Shown: positions 1 to 54,088 of the stretch, in pieces | How the letters are laid out: the number at the start of each line of letters is the position of its first letter | How positions within the stretch are numbered: the stretch's first letter is position 1 | Assembly (NCBI GenBank): GCA_004322045.1 | Contig: SCRN01000039.1 | Location: forward strand, 1-54,088 | Reading direction: 5' to 3' | From: Paraburkholderia sp. | GTDB taxonomy: Bacteria > Pseudomonadota > Gammaproteobacteria > Burkholderiales > Burkholderiaceae | Length of the DNA stretch: 54,088 nt | Program-made: the position numbers and the translations under genes | The notes under the pieces: generated by a model | What the model saw: the letters and a program-made list of their open reading frames with translations, nothing else | Database searches by the model: none | What the model was told of the DNA's origin: nothing

Positions 1-2154
1 GGCGCGACCGCAAGCAACAATGGCGCGCTCGCGTTGGGTAGCAACGCGCAAGCGACGGCAGCGAACTCCGTGGCGCTCGGTTCGAATGCCACGACCACCG
101 CGAATCTCGGGCTTGCGGCCTATAACCCGGGAACGGGCGTGCTGTCGGGCACTGCTCCGGTGGGCGAAGTCTCGGTCGGGTCTGCAGGCAACGAAAGGCG
201 GCTCACGAACGTGGCGGCGGGCGCGGCCGCAACGGATGCGGTCAACGTAAGTCAGTTGCAATCGGTTCAAGCGGAATTGACGCAGACGCAGAACAACGCA
301 CTGCAATGGGACCCGACGGCCAACGGCGGAACCGGCGCCTATAGCGCCGACCACGGCGGCACGGGGCCGAACATCATCACCAACGTGGCGCCGGGGGCGT
401 TGACATCGACGAGCACCGACGCCGTCAACGGCTCGCAGCTGTTCACGACGAATCAGAACGTCACGAATCTGACGACCGCAGTCGCCAACATTCAGAACGG
501 GGCCGGCATCAAGTATTTCCATGCGAATTCGACGGCGGCCGACAGCCAGGCTACCGGCGCGGACAGCGTAGCCATCGGACCGCTTGCGGTGGCGAGCGGC
601 GCCGATAGCCTCGCCGCAGCCAATGGTGCACAGGCCCAGGCGGCCAACGCCATGGCGCTCGGCGCGCAGTCGACGGTGTCCGTCGTCGGTGGCGTTGCGA
701 TCGGCGCGGGCTCGGTGTCCGATCGCACATTGGCGCCTGCGCAAGGCTCGTTGGCAGCGGGGAGCCACTCGATTCCGTTCAACACGACCGATGCGACGTT
801 GCTCGGCGCAGTGTCGTTCGGCAACGCGGCAGCCGGCAGCCAGACCTATCGGCAACTGACGAACGTGGCCGACGGCACCGGGCAGAACGATGCGGTCACG
901 GTCAGGCAGCTTACCGGTGCGCTTCAAGCGTTTTCGGTGACGGCGACAAAATACTTTCACGCCAATTCGGCGGCGACCGATTCGCTCGCGGTAGGCGCCG
1001 AATCGATCGCGGTCGGGCCAACCACGGTGGTCAATGGCGACAATGGCGTCGGCATCGGCAACGGAGCGATCGTCGGCCAGAATGCGCCCGGCGGCGTGGC
1101 GATCGGCCAAGCCGCGAATTCGGGCCAGGCGGACGCGATCGCCCTTGGCAGCGGTTCGACGGCTAACGGCGCGCAGTCGATCGCACAAGGCGCGAATGCG
1201 AATGCCGGTTTCGCGGGTGCCGTGGCCATCGGCTCGGGCGCGACCAGCAGCGCGGTCGATGCGCTGGCGCTTGGGGCGGGCGCGAGCGCAACGTTCGCCA
1301 ACAGTGTCGCATTGGGCTCCGGCTCGGTCACAGCCATCGGCGCGTTGAGCAACTACGTGGCGTATGGGCTGAGCAGCCCCCAGTCCTCGATCGGCGAAGT
1401 CAATGTCGGTGGGCGTCAGATCACGGGCCTGGCCGCCGGGCGTCTGGGCACCGATGCCGTCAACGTCTCCCAGTTGCAAGCGGTGCAGCAACAATTGACG
1501 ACGCTGATCACGCAGAGTGGAAACTTCTCCTCGACGTCCGGCAGCAGTTCGAACCCACCGGCGTCGACGGGCTCGAATTCGTCGGCCGGCGGTTTGGGCT
1601 CGGTGGCTTCCGGCTCCGGCAGCACGGCCGTGGGCAACAACACGCAGGCGAGCGGCTCCGGCACGACTGCCGTCGGAGCGGGGGCCACGGCGAGCGGCAG
1701 CGGGTCGACCGCCATCGGCGCGGGCAGCAACGACGGCGGCCGCTCGCAAGTCGTGGCCGTGGGAACGAGCACGTCGACACGCCAGATCATCAACGTGGCC
1801 GCGGGTACGGCAGCCAACGACGCGGTCAACGTCCAGCAGTTGAACAACGCGCTCACACAGGCGAACAGCTACACCGACAACCAAGTGGCGGGGATCCGCA
1901 ATAGCCTCGACTCCTATCGGCGCGACGCCGACGGTGGCGCCGCGACTGCGATGGCGGTTGCAGGGTTGCCGCAGCCGACGGGGCCGGGCCGAAGCATGGT
2001 CGCCATCGCGGGCAGCGTCTATCGCGGTCAGTCGGGACAAGCGCTCGGCATTTCGACGATTTCCGAGAACGATCACTGGGTCTACAAAGCCGCCGTCTCT
2101 TCCAATACGCGCGGCTCGTACGGCGCGGTAGTCGGGGCCGGATATCAATGGTGA
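1..2154 (+). CDS. YadA-like trimeric autotransporter adhesin, 3' part (5' end outside the window)
   Basis: The reading frame is open from the first base, so the N-terminus lies upstream. The visible ~717 residues are typical of a trimeric autotransporter. They show many YadA-head style repeats of the S-x-A-x-G type (SVALGSNA, VAIGSGAT and similar), several neck or stalk elements carrying DAVNVSQL or DAVNVQQL, a short coiled-coil neck near NSYTDNQVAGIRNSLDSY, and a final ~70-residue YadA anchor ending in aromatic Trp (GAGYQW). The last four beta strands of three subunits form the outer-membrane pore, and the heads bind surfaces or host matrix. A Gly/Ser-rich low-complexity segment lies near bases 1520-1640. 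Three same-strand genes follow closely, the first after 23 bases, which suggests a shared transcript. Class assignment is secure; the ligand cannot be told. Confidence 0.95.
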   Translation, partial: GATASNNGALALGSNAQATAANSVALGSNATTTANLGLAAYNPGTGVLSGTAPVGEVSVGSAGNERRLTNVAAGAAATDAVNVSQLQSVQAELTQTQNNALQWDPTANGGTGAYSADHGGTGPNIITNVAPGALTSTSTDAVNGSQLFTTNQNVTNLTTAVANIQNGAGIKYFHANSTAADSQATGADSVAIGPLAVASGADSLAAANGAQAQAANAMALGAQSTVSVVGGVAIGAGSVSDRTLAPAQGSLAAGSHSIPFNTTDATLLGAVSFGNAAAGSQTYRQLTNVADGTGQNDAVTVRQLTGALQAFSVTATKYFHANSAATDSLAVGAESIAVGPTTVVNGDNGVGIGNGAIVGQNAPGGVAIGQAANSGQADAIALGSGSTANGAQSIAQGANANAGFAGAVAIGSGATSSAVDALALGAGASATFANSVALGSGSVTAIGALSNYVAYGLSSPQSSIGEVNVGGRQITGLAAGRLGTDAVNVSQLQAVQQQLTTLITQSGNFSSTSGSSSNPPASTGSNSSAGGLGSVASGSGSTAVGNNTQASGSGTTAVGAGATASGSGSTAIGAGSNDGGRSQVVAVGTSTSTRQIINVAAGTAANDAVNVQQLNNALTQANSYTDNQVAGIRNSLDSYRRDADGGAATAMAVAGLPQPTGPGRSMVAIAGSVYRGQSGQALGISTISENDHWVYKAAVSSNTRGSYGAVVGAGYQW

Positions 2155-2177
2155 TTCACACAGGACTCCTAACGAAA

Positions 2178-2603
2178 ATGAAAGCTCAGTCTCTTTGCGC
2201 GCTTCTCTGTGCGCTGGCATGCGCGATCGGTCTTGGCGCCTGTGCCGGTCCGACCGACACGGCGTTTCCGGACCTGCAATCGGCGACTACGCCGGATGGG
2301 ACGTTCCCAAATGCCGACAACTTGCGGATGATCGAGCCCGGCATGACCAAGCGCCAGGTCGACGACTTGATCGGCCCGCCGCATTTCCGTGAGAGCGTAT
2401 TTCGCGTGCGCGTGTGGAACTACCTGTTCCACTTCCGCGATTCGGAAAAGACGGTGACTTGCCGATATCAAATCCAATACGACGACCATAGTCGCGTGAG
2501 CCGGACGCGATGGAGCGAACCGCAGTGTGAACGCTTCGCCCCTGCTAAGATCGCTTCGGGCGCCGACACCGACACGTCGGGCGCGAAGGAGAAGAGTCCA
2601 TGA
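2178..2603 (+). CDS. BamE/SmpA-OmlA-like outer-membrane lipoprotein
   Basis: A 141-residue lipoprotein. The start chosen is the ATG at 2178, because it opens a signal peptide (MKAQSLCALLCALACAIGLGAC) with lipobox LGAC; an upstream in-frame ATG at 2148 would add ten residues in front of the signal and overlap the adhesin. The mature part resembles the SmpA/OmlA (BamE) fold: ...IEPGMTKRQVDDLIGPP... followed by a V-W-NY-F-F beta strand pattern and a Cys pair. BamE is a small accessory of the BAM outer-membrane assembly machine, but this is not the housekeeping bamE by context: it sits between a trimeric adhesin and a DUF4019 gene. It overlaps the next gene by ATGA. A role in adhesin assembly is inference. 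Confidence 0.75.
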   Translation: MKAQSLCALLCALACAIGLGACAGPTDTAFPDLQSATTPDGTFPNADNLRMIEPGMTKRQVDDLIGPPHFRESVFRVRVWNYLFHFRDSEKTVTCRYQIQYDDHSRVSRTRWSEPQCERFAPAKIASGADTDTSGAKEKSP

Positions 2604-3088
2604 AGGGTATCGTCCGGGCATGCACCCTGGTGGGAGCGTGCGTGATCGCAGCCGTTTCGGCGTTGGCGCACGGCGCCGAGGCCGGCGGGTCCGCCGATGA
2701 ATTGCTCGGCGCCGCGCAGCACGTGCTTCAGGAGATCGATGCGGGCCAGTATGCCGCGCTGTGGCGGGAAACGGCGCCGTTCGTTCGGGAGAAGTACGCC
2801 GCGGGCGGTTTCGAGAGCGGCCTGTCGGCATTGCGCCAATCGGTCGGGGCCGTCGATCATCGCGGCTGGGCGTCGGTGACGCGGCTGACTTACTCGCATG
2901 ACAAAGTCGTCCCCGATGGTTTGTATGCGAACGTCGACTACGCGACATGGTTGACGGGCGGACGCATCGTCTACGAAAAGGTCAGCTTTCAACTGGGCAG
3001 CGATGGCCGATGGCATTTCACCGGTTACGCGCCGCGGCAGACTCAAAACGAAATGACGCAAGTGCATGTCGGTCAGGCTGCGCAGTGA
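2600..3088 (+). CDS. DUF4019-like exported protein
   Basis: A 162-residue protein with an N-terminal signal peptide (MKGIVRACTLVGACVIAAVSALAHGAEA, probable cleavage after AEA). The mature region has the DUF4019 pattern: a helical A-x-x-x-L-x-x-ID-x-G-x-Y-x-x-LW start, then a beta-rich half ending in a W-H-F-T-G-Y strand. The family is periplasmic and of unknown function, with an NTF2-like/cystatin-like look. The start ATG overlaps the stop of the upstream lipoprotein gene (ATGA), indicating translational coupling. The following TPR gene begins at or just after its stop. Membership of an adhesin operon is strongly suggested by spacing; biochemical role is unknown. Confidence 0.7.
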   Translation: MKGIVRACTLVGACVIAAVSALAHGAEAGGSADELLGAAQHVLQEIDAGQYAALWRETAPFVREKYAAGGFESGLSALRQSVGAVDHRGWASVTRLTYSHDKVVPDGLYANVDYATWLTGGRIVYEKVSFQLGSDGRWHFTGYAPRQTQNEMTQVHVGQAAQ

Positions 3089-3108
3089 ACGGCGCGCGGT
3101 GCGAGCTC

Positions 3109-4977
3109 ATGAATGACGAGCCCGGTCAGGCGACGCCGCCGCCGCATCCGACGCTGGCCTTGGCGGCGGGCGATGCTCCATCGCGGGCATCGACGGTGCG
3201 TGCGCACATCGATGCCGGAGCGTTGATCGAAGCATGGGAACACCTCGGCGCTTGGTTGACCGAGTGTCCCGCCGACGCCGATGCTTGTGCGCTGCAGGCG
3301 CAATGCCTGCGGCTATGCGGCCGCTATGACGACGCACAGGCATGGCTCGATCGCGCGTTCGCGGCTGTGCCTGCGCATGGCCCGGCGTGGCTCGAGGCGG
3401 CTCGTCTGGCGATACAAATCGGCGCGCCAGAGCGCGCGCTCGATGCGTTCGAGCGCGCAGCGGGCGCGATGACACCGCATCCGGATTGGCTTTCGCAGTG
3501 GGCCTCGCTTGCGCACACGATGAAGCGCGCCGATATCGGTGTACGCGTCGCCACGCAATGGTGCGAGCTCGCGCCGGACTCGGCCGGCGCATGGTTCATG
3601 CTCGGCCTCGTCCAACAGCAGGCCGGTGCGTTGGATGCCTCCCGGCGGGCGTACGAAAGCGCCATGCAGCTCGATCCCGACCTGCCGATGCTGCGCAACA
3701 ACCTCTCGGCGCTCCATTACGATCGCGGCGAATACGAAATTGCGTTGCGAATCGGCAATGAGGCGATCCGCGCCGAGCCCAATCATGCGCTTGCCTGGAC
3801 GAATTTGGCCAATGTGTGGCTGCGGTTGCGCGAGCCCGATAAGGCCTTGATCGCAGCGCGGCGCGCGGCGGCGCTTGCGCCCGACTTCGGCCTGGCGCAA
3901 CTCGCGTTGAGCAACGCGGCGCGCGAGTCGCAGCAATGGGGCGAAGCGTTCGATGCGGTCGTGCGGGCGGCGAAGGTGGCCGGAGCCGACCCGAAGATCC
4001 AGTTCTCGGTCGCCATGCTGCAATTGATGCAAGGTGATCTGCGCAACGGCTGGATCAATTTCGAAGCGCGCTGGAGCGGCTCGCCGGAACTGGCCTCGAG
4101 CGTGGCGTTCTGCCCCGAGCGACGTTGGCACGGTCAGTCGCTTACGGGAAAGACGCTGCTGGTGTGGGGCGAGCAAGGCCACGGCGACGCGATTCAATTC
4201 ATCCGCTTCTTGCCGCAGCTCGCCGAGCGTGCGCGCGCGGCGGGGGGCAAGATCGTCTGCTGCTGTTTCCCGCCGCTCTATGCGTTGTTCAAGCGCAGTC
4301 TGGCCGCCTGCGACGTCGACGTGTTGCCGAGCGATATCGCGCAGCTTCCGGCGTTCGACTATCAGATCCCGCTCGCGAGTTTGCCGCTCGCGCTCGATGT
4401 CACGCTCGAATCGCTTCCGGCGCCAGCCGCCTATCTGTCGCCCGATGCCGGCCGTGTCGAGTGGTGGCGCGCAGCCATGAGGCAAAGCACTTCGCTGAAA
4501 GTCGGCCTGGTTTGGTCGGGCAGCCATACGCATCAGCGCAATGCGCTGCGCGCTGTGGCGCCCGAGCGCTATGCGCAGGCGTTCGCCGGGGTTGCCGGTG
4601 TCGATTGGTACAGCTTGCAGATGGGCGCGGCGCAGGATGTGGCGCGCATGGCGCAGGCGGGATTGCAGCTCATCGATCGGACGAGCGAGTTGAACGACTT
4701 CGACGATACGGCCGCATTGATCGGCAGCCTCGACCTCGTCATCACGGTTTGCACCTCCGTCGCGCATTTGGCGGCAGCGTTGGGGCGGCCGACCTGGGTG
4801 TTGCTCGACGGCAATCCCCACTGGGTCTGGATGACCGAGCGGCGCGACAGTCCGTGGTATCCGACCGTGCGGCTCTATCGTCAGCGCAACTACCGCGACT
4901 GGACGCAGCCGCTCGCCGACGTGCGGGCCGATCTCGTGCAGGCAATCGAGCAGGCGGCAAACGCGAGCGCCGGGTAG
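3109..4977 (+). CDS. TPR-repeat protein with C-terminal GT9/O-GlcNAc-transferase-like glycosyltransferase domain
   Basis: The product is about 622 residues. The N-terminal two thirds contain repeated TPR-like helical pairs (A-W-x-x-L-G-x-x-x-x-x-x-G pattern, clearest around bases 3580-3880). The C-terminal ~270 residues form a two-lobed glycosyltransferase-like domain: GKTLLVWGEQGHGD..., then KVGLVWSGSHTHQRN, and a final DLVITVCTSVAHLAAALG...NPHWVWM...SPWYPTVRLYRQ. This arrangement is known in bacterial TPR-GT9/GT41-like proteins. The ATG at 3109 was preferred; an in-frame GTG at 3085 overlapping the previous stop is an alternative. In the last motif the position usually Asp (VDTSVAH) is Cys. 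It closes the adhesin operon, so protein O-glycosylation of the adhesin is a reasonable but unproven role. Confidence 0.8.
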   Translation: MNDEPGQATPPPHPTLALAAGDAPSRASTVRAHIDAGALIEAWEHLGAWLTECPADADACALQAQCLRLCGRYDDAQAWLDRAFAAVPAHGPAWLEAARLAIQIGAPERALDAFERAAGAMTPHPDWLSQWASLAHTMKRADIGVRVATQWCELAPDSAGAWFMLGLVQQQAGALDASRRAYESAMQLDPDLPMLRNNLSALHYDRGEYEIALRIGNEAIRAEPNHALAWTNLANVWLRLREPDKALIAARRAAALAPDFGLAQLALSNAARESQQWGEAFDAVVRAAKVAGADPKIQFSVAMLQLMQGDLRNGWINFEARWSGSPELASSVAFCPERRWHGQSLTGKTLLVWGEQGHGDAIQFIRFLPQLAERARAAGGKIVCCCFPPLYALFKRSLAACDVDVLPSDIAQLPAFDYQIPLASLPLALDVTLESLPAPAAYLSPDAGRVEWWRAAMRQSTSLKVGLVWSGSHTHQRNALRAVAPERYAQAFAGVAGVDWYSLQMGAAQDVARMAQAGLQLIDRTSELNDFDDTAALIGSLDLVITVCTSVAHLAAALGRPTWVLLDGNPHWVWMTERRDSPWYPTVRLYRQRNYRDWTQPLADVRADLVQAIEQAANASAG

Positions 4978-5023
4978 CGCCCGCGTGTTTGCCTGCTCCG
5001 ATCGAGGATTGCGATCCTTATCT

Positions 5024-6520
5024 TTATCTCACTGCAATGTTCGCTTGCGCGGCGCGATCCTTCGCCGTGACAGCCGATACGACGAGCGTCACGACCACGT
5101 TGGCCACCAACGCGATCAAGCCGATGTAGGTCGGATAGGTCGCGCCCGCGAAATGCAGCGCATAGACCGGCTTCAATCCCTGCATCGCGGCGAGTGTCGT
5201 GCCGAGCCCGATGCCCACCAGCCAGCCGAGGAAGAGGCCAGGCGTCGTGAGGCGGCGCGTGTACAGCGAGAACACCACGGCCGGGAAGATCTGCAAGATC
5301 CACACGCCGCCGAGCAATTGCATGTCGATCGCATATTGCGTCGGCAACGCGATGATGAACAGCAGCGCGCCGAACTTCACGACGAGCGACACGAGCTTGG
5401 CGTTGGATGCTTCCTTTTGCGGCGTCGCATTGGGCGCGATCAACGGCTTATACAGGTTGCGCGTGAACAAGTTGGCTGCGCCGATCGACATGATCGCCGC
5501 CGGCACGAGCGCACTGATCGCAATTGCCGCTGCCGCGAAGCCGACGAACCACGACGGGAACAGCGTGAGGAACAGCGCCGGCACCACGTCGGAAGCCGAC
5601 TTCACGTGCACGCCGGCTGCGATCGCCATGTAGCCGAGCAACGCGATCAAGCCGAGCAGCACCGTGTAGGCGGGCAGGAAGATCGCGTTCTTCTTGACGG
5701 TCGCGGCCGAGCTGGACGAGAGCACGCCCGTCATCGTGTGCGGATACATGAAGGCGGCGAGCGCGGAGCCGAGCGCGAGCGTTGCATAGGCCGTGAACTG
5801 CGAGGGCTTGAGCAAGATGCCCGTGGCGCCGCCCTTGGCCGCGAAGTGCTTGTCCGCGATATCGAACAGTGCGCCGTATCCGCCGAGCTTGGAGGGAATC
5901 CAGCAGACGGCGACGATCACCACGATGTAGATCATGATGTCTTTGACGAACGCGATCATCGCGGGCGCACGCAGACCGCTCGCATAGGTGTAGACCGCGA
6001 GAATCACGAACGCGACGATGAGCGGCAATTCGCCGGTCACGCCCAAGCTCTTGATGACCACTTGCATGCCGACGAGCTGAAGCGCGATGTAGGGCATCGT
6101 GGCGACGATACCGGTCACCGCGATCGCAGCAGGGAACCACTTGCCGCCGAACACGCCTTGAACGTAATCGGCTGCGGTGATGTGATTGCCGCGGTGGCAC
6201 GCTTGCCAAAGCTTCGGCATGACGGCGAACACGAACGGATAGACGACGATCGTATAAGGCAGAGCGAAAAAGCCATACGCGCCGACGGAGTACACGAGTG
6301 CGGGCACTGCGATGACGGTGTAGGCGGTGTAGAAATCGCCGCCCACGAGGAACCACGAGATGACGGTGCCGAATTGGCGGCCGCCGAGGCCCCATTCATG
6401 CAATTGCGTGAGGTCGCCGCGCTTCCAGCGTGCCGCGACGAAACCCAGTATCGTGATGAGCCCGAAGAATGCGACGAAGATCACCAGAGCGGTGGTATTG
6501 ATCGAAGTAGGTTCGGTCAT
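5024..6520 (-). CDS. Sodium:solute symporter family, monocarboxylate permease (MctP-like)
   Basis: A 498-residue integral membrane protein of the SSS family with about 13 hydrophobic segments. Family marks include the N-terminal FAARWKRG...EWGLGGRQFGT..SWFLVGGDFYTAYT segment, the KDIMIYIVVI stretch and a GVLSSSSAATVKKN segment after TM8. Rhizobial MctP, which moves lactate, pyruvate, propionate and other short monocarboxylates with sodium, has this layout, so a short-chain monocarboxylate is the likely substrate. It overlaps the upstream DUF3311 gene by ATGA and is transcribed after it. Its convergent neighbour is the glycosyltransferase gene, 46 bases away. Exact substrate is not visible. 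Confidence 0.85.
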   Translation of the reverse strand: MTEPTSINTTALVIFVAFFGLITILGFVAARWKRGDLTQLHEWGLGGRQFGTVISWFLVGGDFYTAYTVIAVPALVYSVGAYGFFALPYTIVVYPFVFAVMPKLWQACHRGNHITAADYVQGVFGGKWFPAAIAVTGIVATMPYIALQLVGMQVVIKSLGVTGELPLIVAFVILAVYTYASGLRAPAMIAFVKDIMIYIVVIVAVCWIPSKLGGYGALFDIADKHFAAKGGATGILLKPSQFTAYATLALGSALAAFMYPHTMTGVLSSSSAATVKKNAIFLPAYTVLLGLIALLGYMAIAAGVHVKSASDVVPALFLTLFPSWFVGFAAAAIAISALVPAAIMSIGAANLFTRNLYKPLIAPNATPQKEASNAKLVSLVVKFGALLFIIALPTQYAIDMQLLGGVWILQIFPAVVFSLYTRRLTTPGLFLGWLVGIGLGTTLAAMQGLKPVYALHFAGATYPTYIGLIALVANVVVTLVVSAVTAKDRAAQANIAVR

Positions 6521-6714
6521 TTGGCGCTCCGGTAGACGGCGTACATCAACAGCGAGGTAATCGGCACCCAGAGGAATTGGTACCAGTAGAAGAACGGAAA
6601 GCCGAGCAGCGCAGGGCGTCCGTCGCTATAGAACGGCAGCCACAGCAGGGCGAAATAGGGCAACAGCAAAATCAGCGGTAGCCACGCGCGGCGTGGGGCG
6701 GTGGAGGTCTCCAT
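6517..6714 (-). CDS. DUF3311 small membrane protein, symporter partner
   Basis: A 65-residue protein with two transmembrane helices (WLPLILLLPYFALLWLPF and FFYWYQFLWVPITSLLMYAVY). The start ATG at 6714 is preceded by AAGGAG at a good distance. DUF3311 proteins are habitually encoded immediately before SSS-family symporters and are thought to be accessory subunits, as here, where the stop overlaps the symporter start (ATGA). A longer in-frame extension upstream lacks any ribosome binding site and is not needed. Confidence 0.85.
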   Translation of the reverse strand: METSTAPRRAWLPLILLLPYFALLWLPFYSDGRPALLGFPFFYWYQFLWVPITSLLMYAVYRSAK

Positions 6715-6918
6715 GATGCTCCTTAGGGGTCGACGATGAGGCAATGGGCGCGTTACGACCGAATGCCGCCCACTCTCTGTCTTTATTGAACTATCGTGGG
6801 ATGAATCGAGCCAAGCGCGAAGTTCCGATGCGGAAGAGGCGGGTGTTTGCCCACGCAAATCGCATTGCGATTGACGGGCGTAGTATTTGCGCTCGGTATG
6901 CGGACCGCAAGCGCATAA

Positions 6919-6939
6919 CTACTTAGGGGTGCTAAGTAG
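6919..6939. repeat. Inverted repeat after the DUF2182 gene
   Basis: Perfect 7-bp arms CTACTTA / TAAGTAG with a 7-base spacer, lying 3 bases past the DUF2182 stop codon and about 205 bases upstream of the DUF3311-symporter start. There is no T-tract on either side, so it is a weak terminator at best; an operator for the symporter promoter is the alternative. The 227 bases between 6715 and 6941 otherwise show no gene. Confidence 0.4.
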
Positions 6940-6941
6940 GA

Positions 6942-7571
6942 TTACGTAGGGGTGGGGTGGCGCACGCGCCAGGGCGGCCATTGTTCCACTGCCATTGCCA
7001 CCGTTACCGCGGCCATGGCAAAAGGATTCATTACGCCTACGGCGAAAAGAACCGCCATGAAATTGGCGCAACAATAGCCGTCGTGAAGCGCGAGCCGAAA
7101 TCCATGCAGCACGGCATCGCTCGCTAGGTCCGAATCGTCGCCGCCATGTCGGCAGATAGTTTTGCGGCACGCGACTCTGCGGGCTTTCCACGCGGTGAAC
7201 TGAAGGACCGCCGCGAGCACAACGGTGACGCCGGAGCAGACCGGCATGGCGCGCGCCAACGCGCTCGATCGCATGAGGTTCGCCGCAACCGCCGCGCCGG
7301 CGACGAACACGATCACGCCGAAAGCGGCCCATGCACCGAAGTAGCTTGCGACGACCAATGCCGTAGCGCGTGCGGCCCGGCGTTTGCCCCGGGTGCGAAC
7401 GCGCCTCCAATACGACAGCAATGCGGGCGCGAGCGACGGCAGCATCATCGGCGCCATCATCGCGCTCCACGTGAAGGTGAACGCTGCCGCAGCATCGAGC
7501 CACGTCTGACCGCACATCGGCATCCACATGGTGGATAGCGACCAATCCCCCGGCATCGGCAGTTCACCCAT
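6942..7571 (-). CDS. DUF2182 predicted metal-binding integral membrane protein
   Basis: A 209-residue membrane protein with 5-6 hydrophobic segments. DUF2182 marks are the Met/Trp-rich FTWSAMMAPMMLPSLAP near the N-terminus, CRK plus a Cys/His patch in the middle (KTICRHGG), and a C-terminal DGYCCANFMAVLFAVGVMNPFAMAAVTVAM. The family is annotated as predicted metal binding, with no demonstrated function. The start MGELP follows TGAGG, which overlaps the stop of the DUF899 gene, so the two genes are very probably cotranscribed. Family members are often next to DUF1326 genes; none is present here. Confidence 0.8.
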   Translation of the reverse strand: MGELPMPGDWSLSTMWMPMCGQTWLDAAAAFTFTWSAMMAPMMLPSLAPALLSYWRRVRTRGKRRAARATALVVASYFGAWAAFGVIVFVAGAAVAANLMRSSALARAMPVCSGVTVVLAAVLQFTAWKARRVACRKTICRHGGDDSDLASDAVLHGFRLALHDGYCCANFMAVLFAVGVMNPFAMAAVTVAMAVEQWPPWRVRHPTPT

Positions 7572-7579
7572 CGCAGGCC

Positions 7580-8344
7580 TCACCGCATCGCATACTCGTC
7601 GTGCCGCTTCCACCAAACGCCCGCCTCGTTGCGGCCGAGCGGTGCGCGATCGAGCCACTGATACATGCCCCACAACCCATCGAGCCCGCGCGCATACGTC
7701 GAGTACGTGTGATAAACGACGCCGTCCTCGAGTACGAAGGCGCTCACGCCGGGCCGGTCCCGGGCATACGTTTTCGCATCGGTCCCGCATGTCCGAGCGA
7801 ACTGCTCGACCGGCGGCGGCGCGGGTTCGGCATCCATCGCGTGCGTGCCGCGTTGATAGTTGTATTCGATCTCGCCGTCGCGTTGCTGCGTCGGTGTGAA
7901 CGATACGTTGAAATCGAAGTTGAAGTCGCTGCCGTGCGACGACGCCCACGGAAACGTCCATCCCATGCGCTGCTTGTACGCCCCGAGCTTGTCGAGGGAA
8001 GCACGGGAAACGGCAGTGAGCGTGACGTCGTGATTGGCCAGATGCACGTGAAAACCGTTGAACGTATCGGCGATCGACGAGCACGAGGGGCATCCCGCCT
8101 TGTAGTCCGGACCGAACATGAAGTGATAGACGAGTAATTGCGAGCGGCCTTCGAAAAGATCTGCCAGCGATACCGTGCCTCGCTCGGTGTCGAAACGGTA
8201 GTCTTTGTCGACGCGCACCCATGGCAGCGCTTGTCGTTGGCGTGCAAGCTCGTCGCTTTGGCGCGTCATCGCCTTCTCGGAATCGAGCAGGGCGAGACGG
8301 GCGGCGAGCCACTCGTCGCGTGTTCCTATTGCGTGTGTCGTCAT
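7580..8344 (-). CDS. DUF899 family thioredoxin-fold protein
   Basis: A 254-residue cytoplasmic protein. DUF899 marks include the N-terminal RDEWLAAR..LL..EK..TR..DEL..QR..LPWV segment, GTVSLADLFEGRSQLLVYHFMFGPDYKAGCPSCSS with a CxxC pair, and the C-terminal VYHTYSTYARGLDGLWGMYQWLDRAP. These are thioredoxin/peroxiredoxin-like proteins of unknown substrate. Start ATG 8344 is preceded by CGGAG. The gene reads away from the HTH regulator at 8500, sharing a 155-base promoter region with a strong palindrome, and is followed 8 bases later by DUF2182. Confidence 0.88.
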   Translation of the reverse strand: MTTHAIGTRDEWLAARLALLDSEKAMTRQSDELARQRQALPWVRVDKDYRFDTERGTVSLADLFEGRSQLLVYHFMFGPDYKAGCPSCSSIADTFNGFHVHLANHDVTLTAVSRASLDKLGAYKQRMGWTFPWASSHGSDFNFDFNVSFTPTQQRDGEIEYNYQRGTHAMDAEPAPPPVEQFARTCGTDAKTYARDRPGVSAFVLEDGVVYHTYSTYARGLDGLWGMYQWLDRAPLGRNEAGVWWKRHDEYAMR

Positions 8345-8423
8345 GATTCGGCTCCGTTCGATAGTGTGATCGTGGGGTGCGCCGCCGTTGCGGGGCGTGC
8401 CGTTTTTGCGTCGGCGGGCGGCT

Positions 8424-8443
8424 ACATGTCGTGACATGTCACG
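8424..8443. promoter_or_regulatory. Overlapping palindromes in the DUF899 / HTH divergent promoter (candidate operator)
   Basis: ACATGTC-GT-GACATGT occupies 8424-8439, and the perfect 14-bp palindrome CGTGACATGTCACG occupies 8430-8443, overlapping it. Such nested dyads in a 155-bp divergent intergenic region are what a dimeric regulator site looks like. A -10-like TAGATT follows at 8447 for the rightward gene. The HTH protein encoded at 8500-9720 is the obvious candidate binder; this is inference. Confidence 0.5.
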
Positions 8444-8499
8444 TGCTAGATTAGCGACCGGTATCGAACGGAAGGAGTGACAAGTGTGGCGGGATTCGA

Positions 8500-9720
8500 A
8501 TGGATTCGCTGATTGCCGCCGCGGCGCGCGCGCTTGCCGCCGGTGATCCGCTGCGCGCGCTGAACTGCGTCTCGCAGCGCGAGGACGCGCCTGCGCTCGC
8601 ATTGCGCGGCATCGCCATGGCACAGCTTGGCGATCTCGCGCGCGCTAGGGTGCTCTTGCGCAGCGCCGCACACGCATTCGGGCAGAAGAACGCATTGGCG
8701 CGCGCGCGATGCGTCGTGGCGCAAGCCGAAGTCGCACTCGCCGCGCGCGATTTGCGCTGGCCGGAGAAATCGCTCGATGCCGCGCGCGCCACGCTCGAAG
8801 CGCATGGCGATCGACTCAATGCCGCGCACGCACGCAATCTTGCAGCGAGGCGCTCCTTGCTGCTCGGTCGCATCGACGATGCGCAGCGCGCACTGGCCGC
8901 CGGCTCATCCGGTCTGCTGCCTCCCGCCTTGTTGGCATCATCGGAACTGCTCGCGGCGGGTGTTGCGATTCGCCGCCTGCAAGCAACGGCGGCGCGTGAC
9001 GCGCTTGCACGCGCGGCTCGGGCGGCGCGTGCGTCGGGTATCGCGTCGTTGATGGCCGAAGTGGAAAGCGCCTCGCTCGCGCTTGCCGCACCGGTCGCGC
9101 GCCTGATCTCCGGCGGCCAGACGCGCACGCTTACGCTCGAGCAAGTGCAGGCGTTGGCCTCGCCGCAGCGGCTTATCGTCGACGCGTGCCGCCATGCCGT
9201 GCGCGATGCCGATACAGCGGTGACGCTCGCCACCCGGCCGGTGCTGTTCGCGCTCGCGCGCGTTCTGGCCGAAGCTTGGCCGCAGGACGTCCCGAGAGAG
9301 GCCATGATTGCTCACGCGTTCCGAGCGAGGTCGATCGACGAGTCGCACCGGGTGCGATTGCGCGTGGAAATCGGCCGCTTGCGCACGTTGCTCAGGCCGC
9401 TCGCGGACGTGACGGCGACCAAGCGCGGATTTGCGCTGATGCCCCGAGCGGCGAGCGACGTCGTCGTGTTGGCGCGTCCACTCGACGAGAAACATGCGGC
9501 GGTGCTCGCGCTGCTGGCCGACGGCGAGTCGTGGTCGAGTTCCGCCTTGGCGCTTGCGTTGGGTGCGAGCCAGCGATCGGTGCAGCGTGCGCTCGATGCG
9601 CTGGCCTCTTCGGGGAAAATTCAAGCCGTAGGCGAGGGGCGGGCGCGAAGGTGGATGACGCCGCCGGTCGTTGGATTCGCGACGACATTGTTACTCCCCT
9701 CGCCGTTACCGAACCTTTAG
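8500..9720 (+). CDS. Putative transcriptional regulator, TPR-like N-terminus and C-terminal winged HTH
   Basis: A 406-residue Ala-rich protein. Residues 1-190 are helical and TPR-like, with repeated A-x-A-L-A-x-G-D/A pairs. The middle (about 205-325) contains HAVRDADTAVTLATRPVLFALARVLAEAW, resembling the OmpR/SARP-type DNA-binding region seen in bacterial TPR regulators. The C-terminus has an evident helix-turn-helix (WSSSALALALGASQRSVQRALDALASSGKIQAVGEGRARRW). It probably controls the divergent DUF899-DUF2182 pair and perhaps itself. The ATG at 8500 is the only sensible start, although the best SD-like AGGAG lies 22 bases upstream. The next gene starts 10 bases after the stop. Exact family not recognised. 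Confidence 0.7.
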   Translation: MDSLIAAAARALAAGDPLRALNCVSQREDAPALALRGIAMAQLGDLARARVLLRSAAHAFGQKNALARARCVVAQAEVALAARDLRWPEKSLDAARATLEAHGDRLNAAHARNLAARRSLLLGRIDDAQRALAAGSSGLLPPALLASSELLAAGVAIRRLQATAARDALARAARAARASGIASLMAEVESASLALAAPVARLISGGQTRTLTLEQVQALASPQRLIVDACRHAVRDADTAVTLATRPVLFALARVLAEAWPQDVPREAMIAHAFRARSIDESHRVRLRVEIGRLRTLLRPLADVTATKRGFALMPRAASDVVVLARPLDEKHAAVLALLADGESWSSSALALALGASQRSVQRALDALASSGKIQAVGEGRARRWMTPPVVGFATTLLLPSPLPNL

Positions 9721-9730
9721 GATGCCTACG

Positions 9731-10417
9731 ATGAAGCGATCGAATGCTGAAATTGTTCAGGAATACGGCCCATTGCCGGGAGTCGAGCATGTCGCCGGTG
9801 TGACCTACGACGGCCGTCAAGTTTGGTTTGCCGCGGGCGAGCAGCTGTGCGTGCTCGATCCCGTAAGCGGTCGAGCGCAACCGGCGCTCGACGTTCCCGC
9901 GCACGCGGGGACGGCGTTCGACGGAAAGCACATTTTTCAGGTGGACGGCGACTCGATTCACAAGCTCGACCCGGCCACAGGGCGCGTGCTGCGCACGATT
10001 CCGGCGCCGGCCGGCGGGGGCACGTCGGGGCTCGCATGGGCCGAAGGCTCGCTCTGGCTGGGCCGCTATGCCGAACGCAAGATTTTGCAAATCGACCCCG
10101 AAACCGGTGCGGTGCTGCGCACGATCGAATCGAATCGATTCGTCACGGGCGTGACTTGGGTCGACGGTGAGCTGTGGCATGGCACGTGGGAAGACGAGCA
10201 GAGCGAAATCCGACACGTCGATGCGCAGACAGGCGAGGTGATCGAGGCGCTTGCGATGCCGCCGAGCGTGATCGTGTCGGGGCTCGAATCCGATGGCGGC
10301 GCGCGGTTCTTTTGCGGTGGCGGCACGAGCGCAAAGGTAAGGGTGGTGCGCCGCCCGGTGCGCAGGGCAGCGCCCGGCGGCACGTCGAGCAACGCTGGCG
10401 ATGGGCCGAGCGATTGA
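9731..10417 (+). CDS. YncE/Vgb-like beta-propeller protein
   Basis: A 228-residue protein made of repeated beta-propeller blades (GVTYDGRQVWFA, GTAFDGKHIFQVDGDSIHKLDP.TGRVLRTIPAP, GLAWAEGSLWLGRYAERKILQIDPETGAVLRTI, GVTWVDGELWHGTWED), as in streptogramin-lyase/YncE or glutamine-cyclotransferase-like families. No signal peptide is evident, so it appears cytoplasmic. ATG 9731 was chosen because AGGA lies 8 bases before it; an in-frame ATG at 9722 is also possible. It follows the HTH gene after 10 bases and is probably cotranscribed with it. Ligand or enzymatic activity cannot be deduced; the C-terminal 25 residues look unstructured. Confidence 0.75.
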   Translation: MKRSNAEIVQEYGPLPGVEHVAGVTYDGRQVWFAAGEQLCVLDPVSGRAQPALDVPAHAGTAFDGKHIFQVDGDSIHKLDPATGRVLRTIPAPAGGGTSGLAWAEGSLWLGRYAERKILQIDPETGAVLRTIESNRFVTGVTWVDGELWHGTWEDEQSEIRHVDAQTGEVIEALAMPPSVIVSGLESDGGARFFCGGGTSAKVRVVRRPVRRAAPGGTSSNAGDGPSD

Positions 10418-10448
10418 TTGCGCGTGGCCAATGAAAAGGTGCGGCGCG

Positions 10449-10716
10449 TCACGCCTTGGCTCGCTTGGGCCGCGCTTGCAGTCGTGCGTGATGCTTTTCC
10501 GCCCATAACCCGACGTCGTCGATCTCGTGCCGCCGTATGTCGCCACCGAACTCATGGGCGAGCAGCAAGCGAACGACCCGAATGCCCTGCCGTCAAAATA
10601 CTCGCCCAATCGCGCGCTGTGACGAAACGGCGCACACGCGCGAATCGCCGCCACCCATAACGCTTCGCGGCCTGAATACGCTGCGCGAGATCGGGCGCCA
10701 ATACCGTCGGAATTCA
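10449..10716 (-). pseudogene. Frameshifted small gene of unknown function
   Basis: On the minus strand two adjacent frames carry coding-like peptide. The upstream frame (10713 down to about 10590) encodes ...APDLAQRIQAAKRYGWRR... through TARDWASILTAG; after a one-base shift near the TTTT run at about 10598-10601 the second frame encodes QGIRVVRLLLAHEFGGD, then IRRHEIDDVGLWAEKHH and ends at TGA 10449-10451. Together they make one continuous ~88-residue Arg-rich protein, interrupted by a frameshift. No clear start codon is left in the first frame (only TTG 10701). I do not recognise the family. It could be a decayed gene or a sequencing error. Confidence 0.45.
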
Positions 10717-10773
10717 TTCGATGTTTTCGCTTGATCATCATCAATTTCATTTGCCGATTGTTTGACTACATTG

Positions 10774-10899
10774 GAATACATGAAGACAGGCATCGTGAAG
10801 CGTCGATAGTCGATCGACGGATCGAATGATGCAGTCGGAATACCCGTGACAATTAAGTCGAGGAAATCAATCGGGAATTCAAACTGTCTTCATGCATTC
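10774..10899. repeat. Long-range inverted repeat upstream of nirK
   Basis: GAATACATGAAGACAG at 10774-10789 and CTGTCTTCATGCATTC at 10884-10899 are inverted copies matching 15 of 16 bases, separated by 94 bases. They lie in the 360-base non-coding stretch before nirK, in which no other gene is visible. Each arm contains ATG(C/T)ATT, the core of the NsrR half-site, which would fit a nitrite reductase, but the spacing is far larger than a normal NsrR site. A mini-element with terminal repeats is the alternative; no target duplication was noticed. Confidence 0.4.
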
Positions 10900-11088
10900 G
10901 AAAGCGACGCGGGTTCGTGCAACGGACGCGGCGAAGCGCCTCAATCGATTGCGTTTTAACAGGCGATGCCCGGCAAGGCCGGGATCACTCGCCCAACCAG
11001 CGCCGGCATCGAACCGCAGGGCACGCGTAGACCGCGGCGCCATGTCTCGGGCCGGTCATAAAACAGACTATCGGTTATGGAGCACATG

Positions 11089-12603
11089 ATGTGCAAATTC
11101 CGTGTCATTACGCCAATCTGCTTTGCCGTCGCATTGATCATGGGGGGCGTCAGCACTGCCGGTTTCGCTGCCAAACCTATTTCCGCTTCCGCACCCGCCT
11201 CTAAATCAGCCGCACAGGGCAACGTTAAACATTTCGTACTTCGCACGAATATCGCGGATGGTAGGCTCGTTTATGAAGACGAGCGAGGCAACGCCGATCC
11301 CGATCTCAAAGTGCAAGTCGGCGATACGGTGGAAATCGCGATCGCAAGCAAGGAGGGCGCGGAACACGACATCACGTTCCCCGACCTGAAAGTCGAATCG
11401 AAGCGCTTCAGCGGCGCGAGCGGCCCGACGACGCTGCGTTTCGTTGCATCGCGCGCGGGCGAGTTCCCGTACTTCTGCAGCGTGGCCGGCCACAAGGAAG
11501 CCGGCATGGAAGGCAAGCTCATCGTGACCGCTGCCGGAGCCCAGGCTCCGGCCCCGGCCCCGGCCGCACATGGCGATGTCGGCGGCGTCGAACCGGCCTC
11601 GGCCCACGGCGGCATGGATGGACACGCGATGCCGATGCCTATCGTCTACGCCGCCTCGCCGGCCCCTGCCTTGCCGGCCAAAGCCGACGCCGTCAGCATC
11701 GCGGGCGACCCGTCCGCCGTGCCGGCCCCGATCGGCGATCGCGCGCCGCAGACGCTGAAATACCGCATCGAAACCGATGAAGTGACGGGCAAGCTTGACG
11801 ACGGCACGACGTTCACCTACTGGACCTTCGACAAGCAAGTGCCGGGTCCCATGCTGCGCGCGCGGGTGGGCGACACGGTCGAGCTCACGCTCGCAAATGC
11901 GCCGACGAGCAAGATGAACCACTCGATCGACTTGCATGCGGTGATGGGCGGCATGGGCGGCGGCGGGGATACGCAGGTCGCCCCGGGCCAGCAAAAGACG
12001 ATTACGTTCAAGCCGATGCACCCGGGCTTGTACGTCTATCACTGCGCGACGCCGCTCGTTCCGGAGCACATCGCGGCCGGCATGTACGGCATGATCCTGG
12101 TCGAGCCCCAAGGCGGCCTGCCGAAGGTCGACAAGGAGTACTACGTGATGCAGGGCGAGATCTACACGAACAAACCGTTCGGCTCGCACGTGCATCAACA
12201 AGTCGACATGGCCAAGCTCTCTGCGGAGCAGCCCGAGTACTACGTGTTCAACGGCGCGGTCGGTTCGCTGACGAAAACGCACAAGCTCGTGGCCGACGTG
12301 GGGCAGACGGTGCGTGTGTACTTCGGCGTGGGCGGCCCGAACAAGATGTCATCGTTCCACATCATCGGCGGGGTGTTCGATACCGTCTATGAAGAGGGTT
12401 CGCTGAGCGGCGTCAAGCACGATGTCCAAACGACGATCGTGCCGCCGGGCGGCGCGGCGATCGTCGAAATGAAGATGCAGTACCCGGGCAAGTACATGCT
12501 CGTCGACCATGCGCTCACGCGTGCCGGCAAAGGCCTCGTGGGCTTGCTCGAAGTGCAGGGCAAAGCCGATCCGGTGGTCTATCACGTCGGGGCAGCGCAG
12601 TGA
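11089..12603 (+). CDS. nirK: Copper-containing nitrite reductase with extra N-terminal cupredoxin domain
   Basis: A 504-residue periplasmic enzyme reducing nitrite to nitric oxide. The start at 11089 is set by GGAG at 11079-11082 (in-frame ATGs at 11077 and 11086 exist); it opens the signal peptide MCKFRVITPICFAVALIMGG.... Residues ~45-150 are a separate cupredoxin with its own type-1 copper set (EHDITFP, YFCSVAGHKEAGM). After a Pro/Ala/His/Met-rich linker come the two NirK cupredoxin domains: SIDLHAVMGGMG (Asp and His of the active site), YVYHCATPLVPEHIAAGM (type-1 ligands His, Cys, His, Met and a type-2 His) and MSSFHIIGG (type-2 His). Usual two-domain NirK is ~360 residues, so this is the three-domain, N-terminally extended form. 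No norB, nnrR or nnrS is present alongside. Confidence 0.93.
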   Translation: MCKFRVITPICFAVALIMGGVSTAGFAAKPISASAPASKSAAQGNVKHFVLRTNIADGRLVYEDERGNADPDLKVQVGDTVEIAIASKEGAEHDITFPDLKVESKRFSGASGPTTLRFVASRAGEFPYFCSVAGHKEAGMEGKLIVTAAGAQAPAPAPAAHGDVGGVEPASAHGGMDGHAMPMPIVYAASPAPALPAKADAVSIAGDPSAVPAPIGDRAPQTLKYRIETDEVTGKLDDGTTFTYWTFDKQVPGPMLRARVGDTVELTLANAPTSKMNHSIDLHAVMGGMGGGGDTQVAPGQQKTITFKPMHPGLYVYHCATPLVPEHIAAGMYGMILVEPQGGLPKVDKEYYVMQGEIYTNKPFGSHVHQQVDMAKLSAEQPEYYVFNGAVGSLTKTHKLVADVGQTVRVYFGVGGPNKMSSFHIIGGVFDTVYEEGSLSGVKHDVQTTIVPPGGAAIVEMKMQYPGKYMLVDHALTRAGKGLVGLLEVQGKADPVVYHVGAAQ

Positions 12604-12640
12604 GCCAGGCCACGAAGGCCTAGGCCCGGCCTGACATGGC

Positions 12641-13948
12641 TTAGCCGAGTGCCCCGAACGTTTGCAGCAAGAGCACGACGTTCAGGGCGAGGATGACGAC
12701 GGTCGCGGCAATCGCGGCCGTCGTCACTTTCATGCTGTTCGCGAATTCGCCCATGATGTCCCGCCGGCTCGTCACGATGACGAGTGCGATCATCGGCGCC
12801 GGCAACGCGAAGCTGAGCACGACCTCACTGTAGAGCAGCGCGTTGGTTGCCTGCACGCCGAGTGCGGCGACGACGAAAGCAGGCGCCATCGTCAAAAGCC
12901 GGCGCAGCCCGACGGGAAGGTGAAAGCCGACGAAACCTTGCATCACCATCTGTCCCGCCATCGTCCCCACGACCGAACTCGAAATGCCCGAGGCCAGCAA
13001 CGACACGAGGAAGACCGCGGCGGCGCCGGCGCCCAGCAGCGGAGCGAGGCTCCGATAGGCGGTCTCGATCTCGGCGACGTCGGCATGCCCCGCGTGAAAC
13101 GCGCTCGAGGCCATGATGACCATCGCCATGTTCACGAGCCCGGCGACCGACAGGGCAACGATCACTTCCCGATTGGAAAAGCGCAGCAGCTTGCGGCGGG
13201 CGGCATCGTTGCGAGCGGGGGCGCGATGTTGGGTGAGTCCCGAGTGCAGGTAGATCGCGTGCGGCATGACCGTCGCGCCGAAAATGCCCGCAGCGAGCGA
13301 GAGCGCGCCGCCGCCTTGCAGGTGCGGTACGAAGGCGCCGCGCGCCGCTTCGCTCCAGTTCACGTCGACGAGCGTCAACTCGATCACATAGGAGAGCGCG
13401 ACGGTGCCGATCAAGGCGCCGATGATGAGCTCGAGCGGGCGAAAGCCGCGCTTTTCGGCAGCGAGGATCGCATAGGTGACGATGCCGGTGATCGCCATGC
13501 CGACGATGAGCGGCACATGCAGCAGCAACGACAAGCCGAGCGCACCGCCGAGGAATTCCGCGAGGTCGGTCGCCATGGCGGCGATCTCGCTGACGCCCCA
13601 CATGGCGTACACGACGGGCGCAGAAAAATGCGCGCGGCTGATTTCAGCGAGATTGCGGTTCGTGACGATGCCGAGTTTGGCCGAGAGCGCTTGGAACAAC
13701 ATCGCCACGACGTTCGCCGCCAGCACGACCCACAAGAACGAGTAGCCGTACTTGGCCCCAGCTTGGAGATTCGTCGCGAAATTGCCGGGGTCCACGTACG
13801 CAATGGACGCGACGACGGCGGGGCCGGCAAACAGAAGGGCCCCCCGCAGCCGCGCGAAGGAGCTGCGCCCGCTGCGTCCGGCGAGGGCGTCGCCGATTGC
13901 CAGCGTCGTGCGGCCCGTCATACCCAGTTGCAGTTGCGCAGTCGTCAT
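12641..13948 (-). CDS. mntH: NRAMP-family Mn2+/Fe2+ transporter MntH
   Basis: A 435-residue, ~11-TM proton-coupled importer of manganese and iron. The metal-binding motifs are canonical: DPGN in TM1 (SIAYVDPGNFATN) and MPHAIYLHS in TM6. The gene is convergent with nirK (38 bases apart) and its upstream region carries a Fur-like box at 14001-14019. The start follows a weak AGG. A second, divergent NRAMP-type protein lies at 20127-21782, making the canonical motif here diagnostic for true MntH. Confidence 0.93.
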   Translation of the reverse strand: MTTAQLQLGMTGRTTLAIGDALAGRSGRSSFARLRGALLFAGPAVVASIAYVDPGNFATNLQAGAKYGYSFLWVVLAANVVAMLFQALSAKLGIVTNRNLAEISRAHFSAPVVYAMWGVSEIAAMATDLAEFLGGALGLSLLLHVPLIVGMAITGIVTYAILAAEKRGFRPLELIIGALIGTVALSYVIELTLVDVNWSEAARGAFVPHLQGGGALSLAAGIFGATVMPHAIYLHSGLTQHRAPARNDAARRKLLRFSNREVIVALSVAGLVNMAMVIMASSAFHAGHADVAEIETAYRSLAPLLGAGAAAVFLVSLLASGISSSVVGTMAGQMVMQGFVGFHLPVGLRRLLTMAPAFVVAALGVQATNALLYSEVVLSFALPAPMIALVIVTSRRDIMGEFANSMKVTTAAIAATVVILALNVVLLLQTFGALG

Positions 13949-14000
13949 GACGCACCTCGTTACCCTTGCTTGAGGGGTTCATGATAAAAGCTATCAATAT

Positions 14001-14019
14001 ATCAATGATAATTGTTTTT
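14001..14019. promoter_or_regulatory. Fur-like metal-responsive box upstream of mntH
   Basis: ATCAATGATAATTGTTTTT matches the 19-bp Fur consensus at 12 positions, including the nine-base core AATGATAAT. It lies about 53 bases upstream of the mntH start in a markedly A+T-rich patch (13980-14030) within GC-rich surroundings. Mn/Fe-responsive repression of mntH by a Fur-family protein is the usual arrangement. A GC-rich dyad around 14057-14095 (GGCCGGCCG ... CGGCCGGCC) may end the transcript of the gene at 14132. Confidence 0.55.
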
Positions 14020-14131
14020 ATAAATGATGCTCATACGCATCGCTGCGATGCCCCGGGCCGGGCCGGCCGTGAGCCGCGCGGCGGCCGGCCGCTGCTAGGC
14101 GCGCACCGCTCCGGCCCCGCTTTCCCTTCGT

Positions 14132-15154
14132 TCAGTTGCCGCTCGGTGGCGTCGAGGCCGCGCCAGCGACGGCGAACTGCGGCGCATATTCCACCGCGGA
14201 CCAGCGAAAAGGCAGCGATGCGGGACTGCGTCGCACTTCCTCGACCGTGAACCGCACGAGCCGCTGAGCATCCGCGAACGTCTCGAGCGCGGCGGTTTCC
14301 CAGACGATTTCGGCGCGCGCGGCGACATAGAGCAGGTCGCCGCGATCGAAATCGATGAAGAGCAGCCCGGCGCGGCTGTCTTCGGCAAGATTGCCGAGCG
14401 TATTGAAGAATTGATTGCCGCGATAGTCCGGGGCGACGAAGGTGCGCTCGTCCTCGATACGGACGAACCCCGGCGGCCCCCCGCGGTGCGACACGTCGAC
14501 CCCTTGCGACGCCGCGTCATCGGCCAGCGTGCTGCGCGTGGCGATGAAATAGGTATCGCTGCTCGCGATGAGCTCGCGGTCGGCCGCATCGAGCGTCGCG
14601 GCGCGGCGTTCGGAAGCCGGTTCCGTGGCCGTGTGCCCTTGCTCGATGCGAGTCGGCGTGCGGCTTTGGATGTACTTCGCGCAATTGCCGAAGCTTTGAC
14701 GCACTTTCACCGTCAGCACGCCGTCCTCGTCGGCGGTCACAACGCCGTTGACGCGATTGCGCCGGCGCGTGGGCGGCTCGATGCCAAGGCCCCCTAACGC
14801 GGCACCCGCCTGCCAAGCGCGGGCGAGCGGATCGCCGTCGAGCGGCTTGCCCGCGATGCGCAGGGTCGTCGCATCGGGCGAGGAGATGAAGCCCGGCGCG
14901 CCAATGCGCAGCGTGGCCCAGGGCTGGCCTTGCGCATCGATGCCGCCGAGGACGATGAACGGCAATTGCGCAAAGAACTGCCGGTGCTGTTCCGGCAAAT
15001 AGCGGCGTATGCCGCGCCGCCCGCCTATTTCAGCTTTCTCTCTGACGCCGGCGCGCGTTTGCACGGCGATCTCGCCGGCATGGAACGGTGCTTCGTCGAG
15101 GTCCCAACCGGGCGCTGGCGTTACGGGGCGGCGTTCGTGCGTGTCGGTGCTCAT
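14132..15154 (-). CDS. Pyridoxamine 5'-phosphate oxidase-family flavin-binding protein
   Basis: A 340-residue protein with a PNPOx-like split beta-barrel. Recognisable segments are RRYLPEQHRQFFAQLPFIVLGGIDAQGQPWATLRIGAPGFISSPD in the N-terminal third, and in the second half SSDTYFIATRS... with RGGPPGFV and DYRGNQFFNTLGNLAEDSRAGLLFIDFDRGDLLYVAA. Two similar barrel-like halves suggest an internal duplication. Members bind FMN or F420 and act as oxidoreductases or sensors; the substrate cannot be assigned. The gene lies between mntH and a GST gene, all on the minus strand, 48 bases after the GST stop. Confidence 0.8.
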   Translation of the reverse strand: MSTDTHERRPVTPAPGWDLDEAPFHAGEIAVQTRAGVREKAEIGGRRGIRRYLPEQHRQFFAQLPFIVLGGIDAQGQPWATLRIGAPGFISSPDATTLRIAGKPLDGDPLARAWQAGAALGGLGIEPPTRRRNRVNGVVTADEDGVLTVKVRQSFGNCAKYIQSRTPTRIEQGHTATEPASERRAATLDAADRELIASSDTYFIATRSTLADDAASQGVDVSHRGGPPGFVRIEDERTFVAPDYRGNQFFNTLGNLAEDSRAGLLFIDFDRGDLLYVAARAEIVWETAALETFADAQRLVRFTVEEVRRSPASLPFRWSAVEYAPQFAVAGAASTPPSGN

Positions 15155-15202
15155 GGCGCAAGCGTCCTCGTCTAGGAGTAGGAGTAGGGCGACCTACGGG
15201 TC

Positions 15203-15847
15203 CTACGATTGCGTCGTCGGCGCGGACGCGGCTGGCGGCATGGCGACGAAGCCGGGCAGCGCTTCCACCCGTGCGAGCCAAGCGCGCAAGTTCGGATACG
15301 GCGCGAGCGAAATACCGCCCTCGGGCGCATGTGCGATGTAGGTGTAGGCCGCGACATCGGCGATCGTCGGCGTCGGGCCGACGGCGAAGGCCCGGGTGCC
15401 GAAGATCGGTTCGATGACGTCGAACAGCTTGATTGCCGTGCGCACGGCGGCGTCGTAATCGAGGTTGTTGCCGAACACCTTCACGAGACGGGCCGCGCAC
15501 GGCCCATAGGCGATCGGACCCGCCGCCAGCGAGAGCCATTGCGTCACCTGCGCCGCGCCGACGGGGTCATCGGGCAGCCAAGATGCATCGGCATAGCGCT
15601 TCGCAAGATAGACGAGTATCGCGTTCGAATCGAACACGACCGTCTCGCCGTCTTCGATCACGGGTACGTGCCCGAAGGGATTCAGCGCTAGAAACGCCGG
15701 GGTGCGTTGCTCGCCCGCCCGAAGATCCACTTCGATCGTTTCGAAAGGCAGGCCAAGCAAGCTCAGAAAAAGCTTTGCGCGATGGGCATGGCCCGAAAGG
15801 CGCATCGAGTGAAGGCGGATCGGGCGATCGGGGCGAGCGAGCGGCAT
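15203..15847 (-). CDS. Glutathione S-transferase family protein
   Basis: A 214-residue cytosolic GST. The N-terminal thioredoxin-like domain shows RLHSMRLSGHAHRAKLFLSLLGLPFE...VDL, the cis-Pro motif GHVPVIED and the glutathione-binding ES/DS element VFDSNAILVYLAKRY. The all-helical C-terminal domain includes PTIADVAAYTYIAHAPEGG. Start ATG 15847 is preceded by AAGGA at 8 bases; an in-frame extension upstream has no SD. It is divergent from a LysR regulator (155 bases), which is the expected controller. Confidence 0.9.
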   Translation of the reverse strand: MPLARPDRPIRLHSMRLSGHAHRAKLFLSLLGLPFETIEVDLRAGEQRTPAFLALNPFGHVPVIEDGETVVFDSNAILVYLAKRYADASWLPDDPVGAAQVTQWLSLAAGPIAYGPCAARLVKVFGNNLDYDAAVRTAIKLFDVIEPIFGTRAFAVGPTPTIADVAAYTYIAHAPEGGISLAPYPNLRAWLARVEALPGFVAMPPAASAPTTQS

Positions 15848-16002
15848 AGGGCTGTCCTTGCGATGAGAGATGAGAGACGAAACAAGAAAGAAGAAAGAAA
15901 AAAGAAGGTCGATTGGCTTGATGCGAAGCGTATCGCATCCGGATTGGCCGCATAAGATGGATAATCGACGAATCACAATCCATCAACAGTGGACAATCGC
16001 CC

Positions 16003-16911
16003 ATGCCGCAACTGCGCGATATCAATCTCAATCGTCTCGTCGTCTTCGCGGCTGTGGTGGAGAGCGGCTCGCTCAGCGCGGCGGCAGAGCGGCTCGGACT
16101 GGCCAAGACCATGGTCAGCACGCATATGCAGCGCCTCGAAGCGGAAGTGGGCGCGACGCTGATCGTGCGCACGACGCGGCGCTCGAGCCTGACCGAGGCG
16201 GGGCGCACGCTGTATGAAGCGAGCCGGGCGTGCCTGCGCACGGCAAGCGATGCCCTCGCCGCCATCGCCACGACCCCGGGGCCGCTGCGAGGCGCCGTGC
16301 GTATCGCATCGCCGATCGACTACGGGGCGCTCGTCGTCGCACCGGCGTTGGTTGCGCTGCAGCGCGCGCATCCGCAGTTGCAAATCGAACTGATGTGCGC
16401 GGACGGATACGCCGATCTTGTCGCCGAGCGGATCGACGTAGCTATTCGTTTAGGCAACCTAAAGGATTCGAGCTATCGATCGGCTCGGCTCGGGCAGTAT
16501 CTGCGATGGCTCGTCGCCAGCCCCGAATTCCTCGCGGGCCGCAAGTTGCCCGCATCGCCGAGCGGCTTGAGCGAGATGCCGTTCGTGGCTTTATCGACGA
16601 TGCCGCACCCCAACACCGTGGCGTTGTCGAGCGCGGGCGGGCAGCGCTTGCGGGTGCGCTGCAAGCCGGCGTTCGTTGCCAATACGGCCAACGCTTGCCG
16701 CGCGGCCACGCTCGCGGGCGCAGGCTTCGCGCTCCTTACCGATTTTTCGATCGAAGAGGATTTGGCGGCCGGGCGGCTCGTTCGCCTATTTCCGCAATGG
16801 GCGGGCGAGCCTGCCGCGATCCAGGCACTCTACCCGTCGGCGCGTCAGCCTTCGCCGAAGGTCTCGGCCGTCATCGAAGCGTTGAAGTCGCACTTGAGCG
16901 CCCGCCGATAG
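16003..16911 (+). CDS. LysR-family transcriptional regulator (divergent to GST)
   Basis: A 302-residue LysR regulator. Residues 4-63 form the winged HTH (NLNRLVVFAAVVESGSLSAAAERLGLAKTMVSTHMQRLE), followed by the linker helix and a periplasmic-binding-like effector domain (GPLRGAVRIASPIDYG..., VAIRLGNLKDSSYRS). It belongs to the CrgA/DsdC-like group with the characteristic LSxxAxRLGL. It most likely regulates the divergent GST gene. Its last 67 bases overlap, tail to tail, the 3' end of the AraC gene on the other strand. Confidence 0.92.
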   Translation: MPQLRDINLNRLVVFAAVVESGSLSAAAERLGLAKTMVSTHMQRLEAEVGATLIVRTTRRSSLTEAGRTLYEASRACLRTASDALAAIATTPGPLRGAVRIASPIDYGALVVAPALVALQRAHPQLQIELMCADGYADLVAERIDVAIRLGNLKDSSYRSARLGQYLRWLVASPEFLAGRKLPASPSGLSEMPFVALSTMPHPNTVALSSAGGQRLRVRCKPAFVANTANACRAATLAGAGFALLTDFSIEEDLAAGRLVRLFPQWAGEPAAIQALYPSARQPSPKVSAVIEALKSHLSARR

Positions 16912-17891
16912 GCGAGCGGCGAGGCGCCGACGGCCGCGCGAAACCGATGGCTGAAATGGCTTGCGTCGGCATACCCCGCTTGCTCGGCGATTTCGTCGAG
17001 CGGCAGCAGCGTCGTGCGCAGCAATTGCCGCGCGAGGTCGGCGCGCCGGCCCGCAATCCAGGCGTGCGGCGGCATGCCGAACGAGGCCCGAAACATGCGC
17101 GACAAATGAAACTCCGACAGGTAAGCGACCTCCGAGAGCGCGCCGAGCGTAATCGCGTCGCCCAAGTGCGCATCGATGTAATCGCGCAAGCGCCGCCGCA
17201 CGACGGGCGCGAGGCCACCCTTGACGGGCGCGTCGCTGCGGCGCACCGATTGGCTGCGCAGCAATAGGCTCAGGATGTCGTGGGCCGCTTCGTTCGCGCG
17301 CAGGCGGTCGTCGGGCGCATCCCACGATTGCACCGCGAGGCAGCGGCATAGCGCGGCGATATGGGCATCTTCGAAGTAGGTGCGATCGGCCAGCGTCAGT
17401 TCGCGCGGTTCGCGATCGAGCTCTTGCACGGCGCGCTGGGTGAAGTGCTCGGGCAGGAAATACAGATGAAAGAAGTGCATGTGGCCCCGCACCCACCAGC
17501 GCGATTCGTGATCGCCCGGCAGCGCGCACAGTCGCGCCGGCGCACCGTACTGGCCGGGCAGCTTCTGCCGCTCGGTGCGATAGCCGCCGTCCAAGTAGCA
17601 CGAGAGCGTGTGATGGCCGGGCCGATCGTAGGCCGTTTCGTCTTCGACGATGTCGCGCCGCCAAATCGCGGCGGCCAGCCGGTCCCCCAGCCACGCGAAA
17701 CGCTCCAGCGTGGCGTTCGCGTTGGCAAGCGTGAGGCCGACCGAATGCATGCCGAACGGCGGCGCGTCGACGCACGGGGCGTCGGTCGGGGCGGGGGCGA
17801 AGGGGCTCGCGTTCACGGCGGCGATAGGAATCGGATCATGACCGCATGAGTATAGAGAAAGCGGCGTACTCGCGCCCGCCGTCGCGCCCAT
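16845..17891 (-). CDS. AraC-family transcriptional regulator
   Basis: A 348-residue regulator with an N-terminal cupin-like sensing region (GHHTLSCYLDGGYRTERQKLPGQYGAPARLCALPGDHESRWWVRG, FHLYFLPEHF) and a C-terminal double HTH of the AraC type (LRDYIDAHLGDAITLGALSEVAYLSEFHLSRMFRASFGMPPHAWI ... LDEIAEQAGYADASHFSHRFRAAVGASPLAYRR). The start at 17891 is the first plausible ATG; a shorter form from an internal Met (MHSVGLTL) is possible. It is divergent from the EamA exporter 115 bases away, which it may control. The C-terminal ~20 residues run past the usual AraC end into the LysR gene's tail. Confidence 0.9.
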   Translation of the reverse strand: MGATAGASTPLSLYSCGHDPIPIAAVNASPFAPAPTDAPCVDAPPFGMHSVGLTLANANATLERFAWLGDRLAAAIWRRDIVEDETAYDRPGHHTLSCYLDGGYRTERQKLPGQYGAPARLCALPGDHESRWWVRGHMHFFHLYFLPEHFTQRAVQELDREPRELTLADRTYFEDAHIAALCRCLAVQSWDAPDDRLRANEAAHDILSLLLRSQSVRRSDAPVKGGLAPVVRRRLRDYIDAHLGDAITLGALSEVAYLSEFHLSRMFRASFGMPPHAWIAGRRADLARQLLRTTLLPLDEIAEQAGYADASHFSHRFRAAVGASPLAYRRALKCDFNASMTAETFGEG

Positions 17892-18006
17892 GCGCGCGAA
17901 TAAAACCGCAAGGATAGACAACGCGAATCGCGCTCCGCCGTCGCATAGTGAAAGCGCTTGGGCATACCGGCCCGTTGCGAAACCTTCGACAGAACATGAG
18001 AGCCTC

Positions 18007-18918
18007 ATGAACTTGCTGCTTTATTCGACCACGGTGCTGATTTGGGGCACGACTTGGATTGCCATCAAGTGGCAGACCGGCGTCGTGGCGCCGCCCGTCT
18101 CCATCGCGTTCCGTTTCATCCTTGCCTCCATCCTCATGCTGGCGATCGTGCGCATGACGGGCCGCCCGATGCGCCCGCCCCGCGCGGCGTGGCGGTTGTT
18201 GTTCGCGCAGGGGCTGGCGCTCTTTTGCTGCAACTTTCTGTGCTTTTACTACGCCGAGCAAATCGTGCCGAGCGGCCTCGTCGCAGTGGTGTTTTCCACC
18301 GCGCCGCTGTTCAACGCGGTCAACGGGCGCCTGTTCATGGGGCGCGCGCTGCAGCCGAGCGCGATCCTCGGCGCCCTACTGGGCCTCGTCGGCATCCTCT
18401 TCCTGTTCGCGCCTCAGGTTGCGGACCACGCGGGTGACAAGACGATGTGGCTGGGCCTTGCGATCACCCTGGTCGGCACGATGTGCTTTTCCGCCGGAAA
18501 TCTGCTGTCCAGCCGGATGCAATCGATGGGCCTGCATCCGAGCGTGACCAACGGCTGGGCCATGCTGATCGGTGCTTGCGTGTTGACGCTGGGCAGCCTC
18601 GCGGCGGGTTTCTCGTTCCAACCCGAATGGACGCCGCGCTATTTCGGTGCCCTGCTGTATCTGGCCGTGCCCGGTTCGGTGATCGGCTTCACCACGTATT
18701 TGACGCTCGTCGGCCGGATCGGGCCGGAGCGCGCGGCTTATTCCACGGTGTTGTTTCCGTTCGTCGCGCTCGCGGTGTCGACCGTATTCGAAGGCTATCG
18801 ATGGTCGGCCCCGGCGGTGATTGGCCTCGCGCTCGTCGTGCTGGGCAATTTGGTCGCATTCAATGTGTTTCGTCAGTTGCCGTTCTTGAAGGGGTCGCGC
18901 CGCGCGCCGGCGCGCTGA
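18007..18918 (+). CDS. EamA/DMT-superfamily exporter
   Basis: A 303-residue membrane protein with ten hydrophobic helices and two EamA repeats (first ...TTVLIWGTTWIAIKWQTG...PPVSIAFRFILA; second begins MWLGLAITLVGTMCFSAGNLLSSRMQ). Drug/metabolite transporters of this type export amino acids, metabolites or drugs; the substrate is not visible. ATG 18007 begins right at the first helix; the longer in-frame extension from 17890 overlaps the AraC start and is unlikely. Divergent to the AraC regulator, the likely controller. Confidence 0.88.
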   Translation: MNLLLYSTTVLIWGTTWIAIKWQTGVVAPPVSIAFRFILASILMLAIVRMTGRPMRPPRAAWRLLFAQGLALFCCNFLCFYYAEQIVPSGLVAVVFSTAPLFNAVNGRLFMGRALQPSAILGALLGLVGILFLFAPQVADHAGDKTMWLGLAITLVGTMCFSAGNLLSSRMQSMGLHPSVTNGWAMLIGACVLTLGSLAAGFSFQPEWTPRYFGALLYLAVPGSVIGFTTYLTLVGRIGPERAAYSTVLFPFVALAVSTVFEGYRWSAPAVIGLALVVLGNLVAFNVFRQLPFLKGSRRAPAR

Positions 18919-19102
18919 GCGGGGCCTGCTCGCTTCGCCATTGCGGGCATTGCGATTGCTCGCTCGCTCGTTCAAACGGCCCAAAGCGGCCGAGCGCACA
19001 TCGACGGCTGGCGCATGCATGTTCTGCCGCGCACACTGGAACGAGGCGTCGCGCGCGCTCGGTTCGGCGCACGAAGCTTTTTCGCCCAAGGAGGAGCAGA
19101 CG

Positions 19103-20155
19103 ATGCAAACGGACAGCGCACTACAAGCCACGATCGACGCCATCGTGCAAAACGGCAAGGGCCTACTGGCCGCAGACGAAAGCGGCCCCACCATCGCGAA
19201 GCGGTTCAAGAGCATCGACGTCGAATCGACAGAAGAAAACCGCCGCGCGTGGCGTGAGCTCTTGTTGTCGACGCCGGGTCTTGCTCAGTACGTGAGCGGC
19301 GTCATCCTTTACGAAGAAACGCTGGGCCAGTGCGCCGCCGATGGCGAGCCGCTACCGAGCCTCGCTGCGCGGCAGGGCATCGTCCCGGGCATCAAGGTCG
19401 ATACGGGCAAGATCCCGCTTGCACATGCCGAAGGCGACGAGATCACGCAAGGGCTCGACGGCCTCGCCGCCCGGCTCGAGAAATACAAGGCGCAGGGTGC
19501 CCGATTCGCGAAGTGGCGCGCGGTCTACAACGTGTCGGACACATTGCCGAGCCGCCTGGCCATCGAAGCGAACGCCGAGTCGCTGGCGCGCTACGCCGCC
19601 ATTTGCCAGGCAGCGGGCGTCGTGCCGATCGTCGAACCCGAGGTGCTGATGGATGGCAGCCACTCCATCGACCGCTGCGCGCAAGTGACGGAAGCGGTAT
19701 TGCACGAGGTGTTTCACGCGCTGCACCGGCATGGTGTGGCGTTGGAGCTCATGCTGCTCAAACCGAGCATGGTCTTGGACGGCAAAACTGCTGCGCGGGA
19801 AGCCGGCGTGAGCGAGGTGGCCGCGCGCACGGTGTCGATCCTGGGCCGCACGGTGCCACCCGCGGTTGCCGGCATCTATTTCCTGTCGGGCGGTCAAACA
19901 CCGGCGCAAGCGAGCGCTCACCTCGATGCCATCAACCGGACGGGCCGCCGTCCGTGGCCGCTCAGCTTTTCCTATGGTCGCGCACTCCAAGAGCCGCCGC
20001 TCGAAGCTTGGCGCGGCAAAGCCGCCAACGTCGGCATCGCGCAGCAGGCGCTCCTTACGCGCGCGAAATTGAACAGCGCCGCTGCGCGCGGATGCTACGC
20101 CGCGAAGGACGAAGCGCTCAGCCCCGTCAATGCATCGCCATCTGCACGACCTTGA
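19103..20155 (+). CDS. Class I fructose-bisphosphate aldolase
   Basis: A 350-residue cytosolic enzyme that cleaves fructose-1,6-bisphosphate to DHAP and glyceraldehyde-3-phosphate through a Schiff base. All class I marks are present: GLLAADESGPTIAKRF near the N-terminus, the RAVYNVSD region, VPIVEPEVLMDG with the catalytic Glu, LMLLKPSMVLDG with the Schiff-base Lys, and the FLSGGQ phosphate loop. The start is fixed by AAGGAGGAG 7-15 bases upstream. This is the eukaryote-like class; most Burkholderia use a class II enzyme in glycolysis, so it is probably a second aldolase. Its last 29 bases overlap the NRAMP-like gene on the opposite strand. Confidence 0.93.
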   Translation: MQTDSALQATIDAIVQNGKGLLAADESGPTIAKRFKSIDVESTEENRRAWRELLLSTPGLAQYVSGVILYEETLGQCAADGEPLPSLAARQGIVPGIKVDTGKIPLAHAEGDEITQGLDGLAARLEKYKAQGARFAKWRAVYNVSDTLPSRLAIEANAESLARYAAICQAAGVVPIVEPEVLMDGSHSIDRCAQVTEAVLHEVFHALHRHGVALELMLLKPSMVLDGKTAAREAGVSEVAARTVSILGRTVPPAVAGIYFLSGGQTPAQASAHLDAINRTGRRPWPLSFSYGRALQEPPLEAWRGKAANVGIAQQALLTRAKLNSAAARGCYAAKDEALSPVNASPSARP

Positions 20156-21782
20156 CGATGACGAGCCCAACGGCAATGACGAGGTAGCCGCGCAGCGCCC
20201 CCATCCATAGGCGCGTCGTAAGCGTCAGGACGGGCGGCGGCAGCTCGTGCAGCGGCGGCATGCGCCACGTGTTGCGATTAGCCGGCTCATGTGGGGCCGG
20301 CGTGGTGGCCGGCGGTGCATCGTGCTTCGCGCGGGTCATGCGCCGCCACGCTTCCGTGCCGAGATACGCTGCCGCGAACAGCAACGCGCCACCGGCGAGA
20401 ATGGCGACGATGACCTCACCCGAGATGTCGGGAAAGACGGTTGCCGCGGTCAAGATGATCGAGAGCACGACCAGGACGGCGACCACCGCACCCGTAAACA
20501 CATTCAACCGTTTCGAATTCACCCATGGCCCGAGCACCGCTTTGTCGTTGCACAGCAAGAGCAGGAAGACCGTGGCGCTAGGCAGCAGAACGCCGGCCAG
20601 CGTTTGCACGGCAACCGTGAGCAGCCCGAGCGGGCTACCCGGCATCAACACGAGGGCGGCCGCGAAGGCGATGATCGCGAAGTAGACGACGTAAAAACCC
20701 TTGGCATCGGACACGCTGCGGTGCAGCGAGTGGCGAATGCCGAACACATCCCCGATCGCGTAGGCCGTCGAGAGGGAAACGGCGGCGGCCCCGATGATGG
20801 AAGCGTCGAGCAAAGCGACGGCGAAGATCGTGGACGACGTTTCGCCGACATACTTGTGCAGCCCCGCAATGACGCCGCCCGCATCGGTGAATTGACCGAA
20901 TTCCGGGCGTCCGGCGAACAGCGCGGCGGTGAACGCCATCATCGCGACCGCGCCCACCACGACGAAGCCGATGCCGATCCACAGATCGATCTTTTCGTAC
21001 TTCATGAAGCGCGGCGTGATGCGCTTATCGATGATGTAGCTTTGCTGAAAAAACAATTGCCAAGGCGCGACGGTCGTCCCCACGATGCCGATCACGAGCA
21101 GCATGACGTCGGAGAGCTTCGCGTGCTTGGGCCAACTCGGCACCAGGAAATCGCGTGCGATGGTGCCGACGGGCGGATGGATCGAGACGAGCACGGGCAC
21201 GAGCAGCAGGCTGAGCACGCACAAGACGATGGCGAACCGCTCGAAGCGGCGGAAGTCGCCCGTGCTGACGGCGGCCATCGTCAAGACGGCTGCGATGCAC
21301 ACGCCGAGCACTTTGGGCACGCCCAAAAAGCCGAGTGCGAACGTGATGCCGATGAATTCGGTGACGATCGTCAGCGCATTGAGCAGAAACAGATCCACTA
21401 CGCTGAAGGCGCCCCAGAATTTGCCGAAGCGCTGAAAGATCAAGCGGGCATGGCCGACGCCCGTCACCGCGCCCAACCGCAGCACCATCTCCTGGTTGAC
21501 GTACAGCACCGGAATCAACAGCGCGAGCGTCCACAACAGCGTCGTGCCGTAGTTCTGACCGGCTTGCGTATAGGTGCCGAACGCGCCGGCGTCGTTATCG
21601 CCGACCATGACGATGAGCCCCGGCCCCAAGATCGCGAGCAAGGTGCGCAGGCGGGCGGCCCACCCGCGGCGCGGCGCCGTGTCGTGGTGAGCGATTGTCC
21701 CGAAGGCCCCTTTGATGTCGCCGACGTGCGCGTCGTCGAGCACGGCGCTCCGGGTGGGCGAAACGTTGATGGGTGTGGACAT
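20127..21782 (-). CDS. Divergent NRAMP-superfamily transporter (NRMT-like)
   Basis: A 551-residue, ~11-TM protein of the NRAMP/SLC11 fold. The TM1 motif is VGDNDAGAFGTYTQAG instead of DPGN, and TM6 is TTVAPWQLFFQQS instead of MPHAIYLHS, so the soft-metal Met ligand is replaced. These changes are those described for NRAMP-related magnesium transporters (NRMT type), so Mg2+ or another hard cation is more likely than Mn/Fe; this is inference. The N-terminus (about 45 residues) and the C-terminal tail with a Pro/His-rich segment are cytoplasmic. ATG 21782 begins MSTPINVS; upstream in-frame codons lie in low-complexity DNA. Confidence 0.82.
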   Translation of the reverse strand: MSTPINVSPTRSAVLDDAHVGDIKGAFGTIAHHDTAPRRGWAARLRTLLAILGPGLIVMVGDNDAGAFGTYTQAGQNYGTTLLWTLALLIPVLYVNQEMVLRLGAVTGVGHARLIFQRFGKFWGAFSVVDLFLLNALTIVTEFIGITFALGFLGVPKVLGVCIAAVLTMAAVSTGDFRRFERFAIVLCVLSLLLVPVLVSIHPPVGTIARDFLVPSWPKHAKLSDVMLLVIGIVGTTVAPWQLFFQQSYIIDKRITPRFMKYEKIDLWIGIGFVVVGAVAMMAFTAALFAGRPEFGQFTDAGGVIAGLHKYVGETSSTIFAVALLDASIIGAAAVSLSTAYAIGDVFGIRHSLHRSVSDAKGFYVVYFAIIAFAAALVLMPGSPLGLLTVAVQTLAGVLLPSATVFLLLLCNDKAVLGPWVNSKRLNVFTGAVVAVLVVLSIILTAATVFPDISGEVIVAILAGGALLFAAAYLGTEAWRRMTRAKHDAPPATTPAPHEPANRNTWRMPPLHELPPPVLTLTTRLWMGALRGYLVIAVGLVIVKVVQMAMH

Positions 21783-21888
21783 TTCTACTTCTCTCTCTCT
21801 CGCTCGCGCAAGGCGCGTACGACCGTGTTCATCGGCACGGCGGCAGCGCGCTTTAGCTTGTGGCGAGCGCGGGCCGGCGTGTGCGTGC

Positions 21889-21919
21889 GAAGCCGCGAGC
21901 GCAAGCCGCTCGCGGCTTC
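21889..21919. repeat. Strong hairpin upstream of the NRMT-like gene
   Basis: Perfect 13-bp arms GAAGCCGCGAGCG / CGCTCGCGGCTTC with a 5-base loop. It lies 107 bases before the NRMT-like start, so it would fall within its 5' leader if transcription begins further upstream. There is no T-tract after it on either strand, arguing against a simple terminator. The surrounding 21783-22112 contains no recognisable gene and no riboswitch that I could identify. Confidence 0.5.
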
Positions 21920-22112
21920 GAACCGCCGGACGCGCTGGCGTGAGATGCACGCGAAGCGGCGTCCGAACGGCGCGGTGGCCATTCGAAAATCGATGCGCGG
22001 AAAACTAGGGAGAAACTGCGGCGCGCACCGTCTGCCTGCTGGCAAGACGGCGGCTTAGGGAAGCATTAGCGGACGTCTTGCCGATCAGGCGGAAATACTG
22101 TTCGAAGGTCGA

Positions 22113-22377
22113 CTACTGCAACTGTCCAAGGCATATGCCCCATTTGTGGAATTGGTTGAATTCTAGTTGTTGCATCGAAGATGCGTCAATAAGCGAGTTT
22201 GGTGCCACCTCAATTTTTTTGCGCCCGGGCGTGCGCTCGAGCGCCAAGAATGCTTCGGTGTCCTGAAGATTGAACGGGCTTGGCCGCACGCCGCAGACGA
22301 CGGCGATGTGGGGTTCGCGCAACAGTGAGCTGAACCGTGCGGCTTCGCCGAAGCAATGAAGCGATGCAGTGATGCCG
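22113..22377 (-). other. Possible gene remnant downstream of the Mut7-C gene
   Basis: An open minus-strand frame encodes a coding-like 88-residue tail (GITASLHCFGEAARFSSLLR, ...PHIAVVCGVRPSPFNLQDTEAFLALE, ...KIEVAPNSLIDASSMQQLEF) ending at TAG 22113-22115. It has no start codon of its own: in this frame it runs into the antisense of the Mut7-C coding sequence, and the peptide only looks natural after that gene ends. No family was recognised. It may be the 3' end of a truncated gene or chance coding. Confidence 0.3.
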
Positions 22378-22383
22378 CCCCTT

Positions 22384-23145
22384 TCACGGCACCGGGTGAG
22401 GCGGAGGCGCGAGCGTATCGATGAGCGTGCGCATCCGCTTCCAATGCGAGCCTTCCCAAAAGACGCGCCGGCATACGTCGCAAGTGACGAATTGCGAATG
22501 CCGCTCGAGCACGCCTTCCGGGGCGCGGCCTCGCGCCTCGACTCGGTCGATCCGCCGCAGCGGCGCGTTGCAGGTGAGACAGAGCCGGAACGCGCGCACG
22601 CTCCCGGCCAGGTCGAGTCGATCGATGACCTCCAGCAGTTGCGCTTGCGGTTTGAGCGCGCGCACGTAGCAGCCGTGCGTGATCGTGCGGCGCTTGAGCA
22701 ACTCGCGATCTCGCGTGAGCACGATGCGCTCTTGCGCGGCGGCGAGCGCCTCGATCTCGTCGTCGGCGAAATGGTTGTCGTACAGCGTGTCGAAACCGGC
22801 CAGACGAAGCAGCCGCGCGAGGCCGCCCAGGTGCGCATCGGCCACGAACCGTGTCGTGCGCAGCGGCTGTTCCCGAACGCGCAGGAGCGGCGTCACGTCG
22901 AGCGCTTCGAACTTGGGATAGACGGCGACGCGATCGCCATCGGCGAGCATACGGTCGAATCCCGCCGATTCGCCGTTCACGAGGATCAACTCCACCTCCG
23001 TATGCGGTACGCCCAGGGCCTCGATCATGTGCTTGGTCGTGGCGTTGCGGGCGCAGACGCAGCTGAACGCGCGCGAGCGCAGCGGCCGCGCGAGGAACTC
23101 GTTCAGCTCTTCGTAAAACCGGAACGTGGCGGTGACGGTCGGCAT
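22384..23145 (-). CDS. Mut7-C RNase (PIN-like) domain protein with N-terminal ubiquitin-like domain
   Basis: A 253-residue protein. Residues 1-~85 are the Mut7-C ubiquitin-like (ThiS/MoaD-fold) domain (TATFRFYEELNEFL...VNGESAGFDRMLADGDRVAVYP). Residues ~95-245 are the Mut7-C PIN-like RNase domain: RFVADAHLGGLARLLRLAGFDTLYDNHFADDEI with catalytic acids, ERIVLTRDRELLKRR, and a four-Cys zinc ribbon (RLCLTCNAPLRR ... TCDVCRRVFWEGSHWKRM). Cytosolic; the RNA substrate is unknown. Divergent from the reductase gene at 23263 with 117 bases between starts. Confidence 0.9.
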   Translation of the reverse strand: MPTVTATFRFYEELNEFLARPLRSRAFSCVCARNATTKHMIEALGVPHTEVELILVNGESAGFDRMLADGDRVAVYPKFEALDVTPLLRVREQPLRTTRFVADAHLGGLARLLRLAGFDTLYDNHFADDEIEALAAAQERIVLTRDRELLKRRTITHGCYVRALKPQAQLLEVIDRLDLAGSVRAFRLCLTCNAPLRRIDRVEARGRAPEGVLERHSQFVTCDVCRRVFWEGSHWKRMRTLIDTLAPPPHPVP

Positions 23146-23262
23146 CGAACGAGTATCGCACCGACTCCCCCCGCGTGCGTGGCCGGCGCTCCCACGCCGG
23201 CCGGCAAATTTGCCGCAATCGTGCTTTACTGCGCTTTTTTCGTTTCGGCGAGGGGACAAACG

Positions 23263-24132
23263 ATGGATATCGGCTTTATCGGTTTGGGGAATATGGGCCA
23301 CGCGATGGTCGAAAACATGCTGAAAGCAGGCCATCAAGTGCGCGTATGGAACCGCACGCGCGAGCGGGCCGCCCCGCTGGCGGAACGCGGTGCGAGCATC
23401 GTCGACGAGCCGGCGGCCGCTTTTTCGGGCGATGCCGTGTTTTCCATGCTCGCCGACGATGCCGCCGTGCTCGACGTGGTCGATGCGGCCTTGCTCGAGC
23501 ACGCGCCGCGCGGGCTCGTCCATGTGAACATGTCCACGGTGTCGATCGCGCTCGCGCAAGCGCAGGCGCGCGATCACGCTGCGCGCGGCATCCACTACGT
23601 GGCGGCGCCCGTCATGGGACGGCCCGACGTGGCGGCCGCCGCGAAGCTGACGATCATCGCGGCGGGGCCGGCCGAAGCGATCGACCGCGTGCAGCCCGTG
23701 TTCGACGCCATCGGGCAAAAGACCTGGCGCATCGGTTCCCTCCCGGAACACGCCAACGTCGTCAAGCTCGCGGCTAACTTCACGCTGGCATCGGCCATTG
23801 AAACGCTCGGCGAAGCCGCATCGTTGGTCACTGCGCATGGCGTGACAGTGACCGACTACCTCGACGTCATCACGTCCAGCGTGTTCCCGGGGCCCGTGTA
23901 TGCAGGCTACGGCAAGCTCATCGCGGAGCGGCGCTACGAGCCGGCCTTGTTCAAGGCCCGGCTCGGCTTGAAGGATGTGCGGCTCGCCCTCGCTGCGGCC
24001 GAGGCGAATTCGACGCCGATGCCCATCGGTAGCTTGCTGCGCGACAACCTGCTCGAAGTCATGGCGCGGGGCGAGGGCGAGAAAGACTTTGCCGTGCTCG
24101 GCGAGGTGGCGGCGCGCCGCGCCGGACGCTGA
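23263..24132 (+). CDS. NAD(P)-dependent beta-hydroxyacid dehydrogenase (HIBADH family)
   Basis: A 289-residue oxidoreductase of the 3-hydroxyisobutyrate dehydrogenase / tartronate semialdehyde reductase / GLYR family. The N-terminal Rossmann motif is IGFIGLGNMGHAMVENMLKAGHQVRVWNRT, where the Arg after Asn is typical of NADPH preference. The substrate and catalytic elements appear as VAAPVMGRPDVAAAAKLTIIAAG and the catalytic Lys in NVVKLAANF. The start at 23263 follows AGGGGA. Family is certain; substrate (glyoxylate/succinic semialdehyde-like or hydroxyisobutyrate) is open. Confidence 0.92.
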   Translation: MDIGFIGLGNMGHAMVENMLKAGHQVRVWNRTRERAAPLAERGASIVDEPAAAFSGDAVFSMLADDAAVLDVVDAALLEHAPRGLVHVNMSTVSIALAQAQARDHAARGIHYVAAPVMGRPDVAAAAKLTIIAAGPAEAIDRVQPVFDAIGQKTWRIGSLPEHANVVKLAANFTLASAIETLGEAASLVTAHGVTVTDYLDVITSSVFPGPVYAGYGKLIAERRYEPALFKARLGLKDVRLALAAAEANSTPMPIGSLLRDNLLEVMARGEGEKDFAVLGEVAARRAGR

Positions 24133-24281
24133 TTTGATTGCGTGCGCGGGTGCGTTCGACGCGAGGCGAGCGCACCCGCTGCTCATGGCGCAGCGACGAA
24201 ACCCGATGCGAGAGCGCCTGCATGGGCATGAGATCGCGCGCATAATCGACGCTTTGCGCCTTTTTGGGGAAGCCTCGCATC

Positions 24282-24926
24282 ATGAATATGCACACCTGGT
24301 GGTTATTCGTCGCTACGGTTTTCGTGATTTCGGCCATTCCCGGGCCGAACATGCTCGTCGTGATGACGCACAGCGCGCAGCACGGCCTGCGTCAAGCGAC
24401 CGCGACGATGGCCGGATGCCTCTCGGCGCTCCTCATCATGTTGTCGGTCTCGGCGGCCGGTCTCGGCGTGTTCCTCAAGGCGTGGCCAACCATGTTCGAC
24501 GCGCTGCGTCTGATCGGCGCCGCGTACTTGGTCTATCTCGGCGTGAAATCGTGGCGTGCGCACGTACCGGCTACGGCCAACGCCGATGAAGCGCCGCCGC
24601 AAGCGGGCCCGGCCAAACGCGAGCGCTCGCTGGGCGCGCTTTACCGCAACGGCTTTCTCGTCGCAGGCAGCAATCCGAAGGCGATTCTGTTCGCCGCCGC
24701 GCTGCTGCCTCAATTCATCGACGCATCGCGCGCGACCCTGCCGCAGTTCGGTATCCTCGTCGCCACGTTCGCGGTGATCGAGGTCAGTTGGTACCTCGTC
24801 TATGCGCTGTGCGGCGCGCGCATCGGCGCGACGCTCAAGAGCGGGCGCGTCGCGCGGGCCTTCAATCGACTGACGGGCGGCGTCTTCGTCGGCTTCGGCG
24901 CGATGATGGCGCTCGTTCGCCATTGA
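24282..24926 (+). CDS. LysE/RhtB-family amino-acid exporter
   Basis: A 214-residue inner-membrane protein with six hydrophobic helices. The family signature FVISAIPGPNMLVVMTHSAQHGLRQATATMAGCLSA is at the N-terminus, and the second conserved block GFLVAGSNPKAILFAAALLPQFID is in the middle. RhtB-type proteins export amino acids or their derivatives. ATG 24282 (MNMHTWW) is favoured; a second ATG at 24288 is in frame. Same strand as the HIBADH-like gene with a 149-base gap, so linkage is uncertain. Confidence 0.9.
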   Translation: MNMHTWWLFVATVFVISAIPGPNMLVVMTHSAQHGLRQATATMAGCLSALLIMLSVSAAGLGVFLKAWPTMFDALRLIGAAYLVYLGVKSWRAHVPATANADEAPPQAGPAKRERSLGALYRNGFLVAGSNPKAILFAAALLPQFIDASRATLPQFGILVATFAVIEVSWYLVYALCGARIGATLKSGRVARAFNRLTGGVFVGFGAMMALVRH

Positions 24927-24967
24927 TTCGAAATGACTTGCCACGGCTTCTGCACGGATAGCGCCCG

Positions 24968-26239
24968 CTATTCGTGAGCGCCGGGCAGCAGCCCCAGCAC
25001 GAACGCCGTGCCCGCAAAGGCGAGGCCAACGACGCAGACGCCGCTCCATCCTGCCCATGCCCAGGCGGCCCCGGCCGCCGATGCGCCCACGGCGCCGCCG
25101 ATAAAGAAGATGCCGACAAAAAGCCCGTTCAGGCGCCCGCGCGCAGCAGGGTTCAACAAGTTGATCGCACGGCGGCCGAGCGTTTGATCGGTGACGACAC
25201 CGGCGTCGAGCGTGGCCGCGCCCGCTACGAGCAATGCGACGGCCAGGCTCTTATGGGCGCTTGCGTCGAAGCCGAACCATCCGGCGCCGGCGATGCCGCT
25301 CGCCACGAGCGCGATCAACATGCTCGTATGGCCGACGAGCAGCGCGGCACGGCCCAAGCGCTTGTCTCCGGCCCAGCCGGCCAGCGGCGTCGCCACGACA
25401 CCGGCCGCGCCCGCAAGCGCGAACCAAGCAATGTCATACAAGCTGAAATCGAATGGGTCGCGCGCAAGGCGCAGGCCGATCGCGGTCCAAAACGCGCTGA
25501 ATGCGCCCATCGCCAACGCCGCCGATACGGCGCGCCGCTGCAGCACCCTCTCAGAAGCGAGCAGCGTCCATAGCGAGCGCAGCAACGCGCCGTACGTCGT
25601 CGAAACGAGCGGCGCATGGCGCGGCAAGCGCACGGCGAGCACGAGCGCGAGCACCGCATCGGCGGCGGCCGCGACACCGTAGAAGGCCCGCCAGCCGATC
25701 GACCCGGCAATGACGCTCGCCAGCGGGCGCGACAGCAGAATACCGAGCATCAGACCGCTCATCACATTGCCGACGGCGCGTCCGCGCCGAGCCTCCGAGG
25801 CCATCGACGCCGCCATCGGCACCAGCATCTGAATGACGCTCGAACTGGCGCCGGCCAGAAACAGCGCCGCGAGAAAGACGAGGCCGTCGTGCGCGAGCAT
25901 CGCGACGCTCAGCAACACCGCACAAGCGGCCAGCGTGCGCACCACGAGCCGCCGGTTTTCGAGCAGATCGGCGAGGGGCACGAGGAGGACGAGCCCTAAG
26001 GCGTAGCCCAGTTGGGGCAGCATCGCGATCGCGCCGGTCAAGGAAGCGGGCAGGCCTAGCGCGCGCTGAATCGGACCGATCAGCGGCTGCGCCGCGAAGA
26101 GATCCATGACGATGATGCCGACGGCGGCGGCAAATAGGATCGTCAGCGGCGTGGTAAGTCGATGCGCGCCTTGGCGATCTCGCTCTGCCGGGGCAGCGCT
26201 CGGGCAGGAAAACTCCGGGGAGGGTGCAGGCCGATTCAT
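24968..26239 (-). CDS. MFS transporter (drug/metabolite efflux type)
   Basis: A 423-residue protein with 12 hydrophobic helices. It shows the loop 2-3 element in LVPLADLLENRRLVV and a symmetrical second half (PLAGWAGDKRLGRAALL). It belongs to the group of MFS proteins with QPLIGPIQRALGLPASLTGAIAMLPQLGYALGLVLLVPLAD. The start is not supported by a good SD. It is divergent from a LysR regulator at 26337, the probable controller. Substrate unknown. Confidence 0.88.
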   Translation of the reverse strand: MNRPAPSPEFSCPSAAPAERDRQGAHRLTTPLTILFAAAVGIIVMDLFAAQPLIGPIQRALGLPASLTGAIAMLPQLGYALGLVLLVPLADLLENRRLVVRTLAACAVLLSVAMLAHDGLVFLAALFLAGASSSVIQMLVPMAASMASEARRGRAVGNVMSGLMLGILLSRPLASVIAGSIGWRAFYGVAAAADAVLALVLAVRLPRHAPLVSTTYGALLRSLWTLLASERVLQRRAVSAALAMGAFSAFWTAIGLRLARDPFDFSLYDIAWFALAGAAGVVATPLAGWAGDKRLGRAALLVGHTSMLIALVASGIAGAGWFGFDASAHKSLAVALLVAGAATLDAGVVTDQTLGRRAINLLNPAARGRLNGLFVGIFFIGGAVGASAAGAAWAWAGWSGVCVVGLAFAGTAFVLGLLPGAHE

Positions 26240-26290
26240 ACGGGAGGTCGAACGAGCGGTTGAGGAGCGGCCATCGTAGGCTCGTCCGAT

Positions 26291-26318
26291 ATATGCGACA
26301 ATTGAAAAATGTCGATAT
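26291..26318. promoter_or_regulatory. Dyad in the MFS / LysR divergent promoter (candidate LysR box)
   Basis: CGACA at 26296-26300 and TGTCG at 26310-26314 are inverted with a 9-base spacer, flanked by ATAT at 26291-26294 and at 26315-26318. The A+T-rich 97-bp divergent region and the dyad fit autoregulation and control of the MFS gene by the adjacent LysR protein. Confidence 0.45.
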
Positions 26319-26336
26319 TCATTATGCGGAGTTGTT

Positions 26337-27275
26337 TTGAATACGCGAGACTTGCAAGCCTTCGTCGAAGTCATCGATAGCGGCTCGATGGTGCGTGCCG
26401 CTCAGAAACTACATGTGACGCAACCGGGGCTGACGCGGCGCGTGCAGAACCTCGAGACGACGCTGGGCGTGGCGCTGCTCGATCGGCAGAGCAAGCCGAT
26501 GAAGCCCACCGGCGCGGGCAAGGAAGTCTATGCGCTGGCGCGCGCGGTGCTGCGCAGCGTGGACGATTTGCTGGCCGTGGCTGCGCCCGGCAGCGAGCCT
26601 GCCGGCGAATTGAAAATCGGCGTGCCGCCGTTCCTCTCTGAGCTTGCGCTGGAGCAGCCGATCGACCGCTTGCGCGCAGCGTTCCCGCGCCTCACGTTGC
26701 GAGTGACGGCGGCGTGGTCGCCTGCGTTGCTCGAGCGCGCGCTGCGGGCGGAAGTGGACGCCGCGGTCATCATGGCGCCGGCTGCGGCCGCGATGCCCGA
26801 GACAGTCACCGCAACGCTGCTGGCCGTGCAGCCGACGGTCATCGTCGCTCCACGTTCAATGCAGTTGCCGCGCAAAGGCCGTCGCGGACAAAGCGGACAA
26901 AGTGCGCCGTGTCTTACGCTGGCCGAACTCGCGCAACATCCCTGGGTGCTCAATCAGGACGGATGCGGCATGCGCTCCGCGCTGGGCCGGGCGCTTGGCG
27001 CGGCGTCGCTGCGGTTCGAAGTGGCGGTGGAGGCGTTCGGCTCCGAATTGCAGCTGTCGCTGGTGGCGCGTGGAGTGGGCCTGGGTATCGTCACGCCGAG
27101 CCAGCTTGCTGCCAGCGCCCACAAAGATGCGCTGCAGGCGATCGAAGCGCCCGAGTTTTCGGGCGGCCTGAACGTTTGGTTGGTGCACGGCACGCTGCCG
27201 GGCCGGCTCGTACGGCCCATGGCGCTATTGCGCGACGCGCTGATGGACGTGCTCGCGCAGCCCGATCGGCGTTAG
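26337..27275 (+). CDS. LysR-family transcriptional regulator (divergent to MFS transporter)
   Basis: A 312-residue LysR protein. HTH: DLQAFVEVIDSGSMVRAAQKLHVTQPGLTRRVQNLE; then the linker helix and a substrate-binding-like effector domain (ELKIGVPPFLSELAL...). The start codon is TTG (26337-26339), chosen because GGAG lies five bases upstream and the HTH begins immediately; no ATG or GTG is available before it in frame. Convergent with the DUF3443 gene with only 6 bases between. Confidence 0.9.
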   Translation: MNTRDLQAFVEVIDSGSMVRAAQKLHVTQPGLTRRVQNLETTLGVALLDRQSKPMKPTGAGKEVYALARAVLRSVDDLLAVAAPGSEPAGELKIGVPPFLSELALEQPIDRLRAAFPRLTLRVTAAWSPALLERALRAEVDAAVIMAPAAAAMPETVTATLLAVQPTVIVAPRSMQLPRKGRRGQSGQSAPCLTLAELAQHPWVLNQDGCGMRSALGRALGAASLRFEVAVEAFGSELQLSLVARGVGLGIVTPSQLAASAHKDALQAIEAPEFSGGLNVWLVHGTLPGRLVRPMALLRDALMDVLAQPDRR

Positions 27276-27281
27276 CGTGCT

Positions 27282-28529
27282 TCAGTAAGCAAAGTACGGC
27301 CCCGTGCCGGCGGGCGTCGCTTCCTGCTCGATAGCGGTGTAGACGTTGCGCCCATAGAAGAACGGTAAGCCCCAATCGAACACTTGAGAGCCGACGAACG
27401 CAGGCCCCGCGAAAAGCGGCATCGCCGCTGCGCCGCCCGACGCTTGCCAGATTTGCGCGGCGTTGCCCACGCTGAAATCGACCGTGCTTGCGACGCCGTT
27501 CGTGCCGACGTTGGTCGCGCTGAACTGCTCGGTCGTGCCGGGACAGTAATAGCTCTGATTGGGGCTCGCACAGGCAGGCATCTGGCTCGTGGCGAAGAAC
27601 AGACCTGTCGAGCCGCTATCGACGATGCTGCCCGAGTATGTCGTTCCGTTTTCGGTTGTCGTAAACACGCCGCGCGACGGATCCACCCCGATCACGTGTG
27701 CGCCGGCGCCGATGGTGTTATCGCTTTGCGTGCCGATGCCGAAGATCAACTGTCCCGCCACGCTCGTCGCGCTGCCGCTTGGCACGGCGGGGAGACTAAC
27801 GATGACGCCGTTGCCGTCCGCGCCGAAGTAGGGTACGGGGTTGGCGACCTGCCGCTCTTCTGCAACAGTGGTCGGCAGGCAACTCGTGCCCGAGCACGCG
27901 TAGTAGGTGCCCACGATCGCCTGGTTGGCGCACGCCGCGCCGCAGTCGTGCTTGAATACGCCGATTCCGAGAATGCCGTTGGCCGCGAGTGTGCTCGGCG
28001 TATTGCGCGCCGCGCCGGTGTTCGAGCAACTCGCCGGCACGGCCGCGTAATTGGCGTCGATTACTTGGATAGGCAGCGATGCGGCGCGCTCCCCGCCGAT
28101 CTGCACATCGGCGATGCGAACCGAGCCCCAGGTGTAGCCATCGAAAAACTGCATGCACTCGGCGAGTGGGCCGCCGCCGTCGCTGGTTTGTTGCGGCAGC
28201 GCGACCGACGTGGAGAGTTGCGAGGCGAACACGCGCAGGCCCCACGATCCCGTATCCACTAGCACGTGGTCGATCGTTTGACAACTCGCGCCGCCTGGCG
28301 TGCAGACGGTGACGCTGACGAACGGCATGTTGGGCACGCCTGCCACCCCATGGTCGACGGCGATCGCTGCGACGTTGGCGGCCAGCGCGGCCGTGGGGGC
28401 CGATGTTTGAGCGGAGGTATTGCTGACCGAATTGCCGCCGCCGGAACCGCCGCCGCAGGCCGCGGTGAGGCAGGTGATCAGCAACACCGCCGCGGTCTTC
28501 ATCGCTTTCGAGATCGAGAATCGCAACAT
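27282..28529 (-). CDS. DUF3443 lipoprotein with pepsin-like DTG/DSG motifs
   Basis: A 415-residue exported lipoprotein: signal MLRFSISKAMKTAAVLLITCLTAAC with the lipobox Cys at residue 25, then a Gly/Ser-rich linker. The body is rich in Cys and Gly. Two elements stand out: VLVDTGSWGLRV (Asp92-Thr-Gly) and, about residue 300, SIVDSGSTGLFF, the spacing and form of the paired catalytic Asp-Thr/Ser-Gly loops of bilobal aspartic proteases. DUF3443 itself has no assigned function. The gene follows the DUF2844 gene by 11 bases on the same strand and is surely cotranscribed. Alternative start at Met10 would still keep a signal peptide. Confidence 0.85.
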   Translation of the reverse strand: MLRFSISKAMKTAAVLLITCLTAACGGGSGGGNSVSNTSAQTSAPTAALAANVAAIAVDHGVAGVPNMPFVSVTVCTPGGASCQTIDHVLVDTGSWGLRVFASQLSTSVALPQQTSDGGGPLAECMQFFDGYTWGSVRIADVQIGGERAASLPIQVIDANYAAVPASCSNTGAARNTPSTLAANGILGIGVFKHDCGAACANQAIVGTYYACSGTSCLPTTVAEERQVANPVPYFGADGNGVIVSLPAVPSGSATSVAGQLIFGIGTQSDNTIGAGAHVIGVDPSRGVFTTTENGTTYSGSIVDSGSTGLFFATSQMPACASPNQSYYCPGTTEQFSATNVGTNGVASTVDFSVGNAAQIWQASGGAAAMPLFAGPAFVGSQVFDWGLPFFYGRNVYTAIEQEATPAGTGPYFAY

Positions 28530-28540
28530 CGTCGGCACGC

Positions 28541-29002
28541 CTAACGAACTGCGGTGGCGTCGACGCCGGCCGGGAGTGCTTGGGGCAAATACGCGTGCCC
28601 CGAGAATGCGCGCAGATGTCCGCTGGAATAGACAACGAGATCGCTTGCCGACACGGCGAGCGGCCCGGCGCCGCGCGAGGGATTCGCATGCGTGAAGCGG
28701 TCGAACGCAGGGCCGAGCGCGGCTTTCAAATCGGGGAGGGTCGGGCCGTCCCATGCAACGCCGAAGACGATGCCGTCGGCCCCGGCATATTCGCGCACGA
28801 CCGTGCCGGAGGGCAGGGTGATCGTGTGAAGCGTGTAGGCGGCATGCACGCTGCTTGCGTGGGCAATGGCTGAGAGGCGCGTTGCGTCGGCCGCGACGCT
28901 ATCGGTGCGCTGGCCGAGTGTGGCCTGCGCGGCCGGTGCGGCGATGAATCCGGCCGCGGCGAGCGCCACGGCGATGGCGCTCGTACAGAAAGGCGATTTC
29001 AC
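28541..29002 (-). CDS. DUF2844 exported protein
   Basis: A 153-residue protein starting at GTG 29002, supported by AGGA seven bases upstream; signal peptide VKSPFCTSAIAVALAAAGFIAAPAAQA. The DUF2844 pattern is clear: ATLGQRTDSVAADATRL near the N-terminus, YTLHTITLPSGTVVREYAGADGIVFGVAWDGPTLPDLKAALG, then DLVVYSSGHLRAFSGHAYLPQALPAGV. Function unknown. DUF2844 and DUF3443 genes are regular neighbours in Burkholderia relatives, suggesting a two-component exported system. Confidence 0.88.
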   Translation of the reverse strand: MKSPFCTSAIAVALAAAGFIAAPAAQATLGQRTDSVAADATRLSAIAHASSVHAAYTLHTITLPSGTVVREYAGADGIVFGVAWDGPTLPDLKAALGPAFDRFTHANPSRGAGPLAVSASDLVVYSSGHLRAFSGHAYLPQALPAGVDATAVR

Positions 29003-29512
29003 TGCATTTCCTTCACTGGTGATGCGACGAACGGCCGGCAATGGGCGTCAACCGGGTTCGTGCTGGCGCGCAACCGCGCAGCTTGCTTTCGTCTGCACGG
29101 CGCACGTTCTGTCTCGTAACCAGTGAGGTGAACGGACGCGCGACGCCGAACTTTAGGCCGAAGCGATGCCCGCGAGCGGTGAAACGGCTGTTCGAACGGG
29201 AGGGAAAGAGGGTTGGACCAGGGGGCGTGTGTTGGCCGGATCACGCGCGGCTATTGCCGATAAGGCGCACGACTGCAGTCGCGCTTTGCGGCGTTCGCAA
29301 GGGACGGATGAAGCGACGCTTTGCCGCGCGTTTGAAAAAATTTTTGCCTATGTGAGCAGAAACCCTTATTTTTAACCAAGCGCTGAACTTTTTCACCAAA
29401 CGCTCGTTTGATCGAGCAGCACGACATCCGTGACAACGCGAATCACCATACGAATGCTTCCGCGGCCCCGGGCCCGGCGGGTTGCGACGAGCACTGCGCA
29501 AAGGATGAAGCA
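29003..29512. other. Intergenic region without a recognised gene
   Basis: About 510 bases between the DUF2844 gene and the response regulator. The left half is GC-rich and shows no coding pattern. From about 29330 it becomes A/T-rich (runs of A and T), the likely promoter area of the response regulator; GCTCG-tttgat-CGAGC forms a small dyad at 29402-29417. Nothing else can be supported. Confidence 0.5.
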
Positions 29513-29956
29513 ATGAAGTCCGACTGGTACGGCGCACGAGTGACCGTCGCGAACGCAACGGAAGGACCCGGCGACGGGAGCACGGTTGCGCATCCCAAGC
29601 GCGTGCTCATTGCCGACGCCGATGACGCGGCGCGCCGCATGTTGGTCAATCTGGTCGAGAGCTTGGGCTATGACGCCGTCGAGGCGCACTCGGTTGCGCA
29701 AGCGCTCGAGATCGCCCGGCAGGCGCCGCCCGATGCCGCCTTGATCGACATCGGCGCGCCGATGCTGGAAGGCTTGCCCGCGGCACGGCGCATGCGTGAA
29801 TTGGCGGGGGCCTCGTCCTTGCTATTGATTGCGCTGACGGGCTGGGGGCAGCCGCAGTACCGCGACATGGCGTTGGCGGCAGGCTTCGACGTTCATCTCG
29901 TCAAGCCGGTCGGCGTGGACCAACTCGGATTTCTCCTATCGATGACCTTGGTGTGA
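29513..29956 (+). CDS. Single-domain response regulator (receiver only)
   Basis: A 147-residue protein with a ~27-residue disordered N-terminus and one CheY-like receiver. The acidic pocket is Asp35/Asp37/Asp38 (LIADADD), the phospho-acceptor is Asp79 (LIDIGAP), the switch Thr is 109 (ALTGWG) and the conserved Lys is 131 (LVKPV). No output domain follows. The start ATG 29513 has AAGGA at 7 bases. No histidine kinase is nearby, so the partner is unknown. A candidate small RNA is encoded 100 bases downstream on the same strand. Confidence 0.9.
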   Translation: MKSDWYGARVTVANATEGPGDGSTVAHPKRVLIADADDAARRMLVNLVESLGYDAVEAHSVAQALEIARQAPPDAALIDIGAPMLEGLPAARRMRELAGASSLLLIALTGWGQPQYRDMALAAGFDVHLVKPVGVDQLGFLLSMTLV

Positions 29957-29997
29957 TCTTTGCGCCACAAATACCAGATGTTGTGCAATGGCAACGA

Positions 29998-30013
29998 TGC
30001 CCGCTAGCGGGCA
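29998..30013. promoter_or_regulatory. Perfect 16-bp palindrome before the sRNA promoter
   Basis: TGCCCGCTAGCGGGCA is a perfect palindrome ending 11 bases upstream of the -35 element at 30025, within a wider imperfect dyad (TTGTGCAATGG ... CCATcgtgTTGCAA). It may be the operator of the sRNA promoter, or a T-less end signal of the response-regulator transcript. Confidence 0.45.
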
Positions 30014-30024
30014 CAACCATCGTG

Positions 30025-30053
30025 TTGCAATGCATCAAACGGTTTGCTAGAGT
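30025..30053 (+). promoter_or_regulatory. Sigma-70 type promoter of the candidate sRNA
   Basis: TTGCAA (30025-30030), a 17-base spacer and TAGAGT (30048-30053), each matching four of six consensus positions. It is followed by about 70 bases ending at a strong terminator, with no open reading frame between, so it is well placed to drive a short RNA beginning near 30058-30060. Confidence 0.5.
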
Positions 30054-30057
30054 GAAG

Positions 30058-30122
30058 TTGTCTCCTCCATGTCTCCTCTGATATGGATTCAGCCCGCCGA
30101 TAATTAGGCGGGCTTTTTTTTT
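30058..30122 (+). ncRNA. Candidate small regulatory RNA with repeated anti-Shine-Dalgarno motifs
   Basis: The ~65-base transcript predicted between the promoter and terminator starts with two direct copies of GTCTCCTC (30060-30067 and 30071-30078, an 11-base period) in an unpaired, C/U-rich 5' region, followed by a stable GC hairpin and a U-tract. Exposed CUCCUC motifs are complementary to ribosome binding sites and are the seed type of several trans-acting, Hfq-dependent sRNAs. There is no ribosome binding site plus reading frame in it. I do not recognise a named family. The ends are inferred from the motif positions and could be off by a few bases. Confidence 0.5.
30091..30122 (+). terminator. 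Rho-independent terminator
   Basis: AGCCCGCC (30091-30098), an 8-base loop and GGCGGGCT (30107-30114), then an uninterrupted T run to 30122. The U-tract is only on the plus strand, so it serves the sRNA and/or the response-regulator transcript rather than ompW, which converges from the right. Confidence 0.92.
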
Positions 30123-30175
30123 CGTGCGTTGAATTGGCCCGGTCGCACCGAGCGTCGCCCGCGTCGGCCGGCGTG

Positions 30176-31030
30176 TCAGAACTTATACGAAAGCGCCAGA
30201 TAGGTGATGATCGGATCGGCCGTCAATTGGGCCTGCGTCGTGCCCAGCAACGTGCCGTCGGCCGCTCGCACGTATACGGTCGAGCGCGACTTCAGCGGTA
30301 TATAGGTCACCGATGCGCTCACCCCCCAATGTTCCGTGAAGTCGTACGAGGCGCCTGCGTTGAACACGGGGGCCCAAGAGGGCGACGCCTTCGCCGAAAC
30401 GCTCGTGACGCCCGGTCGCGCCGCGCCCGCGGCTAGCACCGAACCCAGGTTGTTTTGCGTCGACGTGACGAAGTTCGGATTGAGCTCGAGATTGGTAAAG
30501 AAGTTGTACGAAATGCCGATGCCGACGTAGGGCCGAAAGCGCGCCGTCGCCGAATTGAAGTAATACTGGATCATCATCGCCGGGCTCCACTGGCGCACGC
30601 TCTTGACGATCGGCTCGTTGGCCGGGTCGTCGAGATTTTCGGTGCCGAGCGCGCCGGCGGGGCCGGGCGGGACGATCGAGCCGCGGCCTCTGATCTTGAA
30701 CGTCGGCGGCACGCCGGCGACAGTCGTGAGCGCGATGTGATCGGTCAGAAAGTGACTGAAGACGAGGCCGAGCGTATCCGCGTTGTTCGTCGACAGCCCC
30801 GTTCCCTGCGAGGTGAATGCGCTTGGCAGCCGCAGTGGCGTATCGATGGGCTGCGGTGAAACATAGGTCGTCATCGGCGTGCTCGAGTCTTGCGGCATGA
30901 TGTGAAACCATCCGAGCGTGACGACGTTGTCGCCGGCCTTCTGCGCATAGGCGCTGCTGGCCAAGGTACCAAGCAGCGCGACGCTAGCGGCGGCGCGCGC
31001 AAACTTGCCCAACTTGTTTTTCGTCTTCAT
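30176..31030 (-). CDS. OmpW-family outer-membrane beta-barrel protein
   Basis: A 284-residue protein with signal peptide MKTKNKLGKFARAAASVALLGTLASSAYA. The mature part forms an eight-stranded OmpW-type barrel: GDNVVTLGWFHIMPQDSS at the N-terminus, LVFSHFLTDHIALTTVAGVPPTFKIRGRG, QYYFNSATARFRPYVGIGISYNFF, and the terminal strand ending in aromatic Phe (ITYLALSYKF). OmpW proteins pass small hydrophobic compounds. A strong SD (GGAGGAAACG) precedes the start. It follows the DUF2957 gene by 102 bases on the same strand and may be cotranscribed. Confidence 0.92.
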   Translation of the reverse strand: MKTKNKLGKFARAAASVALLGTLASSAYAQKAGDNVVTLGWFHIMPQDSSTPMTTYVSPQPIDTPLRLPSAFTSQGTGLSTNNADTLGLVFSHFLTDHIALTTVAGVPPTFKIRGRGSIVPPGPAGALGTENLDDPANEPIVKSVRQWSPAMMIQYYFNSATARFRPYVGIGISYNFFTNLELNPNFVTSTQNNLGSVLAAGAARPGVTSVSAKASPSWAPVFNAGASYDFTEHWGVSASVTYIPLKSRSTVYVRAADGTLLGTTQAQLTADPIITYLALSYKF

Positions 31031-31132
31031 CGTTTCCTCCCTGTCTTCGTTTTTTTTCGATCGCGCGCCGCCCCTCGCCCGCGAACGGGCCGGCCGGCGC
31101 ATGCGTCGACTTCGTGCTGCGCCGCGTTTGCG

Positions 31133-32368
31133 CTATTGAACGAACGCGTTGATCGTGAAGTACGGCGACGAATTCTCGTTGTAGAGATAGCCGAACACAC
31201 CGCCCGTGAAGATGAGCTTGCCCGTGGCCGCGCTCGATGACGAACCCGTCACGGCCGATAGCACGACGCCAGGCACGGCATTGGCAAAGCTCAGATCGAG
31301 TGGCGTGGCGACCGATGCGTTGGCCGCCTGGTACGGATCGAGCATCGTGGCTTGCGTGCCCACGAGCGCGGTGGCGCGATAGGCGAACTGGCTATCGACG
31401 CCGATGTATTGCCCGTTCTGCGTATTGACGGCGATGGGCGTTTGCGGTGCGAGGATGGTGATGCCCGATTCGTCGTCGGCGGTGAACGTCGAGGGATTGG
31501 CGTATCCGGTCCGAATCAGGATCGGCACGAGTTGATTGCGCAACTTGCCGACGATCATGAATCCCTTGCCCGCCGGCGAGACCGCGTTCGTGGGCTTGGC
31601 TTGGCTTTGAAACGCGTCGCTTTCGAACGCGCCGCTGCCATCGCTCGACTGCACCCAGTTCGTGCCCGCTTGCTGCGTCTTCCCCGCGTTCACGCCCACG
31701 TTGTCGGTTTCGCTCCACGTACCGTCTGCGTTGATGACGATCTTCGCGTCAACGGGCACCGTCGCATAGTTCTGCGAGGGAATGATGTGGTAGCCGAGCT
31801 GGTTGTAGGTGCCGGCTACGTTCGCCAGATTCGTCTCGATCGACGAAAAGCCGATGTACGGGAAGTAGGGGAACTTGTTGTCGGCCACGGCGCCGAAACC
31901 GACGATCCCGCTGTACTGAATTTCCTTGCCGGGGATCGTGCCGCCGAGCACCCCTTGCCCGACGAAGATGCGAGCCGGCTTGTTCGGATCCAAGCTCGCG
32001 CCCTGCAGGTAGAACGCGCATTCGTTCTGCTTTTGCGTCGGCAACAACGTCTCGGGCGCGAGCGTGCCGCTTTGCGATGTTCCCGCGCGAGACGGCGACA
32101 CCGTCCCCGTCGTGGCCGGAATCGCCGATTCGACATAGGTCACTTGCCACGTCATCTTCGTGGTGTCGATCTGCATCTTCACGAGTTCGCCGTCGCCGCC
32201 GCCGCCGGTGAACACCGTGTTGTAGTCGAGCGATGCGGGGCAGAGCCGGTCGGCCGCGGCATTCGCGCCACCAGGGACGGCGCTGCTGCCGCCACCACCG
32301 CCGCCACCACCACATGCGGCCAGAAAGGGCGCGACGAGCGCCAGTATCGAAAGGGTGTTCCGTTTCAT
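31133..32368 (-). CDS. DUF2957 lipoprotein
   Basis: A 411-residue protein with the signal peptide MKRNTLSILALVAPFLAACGGGGGGGG (lipobox LAAC, Cys at residue 19, followed by a poly-Gly tether). The remainder is beta-rich with repeated GxxG segments and fits DUF2957, a family largely confined to Burkholderia relatives, without known function. Start ATG 32368 is preceded by a strong GGAGG. Its C-terminus ends TGKLIFTGGVFGYLYNENSSPYFTINAFVQ. Operonic with ompW by position and orientation. Confidence 0.85.
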   Translation of the reverse strand: MKRNTLSILALVAPFLAACGGGGGGGGSSAVPGGANAAADRLCPASLDYNTVFTGGGGDGELVKMQIDTTKMTWQVTYVESAIPATTGTVSPSRAGTSQSGTLAPETLLPTQKQNECAFYLQGASLDPNKPARIFVGQGVLGGTIPGKEIQYSGIVGFGAVADNKFPYFPYIGFSSIETNLANVAGTYNQLGYHIIPSQNYATVPVDAKIVINADGTWSETDNVGVNAGKTQQAGTNWVQSSDGSGAFESDAFQSQAKPTNAVSPAGKGFMIVGKLRNQLVPILIRTGYANPSTFTADDESGITILAPQTPIAVNTQNGQYIGVDSQFAYRATALVGTQATMLDPYQAANASVATPLDLSFANAVPGVVLSAVTGSSSSAATGKLIFTGGVFGYLYNENSSPYFTINAFVQ

Positions 32369-33051
32369 GTCGTTCCTCCATGCTTATCGTTATCGGGCGT
32401 CCGGCTCCCTGTCGGCCACCGCTTGATTTAATTCGCACTGCTAACTGATTCGATGGGTCGTGCGATTCCTCCTTGCGTATCCGCTCACGGGGCTTGCGGG
32501 CCGCAGGCCGACGCGCGCGGGCAGCGTTGCATGCAATCGACCGGGGAAGGAAGCATGCGGCGCCTGGCAAGCGGGCGCCACCGAGCGGCGGCCGCTTTGC
32601 CGCGCGCTTCGTCGAGCCGGCATTGGGTGTCGCCGGTCGTCTCCCTGATCTCGTTATGCGACATAATGTCCTCGCGCATATTTTTTGTGTCAATTGATAA
32701 AGCCGTCTAAAAAAGTCGATTCAAAAAACCGTGCATCAATAAAAGCGAGATGGGATAAGGGATTCAGCGGCGTATTGAAACAAAAAGAGCGTTTCAAGCG
32801 CTTGCATGCAAAGTGGCGTCCGGCGGGGGAGCGCACGCCGTTTGCAGGGATTGAGGGATGTGGCGCCCGAGTTCGGTGCGTGGCGCCCGGGCGCCTGTGC
32901 GGAACGTCGTGTCTCAACGATCGGATGAATGACGCAGTTATTGCTGACGCATCAATGCCCGTTCAGCGGCGGTGTAAGCCGATTTGAATATTCCTGGAGG
33001 ATATGAGTGCGCCGCTTCTCGGCGCATCGCGATTCGCTATTGCGATGCATC
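32369..33051. other. Long intergenic region, promoter side of the DUF2957 gene
   Basis: About 680 bases with no gene I can support. 32650-32850 is clearly A+T-rich with runs of A and T, suited to promoter function for the DUF2957-ompW pair. Around 33008-33026 there is a hairpin (TGCGCCG-cttct-CGGCGCA) without T-tract. A 100-codon plus-strand frame at 32685-32987 has no SD and no coding character. Confidence 0.5.
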
Positions 33052-33080
33052 AAATAAAAAAGCCGGCGTGGCCGCCGGCT
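33052..33080 (-). terminator. Rho-independent terminator of argC
   Basis: On the minus strand AGCCGGC, a 6-base loop and GCCGGCT (33061-33080) are followed by TTTTTATTTG (33060 downwards). It lies 28 bases past the argC stop. Confidence 0.85.
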
Positions 33081-33107
33081 TCATTGCACGTTCTTTAGTG
33101 CGTCTTA

Positions 33108-34055
33108 TCAGCGTTGCAGACCGGCGTGCTCGTCCGCGCCGATGCTCAAGTTCATGCATTGAATGGCCGCGCCCGAGGCGCCCTTGCCGAGATTGTCGAG
33201 CCGTGCAACCGTGACGAACCGTTCTTCGTTGCCGAAGACGAACAGGTCGACGCGATTCGTGTCGTTGCTCGCCTGCACGTCGAAGAAGCCCGCGTCGAGG
33301 TTGTCATCGGCATCGAACGGCGCGACGCGCACGAACGCTTCGCCCGCATAGTATTCGGCCAATAGCGCTTGCACGTCGCGCGGGCCGACGCGCTTGGCGA
33401 GTTGGCTTGGCGAGAAATACGTCGTGGCGGCAAGACCCTTGTAAAACGGCCCGACTATCGGCGTGAAGATCGGCGCCGTTTTCAGGCCGGTATGTGCCGC
33501 CATTTCGGGTAAATGCTTGTGCCCGAGCGCGAGCGCGTAGGGCCGCGGGCTTTGCAGCTTCGGATTGGCCGCGCCTTCGTAGTCGGCGATCATCTTCTTG
33601 CCGCCGCCGCTGTACCCCGTGATCGAATGGCAATGCGCAGCGAAATCGGGCGAGACGAGGCCCGCGTCGACGAGCGGGCGCATGGCCAGCACGAACGCCG
33701 ATGCATGGCAGCCCGGGACGGCGATGCGCTTGGCCGTACGCAGACGCTCGCGCTGGGCGCGCGTGAGTTCGGGCAGGCCGTAGGCCCAATCGGCATGGGT
33801 GCGAAACGCCGTGCTCGCATCGATGAGCACCGTATGCGTGTTCTCGACGAGGCTCGCCGATTCGCGCGAGGCGACATCGGGCAAGCACAGGAACGTGACG
33901 TCCGAGGCGTTGATGAGGCGGCGGCGCTCATCGATATCCTTGCGCTTCGATTCCTCGATGCGGAGCACTTCGACGTCGGTGCGGCGCGACAGGTATTCGA
34001 AAATCTTCAGACCCGTCGTGCCTTCCTGTCCGTCGACAAAAACTTTCGTGCTCAT
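33108..34055 (-). CDS. argC: N-acetyl-gamma-glutamyl-phosphate reductase, short (type 2) form
   Basis: A 315-residue NADPH-dependent enzyme converting N-acetylglutamyl phosphate to N-acetylglutamate semialdehyde in arginine synthesis. Marks: [18 protein letters not shown] (dinucleotide binding), [12 protein letters not shown], the catalytic Cys in VPGCHASAF, and [17 protein letters not shown]. The length and [10 protein letters not shown] motif identify the short ArgC class (AGPR type 2), distinct from the ~345-residue form. No other arg genes flank it. Monocistronic, with its own terminator. Confidence 0.95.
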
Positions 34056-34206
34056 TTCGATCTCGCTATGTGGCCGGTTGAGATGGCGCCCGTTCGTGGC
34101 GCGAAACCATGATTTTAAGGGTTAACGGGAGTTGCGGAGGAATTTCGGCGCGAAACGGCACGTTGCCGCCAGAAGCCGCCCGAACGCCTGAGCGGGCAAT
34201 CGCGCT

Positions 34207-34815
34207 TCAGCGCCCGTAGGTCACCGTCAACTGGGCCTTGGCGAGCACGGAGGTGTTGATCTCGTGATCGAACATCAGCGCATGGCGGGCCGGCCCCAGC
34301 CGCAAGTCCGAGGTGTTCAGCGCGAACACGGTAAGGACATAGCGGTGCCGCTTGCCGGGCGGTGGGCAAGGGCCGCCGTAGCCGGTCTCGCCGTAATCGT
34401 TGCGCGCCTCGATCGCACCGATATGCTTGATGGCGCCCGAGGCGCTCGCATTGGACGGCAACGAGCGAACGCTGCTCGGGATCTCGGCGACAGCCCAATG
34501 CCACCATCCGGGGCCGGGGGCGTCGAGATCGAACAGGGTGACGGCGAAGCTTTTGGTGCCGGGCGGCGCGTTGTGCCACGACAGTTGCGGCGACGCGTTC
34601 TCGCCTTTGCAGTCGTCCTTGTCGTAGACCTGCGCGATCGGGGCCGACGCCCCATCGCGCAAATCGCTGCTCGTCACGGTGAAAGGGCTCTGCGCTGCTA
34701 CGGGGCTCAGGCGCGCGGCGCACCAGGCGATGCACAGCGCAGCGACGCCTACGGCGGCTCGCCTAGGCGGTCGCCCGGCGAAAACCGATGCGACGACTTC
34801 GCAGTGATTGCGCAT
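34207..34815 (-). CDS. YbhB/YbcL-type PEBP (Raf-kinase-inhibitor-like) exported protein
   Basis: A 202-residue protein with an N-terminal signal peptide (ending about AARLSPVAAQS). PEBP marks: APIAQVYDKDDCKGENASPQLSWHNAPPGTKSFAVTLFDLDAPGPGWWHWAV, the GGPCPPPGKRHRYVLTVFAL ligand-binding loop and LKA/LAKAQLTVTYGR at the C-terminus. Bacterial members are of uncertain function, possibly periplasmic ligand binding. It starts at ATG 34815, divergent from the response regulator at 34997 with 181 bases between. Confidence 0.88.
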   Translation of the reverse strand: MRNHCEVVASVFAGRPPRRAAVGVAALCIAWCAARLSPVAAQSPFTVTSSDLRDGASAPIAQVYDKDDCKGENASPQLSWHNAPPGTKSFAVTLFDLDAPGPGWWHWAVAEIPSSVRSLPSNASASGAIKHIGAIEARNDYGETGYGGPCPPPGKRHRYVLTVFALNTSDLRLGPARHALMFDHEINTSVLAKAQLTVTYGR

Positions 34816-34996
34816 GAGCCGATTCCCCGGTCGACGGCGAGAGCAGAGACCGCATGCGGCCCATTTTTCGACGAAAGCATGCCGCAGCGCGGTAGCCAGT
34901 CTAACATCGTCGTCCTTCGCGCGTGGCAGCCGCGCGCCCAGTGTGCACGGGCGGCACGCGCGACCGAACCTCTCGCAAATCAATCGTCATCGTCAA

Positions 34997-35809
34997 ATGA
35001 ACGAATCCGCTTCGACACTTCCTTCTTGCGGCGCGCAGGCAATGCGGCCCACGCGCGTCGTCGTCGCCGACGATCACCCCATTATCTTGCTCGGCGTGCG
35101 CCATGCGCTCGATGCCTTCGACGACATCGCCTTGCTCGGGCAGGCGCGCCAATCCACCGAACTCGTGGAGATGCTGCAGCGCGCGCCGGCCGATGTGGTC
35201 GTGACCGACCTTTCCATGCCGGGCGGGCGGTACGGCGACGGTCTCGCGTTGATCGGCTATTTGCGGCGGCATTTTCCCGACCTGCGCATCGTGGTCCTGA
35301 CCATGCTCGGCAACGGCGCGCTGCTGCGGCGCCTGTTCGATGCGGGCGCGGTGACCGTCGTCGGCAAGTGCGACGACCTTTTGCATATCGGTTTGGCAGT
35401 GCGCCACGCGATGCGCGGGCTGCGCCACGTGAGCCCGTCGCTGCGCATGGCGCTCGAGCGGGCGCAGGCCGGCGGCGACGGCATGGCGGCATTGCCGGCG
35501 TTGTCGCCTCGGGAGATCGAAGTCGTGCGCCTATTCGCCTCGGGGCTCAGCGTGAGCGAAATCGGCCATCAATTGAATCGCAGCATCAAGACGATCAGCT
35601 CGCACAAGATGACGGCGCTGCGCAAACTGGGCTTGACGGGCGATGCGCAGCTCATCGAATACGCCCGTGTGAACGGCTTGAGTCACGGCGGCCTCGCGCG
35701 CGGCGAGCCGTTGCATCGTCGCGGGCGCTGGCGCGTGGAGCCGCTCGGGGAGCGTGGCGGGCCTAAAGGCCGGTGCGGGGTGCGAAGAAAGCGGGCGGCG
35801 CGCGCGTAG
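34997..35809 (+). CDS. NarL/LuxR-type response regulator
   Basis: A 270-residue two-domain regulator. Receiver: acidic pair Asp25-Asp26 (VVADDHP), phospho-acceptor Asp71 (VVTDLSMPGG), switch Thr in VVLTMLGNG and Lys in VGKCDD. Output: LuxR-type HTH LSPREIEVVRLFASGLSVSEIGHQLNRSIKTISSHKMTALRKLGL. The pattern (GGRYGDGLALIGYL, KCDD..HIG.AVR) resembles the RcsB/BvgA-like group. The C-terminal ~50 residues after the HTH are Arg/Gly-rich and non-conserved. No sensor kinase lies beside it, so it is an orphan here. Confidence 0.9.
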   Translation: MNESASTLPSCGAQAMRPTRVVVADDHPIILLGVRHALDAFDDIALLGQARQSTELVEMLQRAPADVVVTDLSMPGGRYGDGLALIGYLRRHFPDLRIVVLTMLGNGALLRRLFDAGAVTVVGKCDDLLHIGLAVRHAMRGLRHVSPSLRMALERAQAGGDGMAALPALSPREIEVVRLFASGLSVSEIGHQLNRSIKTISSHKMTALRKLGLTGDAQLIEYARVNGLSHGGLARGEPLHRRGRWRVEPLGERGGPKGRCGVRRKRAARA

Positions 35810-35871
35810 CTTGTACGTTGGCGCCGCCGAGCGTCGCGTAAGGCCGGGGGCCTCACGCGCTTTGGCTTGCG

Positions 35872-36558
35872 TTACTGCGGCGTGGCGGTTGCGCCGCCAT
35901 GCGCGGCCGACCACTCTGCCGGCGCGTGCAGGAACTTCTCGACTTCATCGAGCGTTTTCGAATCGAAATAGCCCGACGCTTTGGCGACGCGCAGCACGTC
36001 CCACCAGGTGGCTAGCGCGTGCAAGTCGACGTCGATGTCTTTGAGCACCGAGAGGCTTTCTTTGAAGATGTTGTAGTGAAACAGCACGAAGCAGTGATTG
36101 ACCCGCGCGCCCGCGGTGCGCAGCGCGTTGATGAAATTGATCTTGCTGCGGCTGTCGGTCGTCAGATCCTCGACGAGCAGGACGCGCGAGCCTTCTTCCA
36201 GATGCCCCTCGATTTGAGCATTGCGGCCGAAGCCCTTCGGCTTTTTGCGCACGTACTGCATCGGCACCATCATGCGGTCGGCGATCCACGCGGCGAACGG
36301 AATGCCCGCCGTTTCGCCGCCGGCCACGGCGTCGATCTGCTCGTAACCGACATCGCGCAAGATCGTCGTTTCAGCCATTTCCATCAGCGCGCGGCGCACG
36401 CGCGGGTAGGAAATCAGCTTGCGGCAGTCGATGTACACGGGGCTGGCCCACCCCGAGGTGAAGATGAACGGCTTTTCGGCGTTGAAATGCACGGCTTGCA
36501 CTTCGAGCAGAATCTTGGCTGTCGTATCGGAGATCGTTTGGCGATCGAGGCCTGTCAT
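35872..36558 (-). CDS. pyrE: Orotate phosphoribosyltransferase
   Basis: A 228-residue enzyme forming orotidine monophosphate from orotate and PRPP in pyrimidine synthesis. It has the PRPP-binding motif [14 protein letters not shown], the [19 protein letters not shown] segment and [19 protein letters not shown]. Length fits the family. It is divergent from maeB, an arrangement common in Burkholderia relatives, and its 3' end faces the response regulator gene, 62 bases away. Confidence 0.95.
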
Positions 36559-36865
36559 GGGCGAATCCTTGGATGATGGGCGTGAGGTGGGCGGTTTGCC
36601 CGTTGGCGCAGGCGTATTTGCTGCGCGCGTAGGCGTGTATTTTACCCGACTTCCGAACCCGGCCCGCTGGAAACGGAGATTAGGGGGTGTACACTAGGCG
36701 CCCCGCGAAACGCTCTCGCGCCGTCTGCCTTACCCCCGGCAGGCGCGGCGCCGCGCCCAAACGGCGCAAGCATCGACTGCCGCAGTCGCTACCTTGCCGG
36801 CTTGCCCGGCGCGGCCCCGGCGTGAGCGTGGCGGCCAAATTCAATTACGTCTCGCAGGCTCAAAT

Positions 36866-39136
36866 ATGGACGAACAACTGAAGCAAAGCGCCCTCGCATA
36901 TCACCAGAATCCCAAGCCCGGCAAGATCTCGGTCACGCCCACCAAGCCGCTATCGAACCAGCTCGACCTCTCGCTCGCGTACTCGCCGGGCGTGGCGGCG
37001 GCTTGCGAGGCGATTCACGCCGATCCGCTCGACGCGCAAAAGTACACGTCGCGCGGCAATCTCGTCGGCGTCGTGACCAACGGCACGGCGGTGCTCGGCC
37101 TGGGCAACATCGGCCCGCTCGCCGCCAAGCCCGTCATGGAAGGCAAGGGGTGCCTCTTCAAGAAGTTCGCCGGCATCGACGTGTTCGACATCGAATTGGC
37201 CGAGTCCGACCCCGACAAGCTCGTCGAGGCGATCGCCATGCTCGAGCCGACGCTCGGCGGCATCAATCTCGAGGACATCAAAGCGCCCGAGTGCTTCTAT
37301 ATCGAGCAGAAGCTGCGCGAGCGCATGAAAATTCCCGTCTTCCACGACGATCAGCACGGCACGGCGATCATTGCATCGGCCGCCATCCTGAACGGCTTGA
37401 AAGTGGTGGGTAAGGAGCTGTCGAAGGTCAAGCTCGTCTGTTCGGGCGCCGGTGCCGCCGCGATCGCTTGTCTCGACTTGCTCGTGAAGCTCGGGCTGTC
37501 CAAAGAGAACGTGCTCGTCGCCGATTCGAAGGGCGTCATCTACGAAGGCCGGGGCAACCTGGATCCCTCGAAGGCGCGCTACGCGGCCGTGACCGACGCA
37601 CGCACGCTGGCCGACGCGATCAAATCGGCCGATGTCTTCCTCGGCTGCTCGAGCGCGGGCGTGCTCAAGCCTGAGATGGTCAAGGAGATGGGCGAGAAGC
37701 CACTCATCTTGGCGCTCGCCAACCCCGAGCCCGAGATTCGTCCCGAAGACGCGAAGGCCGTGCGCCCCGACGCCATCATCGCCACGGGTCGCTCCGACTA
37801 TCCGAATCAGGTCAACAACGTCCTGTGCTTTCCGTTCATCTTCCGCGGTGCGCTCGACGTCGGCGCGACCACGATCACCGAAGAGATGAAGCTCGCTTGC
37901 GTGCGCGCGATCGCCGAGCTGGCCGAAGAAACGGATCAGGGCGACGAAGTGGCGAAGGCGTACGAAGGCCATTCGCTCGAATTCGGCCCTGAGTATTTGA
38001 TTCCGAAGCCGTTCGATCCGCGTCTCATCATCAAGATCGCGCCGGCCGTTGCGCAAGCGGCGATGGATTCGGGCGTGGCCACGCGTCCGATCCAAGACAT
38101 GGACGCTTATCGCGAGCAACTTGGCACCACGGTCTATCGCACGGGCATGGTCATGCGCCCCGTGTTTGCCGCGGCCAAGAAGAATGCCGCGCGAATCGTC
38201 TTCGCCGAGGGCGAGGACGAGCGCGTGCTGCGCGCCGCGCAATTCGTGCTGATGGAGAAAATCGCCAAGCCGATCATCGTCGGCCGGCCGTCGGTTGTCG
38301 ACATGCGTCTGAAGAAAATGGGCTCGAAGCTGAAGGCCGGCGCCGATTTCGAGATCGTCAATCCCGAGGACGATCCGCGCTTCACGCAGAGCTGGCAGCT
38401 CTATCACGAGATCGGCGCACGCGACGGCGTGACGCCCGAGATCGCGAAGGCCGCGATGCGCAAGTTCAACACGCTGATCGGCGCGATCCTGATTCGCCTG
38501 GGCCAAGCCGACGGCATGATCTGCGGCATGATCGACACTTACCACAGCCATTTGAAGTACATCGAGCAGGTGCTCGGTCGCGCGCCGCAAGCCGAGCATT
38601 ACGCGGCGATGAATCTGCTCATGCTGCCGGGCCGCAATCTGTTCATCTGCGATACGTACGTCAACGACGTGCCGAGCGCCGAGCAGTTGGCCGATATGGC
38701 GATTCTGGCCGCGCGCGAAATCGAGCGGTTCGGCATCGTGCCGAAGATCGCGCTGCTGTCGAACTCGAACTTCGGCAGCGCGCCGTCGTCGACGTCGCAG
38801 CGGATGGCGGCCGCGCGCAAGATGCTCGCTGAGCGCGCGCCGCACCTCGAGGTCGACGGTGAAATGCACGGCGATGCGGCGTTGTCCGAAGTCATCCGCA
38901 AGCAGTCGTTCCCGGGCACGACGCTCACGGGCGAAGCGAACCTGCTGTTGATGCCAAACGTCGAAGCGGCGAACATCGCCTACAACCTGTTGAAGATGGT
39001 TGGCGGCGAAGGCGTGACGGTGGGGCCGTTCTTGCTCGGCGCGGATAAACCCGTGCATATCCTCACGCCCGCAGCGACGGTGCGGCGGATCATCAATATG
39101 ACGGCGGTCGCCGCGGCGAACGTGCGGGCGCAGTAA
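36866..39136 (+). CDS. maeB: NADP-dependent malic enzyme with C-terminal phosphotransacetylase-like domain
   Basis: A 756-residue enzyme decarboxylating malate to pyruvate and generating NADPH. The N-terminal ~425 residues are the malic enzyme: [36 protein letters not shown] with the metal-binding Asp pair, and the nucleotide-binding [16 protein letters not shown]. The C-terminal ~330 residues match phosphate acetyl/butyryltransferase ([29 protein letters not shown]), usually regulatory and binding acetyl-CoA. The start ATG at 36866 follows GCAGG; the in-frame extension to 36794 is unlikely. Confidence 0.95.
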
Positions 39137-39263
39137 CGGACGACGCTTTTAACTGGCTGCTCTCACCCATCCCGGGCGGGTCTCGGCGCTCGGCTTCCGA
39201 CGCATACGATAGACCCGCCCAATGGGAGGTGCTGATGCCCCCGCTCTTTTCGATTGAAGGGCG

Positions 39264-39740
39264 CTAGCATGGTGGCGGTTGCTCGCTGGCGCAATTCCAA
39301 ACATGGCAATTGCATTGCTCGTCGCAAAATGTTCCCCAGCAATACGGTACATTTGGATCGCAGGTATGTTGGGAGTCGCACGGGCACGTGCAAGGCTGCC
39401 CCTGGCTCATGGCCATCTTCGGCAACGCGGAATATAAGGCAATCGCCGTCAGGGTTTTGGTAAAAGTGCCCAGCATTTTTCGTCTGGGCACCTCTATGGA
39501 TGGTGATGGGCCGAGGTTGCGACGAGCCGATACCCTCACCGAAAAGGCGATGATGTGCGCCAGCCACAAAATGGTGAGACCTCCGGCGCATATGGTGGCT
39601 GGGAGGGCTATTGATTTTGGAAAATAGTAAAAGAGAATCGATGCAATTCCGATGCTAATTATTGAGGAAATAAATGATTTTCTGATGCACTTCGGGCAAT
39701 GTCCTAGGTTTGTCCAGGCGATCTGAAAAAGCGATTTCAT
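39264..39740 (-). CDS. Cys-rich membrane protein of unknown function
   Basis: A 158-residue protein starting at ATG 39740 with AAGGAAT upstream. Residues 13-23 carry a CPKC pair (GHCPKC); two hydrophobic segments follow (about 23-41 and 43-70), then a basic linker. Residues 89-113 (MLGTF...ALPKMAMSQ) look like an internal signal peptide or third TM helix, and the last 42 residues contain ten Cys (117, 119, 121, 127, 134, 139, 143, 145, 150 and the final residue 158), arranged as CxCxC and CNC clusters. Nothing I know matches. The region is A+T-richer than its neighbours, suggesting a recently acquired gene. It could be a disulfide-rich secreted peptide, a metal-binding protein, or a precursor peptide. 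The 127 bases towards maeB hold nothing. Confidence 0.7.
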   Translation of the reverse strand: MKSLFQIAWTNLGHCPKCIRKSFISSIISIGIASILFYYFPKSIALPATICAGGLTILWLAHIIAFSVRVSARRNLGPSPSIEVPRRKMLGTFTKTLTAIALYSALPKMAMSQGQPCTCPCDSQHTCDPNVPYCWGTFCDEQCNCHVWNCASEQPPPC

Positions 39741-39909
39741 AGGGATTCCTTTTAATCTTGGTGAGAATCCGAGTCGAAGCATCGCCTCAATCGTCACTTC
39801 GTTTGTTGCGAACAAAGGACCGAGGACAAAGGTAATTTAGTCGATGCGAGGGAGAAAGCAATCGGTGTATCGGAGAAATCGCTTTGAATCGACGGGGAGA
39901 GAGTTTTGA

Positions 39910-39926
39910 TGCCCATATGTTGGGCA
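39910..39926. promoter_or_regulatory. Dyad TGCCCA-N5-TGGGCA upstream of the Cys-rich gene
   Basis: A perfect 6-bp inverted repeat with a 5-base spacer, 170 bases upstream of the Cys-rich start in A+T-rich non-coding DNA; its position suits an operator for that gene, but no binder can be named. Confidence 0.35.
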
Positions 39927-39970
39927 CGAGTTGAGTTGCGTATTTAAGGTGTGGTCTTAAAGCGCTGCTG

Positions 39971-40006
39971 GAAAAATAAAGTCCCGCGTTTCGAACAACG
40001 CGGGAC
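39971..40006 (-). terminator. Rho-independent terminator of the indolepyruvate oxidoreductase gene
   Basis: On the minus strand GTCCCGCGTT and AACGCGGGAC (39981-40006) pair perfectly around a 6-base loop and are followed by TTTATTTTTC. It lies 15 bases past the stop at 40022. Confidence 0.92.
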
Positions 40007-40021
40007 TCCTGACAAGGCAGC

Positions 40022-43000
40022 TTACGCTGCGTGTCGTGTCGCACCGCCCGGCGTACGCCACTTCGCCAGCAGCTCACTCCACTTCACCCGCACCGCCTTC
40101 AGGTTGTTTTCCTTCACATGCCCGTAGCCGCGGATCCCATCGGGCAGATTCGCGAGCTCGATCGCGAGCGCGACGTTCTCGGCTTTGAGCCCAGCGATCA
40201 ACTCGCGCACGAGCCCTTCGTACTCGCCGATCAACGCCCGCTCCGTGCGACGCTCTTCCGTCTTGCCGAACACGTCGAACGCCGAGCCGCGCAGGAACTT
40301 CATCTTCGCGATCAGCTTGAACGCGGACAGCATCCACGGGCCGTACTGCTTCTTCACGAGATGGCCCTTGGCGTCCTTCTTCGCAAGGAGCGGCGGCGCG
40401 AGATGGTAGTTCAGCTTCCAATCGCCTTCGAACTGTTCCTTCAGTTTCGCGAGGAACGCCGGATCCGTCTGCAGGCGCGCGACTTCATACTCGTCTTTGT
40501 ACGCCATCAGCTTGTACAGATTGCGCGCGACGGCTTCCGTCAACGGCTCGCTGACGGCGCTGGCGTCGGTGAGCGGGCGCTCGGCCGCCCGCACTTGCGA
40601 GACGAGGCTTTCGTAGCGCTTGGCGTACGCCACATCCTGGTACGCGGTCAAAAGCTCGATGCGCTTGGCGATCAACGCATCGACCGACTTCTTCGTATGC
40701 AGCGAGATCACCGTCGCGCCCGCGTCCTGCGCGCCGGCGGCGGGCTTGGCTGCGCGCTCGACGCTCGCCAAGTCGTGCGCCGCGCGCCGGCCCCATTCGA
40801 ATGCGGCGAGGTTCTTCTCTACTTGAACGGCATTGAGTTCGATCGCGCGCACGAGCGAGCGATGCGAGAGCGGCAGCCACCCGCGCTGCCATGCATAACC
40901 GAGCACGAACGGGTTCGTGTAGATCGCGTCGCCGAGCAATGCGACGGCGAAGCGATTTGCATCGATGAGATCGACGTGCTCGCCGGCAGCCGCGCGGACA
41001 TCCTGCTCCGTGCTCACGCCGGGGAAGGTCCAATTCGGATTCTTGATGAAATCGGCCGTCGGCGTTTTCGAGCTATTGACGACCACGCGCGTCAGCCCGA
41101 ACTTCATCCGCGAGGTGCATTCGTCGCTAGCCGTCACGATCGCATCGCAGCCGATCACGAGGTTCGCCTCGCCCATCGCAATGCGCGTGGCATGGATATC
41201 GGTGGGCGTATTGGCGATCTGCACGTGGCTCATCACGGCGCCGCCCTTTTGCGCGAGCCCGGTCACGTCGAGCACGGTCACACCCTTTTGCTCCAAGTGC
41301 GCGGCCATGCCGAGCAGCGCGCCGATCGTCACGACACCCGTGCCGCCCACGCCCGTGACGAGCACGCCGTACGGGCGCGCGATCTCGGGCATCGCCGGCT
41401 CGGGGATCGCCGGCAGATCGCCGTTGGCCTTCGCGTCGACCGCCTTGGGCTTGCGCAACTGCCCGCCTTCCACCGTGACGAAACTCGGGCAAAAGCCCTT
41501 CAAGCACGAGAAGTCCTTGTTGCAACTCGATTGATTGATCTGCCGTTTGGTACCCAGTTCGGTTTCGAGCGGCTCGACCGACAAGCAGTTCGACTGCACC
41601 GAGCAATCGCCGCAGCCTTCGCAGACCGCTTCGTTGATCACGACGCGCCGCGCCGGATCGGGGAACTCGCCCTTCTTGCGGCGACGACGCTTCTCGGTCG
41701 CGCAGGTCTGATCGTAGATGAGGATCGTCGTGCCTTCGATCTCGCGCAGTTCGCGCTGCACCTCATCGAGCTGATCGCGATGGTGGATCGTCACGCCCGG
41801 GGCGAGCAGCGTCGTGCCGTGGTACTTCTGCGGCTCGTCGGTGACGATGACGATCTTCTTCGCGCCTTCCGCGGCAAGTTGATGCGTGATCTGCGGCACC
41901 GTCAACACGCCGTCGACGGGCTGGCCGCCCGTCATCGCCACGGCATCGTTGTAGAGAATCTTGTAGGTAATGTTCGCCTTGGCAGAAATCGCCGCGCGAA
42001 TCGCGAGCAGTCCCGAATGGAAGTAGGTGCCGTCGCCGAGATTGGCGAACACGTGCTTTTCATTCGTGAACGGCGCTTGGCCCGTCCAGGCCACGCCTTC
42101 GCCGCCCATTTGGCTGAACGTGCTCGTATTGCGGTCCATCCAGACCGTCATGTAATGGCAGCCGATGCCGGCCATCGCGCGCGAGCCGTCGGGCACATTC
42201 GTCGATGTGTTGTGCGGACAGCCGGAGCAGAACCATGGTTTGCGCTCGGCGGTGACGCGCGGCTTGGCCAGTGCCTTCTCCTTGGCCTCGATCACGGCGA
42301 TGCGCGCCGCGATGCGCTCGCGCACATCCGAGGGCAATTCGAATTTCTCGAGCCGCGTCGCGATCGCCTTGGCAATCAGCGCGGGCGAAAGCTCATAGTG
42401 CGCGGGCAGCAGCCAGTTGCCCATCGGCACGGACCACTCGCCGCCCGCGCCGTCCTTCTCGTCGAACTTGCCGAACACGCGCGGGCGCTGCGCGTCGGGC
42501 CAGTTGTATAACTCTTCCTTGATCGCGTATTCGAGAATCTGGCGTTTCTCTTCGACGACGAGAATCTCGTCGAGCCCGCGCGCGAAGGCTTGCGCGCCTT
42601 GGGCTTCGAGCGGCCAGACGCAGCCCACCTTATAGAGCCGAATGCCGATGCGTGCGCAGGTCTCGTCGTCCAGGCCGAGGTCCACGAGCGCCTGGCGCAC
42701 GTCCAGATACGCCTTGCCGCCCGTCATGATGCCGAAGCGGGCCTGCGGCGAGTCGATCTCGACACGGTCGAGCTTGTTCGCGCGCACATAGGCGAGCGCC
42801 GCATACCATTTGTAGTCGAGCAGCCGCGCTTCTTGCACGAGCGGCGGATCGGGCCAGCGGATGTTCAGGCCGCCGTCGGGCATGGCGAAATCGGCCGGCA
42901 GCACGATTTGCATGCGATGCGGATCGATATCGACTGAAGCGGACGATTCGACGACGTCCGTCACGCATTTCATCGCCACCCATAGGCCCGAGTAGCGGCT

Positions 43001-43609
43001 CATCGCCCAGCCATGCAGCCCGAAGTCGAGGTATTCCTGAACGTTCGACGGAAAGAGGACCGGCAGGCCGCACGCCTTGAAGATATGTTCGGATTGGTGC
43101 GCGAGCGTCGAAGACTTGCAGGCGTGGTCGTCGCCGGCGAGCACCAGCACGCCGCCATGGCGCGAGGAGCCGGCCGAGTTGCCGTGCTTGAGCACGTCGC
43201 CCGAGCGATCGACGCCGGGGCCCTTGCCGTACCACATCGAGAACACCCCGTCGTACTTCGCGCCGGGGTACAGATTGACTTGCTGCGTGCCCCAGACGGC
43301 CGTCGCGGCGAGATCTTCGTTGATCCCGGGTTGGAATACGACATTGTTGGAGACGAGATGCTGCTTGGCCTTCCACAGGGCGAGGTCGAGACCGCCGAGC
43401 GGCGAGCCGCGATAGCCGGAGATGAAACCGGCGGTATTCAGTCCGGCGGCTTGGTCGCGCGCGTGTTGCAGCATCGGCAGACGCACCAGCGCCTGGATGC
43501 CGCTCATATAGGCGCGGCCGCGTTCGAGCGTGTATTTGTCGTCGAGCGTGACGGAAGATAGCGCAGCTTCGAGCGAGGCTCGCTGACCTGCGTCCAGCGG
43601 GGCATTCAT
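40022..43609 (-). CDS. Indolepyruvate ferredoxin oxidoreductase, fused alpha/beta/gamma form
   Basis: A 1195-residue cytosolic enzyme oxidatively decarboxylating arylpyruvates (indole-, phenyl-, hydroxyphenylpyruvate) to aryl-acetyl-CoA with ferredoxin. Order of domains: pyrimidine-binding half (GFISGYRGSPLGGLD), TPP-binding half (GMGGEGVAWTGQAPF region, GDGTYFHSGLLAIRAAI), a two-cluster ferredoxin-like domain (CEGCGDCSVQSNC ... CNKDFSCLKGFCPS), the gamma domain (GVLVTGVGGTGVVTIGALLGMAAHLEQKG) and a C-terminal DUF6537-like domain. Start ATG 43609 follows AGGAGT. No ferredoxin partner gene is nearby. Neighbouring hppD and paa genes put it in aromatic amino-acid breakdown. Confidence 0.92.
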   Translation of the reverse strand: MNAPLDAGQRASLEAALSSVTLDDKYTLERGRAYMSGIQALVRLPMLQHARDQAAGLNTAGFISGYRGSPLGGLDLALWKAKQHLVSNNVVFQPGINEDLAATAVWGTQQVNLYPGAKYDGVFSMWYGKGPGVDRSGDVLKHGNSAGSSRHGGVLVLAGDDHACKSSTLAHQSEHIFKACGLPVLFPSNVQEYLDFGLHGWAMSRYSGLWVAMKCVTDVVESSASVDIDPHRMQIVLPADFAMPDGGLNIRWPDPPLVQEARLLDYKWYAALAYVRANKLDRVEIDSPQARFGIMTGGKAYLDVRQALVDLGLDDETCARIGIRLYKVGCVWPLEAQGAQAFARGLDEILVVEEKRQILEYAIKEELYNWPDAQRPRVFGKFDEKDGAGGEWSVPMGNWLLPAHYELSPALIAKAIATRLEKFELPSDVRERIAARIAVIEAKEKALAKPRVTAERKPWFCSGCPHNTSTNVPDGSRAMAGIGCHYMTVWMDRNTSTFSQMGGEGVAWTGQAPFTNEKHVFANLGDGTYFHSGLLAIRAAISAKANITYKILYNDAVAMTGGQPVDGVLTVPQITHQLAAEGAKKIVIVTDEPQKYHGTTLLAPGVTIHHRDQLDEVQRELREIEGTTILIYDQTCATEKRRRRKKGEFPDPARRVVINEAVCEGCGDCSVQSNCLSVEPLETELGTKRQINQSSCNKDFSCLKGFCPSFVTVEGGQLRKPKAVDAKANGDLPAIPEPAMPEIARPYGVLVTGVGGTGVVTIGALLGMAAHLEQKGVTVLDVTGLAQKGGAVMSHVQIANTPTDIHATRIAMGEANLVIGCDAIVTASDECTSRMKFGLTRVVVNSSKTPTADFIKNPNWTFPGVSTEQDVRAAAGEHVDLIDANRFAVALLGDAIYTNPFVLGYAWQRGWLPLSHRSLVRAIELNAVQVEKNLAAFEWGRRAAHDLASVERAAKPAAGAQDAGATVISLHTKKSVDALIAKRIELLTAYQDVAYAKRYESLVSQVRAAERPLTDASAVSEPLTEAVARNLYKLMAYKDEYEVARLQTDPAFLAKLKEQFEGDWKLNYHLAPPLLAKKDAKGHLVKKQYGPWMLSAFKLIAKMKFLRGSAFDVFGKTEERRTERALIGEYEGLVRELIAGLKAENVALAIELANLPDGIRGYGHVKENNLKAVRVKWSELLAKWRTPGGATRHAA

Positions 43610-44017
43610 TATGTTGACTCCTCAACCCTGTTTGGGATCACCAAAACGTCTCAGCCTGGCGCATCTTGTGGATGCTTCGGCCGGGGCCGCCATATTGGCG
43701 GATTTTTTGCGATGGTAGCACTGGTGGAAACCCGCCGCAGCGGTCAAAAATAGTGCCACCGCTTATCTGGCAAGACTTCCCCGGCGGTCCAATATCTCGA
43801 AAATGACGCGTGACGCAGCTGTGTCACACGCGCGTTTCCTTCTGTAACGCCCGTAACGTGTTGTTTAAAGGGTGGAGCGAGCTTGGTCGAACTGGTCTAA
43901 TTTCCCCACCTGCCGCTCATTGGCGGGCACGCGGCCCGTCCCACGCTGGGACGATGGGTGCGCGAGGCGTCCCTGGCGGATGGCATGCCATGGCGCCCTT
44001 AAATATAAGGAGTACAG
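43610..44017. other. Intergenic region, shared promoter area
   Basis: About 400 bases between the divergent indolepyruvate oxidoreductase and the small exported protein. It includes GTGAC-N8-GTCAC (43810-43827) and a GGTAGCACT / AGTGCCACC inverted pair (about 43714-43761), possible regulator sites, but no gene. AAGGAG lies just before the rightward gene. Confidence 0.4.
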
Positions 44018-44329
44018 ATGGAAAAGCGACATGTTCAGACCTTCCTCATGATTTCCGCGGCGTTTTTCGCGATGAGTTTGCCCGTACGTCAGGCGCAAGC
44101 CGGCGTGATCGCGGCGGCCGTATCGCGCACGATGGCGCGGGCCGGCATCGGCGCGAGCCCGGCCGAGGCATGGGCCGCGTCGCTTGGCGAGGGGAGGGTG
44201 GCGCGCACGCCGTTCGCGGCGCGGCCGATTGCGCGGGCTAGCCGCGCGCATGCGTCGAGCATCGAGGCGGCCGCCAAGCGTGAAGACGCCGGCGCAGGTG
44301 CGGATACGATGCCGGTCGCTTTGATGTGA
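44018..44329 (+). CDS. Small exported protein, unknown
   Basis: A 103-residue protein with a classical signal peptide (MEKRHVQTFLMISAAFFAMSLPVRQAQA, cleavage after AQA). The mature ~75 residues are Ala/Arg-rich without Cys or known motif. The start is well supported by TAAGGAG eight bases upstream. It sits alone, divergent from the indolepyruvate oxidoreductase and convergent with hppD. No family recognised. Confidence 0.65.
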   Translation: MEKRHVQTFLMISAAFFAMSLPVRQAQAGVIAAAVSRTMARAGIGASPAEAWAASLGEGRVARTPFAARPIARASRAHASSIEAAAKREDAGAGADTMPVALM

Positions 44330-44456
44330 TCGCATTGCCGCGCTGGGTAGCCGTGGCGGCTGCGTCAACCCGCCGCGGCGCATGCCCTCAAGCCCCTTCA
44401 AGTCCCTTCGAGCCTCTTCAAGCGCGGCAGCGTTTCGCCGTCGCGCATCCAACCTT

Positions 44457-45554
44457 TCAGGCCTTGTCCTGCACCACGCCGCGGCGAATTTGATCGAGTT
44501 CGATCGATTCGAACAGCGCTTTGAAGTTGCCTTCCCCGAACCCCTGGTTACCCTTGCGCTGAATGATCTCGAAGAAGATCGGGCCGATTTGGTTCTCGGT
44601 GAAGATCTGCAATAGCAGGTCGCCCTTCTCGCCGTCGATCAAAATCTTGCGCTTCTTGAGCTCGTTAAGCGGCTCGCCGTGGCCCGGGATGCGACGATCG
44701 ACGAGTTCGTAGTAGGTATCGATCGTATCGAGCAGCTTGATGCCGGCCGAGCGCAGCCCATCCACGGTGCGATAGATGTCGGACGAACCGAGCGCAATGT
44801 GTTGAATGCCTTCGCCGTGGTAAGCGTCTAGGTATTCCTGAATCTGGCCGGCTGTCTCCGAGCCTTCCTCGTTGATCGGAATCCGGATCTTGCCGCAGGG
44901 CGAAGTCATCGCTTTCGATTTGACGCCCGTCACCTTGCCTTCGATGTCGAAATAGCGGATTTCGCGAAAATTGAACAGCCGCTCATAAAAGGCCGCCCAT
45001 TCCTGCATGCGTCCGCGATGGACGTTGTGCGTCAAGTGATCGATATAGGTGAGGCCGTGGCCGACGGGACGCGACGCGGCGCCCGGGATCGGCTCGAAGT
45101 CGACGTCGTAGATGTCGATATCGCCGACGCTGCCAGCGGGCGCGCCGTTCTTGCCGCGCCAACGATCGACGAAATAGATCAGCGAATCGCCGATCCCTTT
45201 GATGGCGGGGATGTTCAGCTCCATCGGGCCGGTCTTGTTGTCGAAGCCCCAAGCGCCGAGGTCGAGCGCATGCTTGTAGGCCTTGGCGGCGTCCTGCACC
45301 CGGAACGCGATGGCGCAGATCGACGGCCCATGCAGCCGCGCGAAGCGCTGAGCGAACGAATCGGGTTCGGCGTTGATGATGAAATTGATCTCGCCTTGCC
45401 GGTACAGCGTCACGTCTTTGTGCCGATGGCGGGCGATCGCGGTAAAGCCCATTTGCTCGAACAGCTTGCCGAGCGCCTTCGGATCGGGCGCCGTGTATTC
45501 GATGAATTCGAAGCCGTCCGTGCCGACGGGGTTATCCCACGTTTGAACCTGCAT
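44457..45554 (-). CDS. hppD: 4-hydroxyphenylpyruvate dioxygenase
   Basis: A 365-residue Fe(II) enzyme converting 4-hydroxyphenylpyruvate to homogentisate in tyrosine catabolism. Two vicinal-oxygen-chelate repeats are visible; the iron ligands sit in YIDHLTHNV (His), GIQHIALGS (His) and PIFFEIIQRKG (Glu). The length matches bacterial enzymes. Start MQVQTWDNP. Divergent from an AsnC/Lrp regulator at 45717, a common pairing. Confidence 0.97.
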   Translation of the reverse strand: MQVQTWDNPVGTDGFEFIEYTAPDPKALGKLFEQMGFTAIARHRHKDVTLYRQGEINFIINAEPDSFAQRFARLHGPSICAIAFRVQDAAKAYKHALDLGAWGFDNKTGPMELNIPAIKGIGDSLIYFVDRWRGKNGAPAGSVGDIDIYDVDFEPIPGAASRPVGHGLTYIDHLTHNVHRGRMQEWAAFYERLFNFREIRYFDIEGKVTGVKSKAMTSPCGKIRIPINEEGSETAGQIQEYLDAYHGEGIQHIALGSSDIYRTVDGLRSAGIKLLDTIDTYYELVDRRIPGHGEPLNELKKRKILIDGEKGDLLLQIFTENQIGPIFFEIIQRKGNQGFGEGNFKALFESIELDQIRRGVVQDKA

Positions 45555-45673
45555 GCTTGTCTCCGTCTCTCCGGTCTGGGTGTGGCCTAGCGTCGCAGGC
45601 CACGAAGAATAGACGCAAGTGTATAGCGACGGTCATAACAAAAATTTGCGAACTGGTCCGGGGTCGACTACGA

Positions 45674-45681
45674 TTGCGCAA
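45674..45681. promoter_or_regulatory. TTGCGCAA element in the hppD / asnC promoter region
   Basis: A short palindrome in an A/T-rich 160-bp divergent region, with a related TTTGCGAA about 30 bases to the left; Lrp-family proteins bind such repeated A/T-flanked dyads. Suggestive only. Confidence 0.3.
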
Positions 45682-45716
45682 CTTTCTGTCTCAATAAACC
45701 CGAGAGGAATAAAAAG

Positions 45717-46208
45717 ATGGCTGAGATCGAATTGGATGCCGTCGACAGGCGCATTCTCGCCTTTTTGCAGGAAAACGGGCGCGCCTCCAACCAAGACATC
45801 GCGGAACGCGTCAACCTCTCGCCGAGCCCGTGCCTAAGGCGTATTCGACGGCTCGAGGAAGCCGGCGTGATACGCGGCTACGTCGCGCTGCTCGATCCGC
45901 AAAAGTTGGGCCTTGGGTTGCTCGCTTACGTCAACGTCCGCCTGGAGAAACGTGGCGGTGCCACGGGGCATGCCGGGACGACGCACGCCGAGCTCTTTCG
46001 AGCGGCCGTGCAATCGTGGCCGGAAGTGGTCGCCTGCCATGCGATGACCGGGGAGATGGATTACTTGCTGCGCGTGCAGGTCAAAGACATGATCCATTTT
46101 TCGCGCTTCGTGCAGGATCAACTGCTGCATCATCCGTCGGTCATCGACGTCAAGACGAGTTTCGCGTTGGAGTCGTTCAAAGAAACGACCGCTTTGCCGA
46201 TCCTGTGA
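45717..46208 (+). CDS. Lrp/AsnC-family transcriptional regulator
   Basis: A 163-residue regulator with an N-terminal HTH (LDAVDRRILAFLQENGRASNQDIAERVNLSPSPCLRRIRRLEEAGVIRGYVALLDP) and a C-terminal RAM effector domain (VVACHAMTGEMDYLLRVQVKDMIHFSRFVQDQLLHHPSVIDVKTSFAL). The start is preceded by AGAGGA. It is divergent from hppD, which it most likely controls in response to an aromatic amino acid. Confidence 0.93.
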   Translation: MAEIELDAVDRRILAFLQENGRASNQDIAERVNLSPSPCLRRIRRLEEAGVIRGYVALLDPQKLGLGLLAYVNVRLEKRGGATGHAGTTHAELFRAAVQSWPEVVACHAMTGEMDYLLRVQVKDMIHFSRFVQDQLLHHPSVIDVKTSFALESFKETTALPIL

Positions 46209-46262
46209 TCGGCCGGCGCCGGGCCACCGGCCCACGTGCGCAAGTATGCAGGGAAGGGGCGG

Positions 46263-46316
46263 CGAGGCGGCCGAAGCCGCCTCGTCGCGCGCACCGCACA
46301 GGGGAGAGCGGTGCGC
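46263..46316. terminator. Tandem GC hairpins between convergent genes
   Basis: CGAGGCGGC-cgaa-GCCGCCTCG (46263-46284) followed by GCGCACCGC-N10-GCGGTGCGC (46289-46316), both with perfect 9-bp stems. They lie between the convergent asnC and GNAT genes and could halt transcription from either side, although there is no T-tract. Confidence 0.45.
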
Positions 46317-46370
46317 TAGGGGGAGAGTCTTGAACAGCCTCGAGTGGGCGCGATGAACCGCGGCGCTCGA

Positions 46371-47042
46371 TTAGGCGAGCGCCTCGACCGGCATCATCGC
46401 CTCGAAGATGCGCGTCGTATTGCGGGCTTGGCGCTTGATCGCATAGTCGAATACCGCTGCTTGTTCTTGCAGCATCTCGGTGATGATGCTGGTTTGATCG
46501 GCCGGCGGCAGCGTCAGGTACGCATCGGCGCTGCCGTATGCATACTCGATCTTCATCCCGGCCTTCTTGGCGATGTGCATCATCGTCGTGTTGCGCGACA
46601 GGCAGTACATATAGAGCGTCGTGACGCGCGTATTGCGGCCGTGCATTGCCGCGCGCGCGAACAGCTTGGAGCCGACGCCCATCCCGCGCGAGCTTTCTAG
46701 CACGGACACGCCGAACTCGGCGGTGCGATTTTCGCCGTCGGCCGGCAAGTAGGCGAGATGGCCTACGCCCACGAGTGCGAGCCCGCGATCGTAGACGCCG
46801 AAGACCTTGTCGCGCGTGAAATCGATCGATTGCACGTAGTGTTCGATCACATGATCGGGCGCTGCCTGACCGAAGCGCAGGAGACGATCGTCCGCGTTAA
46901 GTGCGAGAAAGTGCGTCAACAGCTGATCGCGGTCGCCCGCCGTCAACTCACGCACGAGCACAGACTCACGATGCGCCGCTTGCGCACGGCGCTCGTGCTG
47001 CTCGGTCGACGCGGCGGCGCGGATAGAGGGCTGCGGGTTCAT
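46371..47042 (-). CDS. GNAT-family N-acetyltransferase
   Basis: A 223-residue protein with a GNAT acetyltransferase core: RELTAGDRDQLLTHFLALNADDRLLRFG at the start of the domain, the AEFGVSVLESSRGMGVGSKLFARAA coenzyme-A-binding loop (R/Q-x-x-G-x-G/A pattern), and a final MKIEYAYGSADAYLTLP. The start at 47042 is supported by GGAG about nine bases upstream. The substrate is unknown. A 255-base gap separates it from the TetR gene. Confidence 0.87.
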   Translation of the reverse strand: MNPQPSIRAAASTEQHERRAQAAHRESVLVRELTAGDRDQLLTHFLALNADDRLLRFGQAAPDHVIEHYVQSIDFTRDKVFGVYDRGLALVGVGHLAYLPADGENRTAEFGVSVLESSRGMGVGSKLFARAAMHGRNTRVTTLYMYCLSRNTTMMHIAKKAGMKIEYAYGSADAYLTLPPADQTSIITEMLQEQAAVFDYAIKRQARNTTRIFEAMMPVEALA

Positions 47043-47297
47043 CGTGGGTTCTCCTTTCGTCGTGCGTCCGTTGTTGCGACGCAATGCGAATTCTACCCGA
47101 TGAGCATCGGTAGCACTAGGGAAAACCCTGGTACAACCCTGAGGTTGGCCTCTATTGACGCGCTAATAACCGGCTAAGTTATTGAATTTTAGGTATAAAA
47201 TTCTTTGTTGCGAGGACGCATCGCGTCATTTTGACCGATGTTCCTATGCGGTTTGCATGCTGCGGTGCAGCGTTCGTCGCGCAGCCGGGGGGGCGCG

Positions 47298-47906
47298 TCA
47301 CTCGCCCTCTGGAACGAGACCGTGCTCCAGGACCTGCACGACTTGGTCGGCAAACTCGCGATAGCCGAGGCGCCCGCCGGGCTTTAGCCAGGTGAAGGTC
47401 CAATTGATCATGCCGAACACCATCATGGTCAGCGCCGTCTGGTTGTCTCGGGTGACGCGGCCCGGATACGCTCGTGCGAGTTGACGGGCGAACGCGGCGA
47501 CGATGTCGCGCTGACGATCGAGGATGATTTCCCGTTGGCTTTCGACGAGGTATTTGACGTCGTTGAGCAGCGCGACGTGCCGGCTGTGCGAGGTTTCGTA
47601 TTCGATCAGAAACGCTCGCACGAGTTCGGCGAACGTTTCACTCTCGGACAGAGCGCGCCGCTGGCTCGAGCCCTCCACCTCGGCGATGATCAGCATCAGC
47701 CGCTTGGTGTAGCGGTCGAGCAGATCGAACAGGATCGCTTCCTTGCTCTCGTAGTAGTGATAAAGCCGTGCTTTCGAGGTACCGCTGGCCGCGGCCAGTT
47801 CGGCCATCGAAGTGCTGGGATAGCTCGTTTGCGCGAAGGCGTTGGCGGCGAGTTCGAGGATCTGCTCGCGCTGCGTGTCGTGGTCGGGTGCTCGGGTACG
47901 GGCCAT
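47298..47906 (-). CDS. paaR: TetR-family repressor, probable PaaR of phenylacetate catabolism
   Basis: A 202-residue TetR regulator with an N-terminal HTH (REQILELAANAFAQTSYPSTSMAELAAASGTSKARLYHYYESKEAILFDLLDRY). It lies downstream of paaE on the same strand, 172 bases away. In Burkholderia cenocepacia a TetR protein in the same position (PaaR) represses paaA, paaH and paaZ and is relieved by phenylacetyl-CoA; this gene's location and the palindrome upstream of paaA fit the same role. Confidence 0.8.
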   Translation of the reverse strand: MARTRAPDHDTQREQILELAANAFAQTSYPSTSMAELAAASGTSKARLYHYYESKEAILFDLLDRYTKRLMLIIAEVEGSSQRRALSESETFAELVRAFLIEYETSHSRHVALLNDVKYLVESQREIILDRQRDIVAAFARQLARAYPGRVTRDNQTALTMMVFGMINWTFTWLKPGGRLGYREFADQVVQVLEHGLVPEGE

Positions 47907-48078
47907 GGTTGTGTCGTCGTTGGGGGCCGGCCCAAGCGCGCGAGTCGCGTTGGAATCGTATTGATCGTTGCTTTTGCGCGCTAGGCGGCGGGGAGCCGCC
48001 GCGCAGCGCGGCCTCGGACCGCCGAGGCGCTAGTTTAAGCGAAACGCGGATGCGTCAAGCGCGCGGCCGCTCCGGAGT

Positions 48079-49167
48079 TCAACGCTCGTCGTAGCTGACG
48101 ACGACGCGTTCGCTGACGGGATGGCATTGGCACGTCAGCACGAAGCCGTCGCGAAGCTCCTGCGCTTCGAGGGTGTAGTTCTTATCCATCTTGACTTCCC
48201 CTTCGAGCACTTTCGCCCGGCATGTGCAGCAAACGCCGCCCTTGCAGGCATACGGCAGCGCCAGACCGGCGTGCAAGCCCACATCGAGCAGGCTCGCCCC
48301 TTCATACGGTAGCCGCATCTTGCGGCGATTGCCGTCGATGACGATCTCCAGCTCGGCGGCCGGCGTGTCGTCGGTGATCTCGACGACGGGCGCGCCCGCT
48401 TGCGGCAAGGGCGTCCCGAAGCGTTCGACGTGAATCTTCGATTGCTCGACACCCGCCGCCTTCAGCGCCGCTTCGGCCGCATCCATCATCGGCGCGGGCC
48501 CGCAAATGAACGCTTCGTCGATCGCGGACGCGGGAACGAGCGTGTCGAGAAACGCGGCGCATTTCGCTTGATCGAGCACGCCGTTGAAGAGTTCGACGTC
48601 CTGCATGTCGTCGGACAGCACGTGATACAGGACGAAGCGATTCATGTAGCGATTCTTCAGATCCTCGAGCTCTTCCGCGAACATGATCGCATCGACGCTG
48701 CGGTTGCCGTAGATCAGCGTGAAGGTGCTGCGCGGCTCGATCTCGAGCGTCGTTTTCACGATCGCGAGCACGGGCGTGATTCCCGAGCCGCCGGCGAAAG
48801 CCACGTACTGCTTGCCCTGCTCGGCGTTCAGATGCGTGAAGAAGCGGCCATCGGGCGTCATGACTTCGATCGTATGACCGGCCTGCAGCGTGTCGAAGGC
48901 GAAGTTGGAAAAGCGGCCGCCGCGCACACGCTTGATGCCGATGCGCAATTCGCCATCGCGGTCGTAGTCGGTGACGCCGACGCAAATCGAATAAGAGCGC
49001 CGCGTTTCCTCGCCATCGACGTGCGCCTTCAGCGTCACGAATTGCCCTTGCGTGAAGCGATATTGCTCGCGCAGTTCGGGCGGCACTTCGAACGAGACGG
49101 AAACCGCGTCGGCGGTTTCCGGCCGCACCTCGCGGATGCGCAGCGAATGGAATTGCGGGGTCGTCAT
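48079..49167 (-). CDS. paaE: Phenylacetyl-CoA epoxidase reductase subunit PaaE
   Basis: A 362-residue reductase feeding electrons from NADPH to the PaaABC(E) epoxidase. Order: an FAD-binding ferredoxin-reductase domain (RRSYSICVG, RGGRFSNFAFDTL), an NAD(P)-binding domain (AGGSGITPVLAIVKTTL, FICGPAPMMDAAEAALKAAGV), and a C-terminal plant-type [2Fe-2S] domain (YACKGGVCCTCRAKVLEG and LTCQCHP). Start MTTPQFHSL at 49167. It follows paaD by four bases and ends the paaABCDE run. Confidence 0.95.
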   Translation of the reverse strand: MTTPQFHSLRIREVRPETADAVSVSFEVPPELREQYRFTQGQFVTLKAHVDGEETRRSYSICVGVTDYDRDGELRIGIKRVRGGRFSNFAFDTLQAGHTIEVMTPDGRFFTHLNAEQGKQYVAFAGGSGITPVLAIVKTTLEIEPRSTFTLIYGNRSVDAIMFAEELEDLKNRYMNRFVLYHVLSDDMQDVELFNGVLDQAKCAAFLDTLVPASAIDEAFICGPAPMMDAAEAALKAAGVEQSKIHVERFGTPLPQAGAPVVEITDDTPAAELEIVIDGNRRKMRLPYEGASLLDVGLHAGLALPYACKGGVCCTCRAKVLEGEVKMDKNYTLEAQELRDGFVLTCQCHPVSERVVVSYDER

Positions 49168-49171
49168 GAGG

Positions 49172-49738
49172 TCAGTAGGGTTTGAAGTAATCGAAGGGTT
49201 CGCGACAATCGAGGCAGCGGTAAAGGGCTTTGCACGCGGTCGAGCCGAACTGCGCCAAGCGCTCCGTGTGTGCAGAGCCGCAGCGCGGGCAGACGGGGGC
49301 GGCAACGGGGCGCGGGACGAAGCGGACCGCTTGCTCGTGTGCAGGCGCGCGCCAGCACTGGCCGCCCGGCGGCGCGATACCGTACGCGCGCAGTTTCTCG
49401 CGCGCCTCGTCCGTGATCCAGTCGGTCGTCCATGCGGGTGCGAGGACGGTCTTGATCCGATGCGGCGTCAAGCCGGCGCGATCGAGCGCCTGCCCGATGT
49501 CCTCGGCGATGTGCGCCATGGCGGGGCATCCCGAGTACGTCGGCGTAATGACGACTTCGAGCGCGCCATCGTCGGCCCGCTCGACGCCGCGCAAAATGCC
49601 CAGTTCTCTGATCGATACGACCGGAATTTCCGGGTCCGGCACCGATTCGAGCACCGCCCAAGCGCGAGCGAGGTCGACATCCTCGTTCAGTGGCAAGCTC
49701 GAATCGGCGGGGGCGACGTGATCGGGGCTGAGTAACAT
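49172..49738 (-). CDS. paaD: Phenylacetate-degradation Fe-S maturation-type protein PaaD
   Basis: A 188-residue protein of the MIP18/PaaD type. Marks: AWAVLESVPDPEIPVVSIRELGILRGV, VVITPTYSGCPAMAHIAEDIGQAL with the conserved Cys, and a C-terminal four-Cys ribbon (CPRCGSAHTERLAQFGSTACKALYRCLDCREPF). It is needed for assembly of the iron-sulfur/diiron epoxidase rather than catalysis. It lies between paaC and paaE, 40 and 4 bases from each. Confidence 0.93.
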   Translation of the reverse strand: MLLSPDHVAPADSSLPLNEDVDLARAWAVLESVPDPEIPVVSIRELGILRGVERADDGALEVVITPTYSGCPAMAHIAEDIGQALDRAGLTPHRIKTVLAPAWTTDWITDEAREKLRAYGIAPPGGQCWRAPAHEQAVRFVPRPVAAPVCPRCGSAHTERLAQFGSTACKALYRCLDCREPFDYFKPY

Positions 49739-49778
49739 TGGACAGACCTTGAGCGGGGCGAATGTCGGATGGGCTCGC

Positions 49779-50582
49779 TCACCAGGTCGCGCCGGGATGC
49801 TGGCGCGCAAGGCTTTGCATTTCCGCGAGCAGAAATCCCATGTGCTCGGAGTGTTCGCCGTGCTTGCCCGTGGTCACGTGTTGTACCGGCTCGGGTAGTG
49901 TCAGCGTGGCCTCGGCCAACGTCGCTTGCACGTCACGCTGCCAGTCCGATTCGAAATCGGCGGCGCGCACACCGATACCGGCGGCTGCTACGGCGTCTTC
50001 GAGCGCATCGAGTGCGAAGCACTCGCGCATGTACGGCATCAAATGGTCGAGCGCCGCTTGCGCGCGCCGATGCGATTCGTCCGTGCCGTCGCCAAGCCGA
50101 ATCAGCCACTCACGGGCATGCTCGAGCTGATAGCGCGTTTCTTTGATCGACTTCGATGCAATGGCGGCGAGCTGCGCGTCCTTCGAGTGTTCGAGTGCGC
50201 TCCAGATATGAGCCATCAGCGCGGTGTAGAGGTAATTGCGCACGATGGTCACCGCGTAATCGCGATCGCTGCGCGCAGTGCCGCTGAGCGGCCCGCAATG
50301 GGGCAGTTCGACCAACGTGTAGTTGGCGAACTCGCGCTCGGTGCGAAAGTACGCGTAGTCGTCCTCGGTCTTCTTCGAACCGGTGAGCGTGTGCTCGAGC
50401 GTCGCGGCGTGCGAGTAGAGCATGCGCGCCTGGCCGATGAGGTCAAGGCTCATATTGGCGAGCGCGATGTCTTCTTCGAGCACCGGCCCGTGTCCGCACC
50501 ATTCGGCGTTGCGCTGACCGAGGATCAGCGCATTGTCCGCGAGCTGCAGCACGTAGGAAAGATGTTCGGGCGTGGTCGTCAT
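49779..50582 (-). CDS. paaC: Phenylacetyl-CoA epoxidase structural subunit PaaC
   Basis: A 267-residue helical subunit (MTTTPEHLSYVLQLADNALILGQRNAEWCGHGPVLEEDIALANMSLDLIGQARMLY). It is the catalytically silent paralog of PaaA that pairs with it in the complex. The DDYAYFRTEREFANYTLVELP and KETRYQLEHAREWLIRLGDGTDESHRR segments are typical. It follows paaB after a 7-base gap. Confidence 0.96.
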   Translation of the reverse strand: MTTTPEHLSYVLQLADNALILGQRNAEWCGHGPVLEEDIALANMSLDLIGQARMLYSHAATLEHTLTGSKKTEDDYAYFRTEREFANYTLVELPHCGPLSGTARSDRDYAVTIVRNYLYTALMAHIWSALEHSKDAQLAAIASKSIKETRYQLEHAREWLIRLGDGTDESHRRAQAALDHLMPYMRECFALDALEDAVAAAGIGVRAADFESDWQRDVQATLAEATLTLPEPVQHVTTGKHGEHSEHMGFLLAEMQSLARQHPGATW

Positions 50583-50589
50583 GACTCTC

Positions 50590-50874
50590 TTACATGTGGT
50601 TGACTGCGTCGGGCAACGTATAGAACGTCGGATGCCGGTAGATCTTGTCGCCGGCGGGCTCGAACAGATCGGCCTTCTCGCTCGGGTCCGAAGCCGTGAT
50701 CGCAGCGGCCGGCACGACCCAGATGCTCACGCCTTCCTGGCGCCGCGTGTAGACATCGCGCGCCATGCGCAGCGCCATCGACGCGTCGGCGGCGTGCAGG
50801 CTGCCGCAATGCTTATGGTCTAGGCCCTGCTTGCTGCGCACGAACACTTCCCAAATCGGCCATTCCTTGTTCAT
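50590..50874 (-). CDS. paaB: Phenylacetyl-CoA epoxidase subunit PaaB
   Basis: A 94-residue small subunit (WPIWEVFVRSKQGLDHKHCGSLHAADASMALRMARDVYTRRQEGVSIWVVPAAAI), which bridges the PaaAC heterodimers. The start ATG at 50874 follows AGGAGT. Length is typical. Confidence 0.96.
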   Translation of the reverse strand: MNKEWPIWEVFVRSKQGLDHKHCGSLHAADASMALRMARDVYTRRQEGVSIWVVPAAAITASDPSEKADLFEPAGDKIYRHPTFYTLPDAVNHM

Positions 50875-50931
50875 GAATTCACTCCTGGATGCTTGATAGA
50901 ACGAACGCGCTTGCGCGAGAGGCGCGACGGC

Positions 50932-51930
50932 TCAGGCAGCCGCTTGCTGTGCGCGGCGGCGGGCTTTGTCGGCATGAGCGAGCGCGGCTTCACGCACCCA
51001 CGCGCCGTCCTCGTGCGCCTTGACGCGCGTGGCGAGGCGTTCCTTGTTACAGGGGCCGTCGCCGCCCACGACGCGCCAAAACTCTTCCCAATCGATCGTG
51101 CCATAGACGTAATGGCCGCTGGCCTCGTTCCATTTGAGGTCGGGGTCGGGCAGCGTGACGCCGAGCACTTTGGCTTGCTCGACCGTGGCATCGACGAACT
51201 TTTGCCGCAGATCGTCGTTCGAGATGCGTTTGATGCCCCACTTCGCCGACTGATTGCTGTGAACGGAATCCTTATCGCTCGGGCCGAACATCATCAGCAC
51301 GGGCCACCACCACCTGTCGACGGCTTGCTGCACGAGCTCGCGTTGAGCAGGCGTGCCTTTCATCATCGCGAGCAGCGCGTCGTAGCCCTGACGCTGGTGG
51401 AACGACTCTTCCTTGCAAATGCGGATCATGGCTCGGGCATAGGGGCCATACGTGCAACGGCACAGCGGAATCTGATTCATGATCGCGGCGCCGTCGACGA
51501 GCCAGCCGATGACGCCGACATCGGCCCAGGTGGGCGTCGGATAGTTGAAGATGCTCGAATACTTGGCGCGGCCGCTGTGCAGAGCGTCGATAAGTTCGTC
51601 GCGCGAGACGCCGAGCGTCTCGCATGCGCTATACAGGTACAGCCCGTGGCCGCCTTCGTCTTGCACCTTCGCGAGCAAGATGGCCTTGCGCTTGAGGCTG
51701 GGCGCGCGCGAGATCCAGTTGCCCTCGGGCAGCATGCCGACGATCTCCGAATGCGCATGCTGCGAGATTTGCCGCACCAGGGTTTTGCGATAGGCGTCCG
51801 GCATCCAGTCCTGCGGTTCGATCTTGCCGTCGGCGCCGATGACGGCGTCGAAGCGTTGCTGCTCGGGCGTGCTCGCGCCCGCGTCGAGCGCCGCCACATT
51901 GCCCGGAATGTCGAGGGATTGCGTATACAT
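50932..51930 (-). CDS. paaA: Phenylacetyl-CoA epoxidase catalytic subunit PaaA
   Basis: A 332-residue diiron oxygenase subunit that forms the ring-1,2-epoxide of phenylacetyl-CoA. Diiron ligand motifs are [15 protein letters not shown] and [14 protein letters not shown], each with the E...DExxH / E...EExxH pattern. The start at 51930 ([10 protein letters not shown]) is used rather than the in-frame ATG at 51978. It is the first gene of the paaABCDE run; a palindromic operator lies 46 bases upstream. Confidence 0.96.
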
Positions 51931-51976
51931 GGGGAACGGTCTCGTCCTGAGTTGTACGTTGACGCGAGTATAAATC

Positions 51977-51992
51977 AACCGACCGGTCGGTT
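51977..51992. promoter_or_regulatory. PaaR operator candidate upstream of paaA
   Basis: The perfect 16-bp palindrome AACCGACCGGTCGGTT, followed on the paaA-distal side by A/T-rich DNA (51993-52010). An ACCGACCGGTCGGT-type inverted repeat is typical of TetR-family operators in phenylacetate genes of Burkholderia. The small gene at 52118 reads divergently and may share this control. Confidence 0.75.
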
Positions 51993-52117
51993 AATAAATT
52001 ATTTTATTAGGGATGATGCGGATGCGGCGCGTTCGCAAGAGGATCGGGGATGCTCGGCGGGCGGCGTGGCGGCTGCTAGACTGAAAGCACTTCCGTCGAG
52101 AAGACTGCATTGCGACC

Positions 52118-52300
52118 ATGAACACCGTCTACTTCGTGAAATGCGGAGAACAGTACTTGGGCCCCGGAGAGGATGGCGACATCGGCTTCACACCCTCGAT
52201 CGAAGAAGCCGAGCACTTCCTTTCATATGAAGAAGCCGAGCACGCCGCGCACGAGCACGCCGAACCCGGCTATCAGATCATCGCGCAGCATTCGCCGTGA
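52118..52300 (+). CDS. Small acidic protein of unknown function
   Basis: A 60-residue protein (MNTVYFVKCGEQYLGPGEDG ... IEEAEHFLSYEEAEHAAHEHAEPGYQIIAQ), acidic and His-rich, without signal peptide. Codon use and a clean amino-acid pattern support it being real, though there is no strong SD. Divergent from paaA. 52301-52558 downstream contains no further gene. Confidence 0.6.
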   Translation: MNTVYFVKCGEQYLGPGEDGDIGFTPSIEEAEHFLSYEEAEHAAHEHAEPGYQIIAQHSP

Positions 52301-52558
52301 TGCGCGCGCGGGCCGGCGAGCTCGCGGCGGCTTGCGCGCTCTCCAACGGTGATCGGCATTCGCAATGGAGCGGCAGCGAGCGCTTACATGGCGTTCGCGC
52401 GTAGCGCGAGCGGTCGTGCCTCGAGAGATCGTGCATTGGTCGTGCTTTCTTGCCTCGACAGCGCCCATCGCTAATGGTGGGAGGGCCGAGCAGCCTACCG
52501 CAGGCTGCCTCCGTGAGGCACAATCCGCGCTACCTCATTGCTTCTCCCTGCGATCTCG

Positions 52559-53848
52559 ATGGTTTTCACTTCCACTCCCAGGTTCAAACGGTGGCGCGCC
52601 CGCGCGATTGCGTCGACTGCGCTTATCGGCCTTTGCCTCGACGGCTCGGCGCTCGCAGCCCCGGTCTCAGGCCGTTGGGTGACCGCTTGGGCGAGCGCAA
52701 TGCAATCGATCCCCGATCTGCCGGATCCGCCGCCGCTGTACCGCACCCCCGAAGTGGCGGGCCGAACGATCAGGCAGATCGTCTATCCGACGGTGTCCGG
52801 GCGCAGTGTGCGCGTGCATCTGAGCAACGCGCTGAGTCGAGCGCCGCTTACGCTGACGGCCGTAACGCTTGCGCAGTCGGCGAGTGGCGCGGCGACGCGC
52901 CCGGGAACTTCGGTGCGCGTGACTTTCGGCGGCAAACCGTGGGTCACGTTGCAGCCGGGGGCCGAAGCCGATAGCGATCCCGTTTCGACGGAATTAACGG
53001 CCGGCGAGCCGTACGCGATCAGTCTGGCCGCCGGACCCGCGCAGACGCTGACGGCCTGGCATCGGGTAGCCAACCAGATCAACTACGTGTCGACGCCGGG
53101 CGATCATTCGGCGGACGTCCGGGCCACTGCGTTTCCCCGCAAATTCACCGAATCCGCCTGGGTGAGCGGCCTCGACGTACAGGCATCGAGCGCGGCCGCC
53201 GTTGCCGCGATCGGCGATTCGATTACCGACGGCCTGCGCTCGAGCTTGAATCGAAATCGCCGCTGGCCGGACGCGTTCGCGCGCCGGCTCGAGCAAGCGG
53301 GCGTCGACCGAACCGCGGTTCTCAACCTCGGGATCAGCGGCAACCGGCTGTTGAGCGATTCGCCGTGCTATGGCCAGGCGCTCGAGCGCCGGTTCGAGCG
53401 CGATGCGCTGGGGCACGCCGCCGTGACCGCGGTCATCGTGCTGATTGGCATCAACGACATCAATTTCGGGTCGATGCCGCCACGCGTGGGGCTCGATTGC
53501 GACTTCCCGCACACCTCGGTCAACGCGCGCGACCTGACGGACGGCTACCGCCGGTTGATCGACCGGGCACACCGAAGCGGCGTGCGCATTTTCGGTGCGA
53601 CGTTGCTTCCCGCTTCATTGCCACCGGCGCGCGAAGCGGTGCGCTCTGCCGTGAACGACTGGATCCGCCGCAGTCGAGCTTTCGATGGCGTGGTGGATTT
53701 CGATGCCGCGCTGCGCGACAGTGCGCATCCCGAGCGCTTGCAGCGACGATTCGACAGCGGCGACCACATTCACCCGAGCGACGAGGGGTATGCGGCGATG
53801 GCTGCGGCGATCCCGGTGGAGATGTTCGCGACGGTGACGCCCCGTTAG
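52559..53848 (+). CDS. SGNH/GDSL-family exported hydrolase
   Basis: A 429-residue protein with signal peptide ending near GSALAAP. The SGNH blocks are AAIGDSITDG (Ser nucleophile), NLGISGNR (Gly), IGINDI (Asn) and SGDHIHPSDEG (Asp and His), the full catalytic set. The ~170 residues before block I form a beta-rich N-terminal domain (VSGRWVTAWASAMQ...IRQIVYPTVSGRSVRVHLSNAL) found in SGNH esterases of this group. It probably deacylates an extracellular or periplasmic ester. ATG 52559 is preferred over an upstream in-frame TTG at 52538. Confidence 0.9.
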   Translation: MVFTSTPRFKRWRARAIASTALIGLCLDGSALAAPVSGRWVTAWASAMQSIPDLPDPPPLYRTPEVAGRTIRQIVYPTVSGRSVRVHLSNALSRAPLTLTAVTLAQSASGAATRPGTSVRVTFGGKPWVTLQPGAEADSDPVSTELTAGEPYAISLAAGPAQTLTAWHRVANQINYVSTPGDHSADVRATAFPRKFTESAWVSGLDVQASSAAAVAAIGDSITDGLRSSLNRNRRWPDAFARRLEQAGVDRTAVLNLGISGNRLLSDSPCYGQALERRFERDALGHAAVTAVIVLIGINDINFGSMPPRVGLDCDFPHTSVNARDLTDGYRRLIDRAHRSGVRIFGATLLPASLPPAREAVRSAVNDWIRRSRAFDGVVDFDAALRDSAHPERLQRRFDSGDHIHPSDEGYAAMAAAIPVEMFATVTPR

Positions 53849-53984
53849 AAAAAAAAGCAAAAAAAGATGCGTCATGCCCTTGTCATGTGGGTGTGTTTGA
53901 CCTAATATTCGCCTCCTCCTTCGAGGGGCGGCGATGAAACGGGCGCCGGCGGCAACGAGTTTTAAGCGAAGTGCTAAAAAACAG

Positions 53985-54013
53985 TTGACGCGATGTGAAA
54001 GACTCTGCATAAT
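53985..54013 (+). promoter_or_regulatory. Strong sigma-70 promoter at the right edge, stable-RNA type
   Basis: TTGACG (53985-53990), a 17-base spacer and CATAAT (54008-54013), preceded by an A/T-rich stretch (about 53960-53983) like an UP element. The downstream leader (CTGCTGCTGACGCAGCAACG) lacks any start codon up to the window end, and similar sequence precedes 16S rRNA genes in Burkholderia relatives. The gene driven lies beyond the window. Confidence 0.65.
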
Positions 54014-54088
54014 CTCGTTTCTCTGCTGCTGACGCAGCAACGCAAGACAGGCGGTGCTAGAAAGGCTTCTTTCGGTGCTGGTTGGTTG

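Follow-up and report, generated by a model that had tools for sequence, protein, structure and literature searches.

What kind of RNA is encoded at positions 30025–30122 of the window (the whole 54,088-nucleotide stretch of Paraburkholderia sp. DNA analysed here, contig SCRN01000039.1 of assembly GCA_004322045.1), and what controls its production? A preliminary description, made from the sequence, proposed a small RNA (sRNA) with two seeds complementary to ribosome-binding sites. The RNA is an additional member of an already described family, Rfam RF02278, and its promoter appears to contain a PhaR-type operator, a new prediction with strong motif support. Published systems are cited below from excerpts of the papers concerned.

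Identity and parts of the RNA

The preliminary description recognised no named family and proposed an Rfam/Infernal search. That search overturns the former statement: cmscan matches the RNA to RF02278 (Betaproteobacteria_toxic_sRNA) with 77.9 bits against a gathering score of 50, and the match (30059–30121) spans model positions 1–64 of 64. Because Rfam already names RF02278, the idea of a new RNA family was rejected, as were three other identities: MmgR (RF00519; 17.0 bits against a gathering score of 41), NmsRb (RF02877; 26.2 bits against 52) and anti-hemB (below the Rfam cut-off). NmsRb of Neisseria resembles the window RNA in having two UCUCCU-type motifs in its consensus.

Besides the covariance score, the RNA has the other traits of RF02278, i.e., two hairpins of which the second is the terminator, and CU-rich seeds, whose pairing with targets is predicted. 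The predicted fold of positions 30059–30122 comprises two hairpins and has a free energy of −28.8 kcal/mol (z = −5.65); none of 200 shuffles was as stable. The strong terminator noticed at the outset has its stem at 30091–30114 and nine T at 30114–30122. The two copies of GTCTCCTC, with starts 11 bases apart, are likewise as first described, and they are the only occurrences on the + strand of the whole 54-kb window, whose − strand has none. Judging from relatives, the 5' start of the sRNA probably lies near 30059–30060. The promoter-like hexamer pair can be read in the sequence (Table 1) and is kept in relatives. It agrees with 8 of 12 consensus positions, and a strict promoter scan, which needs nine, reported no promoter at 30025–30122.

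The own genome (G000) has three RF02278 copies above the cut-off, as does each of the 11 Trinickia genomes searched, own included. Within the family Burkholderiaceae, 133 of the 150 genomes searched have RF02278 above the cut-off; a class-wide draw with stricter filters gave 2 of 185 genomes, own included. Copies of the window type, with CTC-TGAT after seed 2, are called type A.

Table 1. Positions of the sRNA gene, its predicted control elements and the flanking genes in the window
Feature	Position	Strand	Basis
Upstream gene: stand-alone response regulator receiver domain (context only)	29516..29956	+	PF00072
Putative PhaR/PhbF-type operator, overlapping the −35 hexamer	30020..30040	+	phasin matrix 18.6; S. 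meliloti PhaR consensus
−35 hexamer TTGCAA	30025..30030	+	sequence; kept in relatives
−10 hexamer TAGAGT, spacer 17	30048..30053	+	sequence; TA-rich −10 kept in type A and B upstream regions
Small RNA gene, RF02278 (double-hairpin/toxic sRNA), start predicted	30059..30122	+	cmscan 77.9 bits
Seed 1, GTCTCCTC, then CAT; mostly in the unpaired 5' tail	30060..30067	+	fold, sequence count
Hairpin 1, stem 30066–30073 with 30080–30087	30066..30087	+	fold; Rfam structure line
Seed 2, GTCTCCTC; UCCUC in the loop of hairpin 1	30071..30078	+	fold, sequence count
Hairpin 2, intrinsic terminator with nine T	30091..30122	+	sequence, terminator scan, fold
Convergent downstream gene: OmpW-family outer membrane protein (context only)	30176..31102	−	PF03922

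Published relatives

In Burkholderia cenocepacia, dRNA-seq found four homologues, named double-hairpin RNAs (ncS03, ncS05, ncS27 and ncS62; PMC5688073). The window RNA shares with them the full model length, two hairpins, two CU-rich seeds and the presence of several copies per genome; it differs in the putative PhaR-type operator, which the excerpts of their literature do not name. qPCR shows higher levels of ncS03, ncS05 and ncS27 in biofilm, in starvation and in glucose medium, the rise in the last being 8.0-fold, 6.9-fold and 4.3-fold, respectively (PMC5688073). According to a review, ncS27 affects genes for phenylalanine and tyrosine catabolism and for carbohydrate transport (PMC10987360). 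The 2017 authors reported a common upstream motif in three of the four homologues and stated that the regulator of sRNA accumulation was unknown (PMC5688073).

S17 of Bordetella pertussis has conserved seeds placed as in the window RNA, with Site 1 in the 5' end and Site 2 in the first loop, and pairing of Site 1 with a target was shown by compensatory mutations (PMC11722255). Unlike the window RNA, S17 has a 190-nt form that is cut to 67 nt and is higher in Bvg+ mode (PMC11722255). The terms PhaR, PHB and polyhydroxy are absent from the excerpted text of that paper.

An sRNA acting on several mRNAs through two seeds, as first proposed, is thus borne out by RF02278 membership and by published relatives, which are expressed and reported to act in this way. 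We consider this mode of action well founded because both the 5'-seed pairing of S17 and the effects of ncS27 are in print. The preliminary description did not, however, notice the putative PhaR-type operator over the −35 hexamer.

A putative PhaR-type operator in the promoter

When sRNA upstream regions are compared side by side, many of those listed have TTGC-N3-GCA-YCA over the −35 element. In the window this corresponds to an operator-like 16-mer, TGTTGCAATGCATCAA, at 30023–30038 with the core TGCAATGCA at 30026–30034 (both on the + strand). For PhbF (PhaR) of Herbaspirillum seropedicae, a repressor that binds granules of the stored bioplastic PHB, the motif TG[N]TGC[N]3GCAA lies within a footprinted region (PMC3206438). 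The window site resembles this operator, with GCATCAA where the PhbF motif has GCAA; the PhbF targets given in the excerpts of that paper are PHB genes and include no sRNA.

Because of the resemblance between the PhbF motif and the sRNA element, phasin promoters were taken as an outside standard. We used 30 phasin loci of this genome and of others in the family, drawn from the 58 of 80 genomes that have phasins; the phasin start was located in 29 (L232 gave none). Every one of these 29 promoters has a TGC-N3-GCA box within 300 bases, and 27 have two or more, giving 59 boxes in total against 4 for reversed-triplet controls. A 19-position matrix was then built from phasin promoters only, using 41 distinct sites (56 before merging). 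On this matrix the window site scores 18.6, and the maximum among 1750 shuffled upstream regions is 15.8. Leave-one-out scores of the phasin sites have a median of 26.7 and a 10th percentile of 21.5. The window box therefore looks real, yet weaker than about 90% of phasin boxes.

A second motif definition comes from Sinorhizobium meliloti, whose PhaR consensus was derived from proteomics with EMSA support (PMC12542648). This consensus is alphaproteobacterial; the window site fits it with no core mismatch and two arm mismatches, and all 29 phasin promoters match it.

The own genome has what a PhaR regulon would need, i.e., the predicted operator sequence and a gene for the repressor. Its phaR (TIGR01848, 163.3 bits against a cut-off of 109.45; also PF07879) adjoins an acetoacetyl-CoA reductase family gene. 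A pattern derived from the boxes gave 14 matches in this genome against 3 for a reversed control. Besides the sRNA, these include two phasin boxes (three matches) and a site at a PHA depolymerase gene; the others are in or near other genes. The depolymerase-gene site, TTGTGCATTGCATCAA (L289:1501–1516), is of PhaR type, lies about 50 bases before an in-frame ATG of a short-chain-type gene (NF050058, 272.5 bits against a cut-off of 150) and has the right half GCATCAA in common with the window site. Among the three sRNA copies of the genome, the window copy alone has a strong box: one of the others has a weak box (10.4), and the best site of the third (L003) scores 8.4, at −87.

Recurrence upstream of related sRNAs

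The phasin matrix was applied to 175 distinct sRNA upstream regions, which remained after 4 loci with short upstream sequence had been dropped and identical regions among the other 194 merged. This set is weighted to at least 119 stretches fetched with a pattern that contained both seeds, so it says nothing on seed conservation, and Rfam-based sets spread over genera were therefore added (next section). The counts given here also cover related sequences and not independent trials.

A score of at least 15 is reached by 52 of the 175 regions (29.7%, among the matches listed), compared with 0.13% of 6173 other 150-base windows of the named loci. In terms of shuffles, 93 regions exceed the 99% level and 52 the 99.9% level (among the matches listed). 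Recurrence depends on type: again among the matches listed, scores of at least 15 occur in 42/58 type A, 10/90 type B, 0/18 type C and 0/9 other regions, and scores of at least 10 in 57/58, 55/90, 0/18 and 0/9, respectively. The best type A site begins at −39 or −40 in 57/58 (among the matches listed). One type A copy, from T. soli (L007), scores 9.9, which counts against the PhaR reading. When no mismatch is allowed in the core and at most two in the arms, the S. meliloti PhaR consensus is found in 140/175 sRNA regions (among the matches listed) against 157/5388 background windows; by type the counts are A 51/58, B 80/90, C 9/18 and other 0/9, also among the matches listed.

Two further upstream sequences were observed. 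Many type B copies (e.g., L066 and L086) have a conserved GGGTTTTCCCTTAAAAA just upstream of the box, beginning about 20 bases before TTGC, and several Paraburkholderia type A copies have GGGTCAACCCTAA in the corresponding place.

Spread over genera and presence of PhaR

For the scoring across genera we used 43 genomes (of 52 considered) from 20 genera, with known PhaR status, and RF02278 copies above the cut-off only. It covered 92 of the 93 listed copies (L003 was not located), and Trinickia contributed 14 copies from five genomes. Scores of 15.4 and 11.1 are reached by 28 and 39 of the 92 copies, respectively, leaving 64 below 15.4; background windows in the same loci reach them in 0/895 and 2/895 cases. 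A copy of at least 15.4 occurs in 25 of the 40 PhaR-bearing genomes and in 11 of the 20 genera, and one of at least 11.1 in 30 of the 40. In three genomes (G198, G267 and G276) the best score comes from a site more than 100 bases upstream; with sites restricted to 100 bases, 15.4 is reached in 23/40 PhaR-bearing genomes, and the number of genera stays at 11. Boxes are found on copies of types A and B and on some of the long form (type C), and one genome from another family of the order also has a box (L032, 15.2).

None of the PhaR-less genomes, of which there are only three, has a copy of at least 11.1. The S. meliloti consensus behaves similarly, with 52/88 copies in PhaR-bearing genomes against 0/4 in PhaR-less ones. 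In genus g198 the three PhaR-bearing genomes scored reach 21.0, 24.6 and 18.5 and the PhaR-less one 0.1. In genus g192, by contrast, the box is missing from two PhaR-bearing genomes and from the PhaR-less one alike, and in genera g195, g196 and g199 PhaR is present but no box reaches 11.1. Overall, 10 of the 40 PhaR-bearing genomes are without any box of at least 11.1, which counts against the PhaR reading.

These exceptions bear on the strongest alternative, in which the locus encodes an ordinary RF02278 sRNA and TTGC-N3-GCA is a −35 element plus the site of a regulator other than PhaR. The box is missing or weak in many copies, PhaR binding is a prediction, and many type B promoters share a second conserved upstream element, around GGGTTTTCCC. 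TTGC also belongs to the −35 hexamer, which gives half of the site a separate reason to be conserved. However, the distal GCA lies outside the hexamer and is kept at 62–96% in types A and B: in TTGC-aligned regions its G, C and A are conserved at 88, 88 and 62% in type A (n = 56) and at 96, 93 and 81% in type B (n = 85), with the upstream columns of type A mostly near 30–55% (all among the matches listed). The −35 hexamer alone is therefore no explanation. Two motif definitions, one from phasin promoters and one from an alphaproteobacterium, both fit, and the box is found in 0/3 PhaR-less genomes. We consider this alternative unlikely, though it deserves to be taken seriously, and PhaR control of the window sRNA probable on the strength of the motif.

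A proposed storage-linked brake on carbon intake

The circuit we propose is as follows. When there is little PHB, PhaR would occupy the operator over the −35 element of the sigma-70-type promoter, where the box would hinder RNA polymerase, and the sRNA would be kept low. As PHB granules form, PhaR would be titrated off the DNA (in Cupriavidus necator it is described as moving from DNA to nascent PHB granules; PMC9049629) and the sRNA derepressed. Its two CU-rich seeds, in the 5' tail and the first loop, would then cover the ribosome-binding sites of transport and catabolic mRNAs, thus slowing carbon uptake and catabolism. This explanation as a whole, an RF02278 sRNA with a PhaR operator over its −35 element that is derepressed by PHB and uses its seeds to brake carbon intake, we judge to be quite probable. 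For the own organism, we infer PhaR binding, PHB control and Hfq dependence.

With a PhaR operator these sRNAs would have a sensor and, in PHB, a signal, and their rise in glucose medium would be explained. One published result may count against the PhaR reading here: ncS27 is a longer, processed form, yet it also rises in glucose (PMC5688073).

The nearest parallel is MmgR of S. meliloti, a PHB-linked sRNA under PhaR repression, whose promoter is shifted in EMSA (PMC12542648). MmgR (RF00519) is a different RNA from the window sRNA and is reported to act on phasin genes. We think it reasonably likely that RF02278 sRNAs are direct PhaR targets across the Burkholderiaceae and their neighbours, forming an RNA arm of the PHB storage regulon that brakes uptake and is independent of the PhaR–MmgR pair. 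If so, one storage sensor has come to control two unrelated sRNAs, independently in each case; the sRNA would be a signal that stores are filling, delivered by masking ribosome sites, and carbon storage would be joined to the translational control of carbon intake. The reach could be wide, given the 133 family genomes with double-hairpin RNAs. Within the literature covered, no paper joins PhaR with RF02278 or NcS27; Sass 2019 (on ncS27) and figure S3 of Sass 2017 lie outside that scope and may describe the motif.

PhaR could also act on the element within a toxin-like or growth-arrest programme instead of carbon-storage feedback. Cloned family members are inhibitory to E. coli (Kimelman 2012, via PMC4603805 and PMC5688073), which is why these RNAs were named toxic, and ncS27 overexpression attenuates growth (PMC5688073). 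However, S17 overexpression is reported not to be similarly toxic in E. coli, and the reported targets include many transport and catabolism genes, so we give a growth-arrest role very little weight beside the storage-linked brake.

Genomic neighbourhood

The gene order at the locus (+ gene, + sRNA, − gene) is that printed for ncS03 and ncS62 of B. cenocepacia. A response regulator lies beside all 11 Trinickia type A copies examined, own included, and near no Trinickia copy of type B or C. An OmpW gene lies beside 10/11 Trinickia type A loci, own included, and 32/48 type A loci outside Trinickia; some loci end before the full neighbourhood, which bears on all of these neighbour-gene counts.

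Least credible of all is the view that the locus has no RNA of its own and marks the end of read-through transcription from the response-regulator gene, or a terminator that arose by chance: the response-regulator gene does lie upstream on the same strand and the strict promoter scan finds nothing, but the RF02278 match is full-length, no Trinickia type B or C copy has a response regulator nearby, and the promoter and start are conserved in relatives.

Several other features were observed around the gene. A perfect palindrome, GCCCGCTAGCGGGC, lies at 29999–30012, beyond the response regulator and ahead of the sRNA promoter, with no T-run after it. Further out, a DUF3443 gene adjoins a DUF2844 gene (27282–29041), and a DUF2957 gene (31133–32368) adjoins the OmpW gene and is found beside 9/11 Trinickia type A loci.

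Variant and weak RF02278 matches

The class-wide draw also gave weak RF02278 matches below the cut-off (loci L033–L060). Of the 29 class-wide loci L032–L060, 16 contain CTCCTCCATCCTCCTTTGGTGG, together with a GC-rich terminator and, in several, a TATTAGAAAATACTTACATACTGATT-like stretch upstream. When 11 of the weak loci were run through Rfam, no sRNA name was returned; a tRNA gene lies about 1 kb from 8 of these 11. In other Gammaproteobacteria (the GTDB class) such loci may represent a sister family of sRNAs that is not yet listed. Two loci of genus g179 (L319 and L382) carry a short RF02278 variant in which the second seed is replaced by CACCACCTCGG, together with a strong box (24.3).
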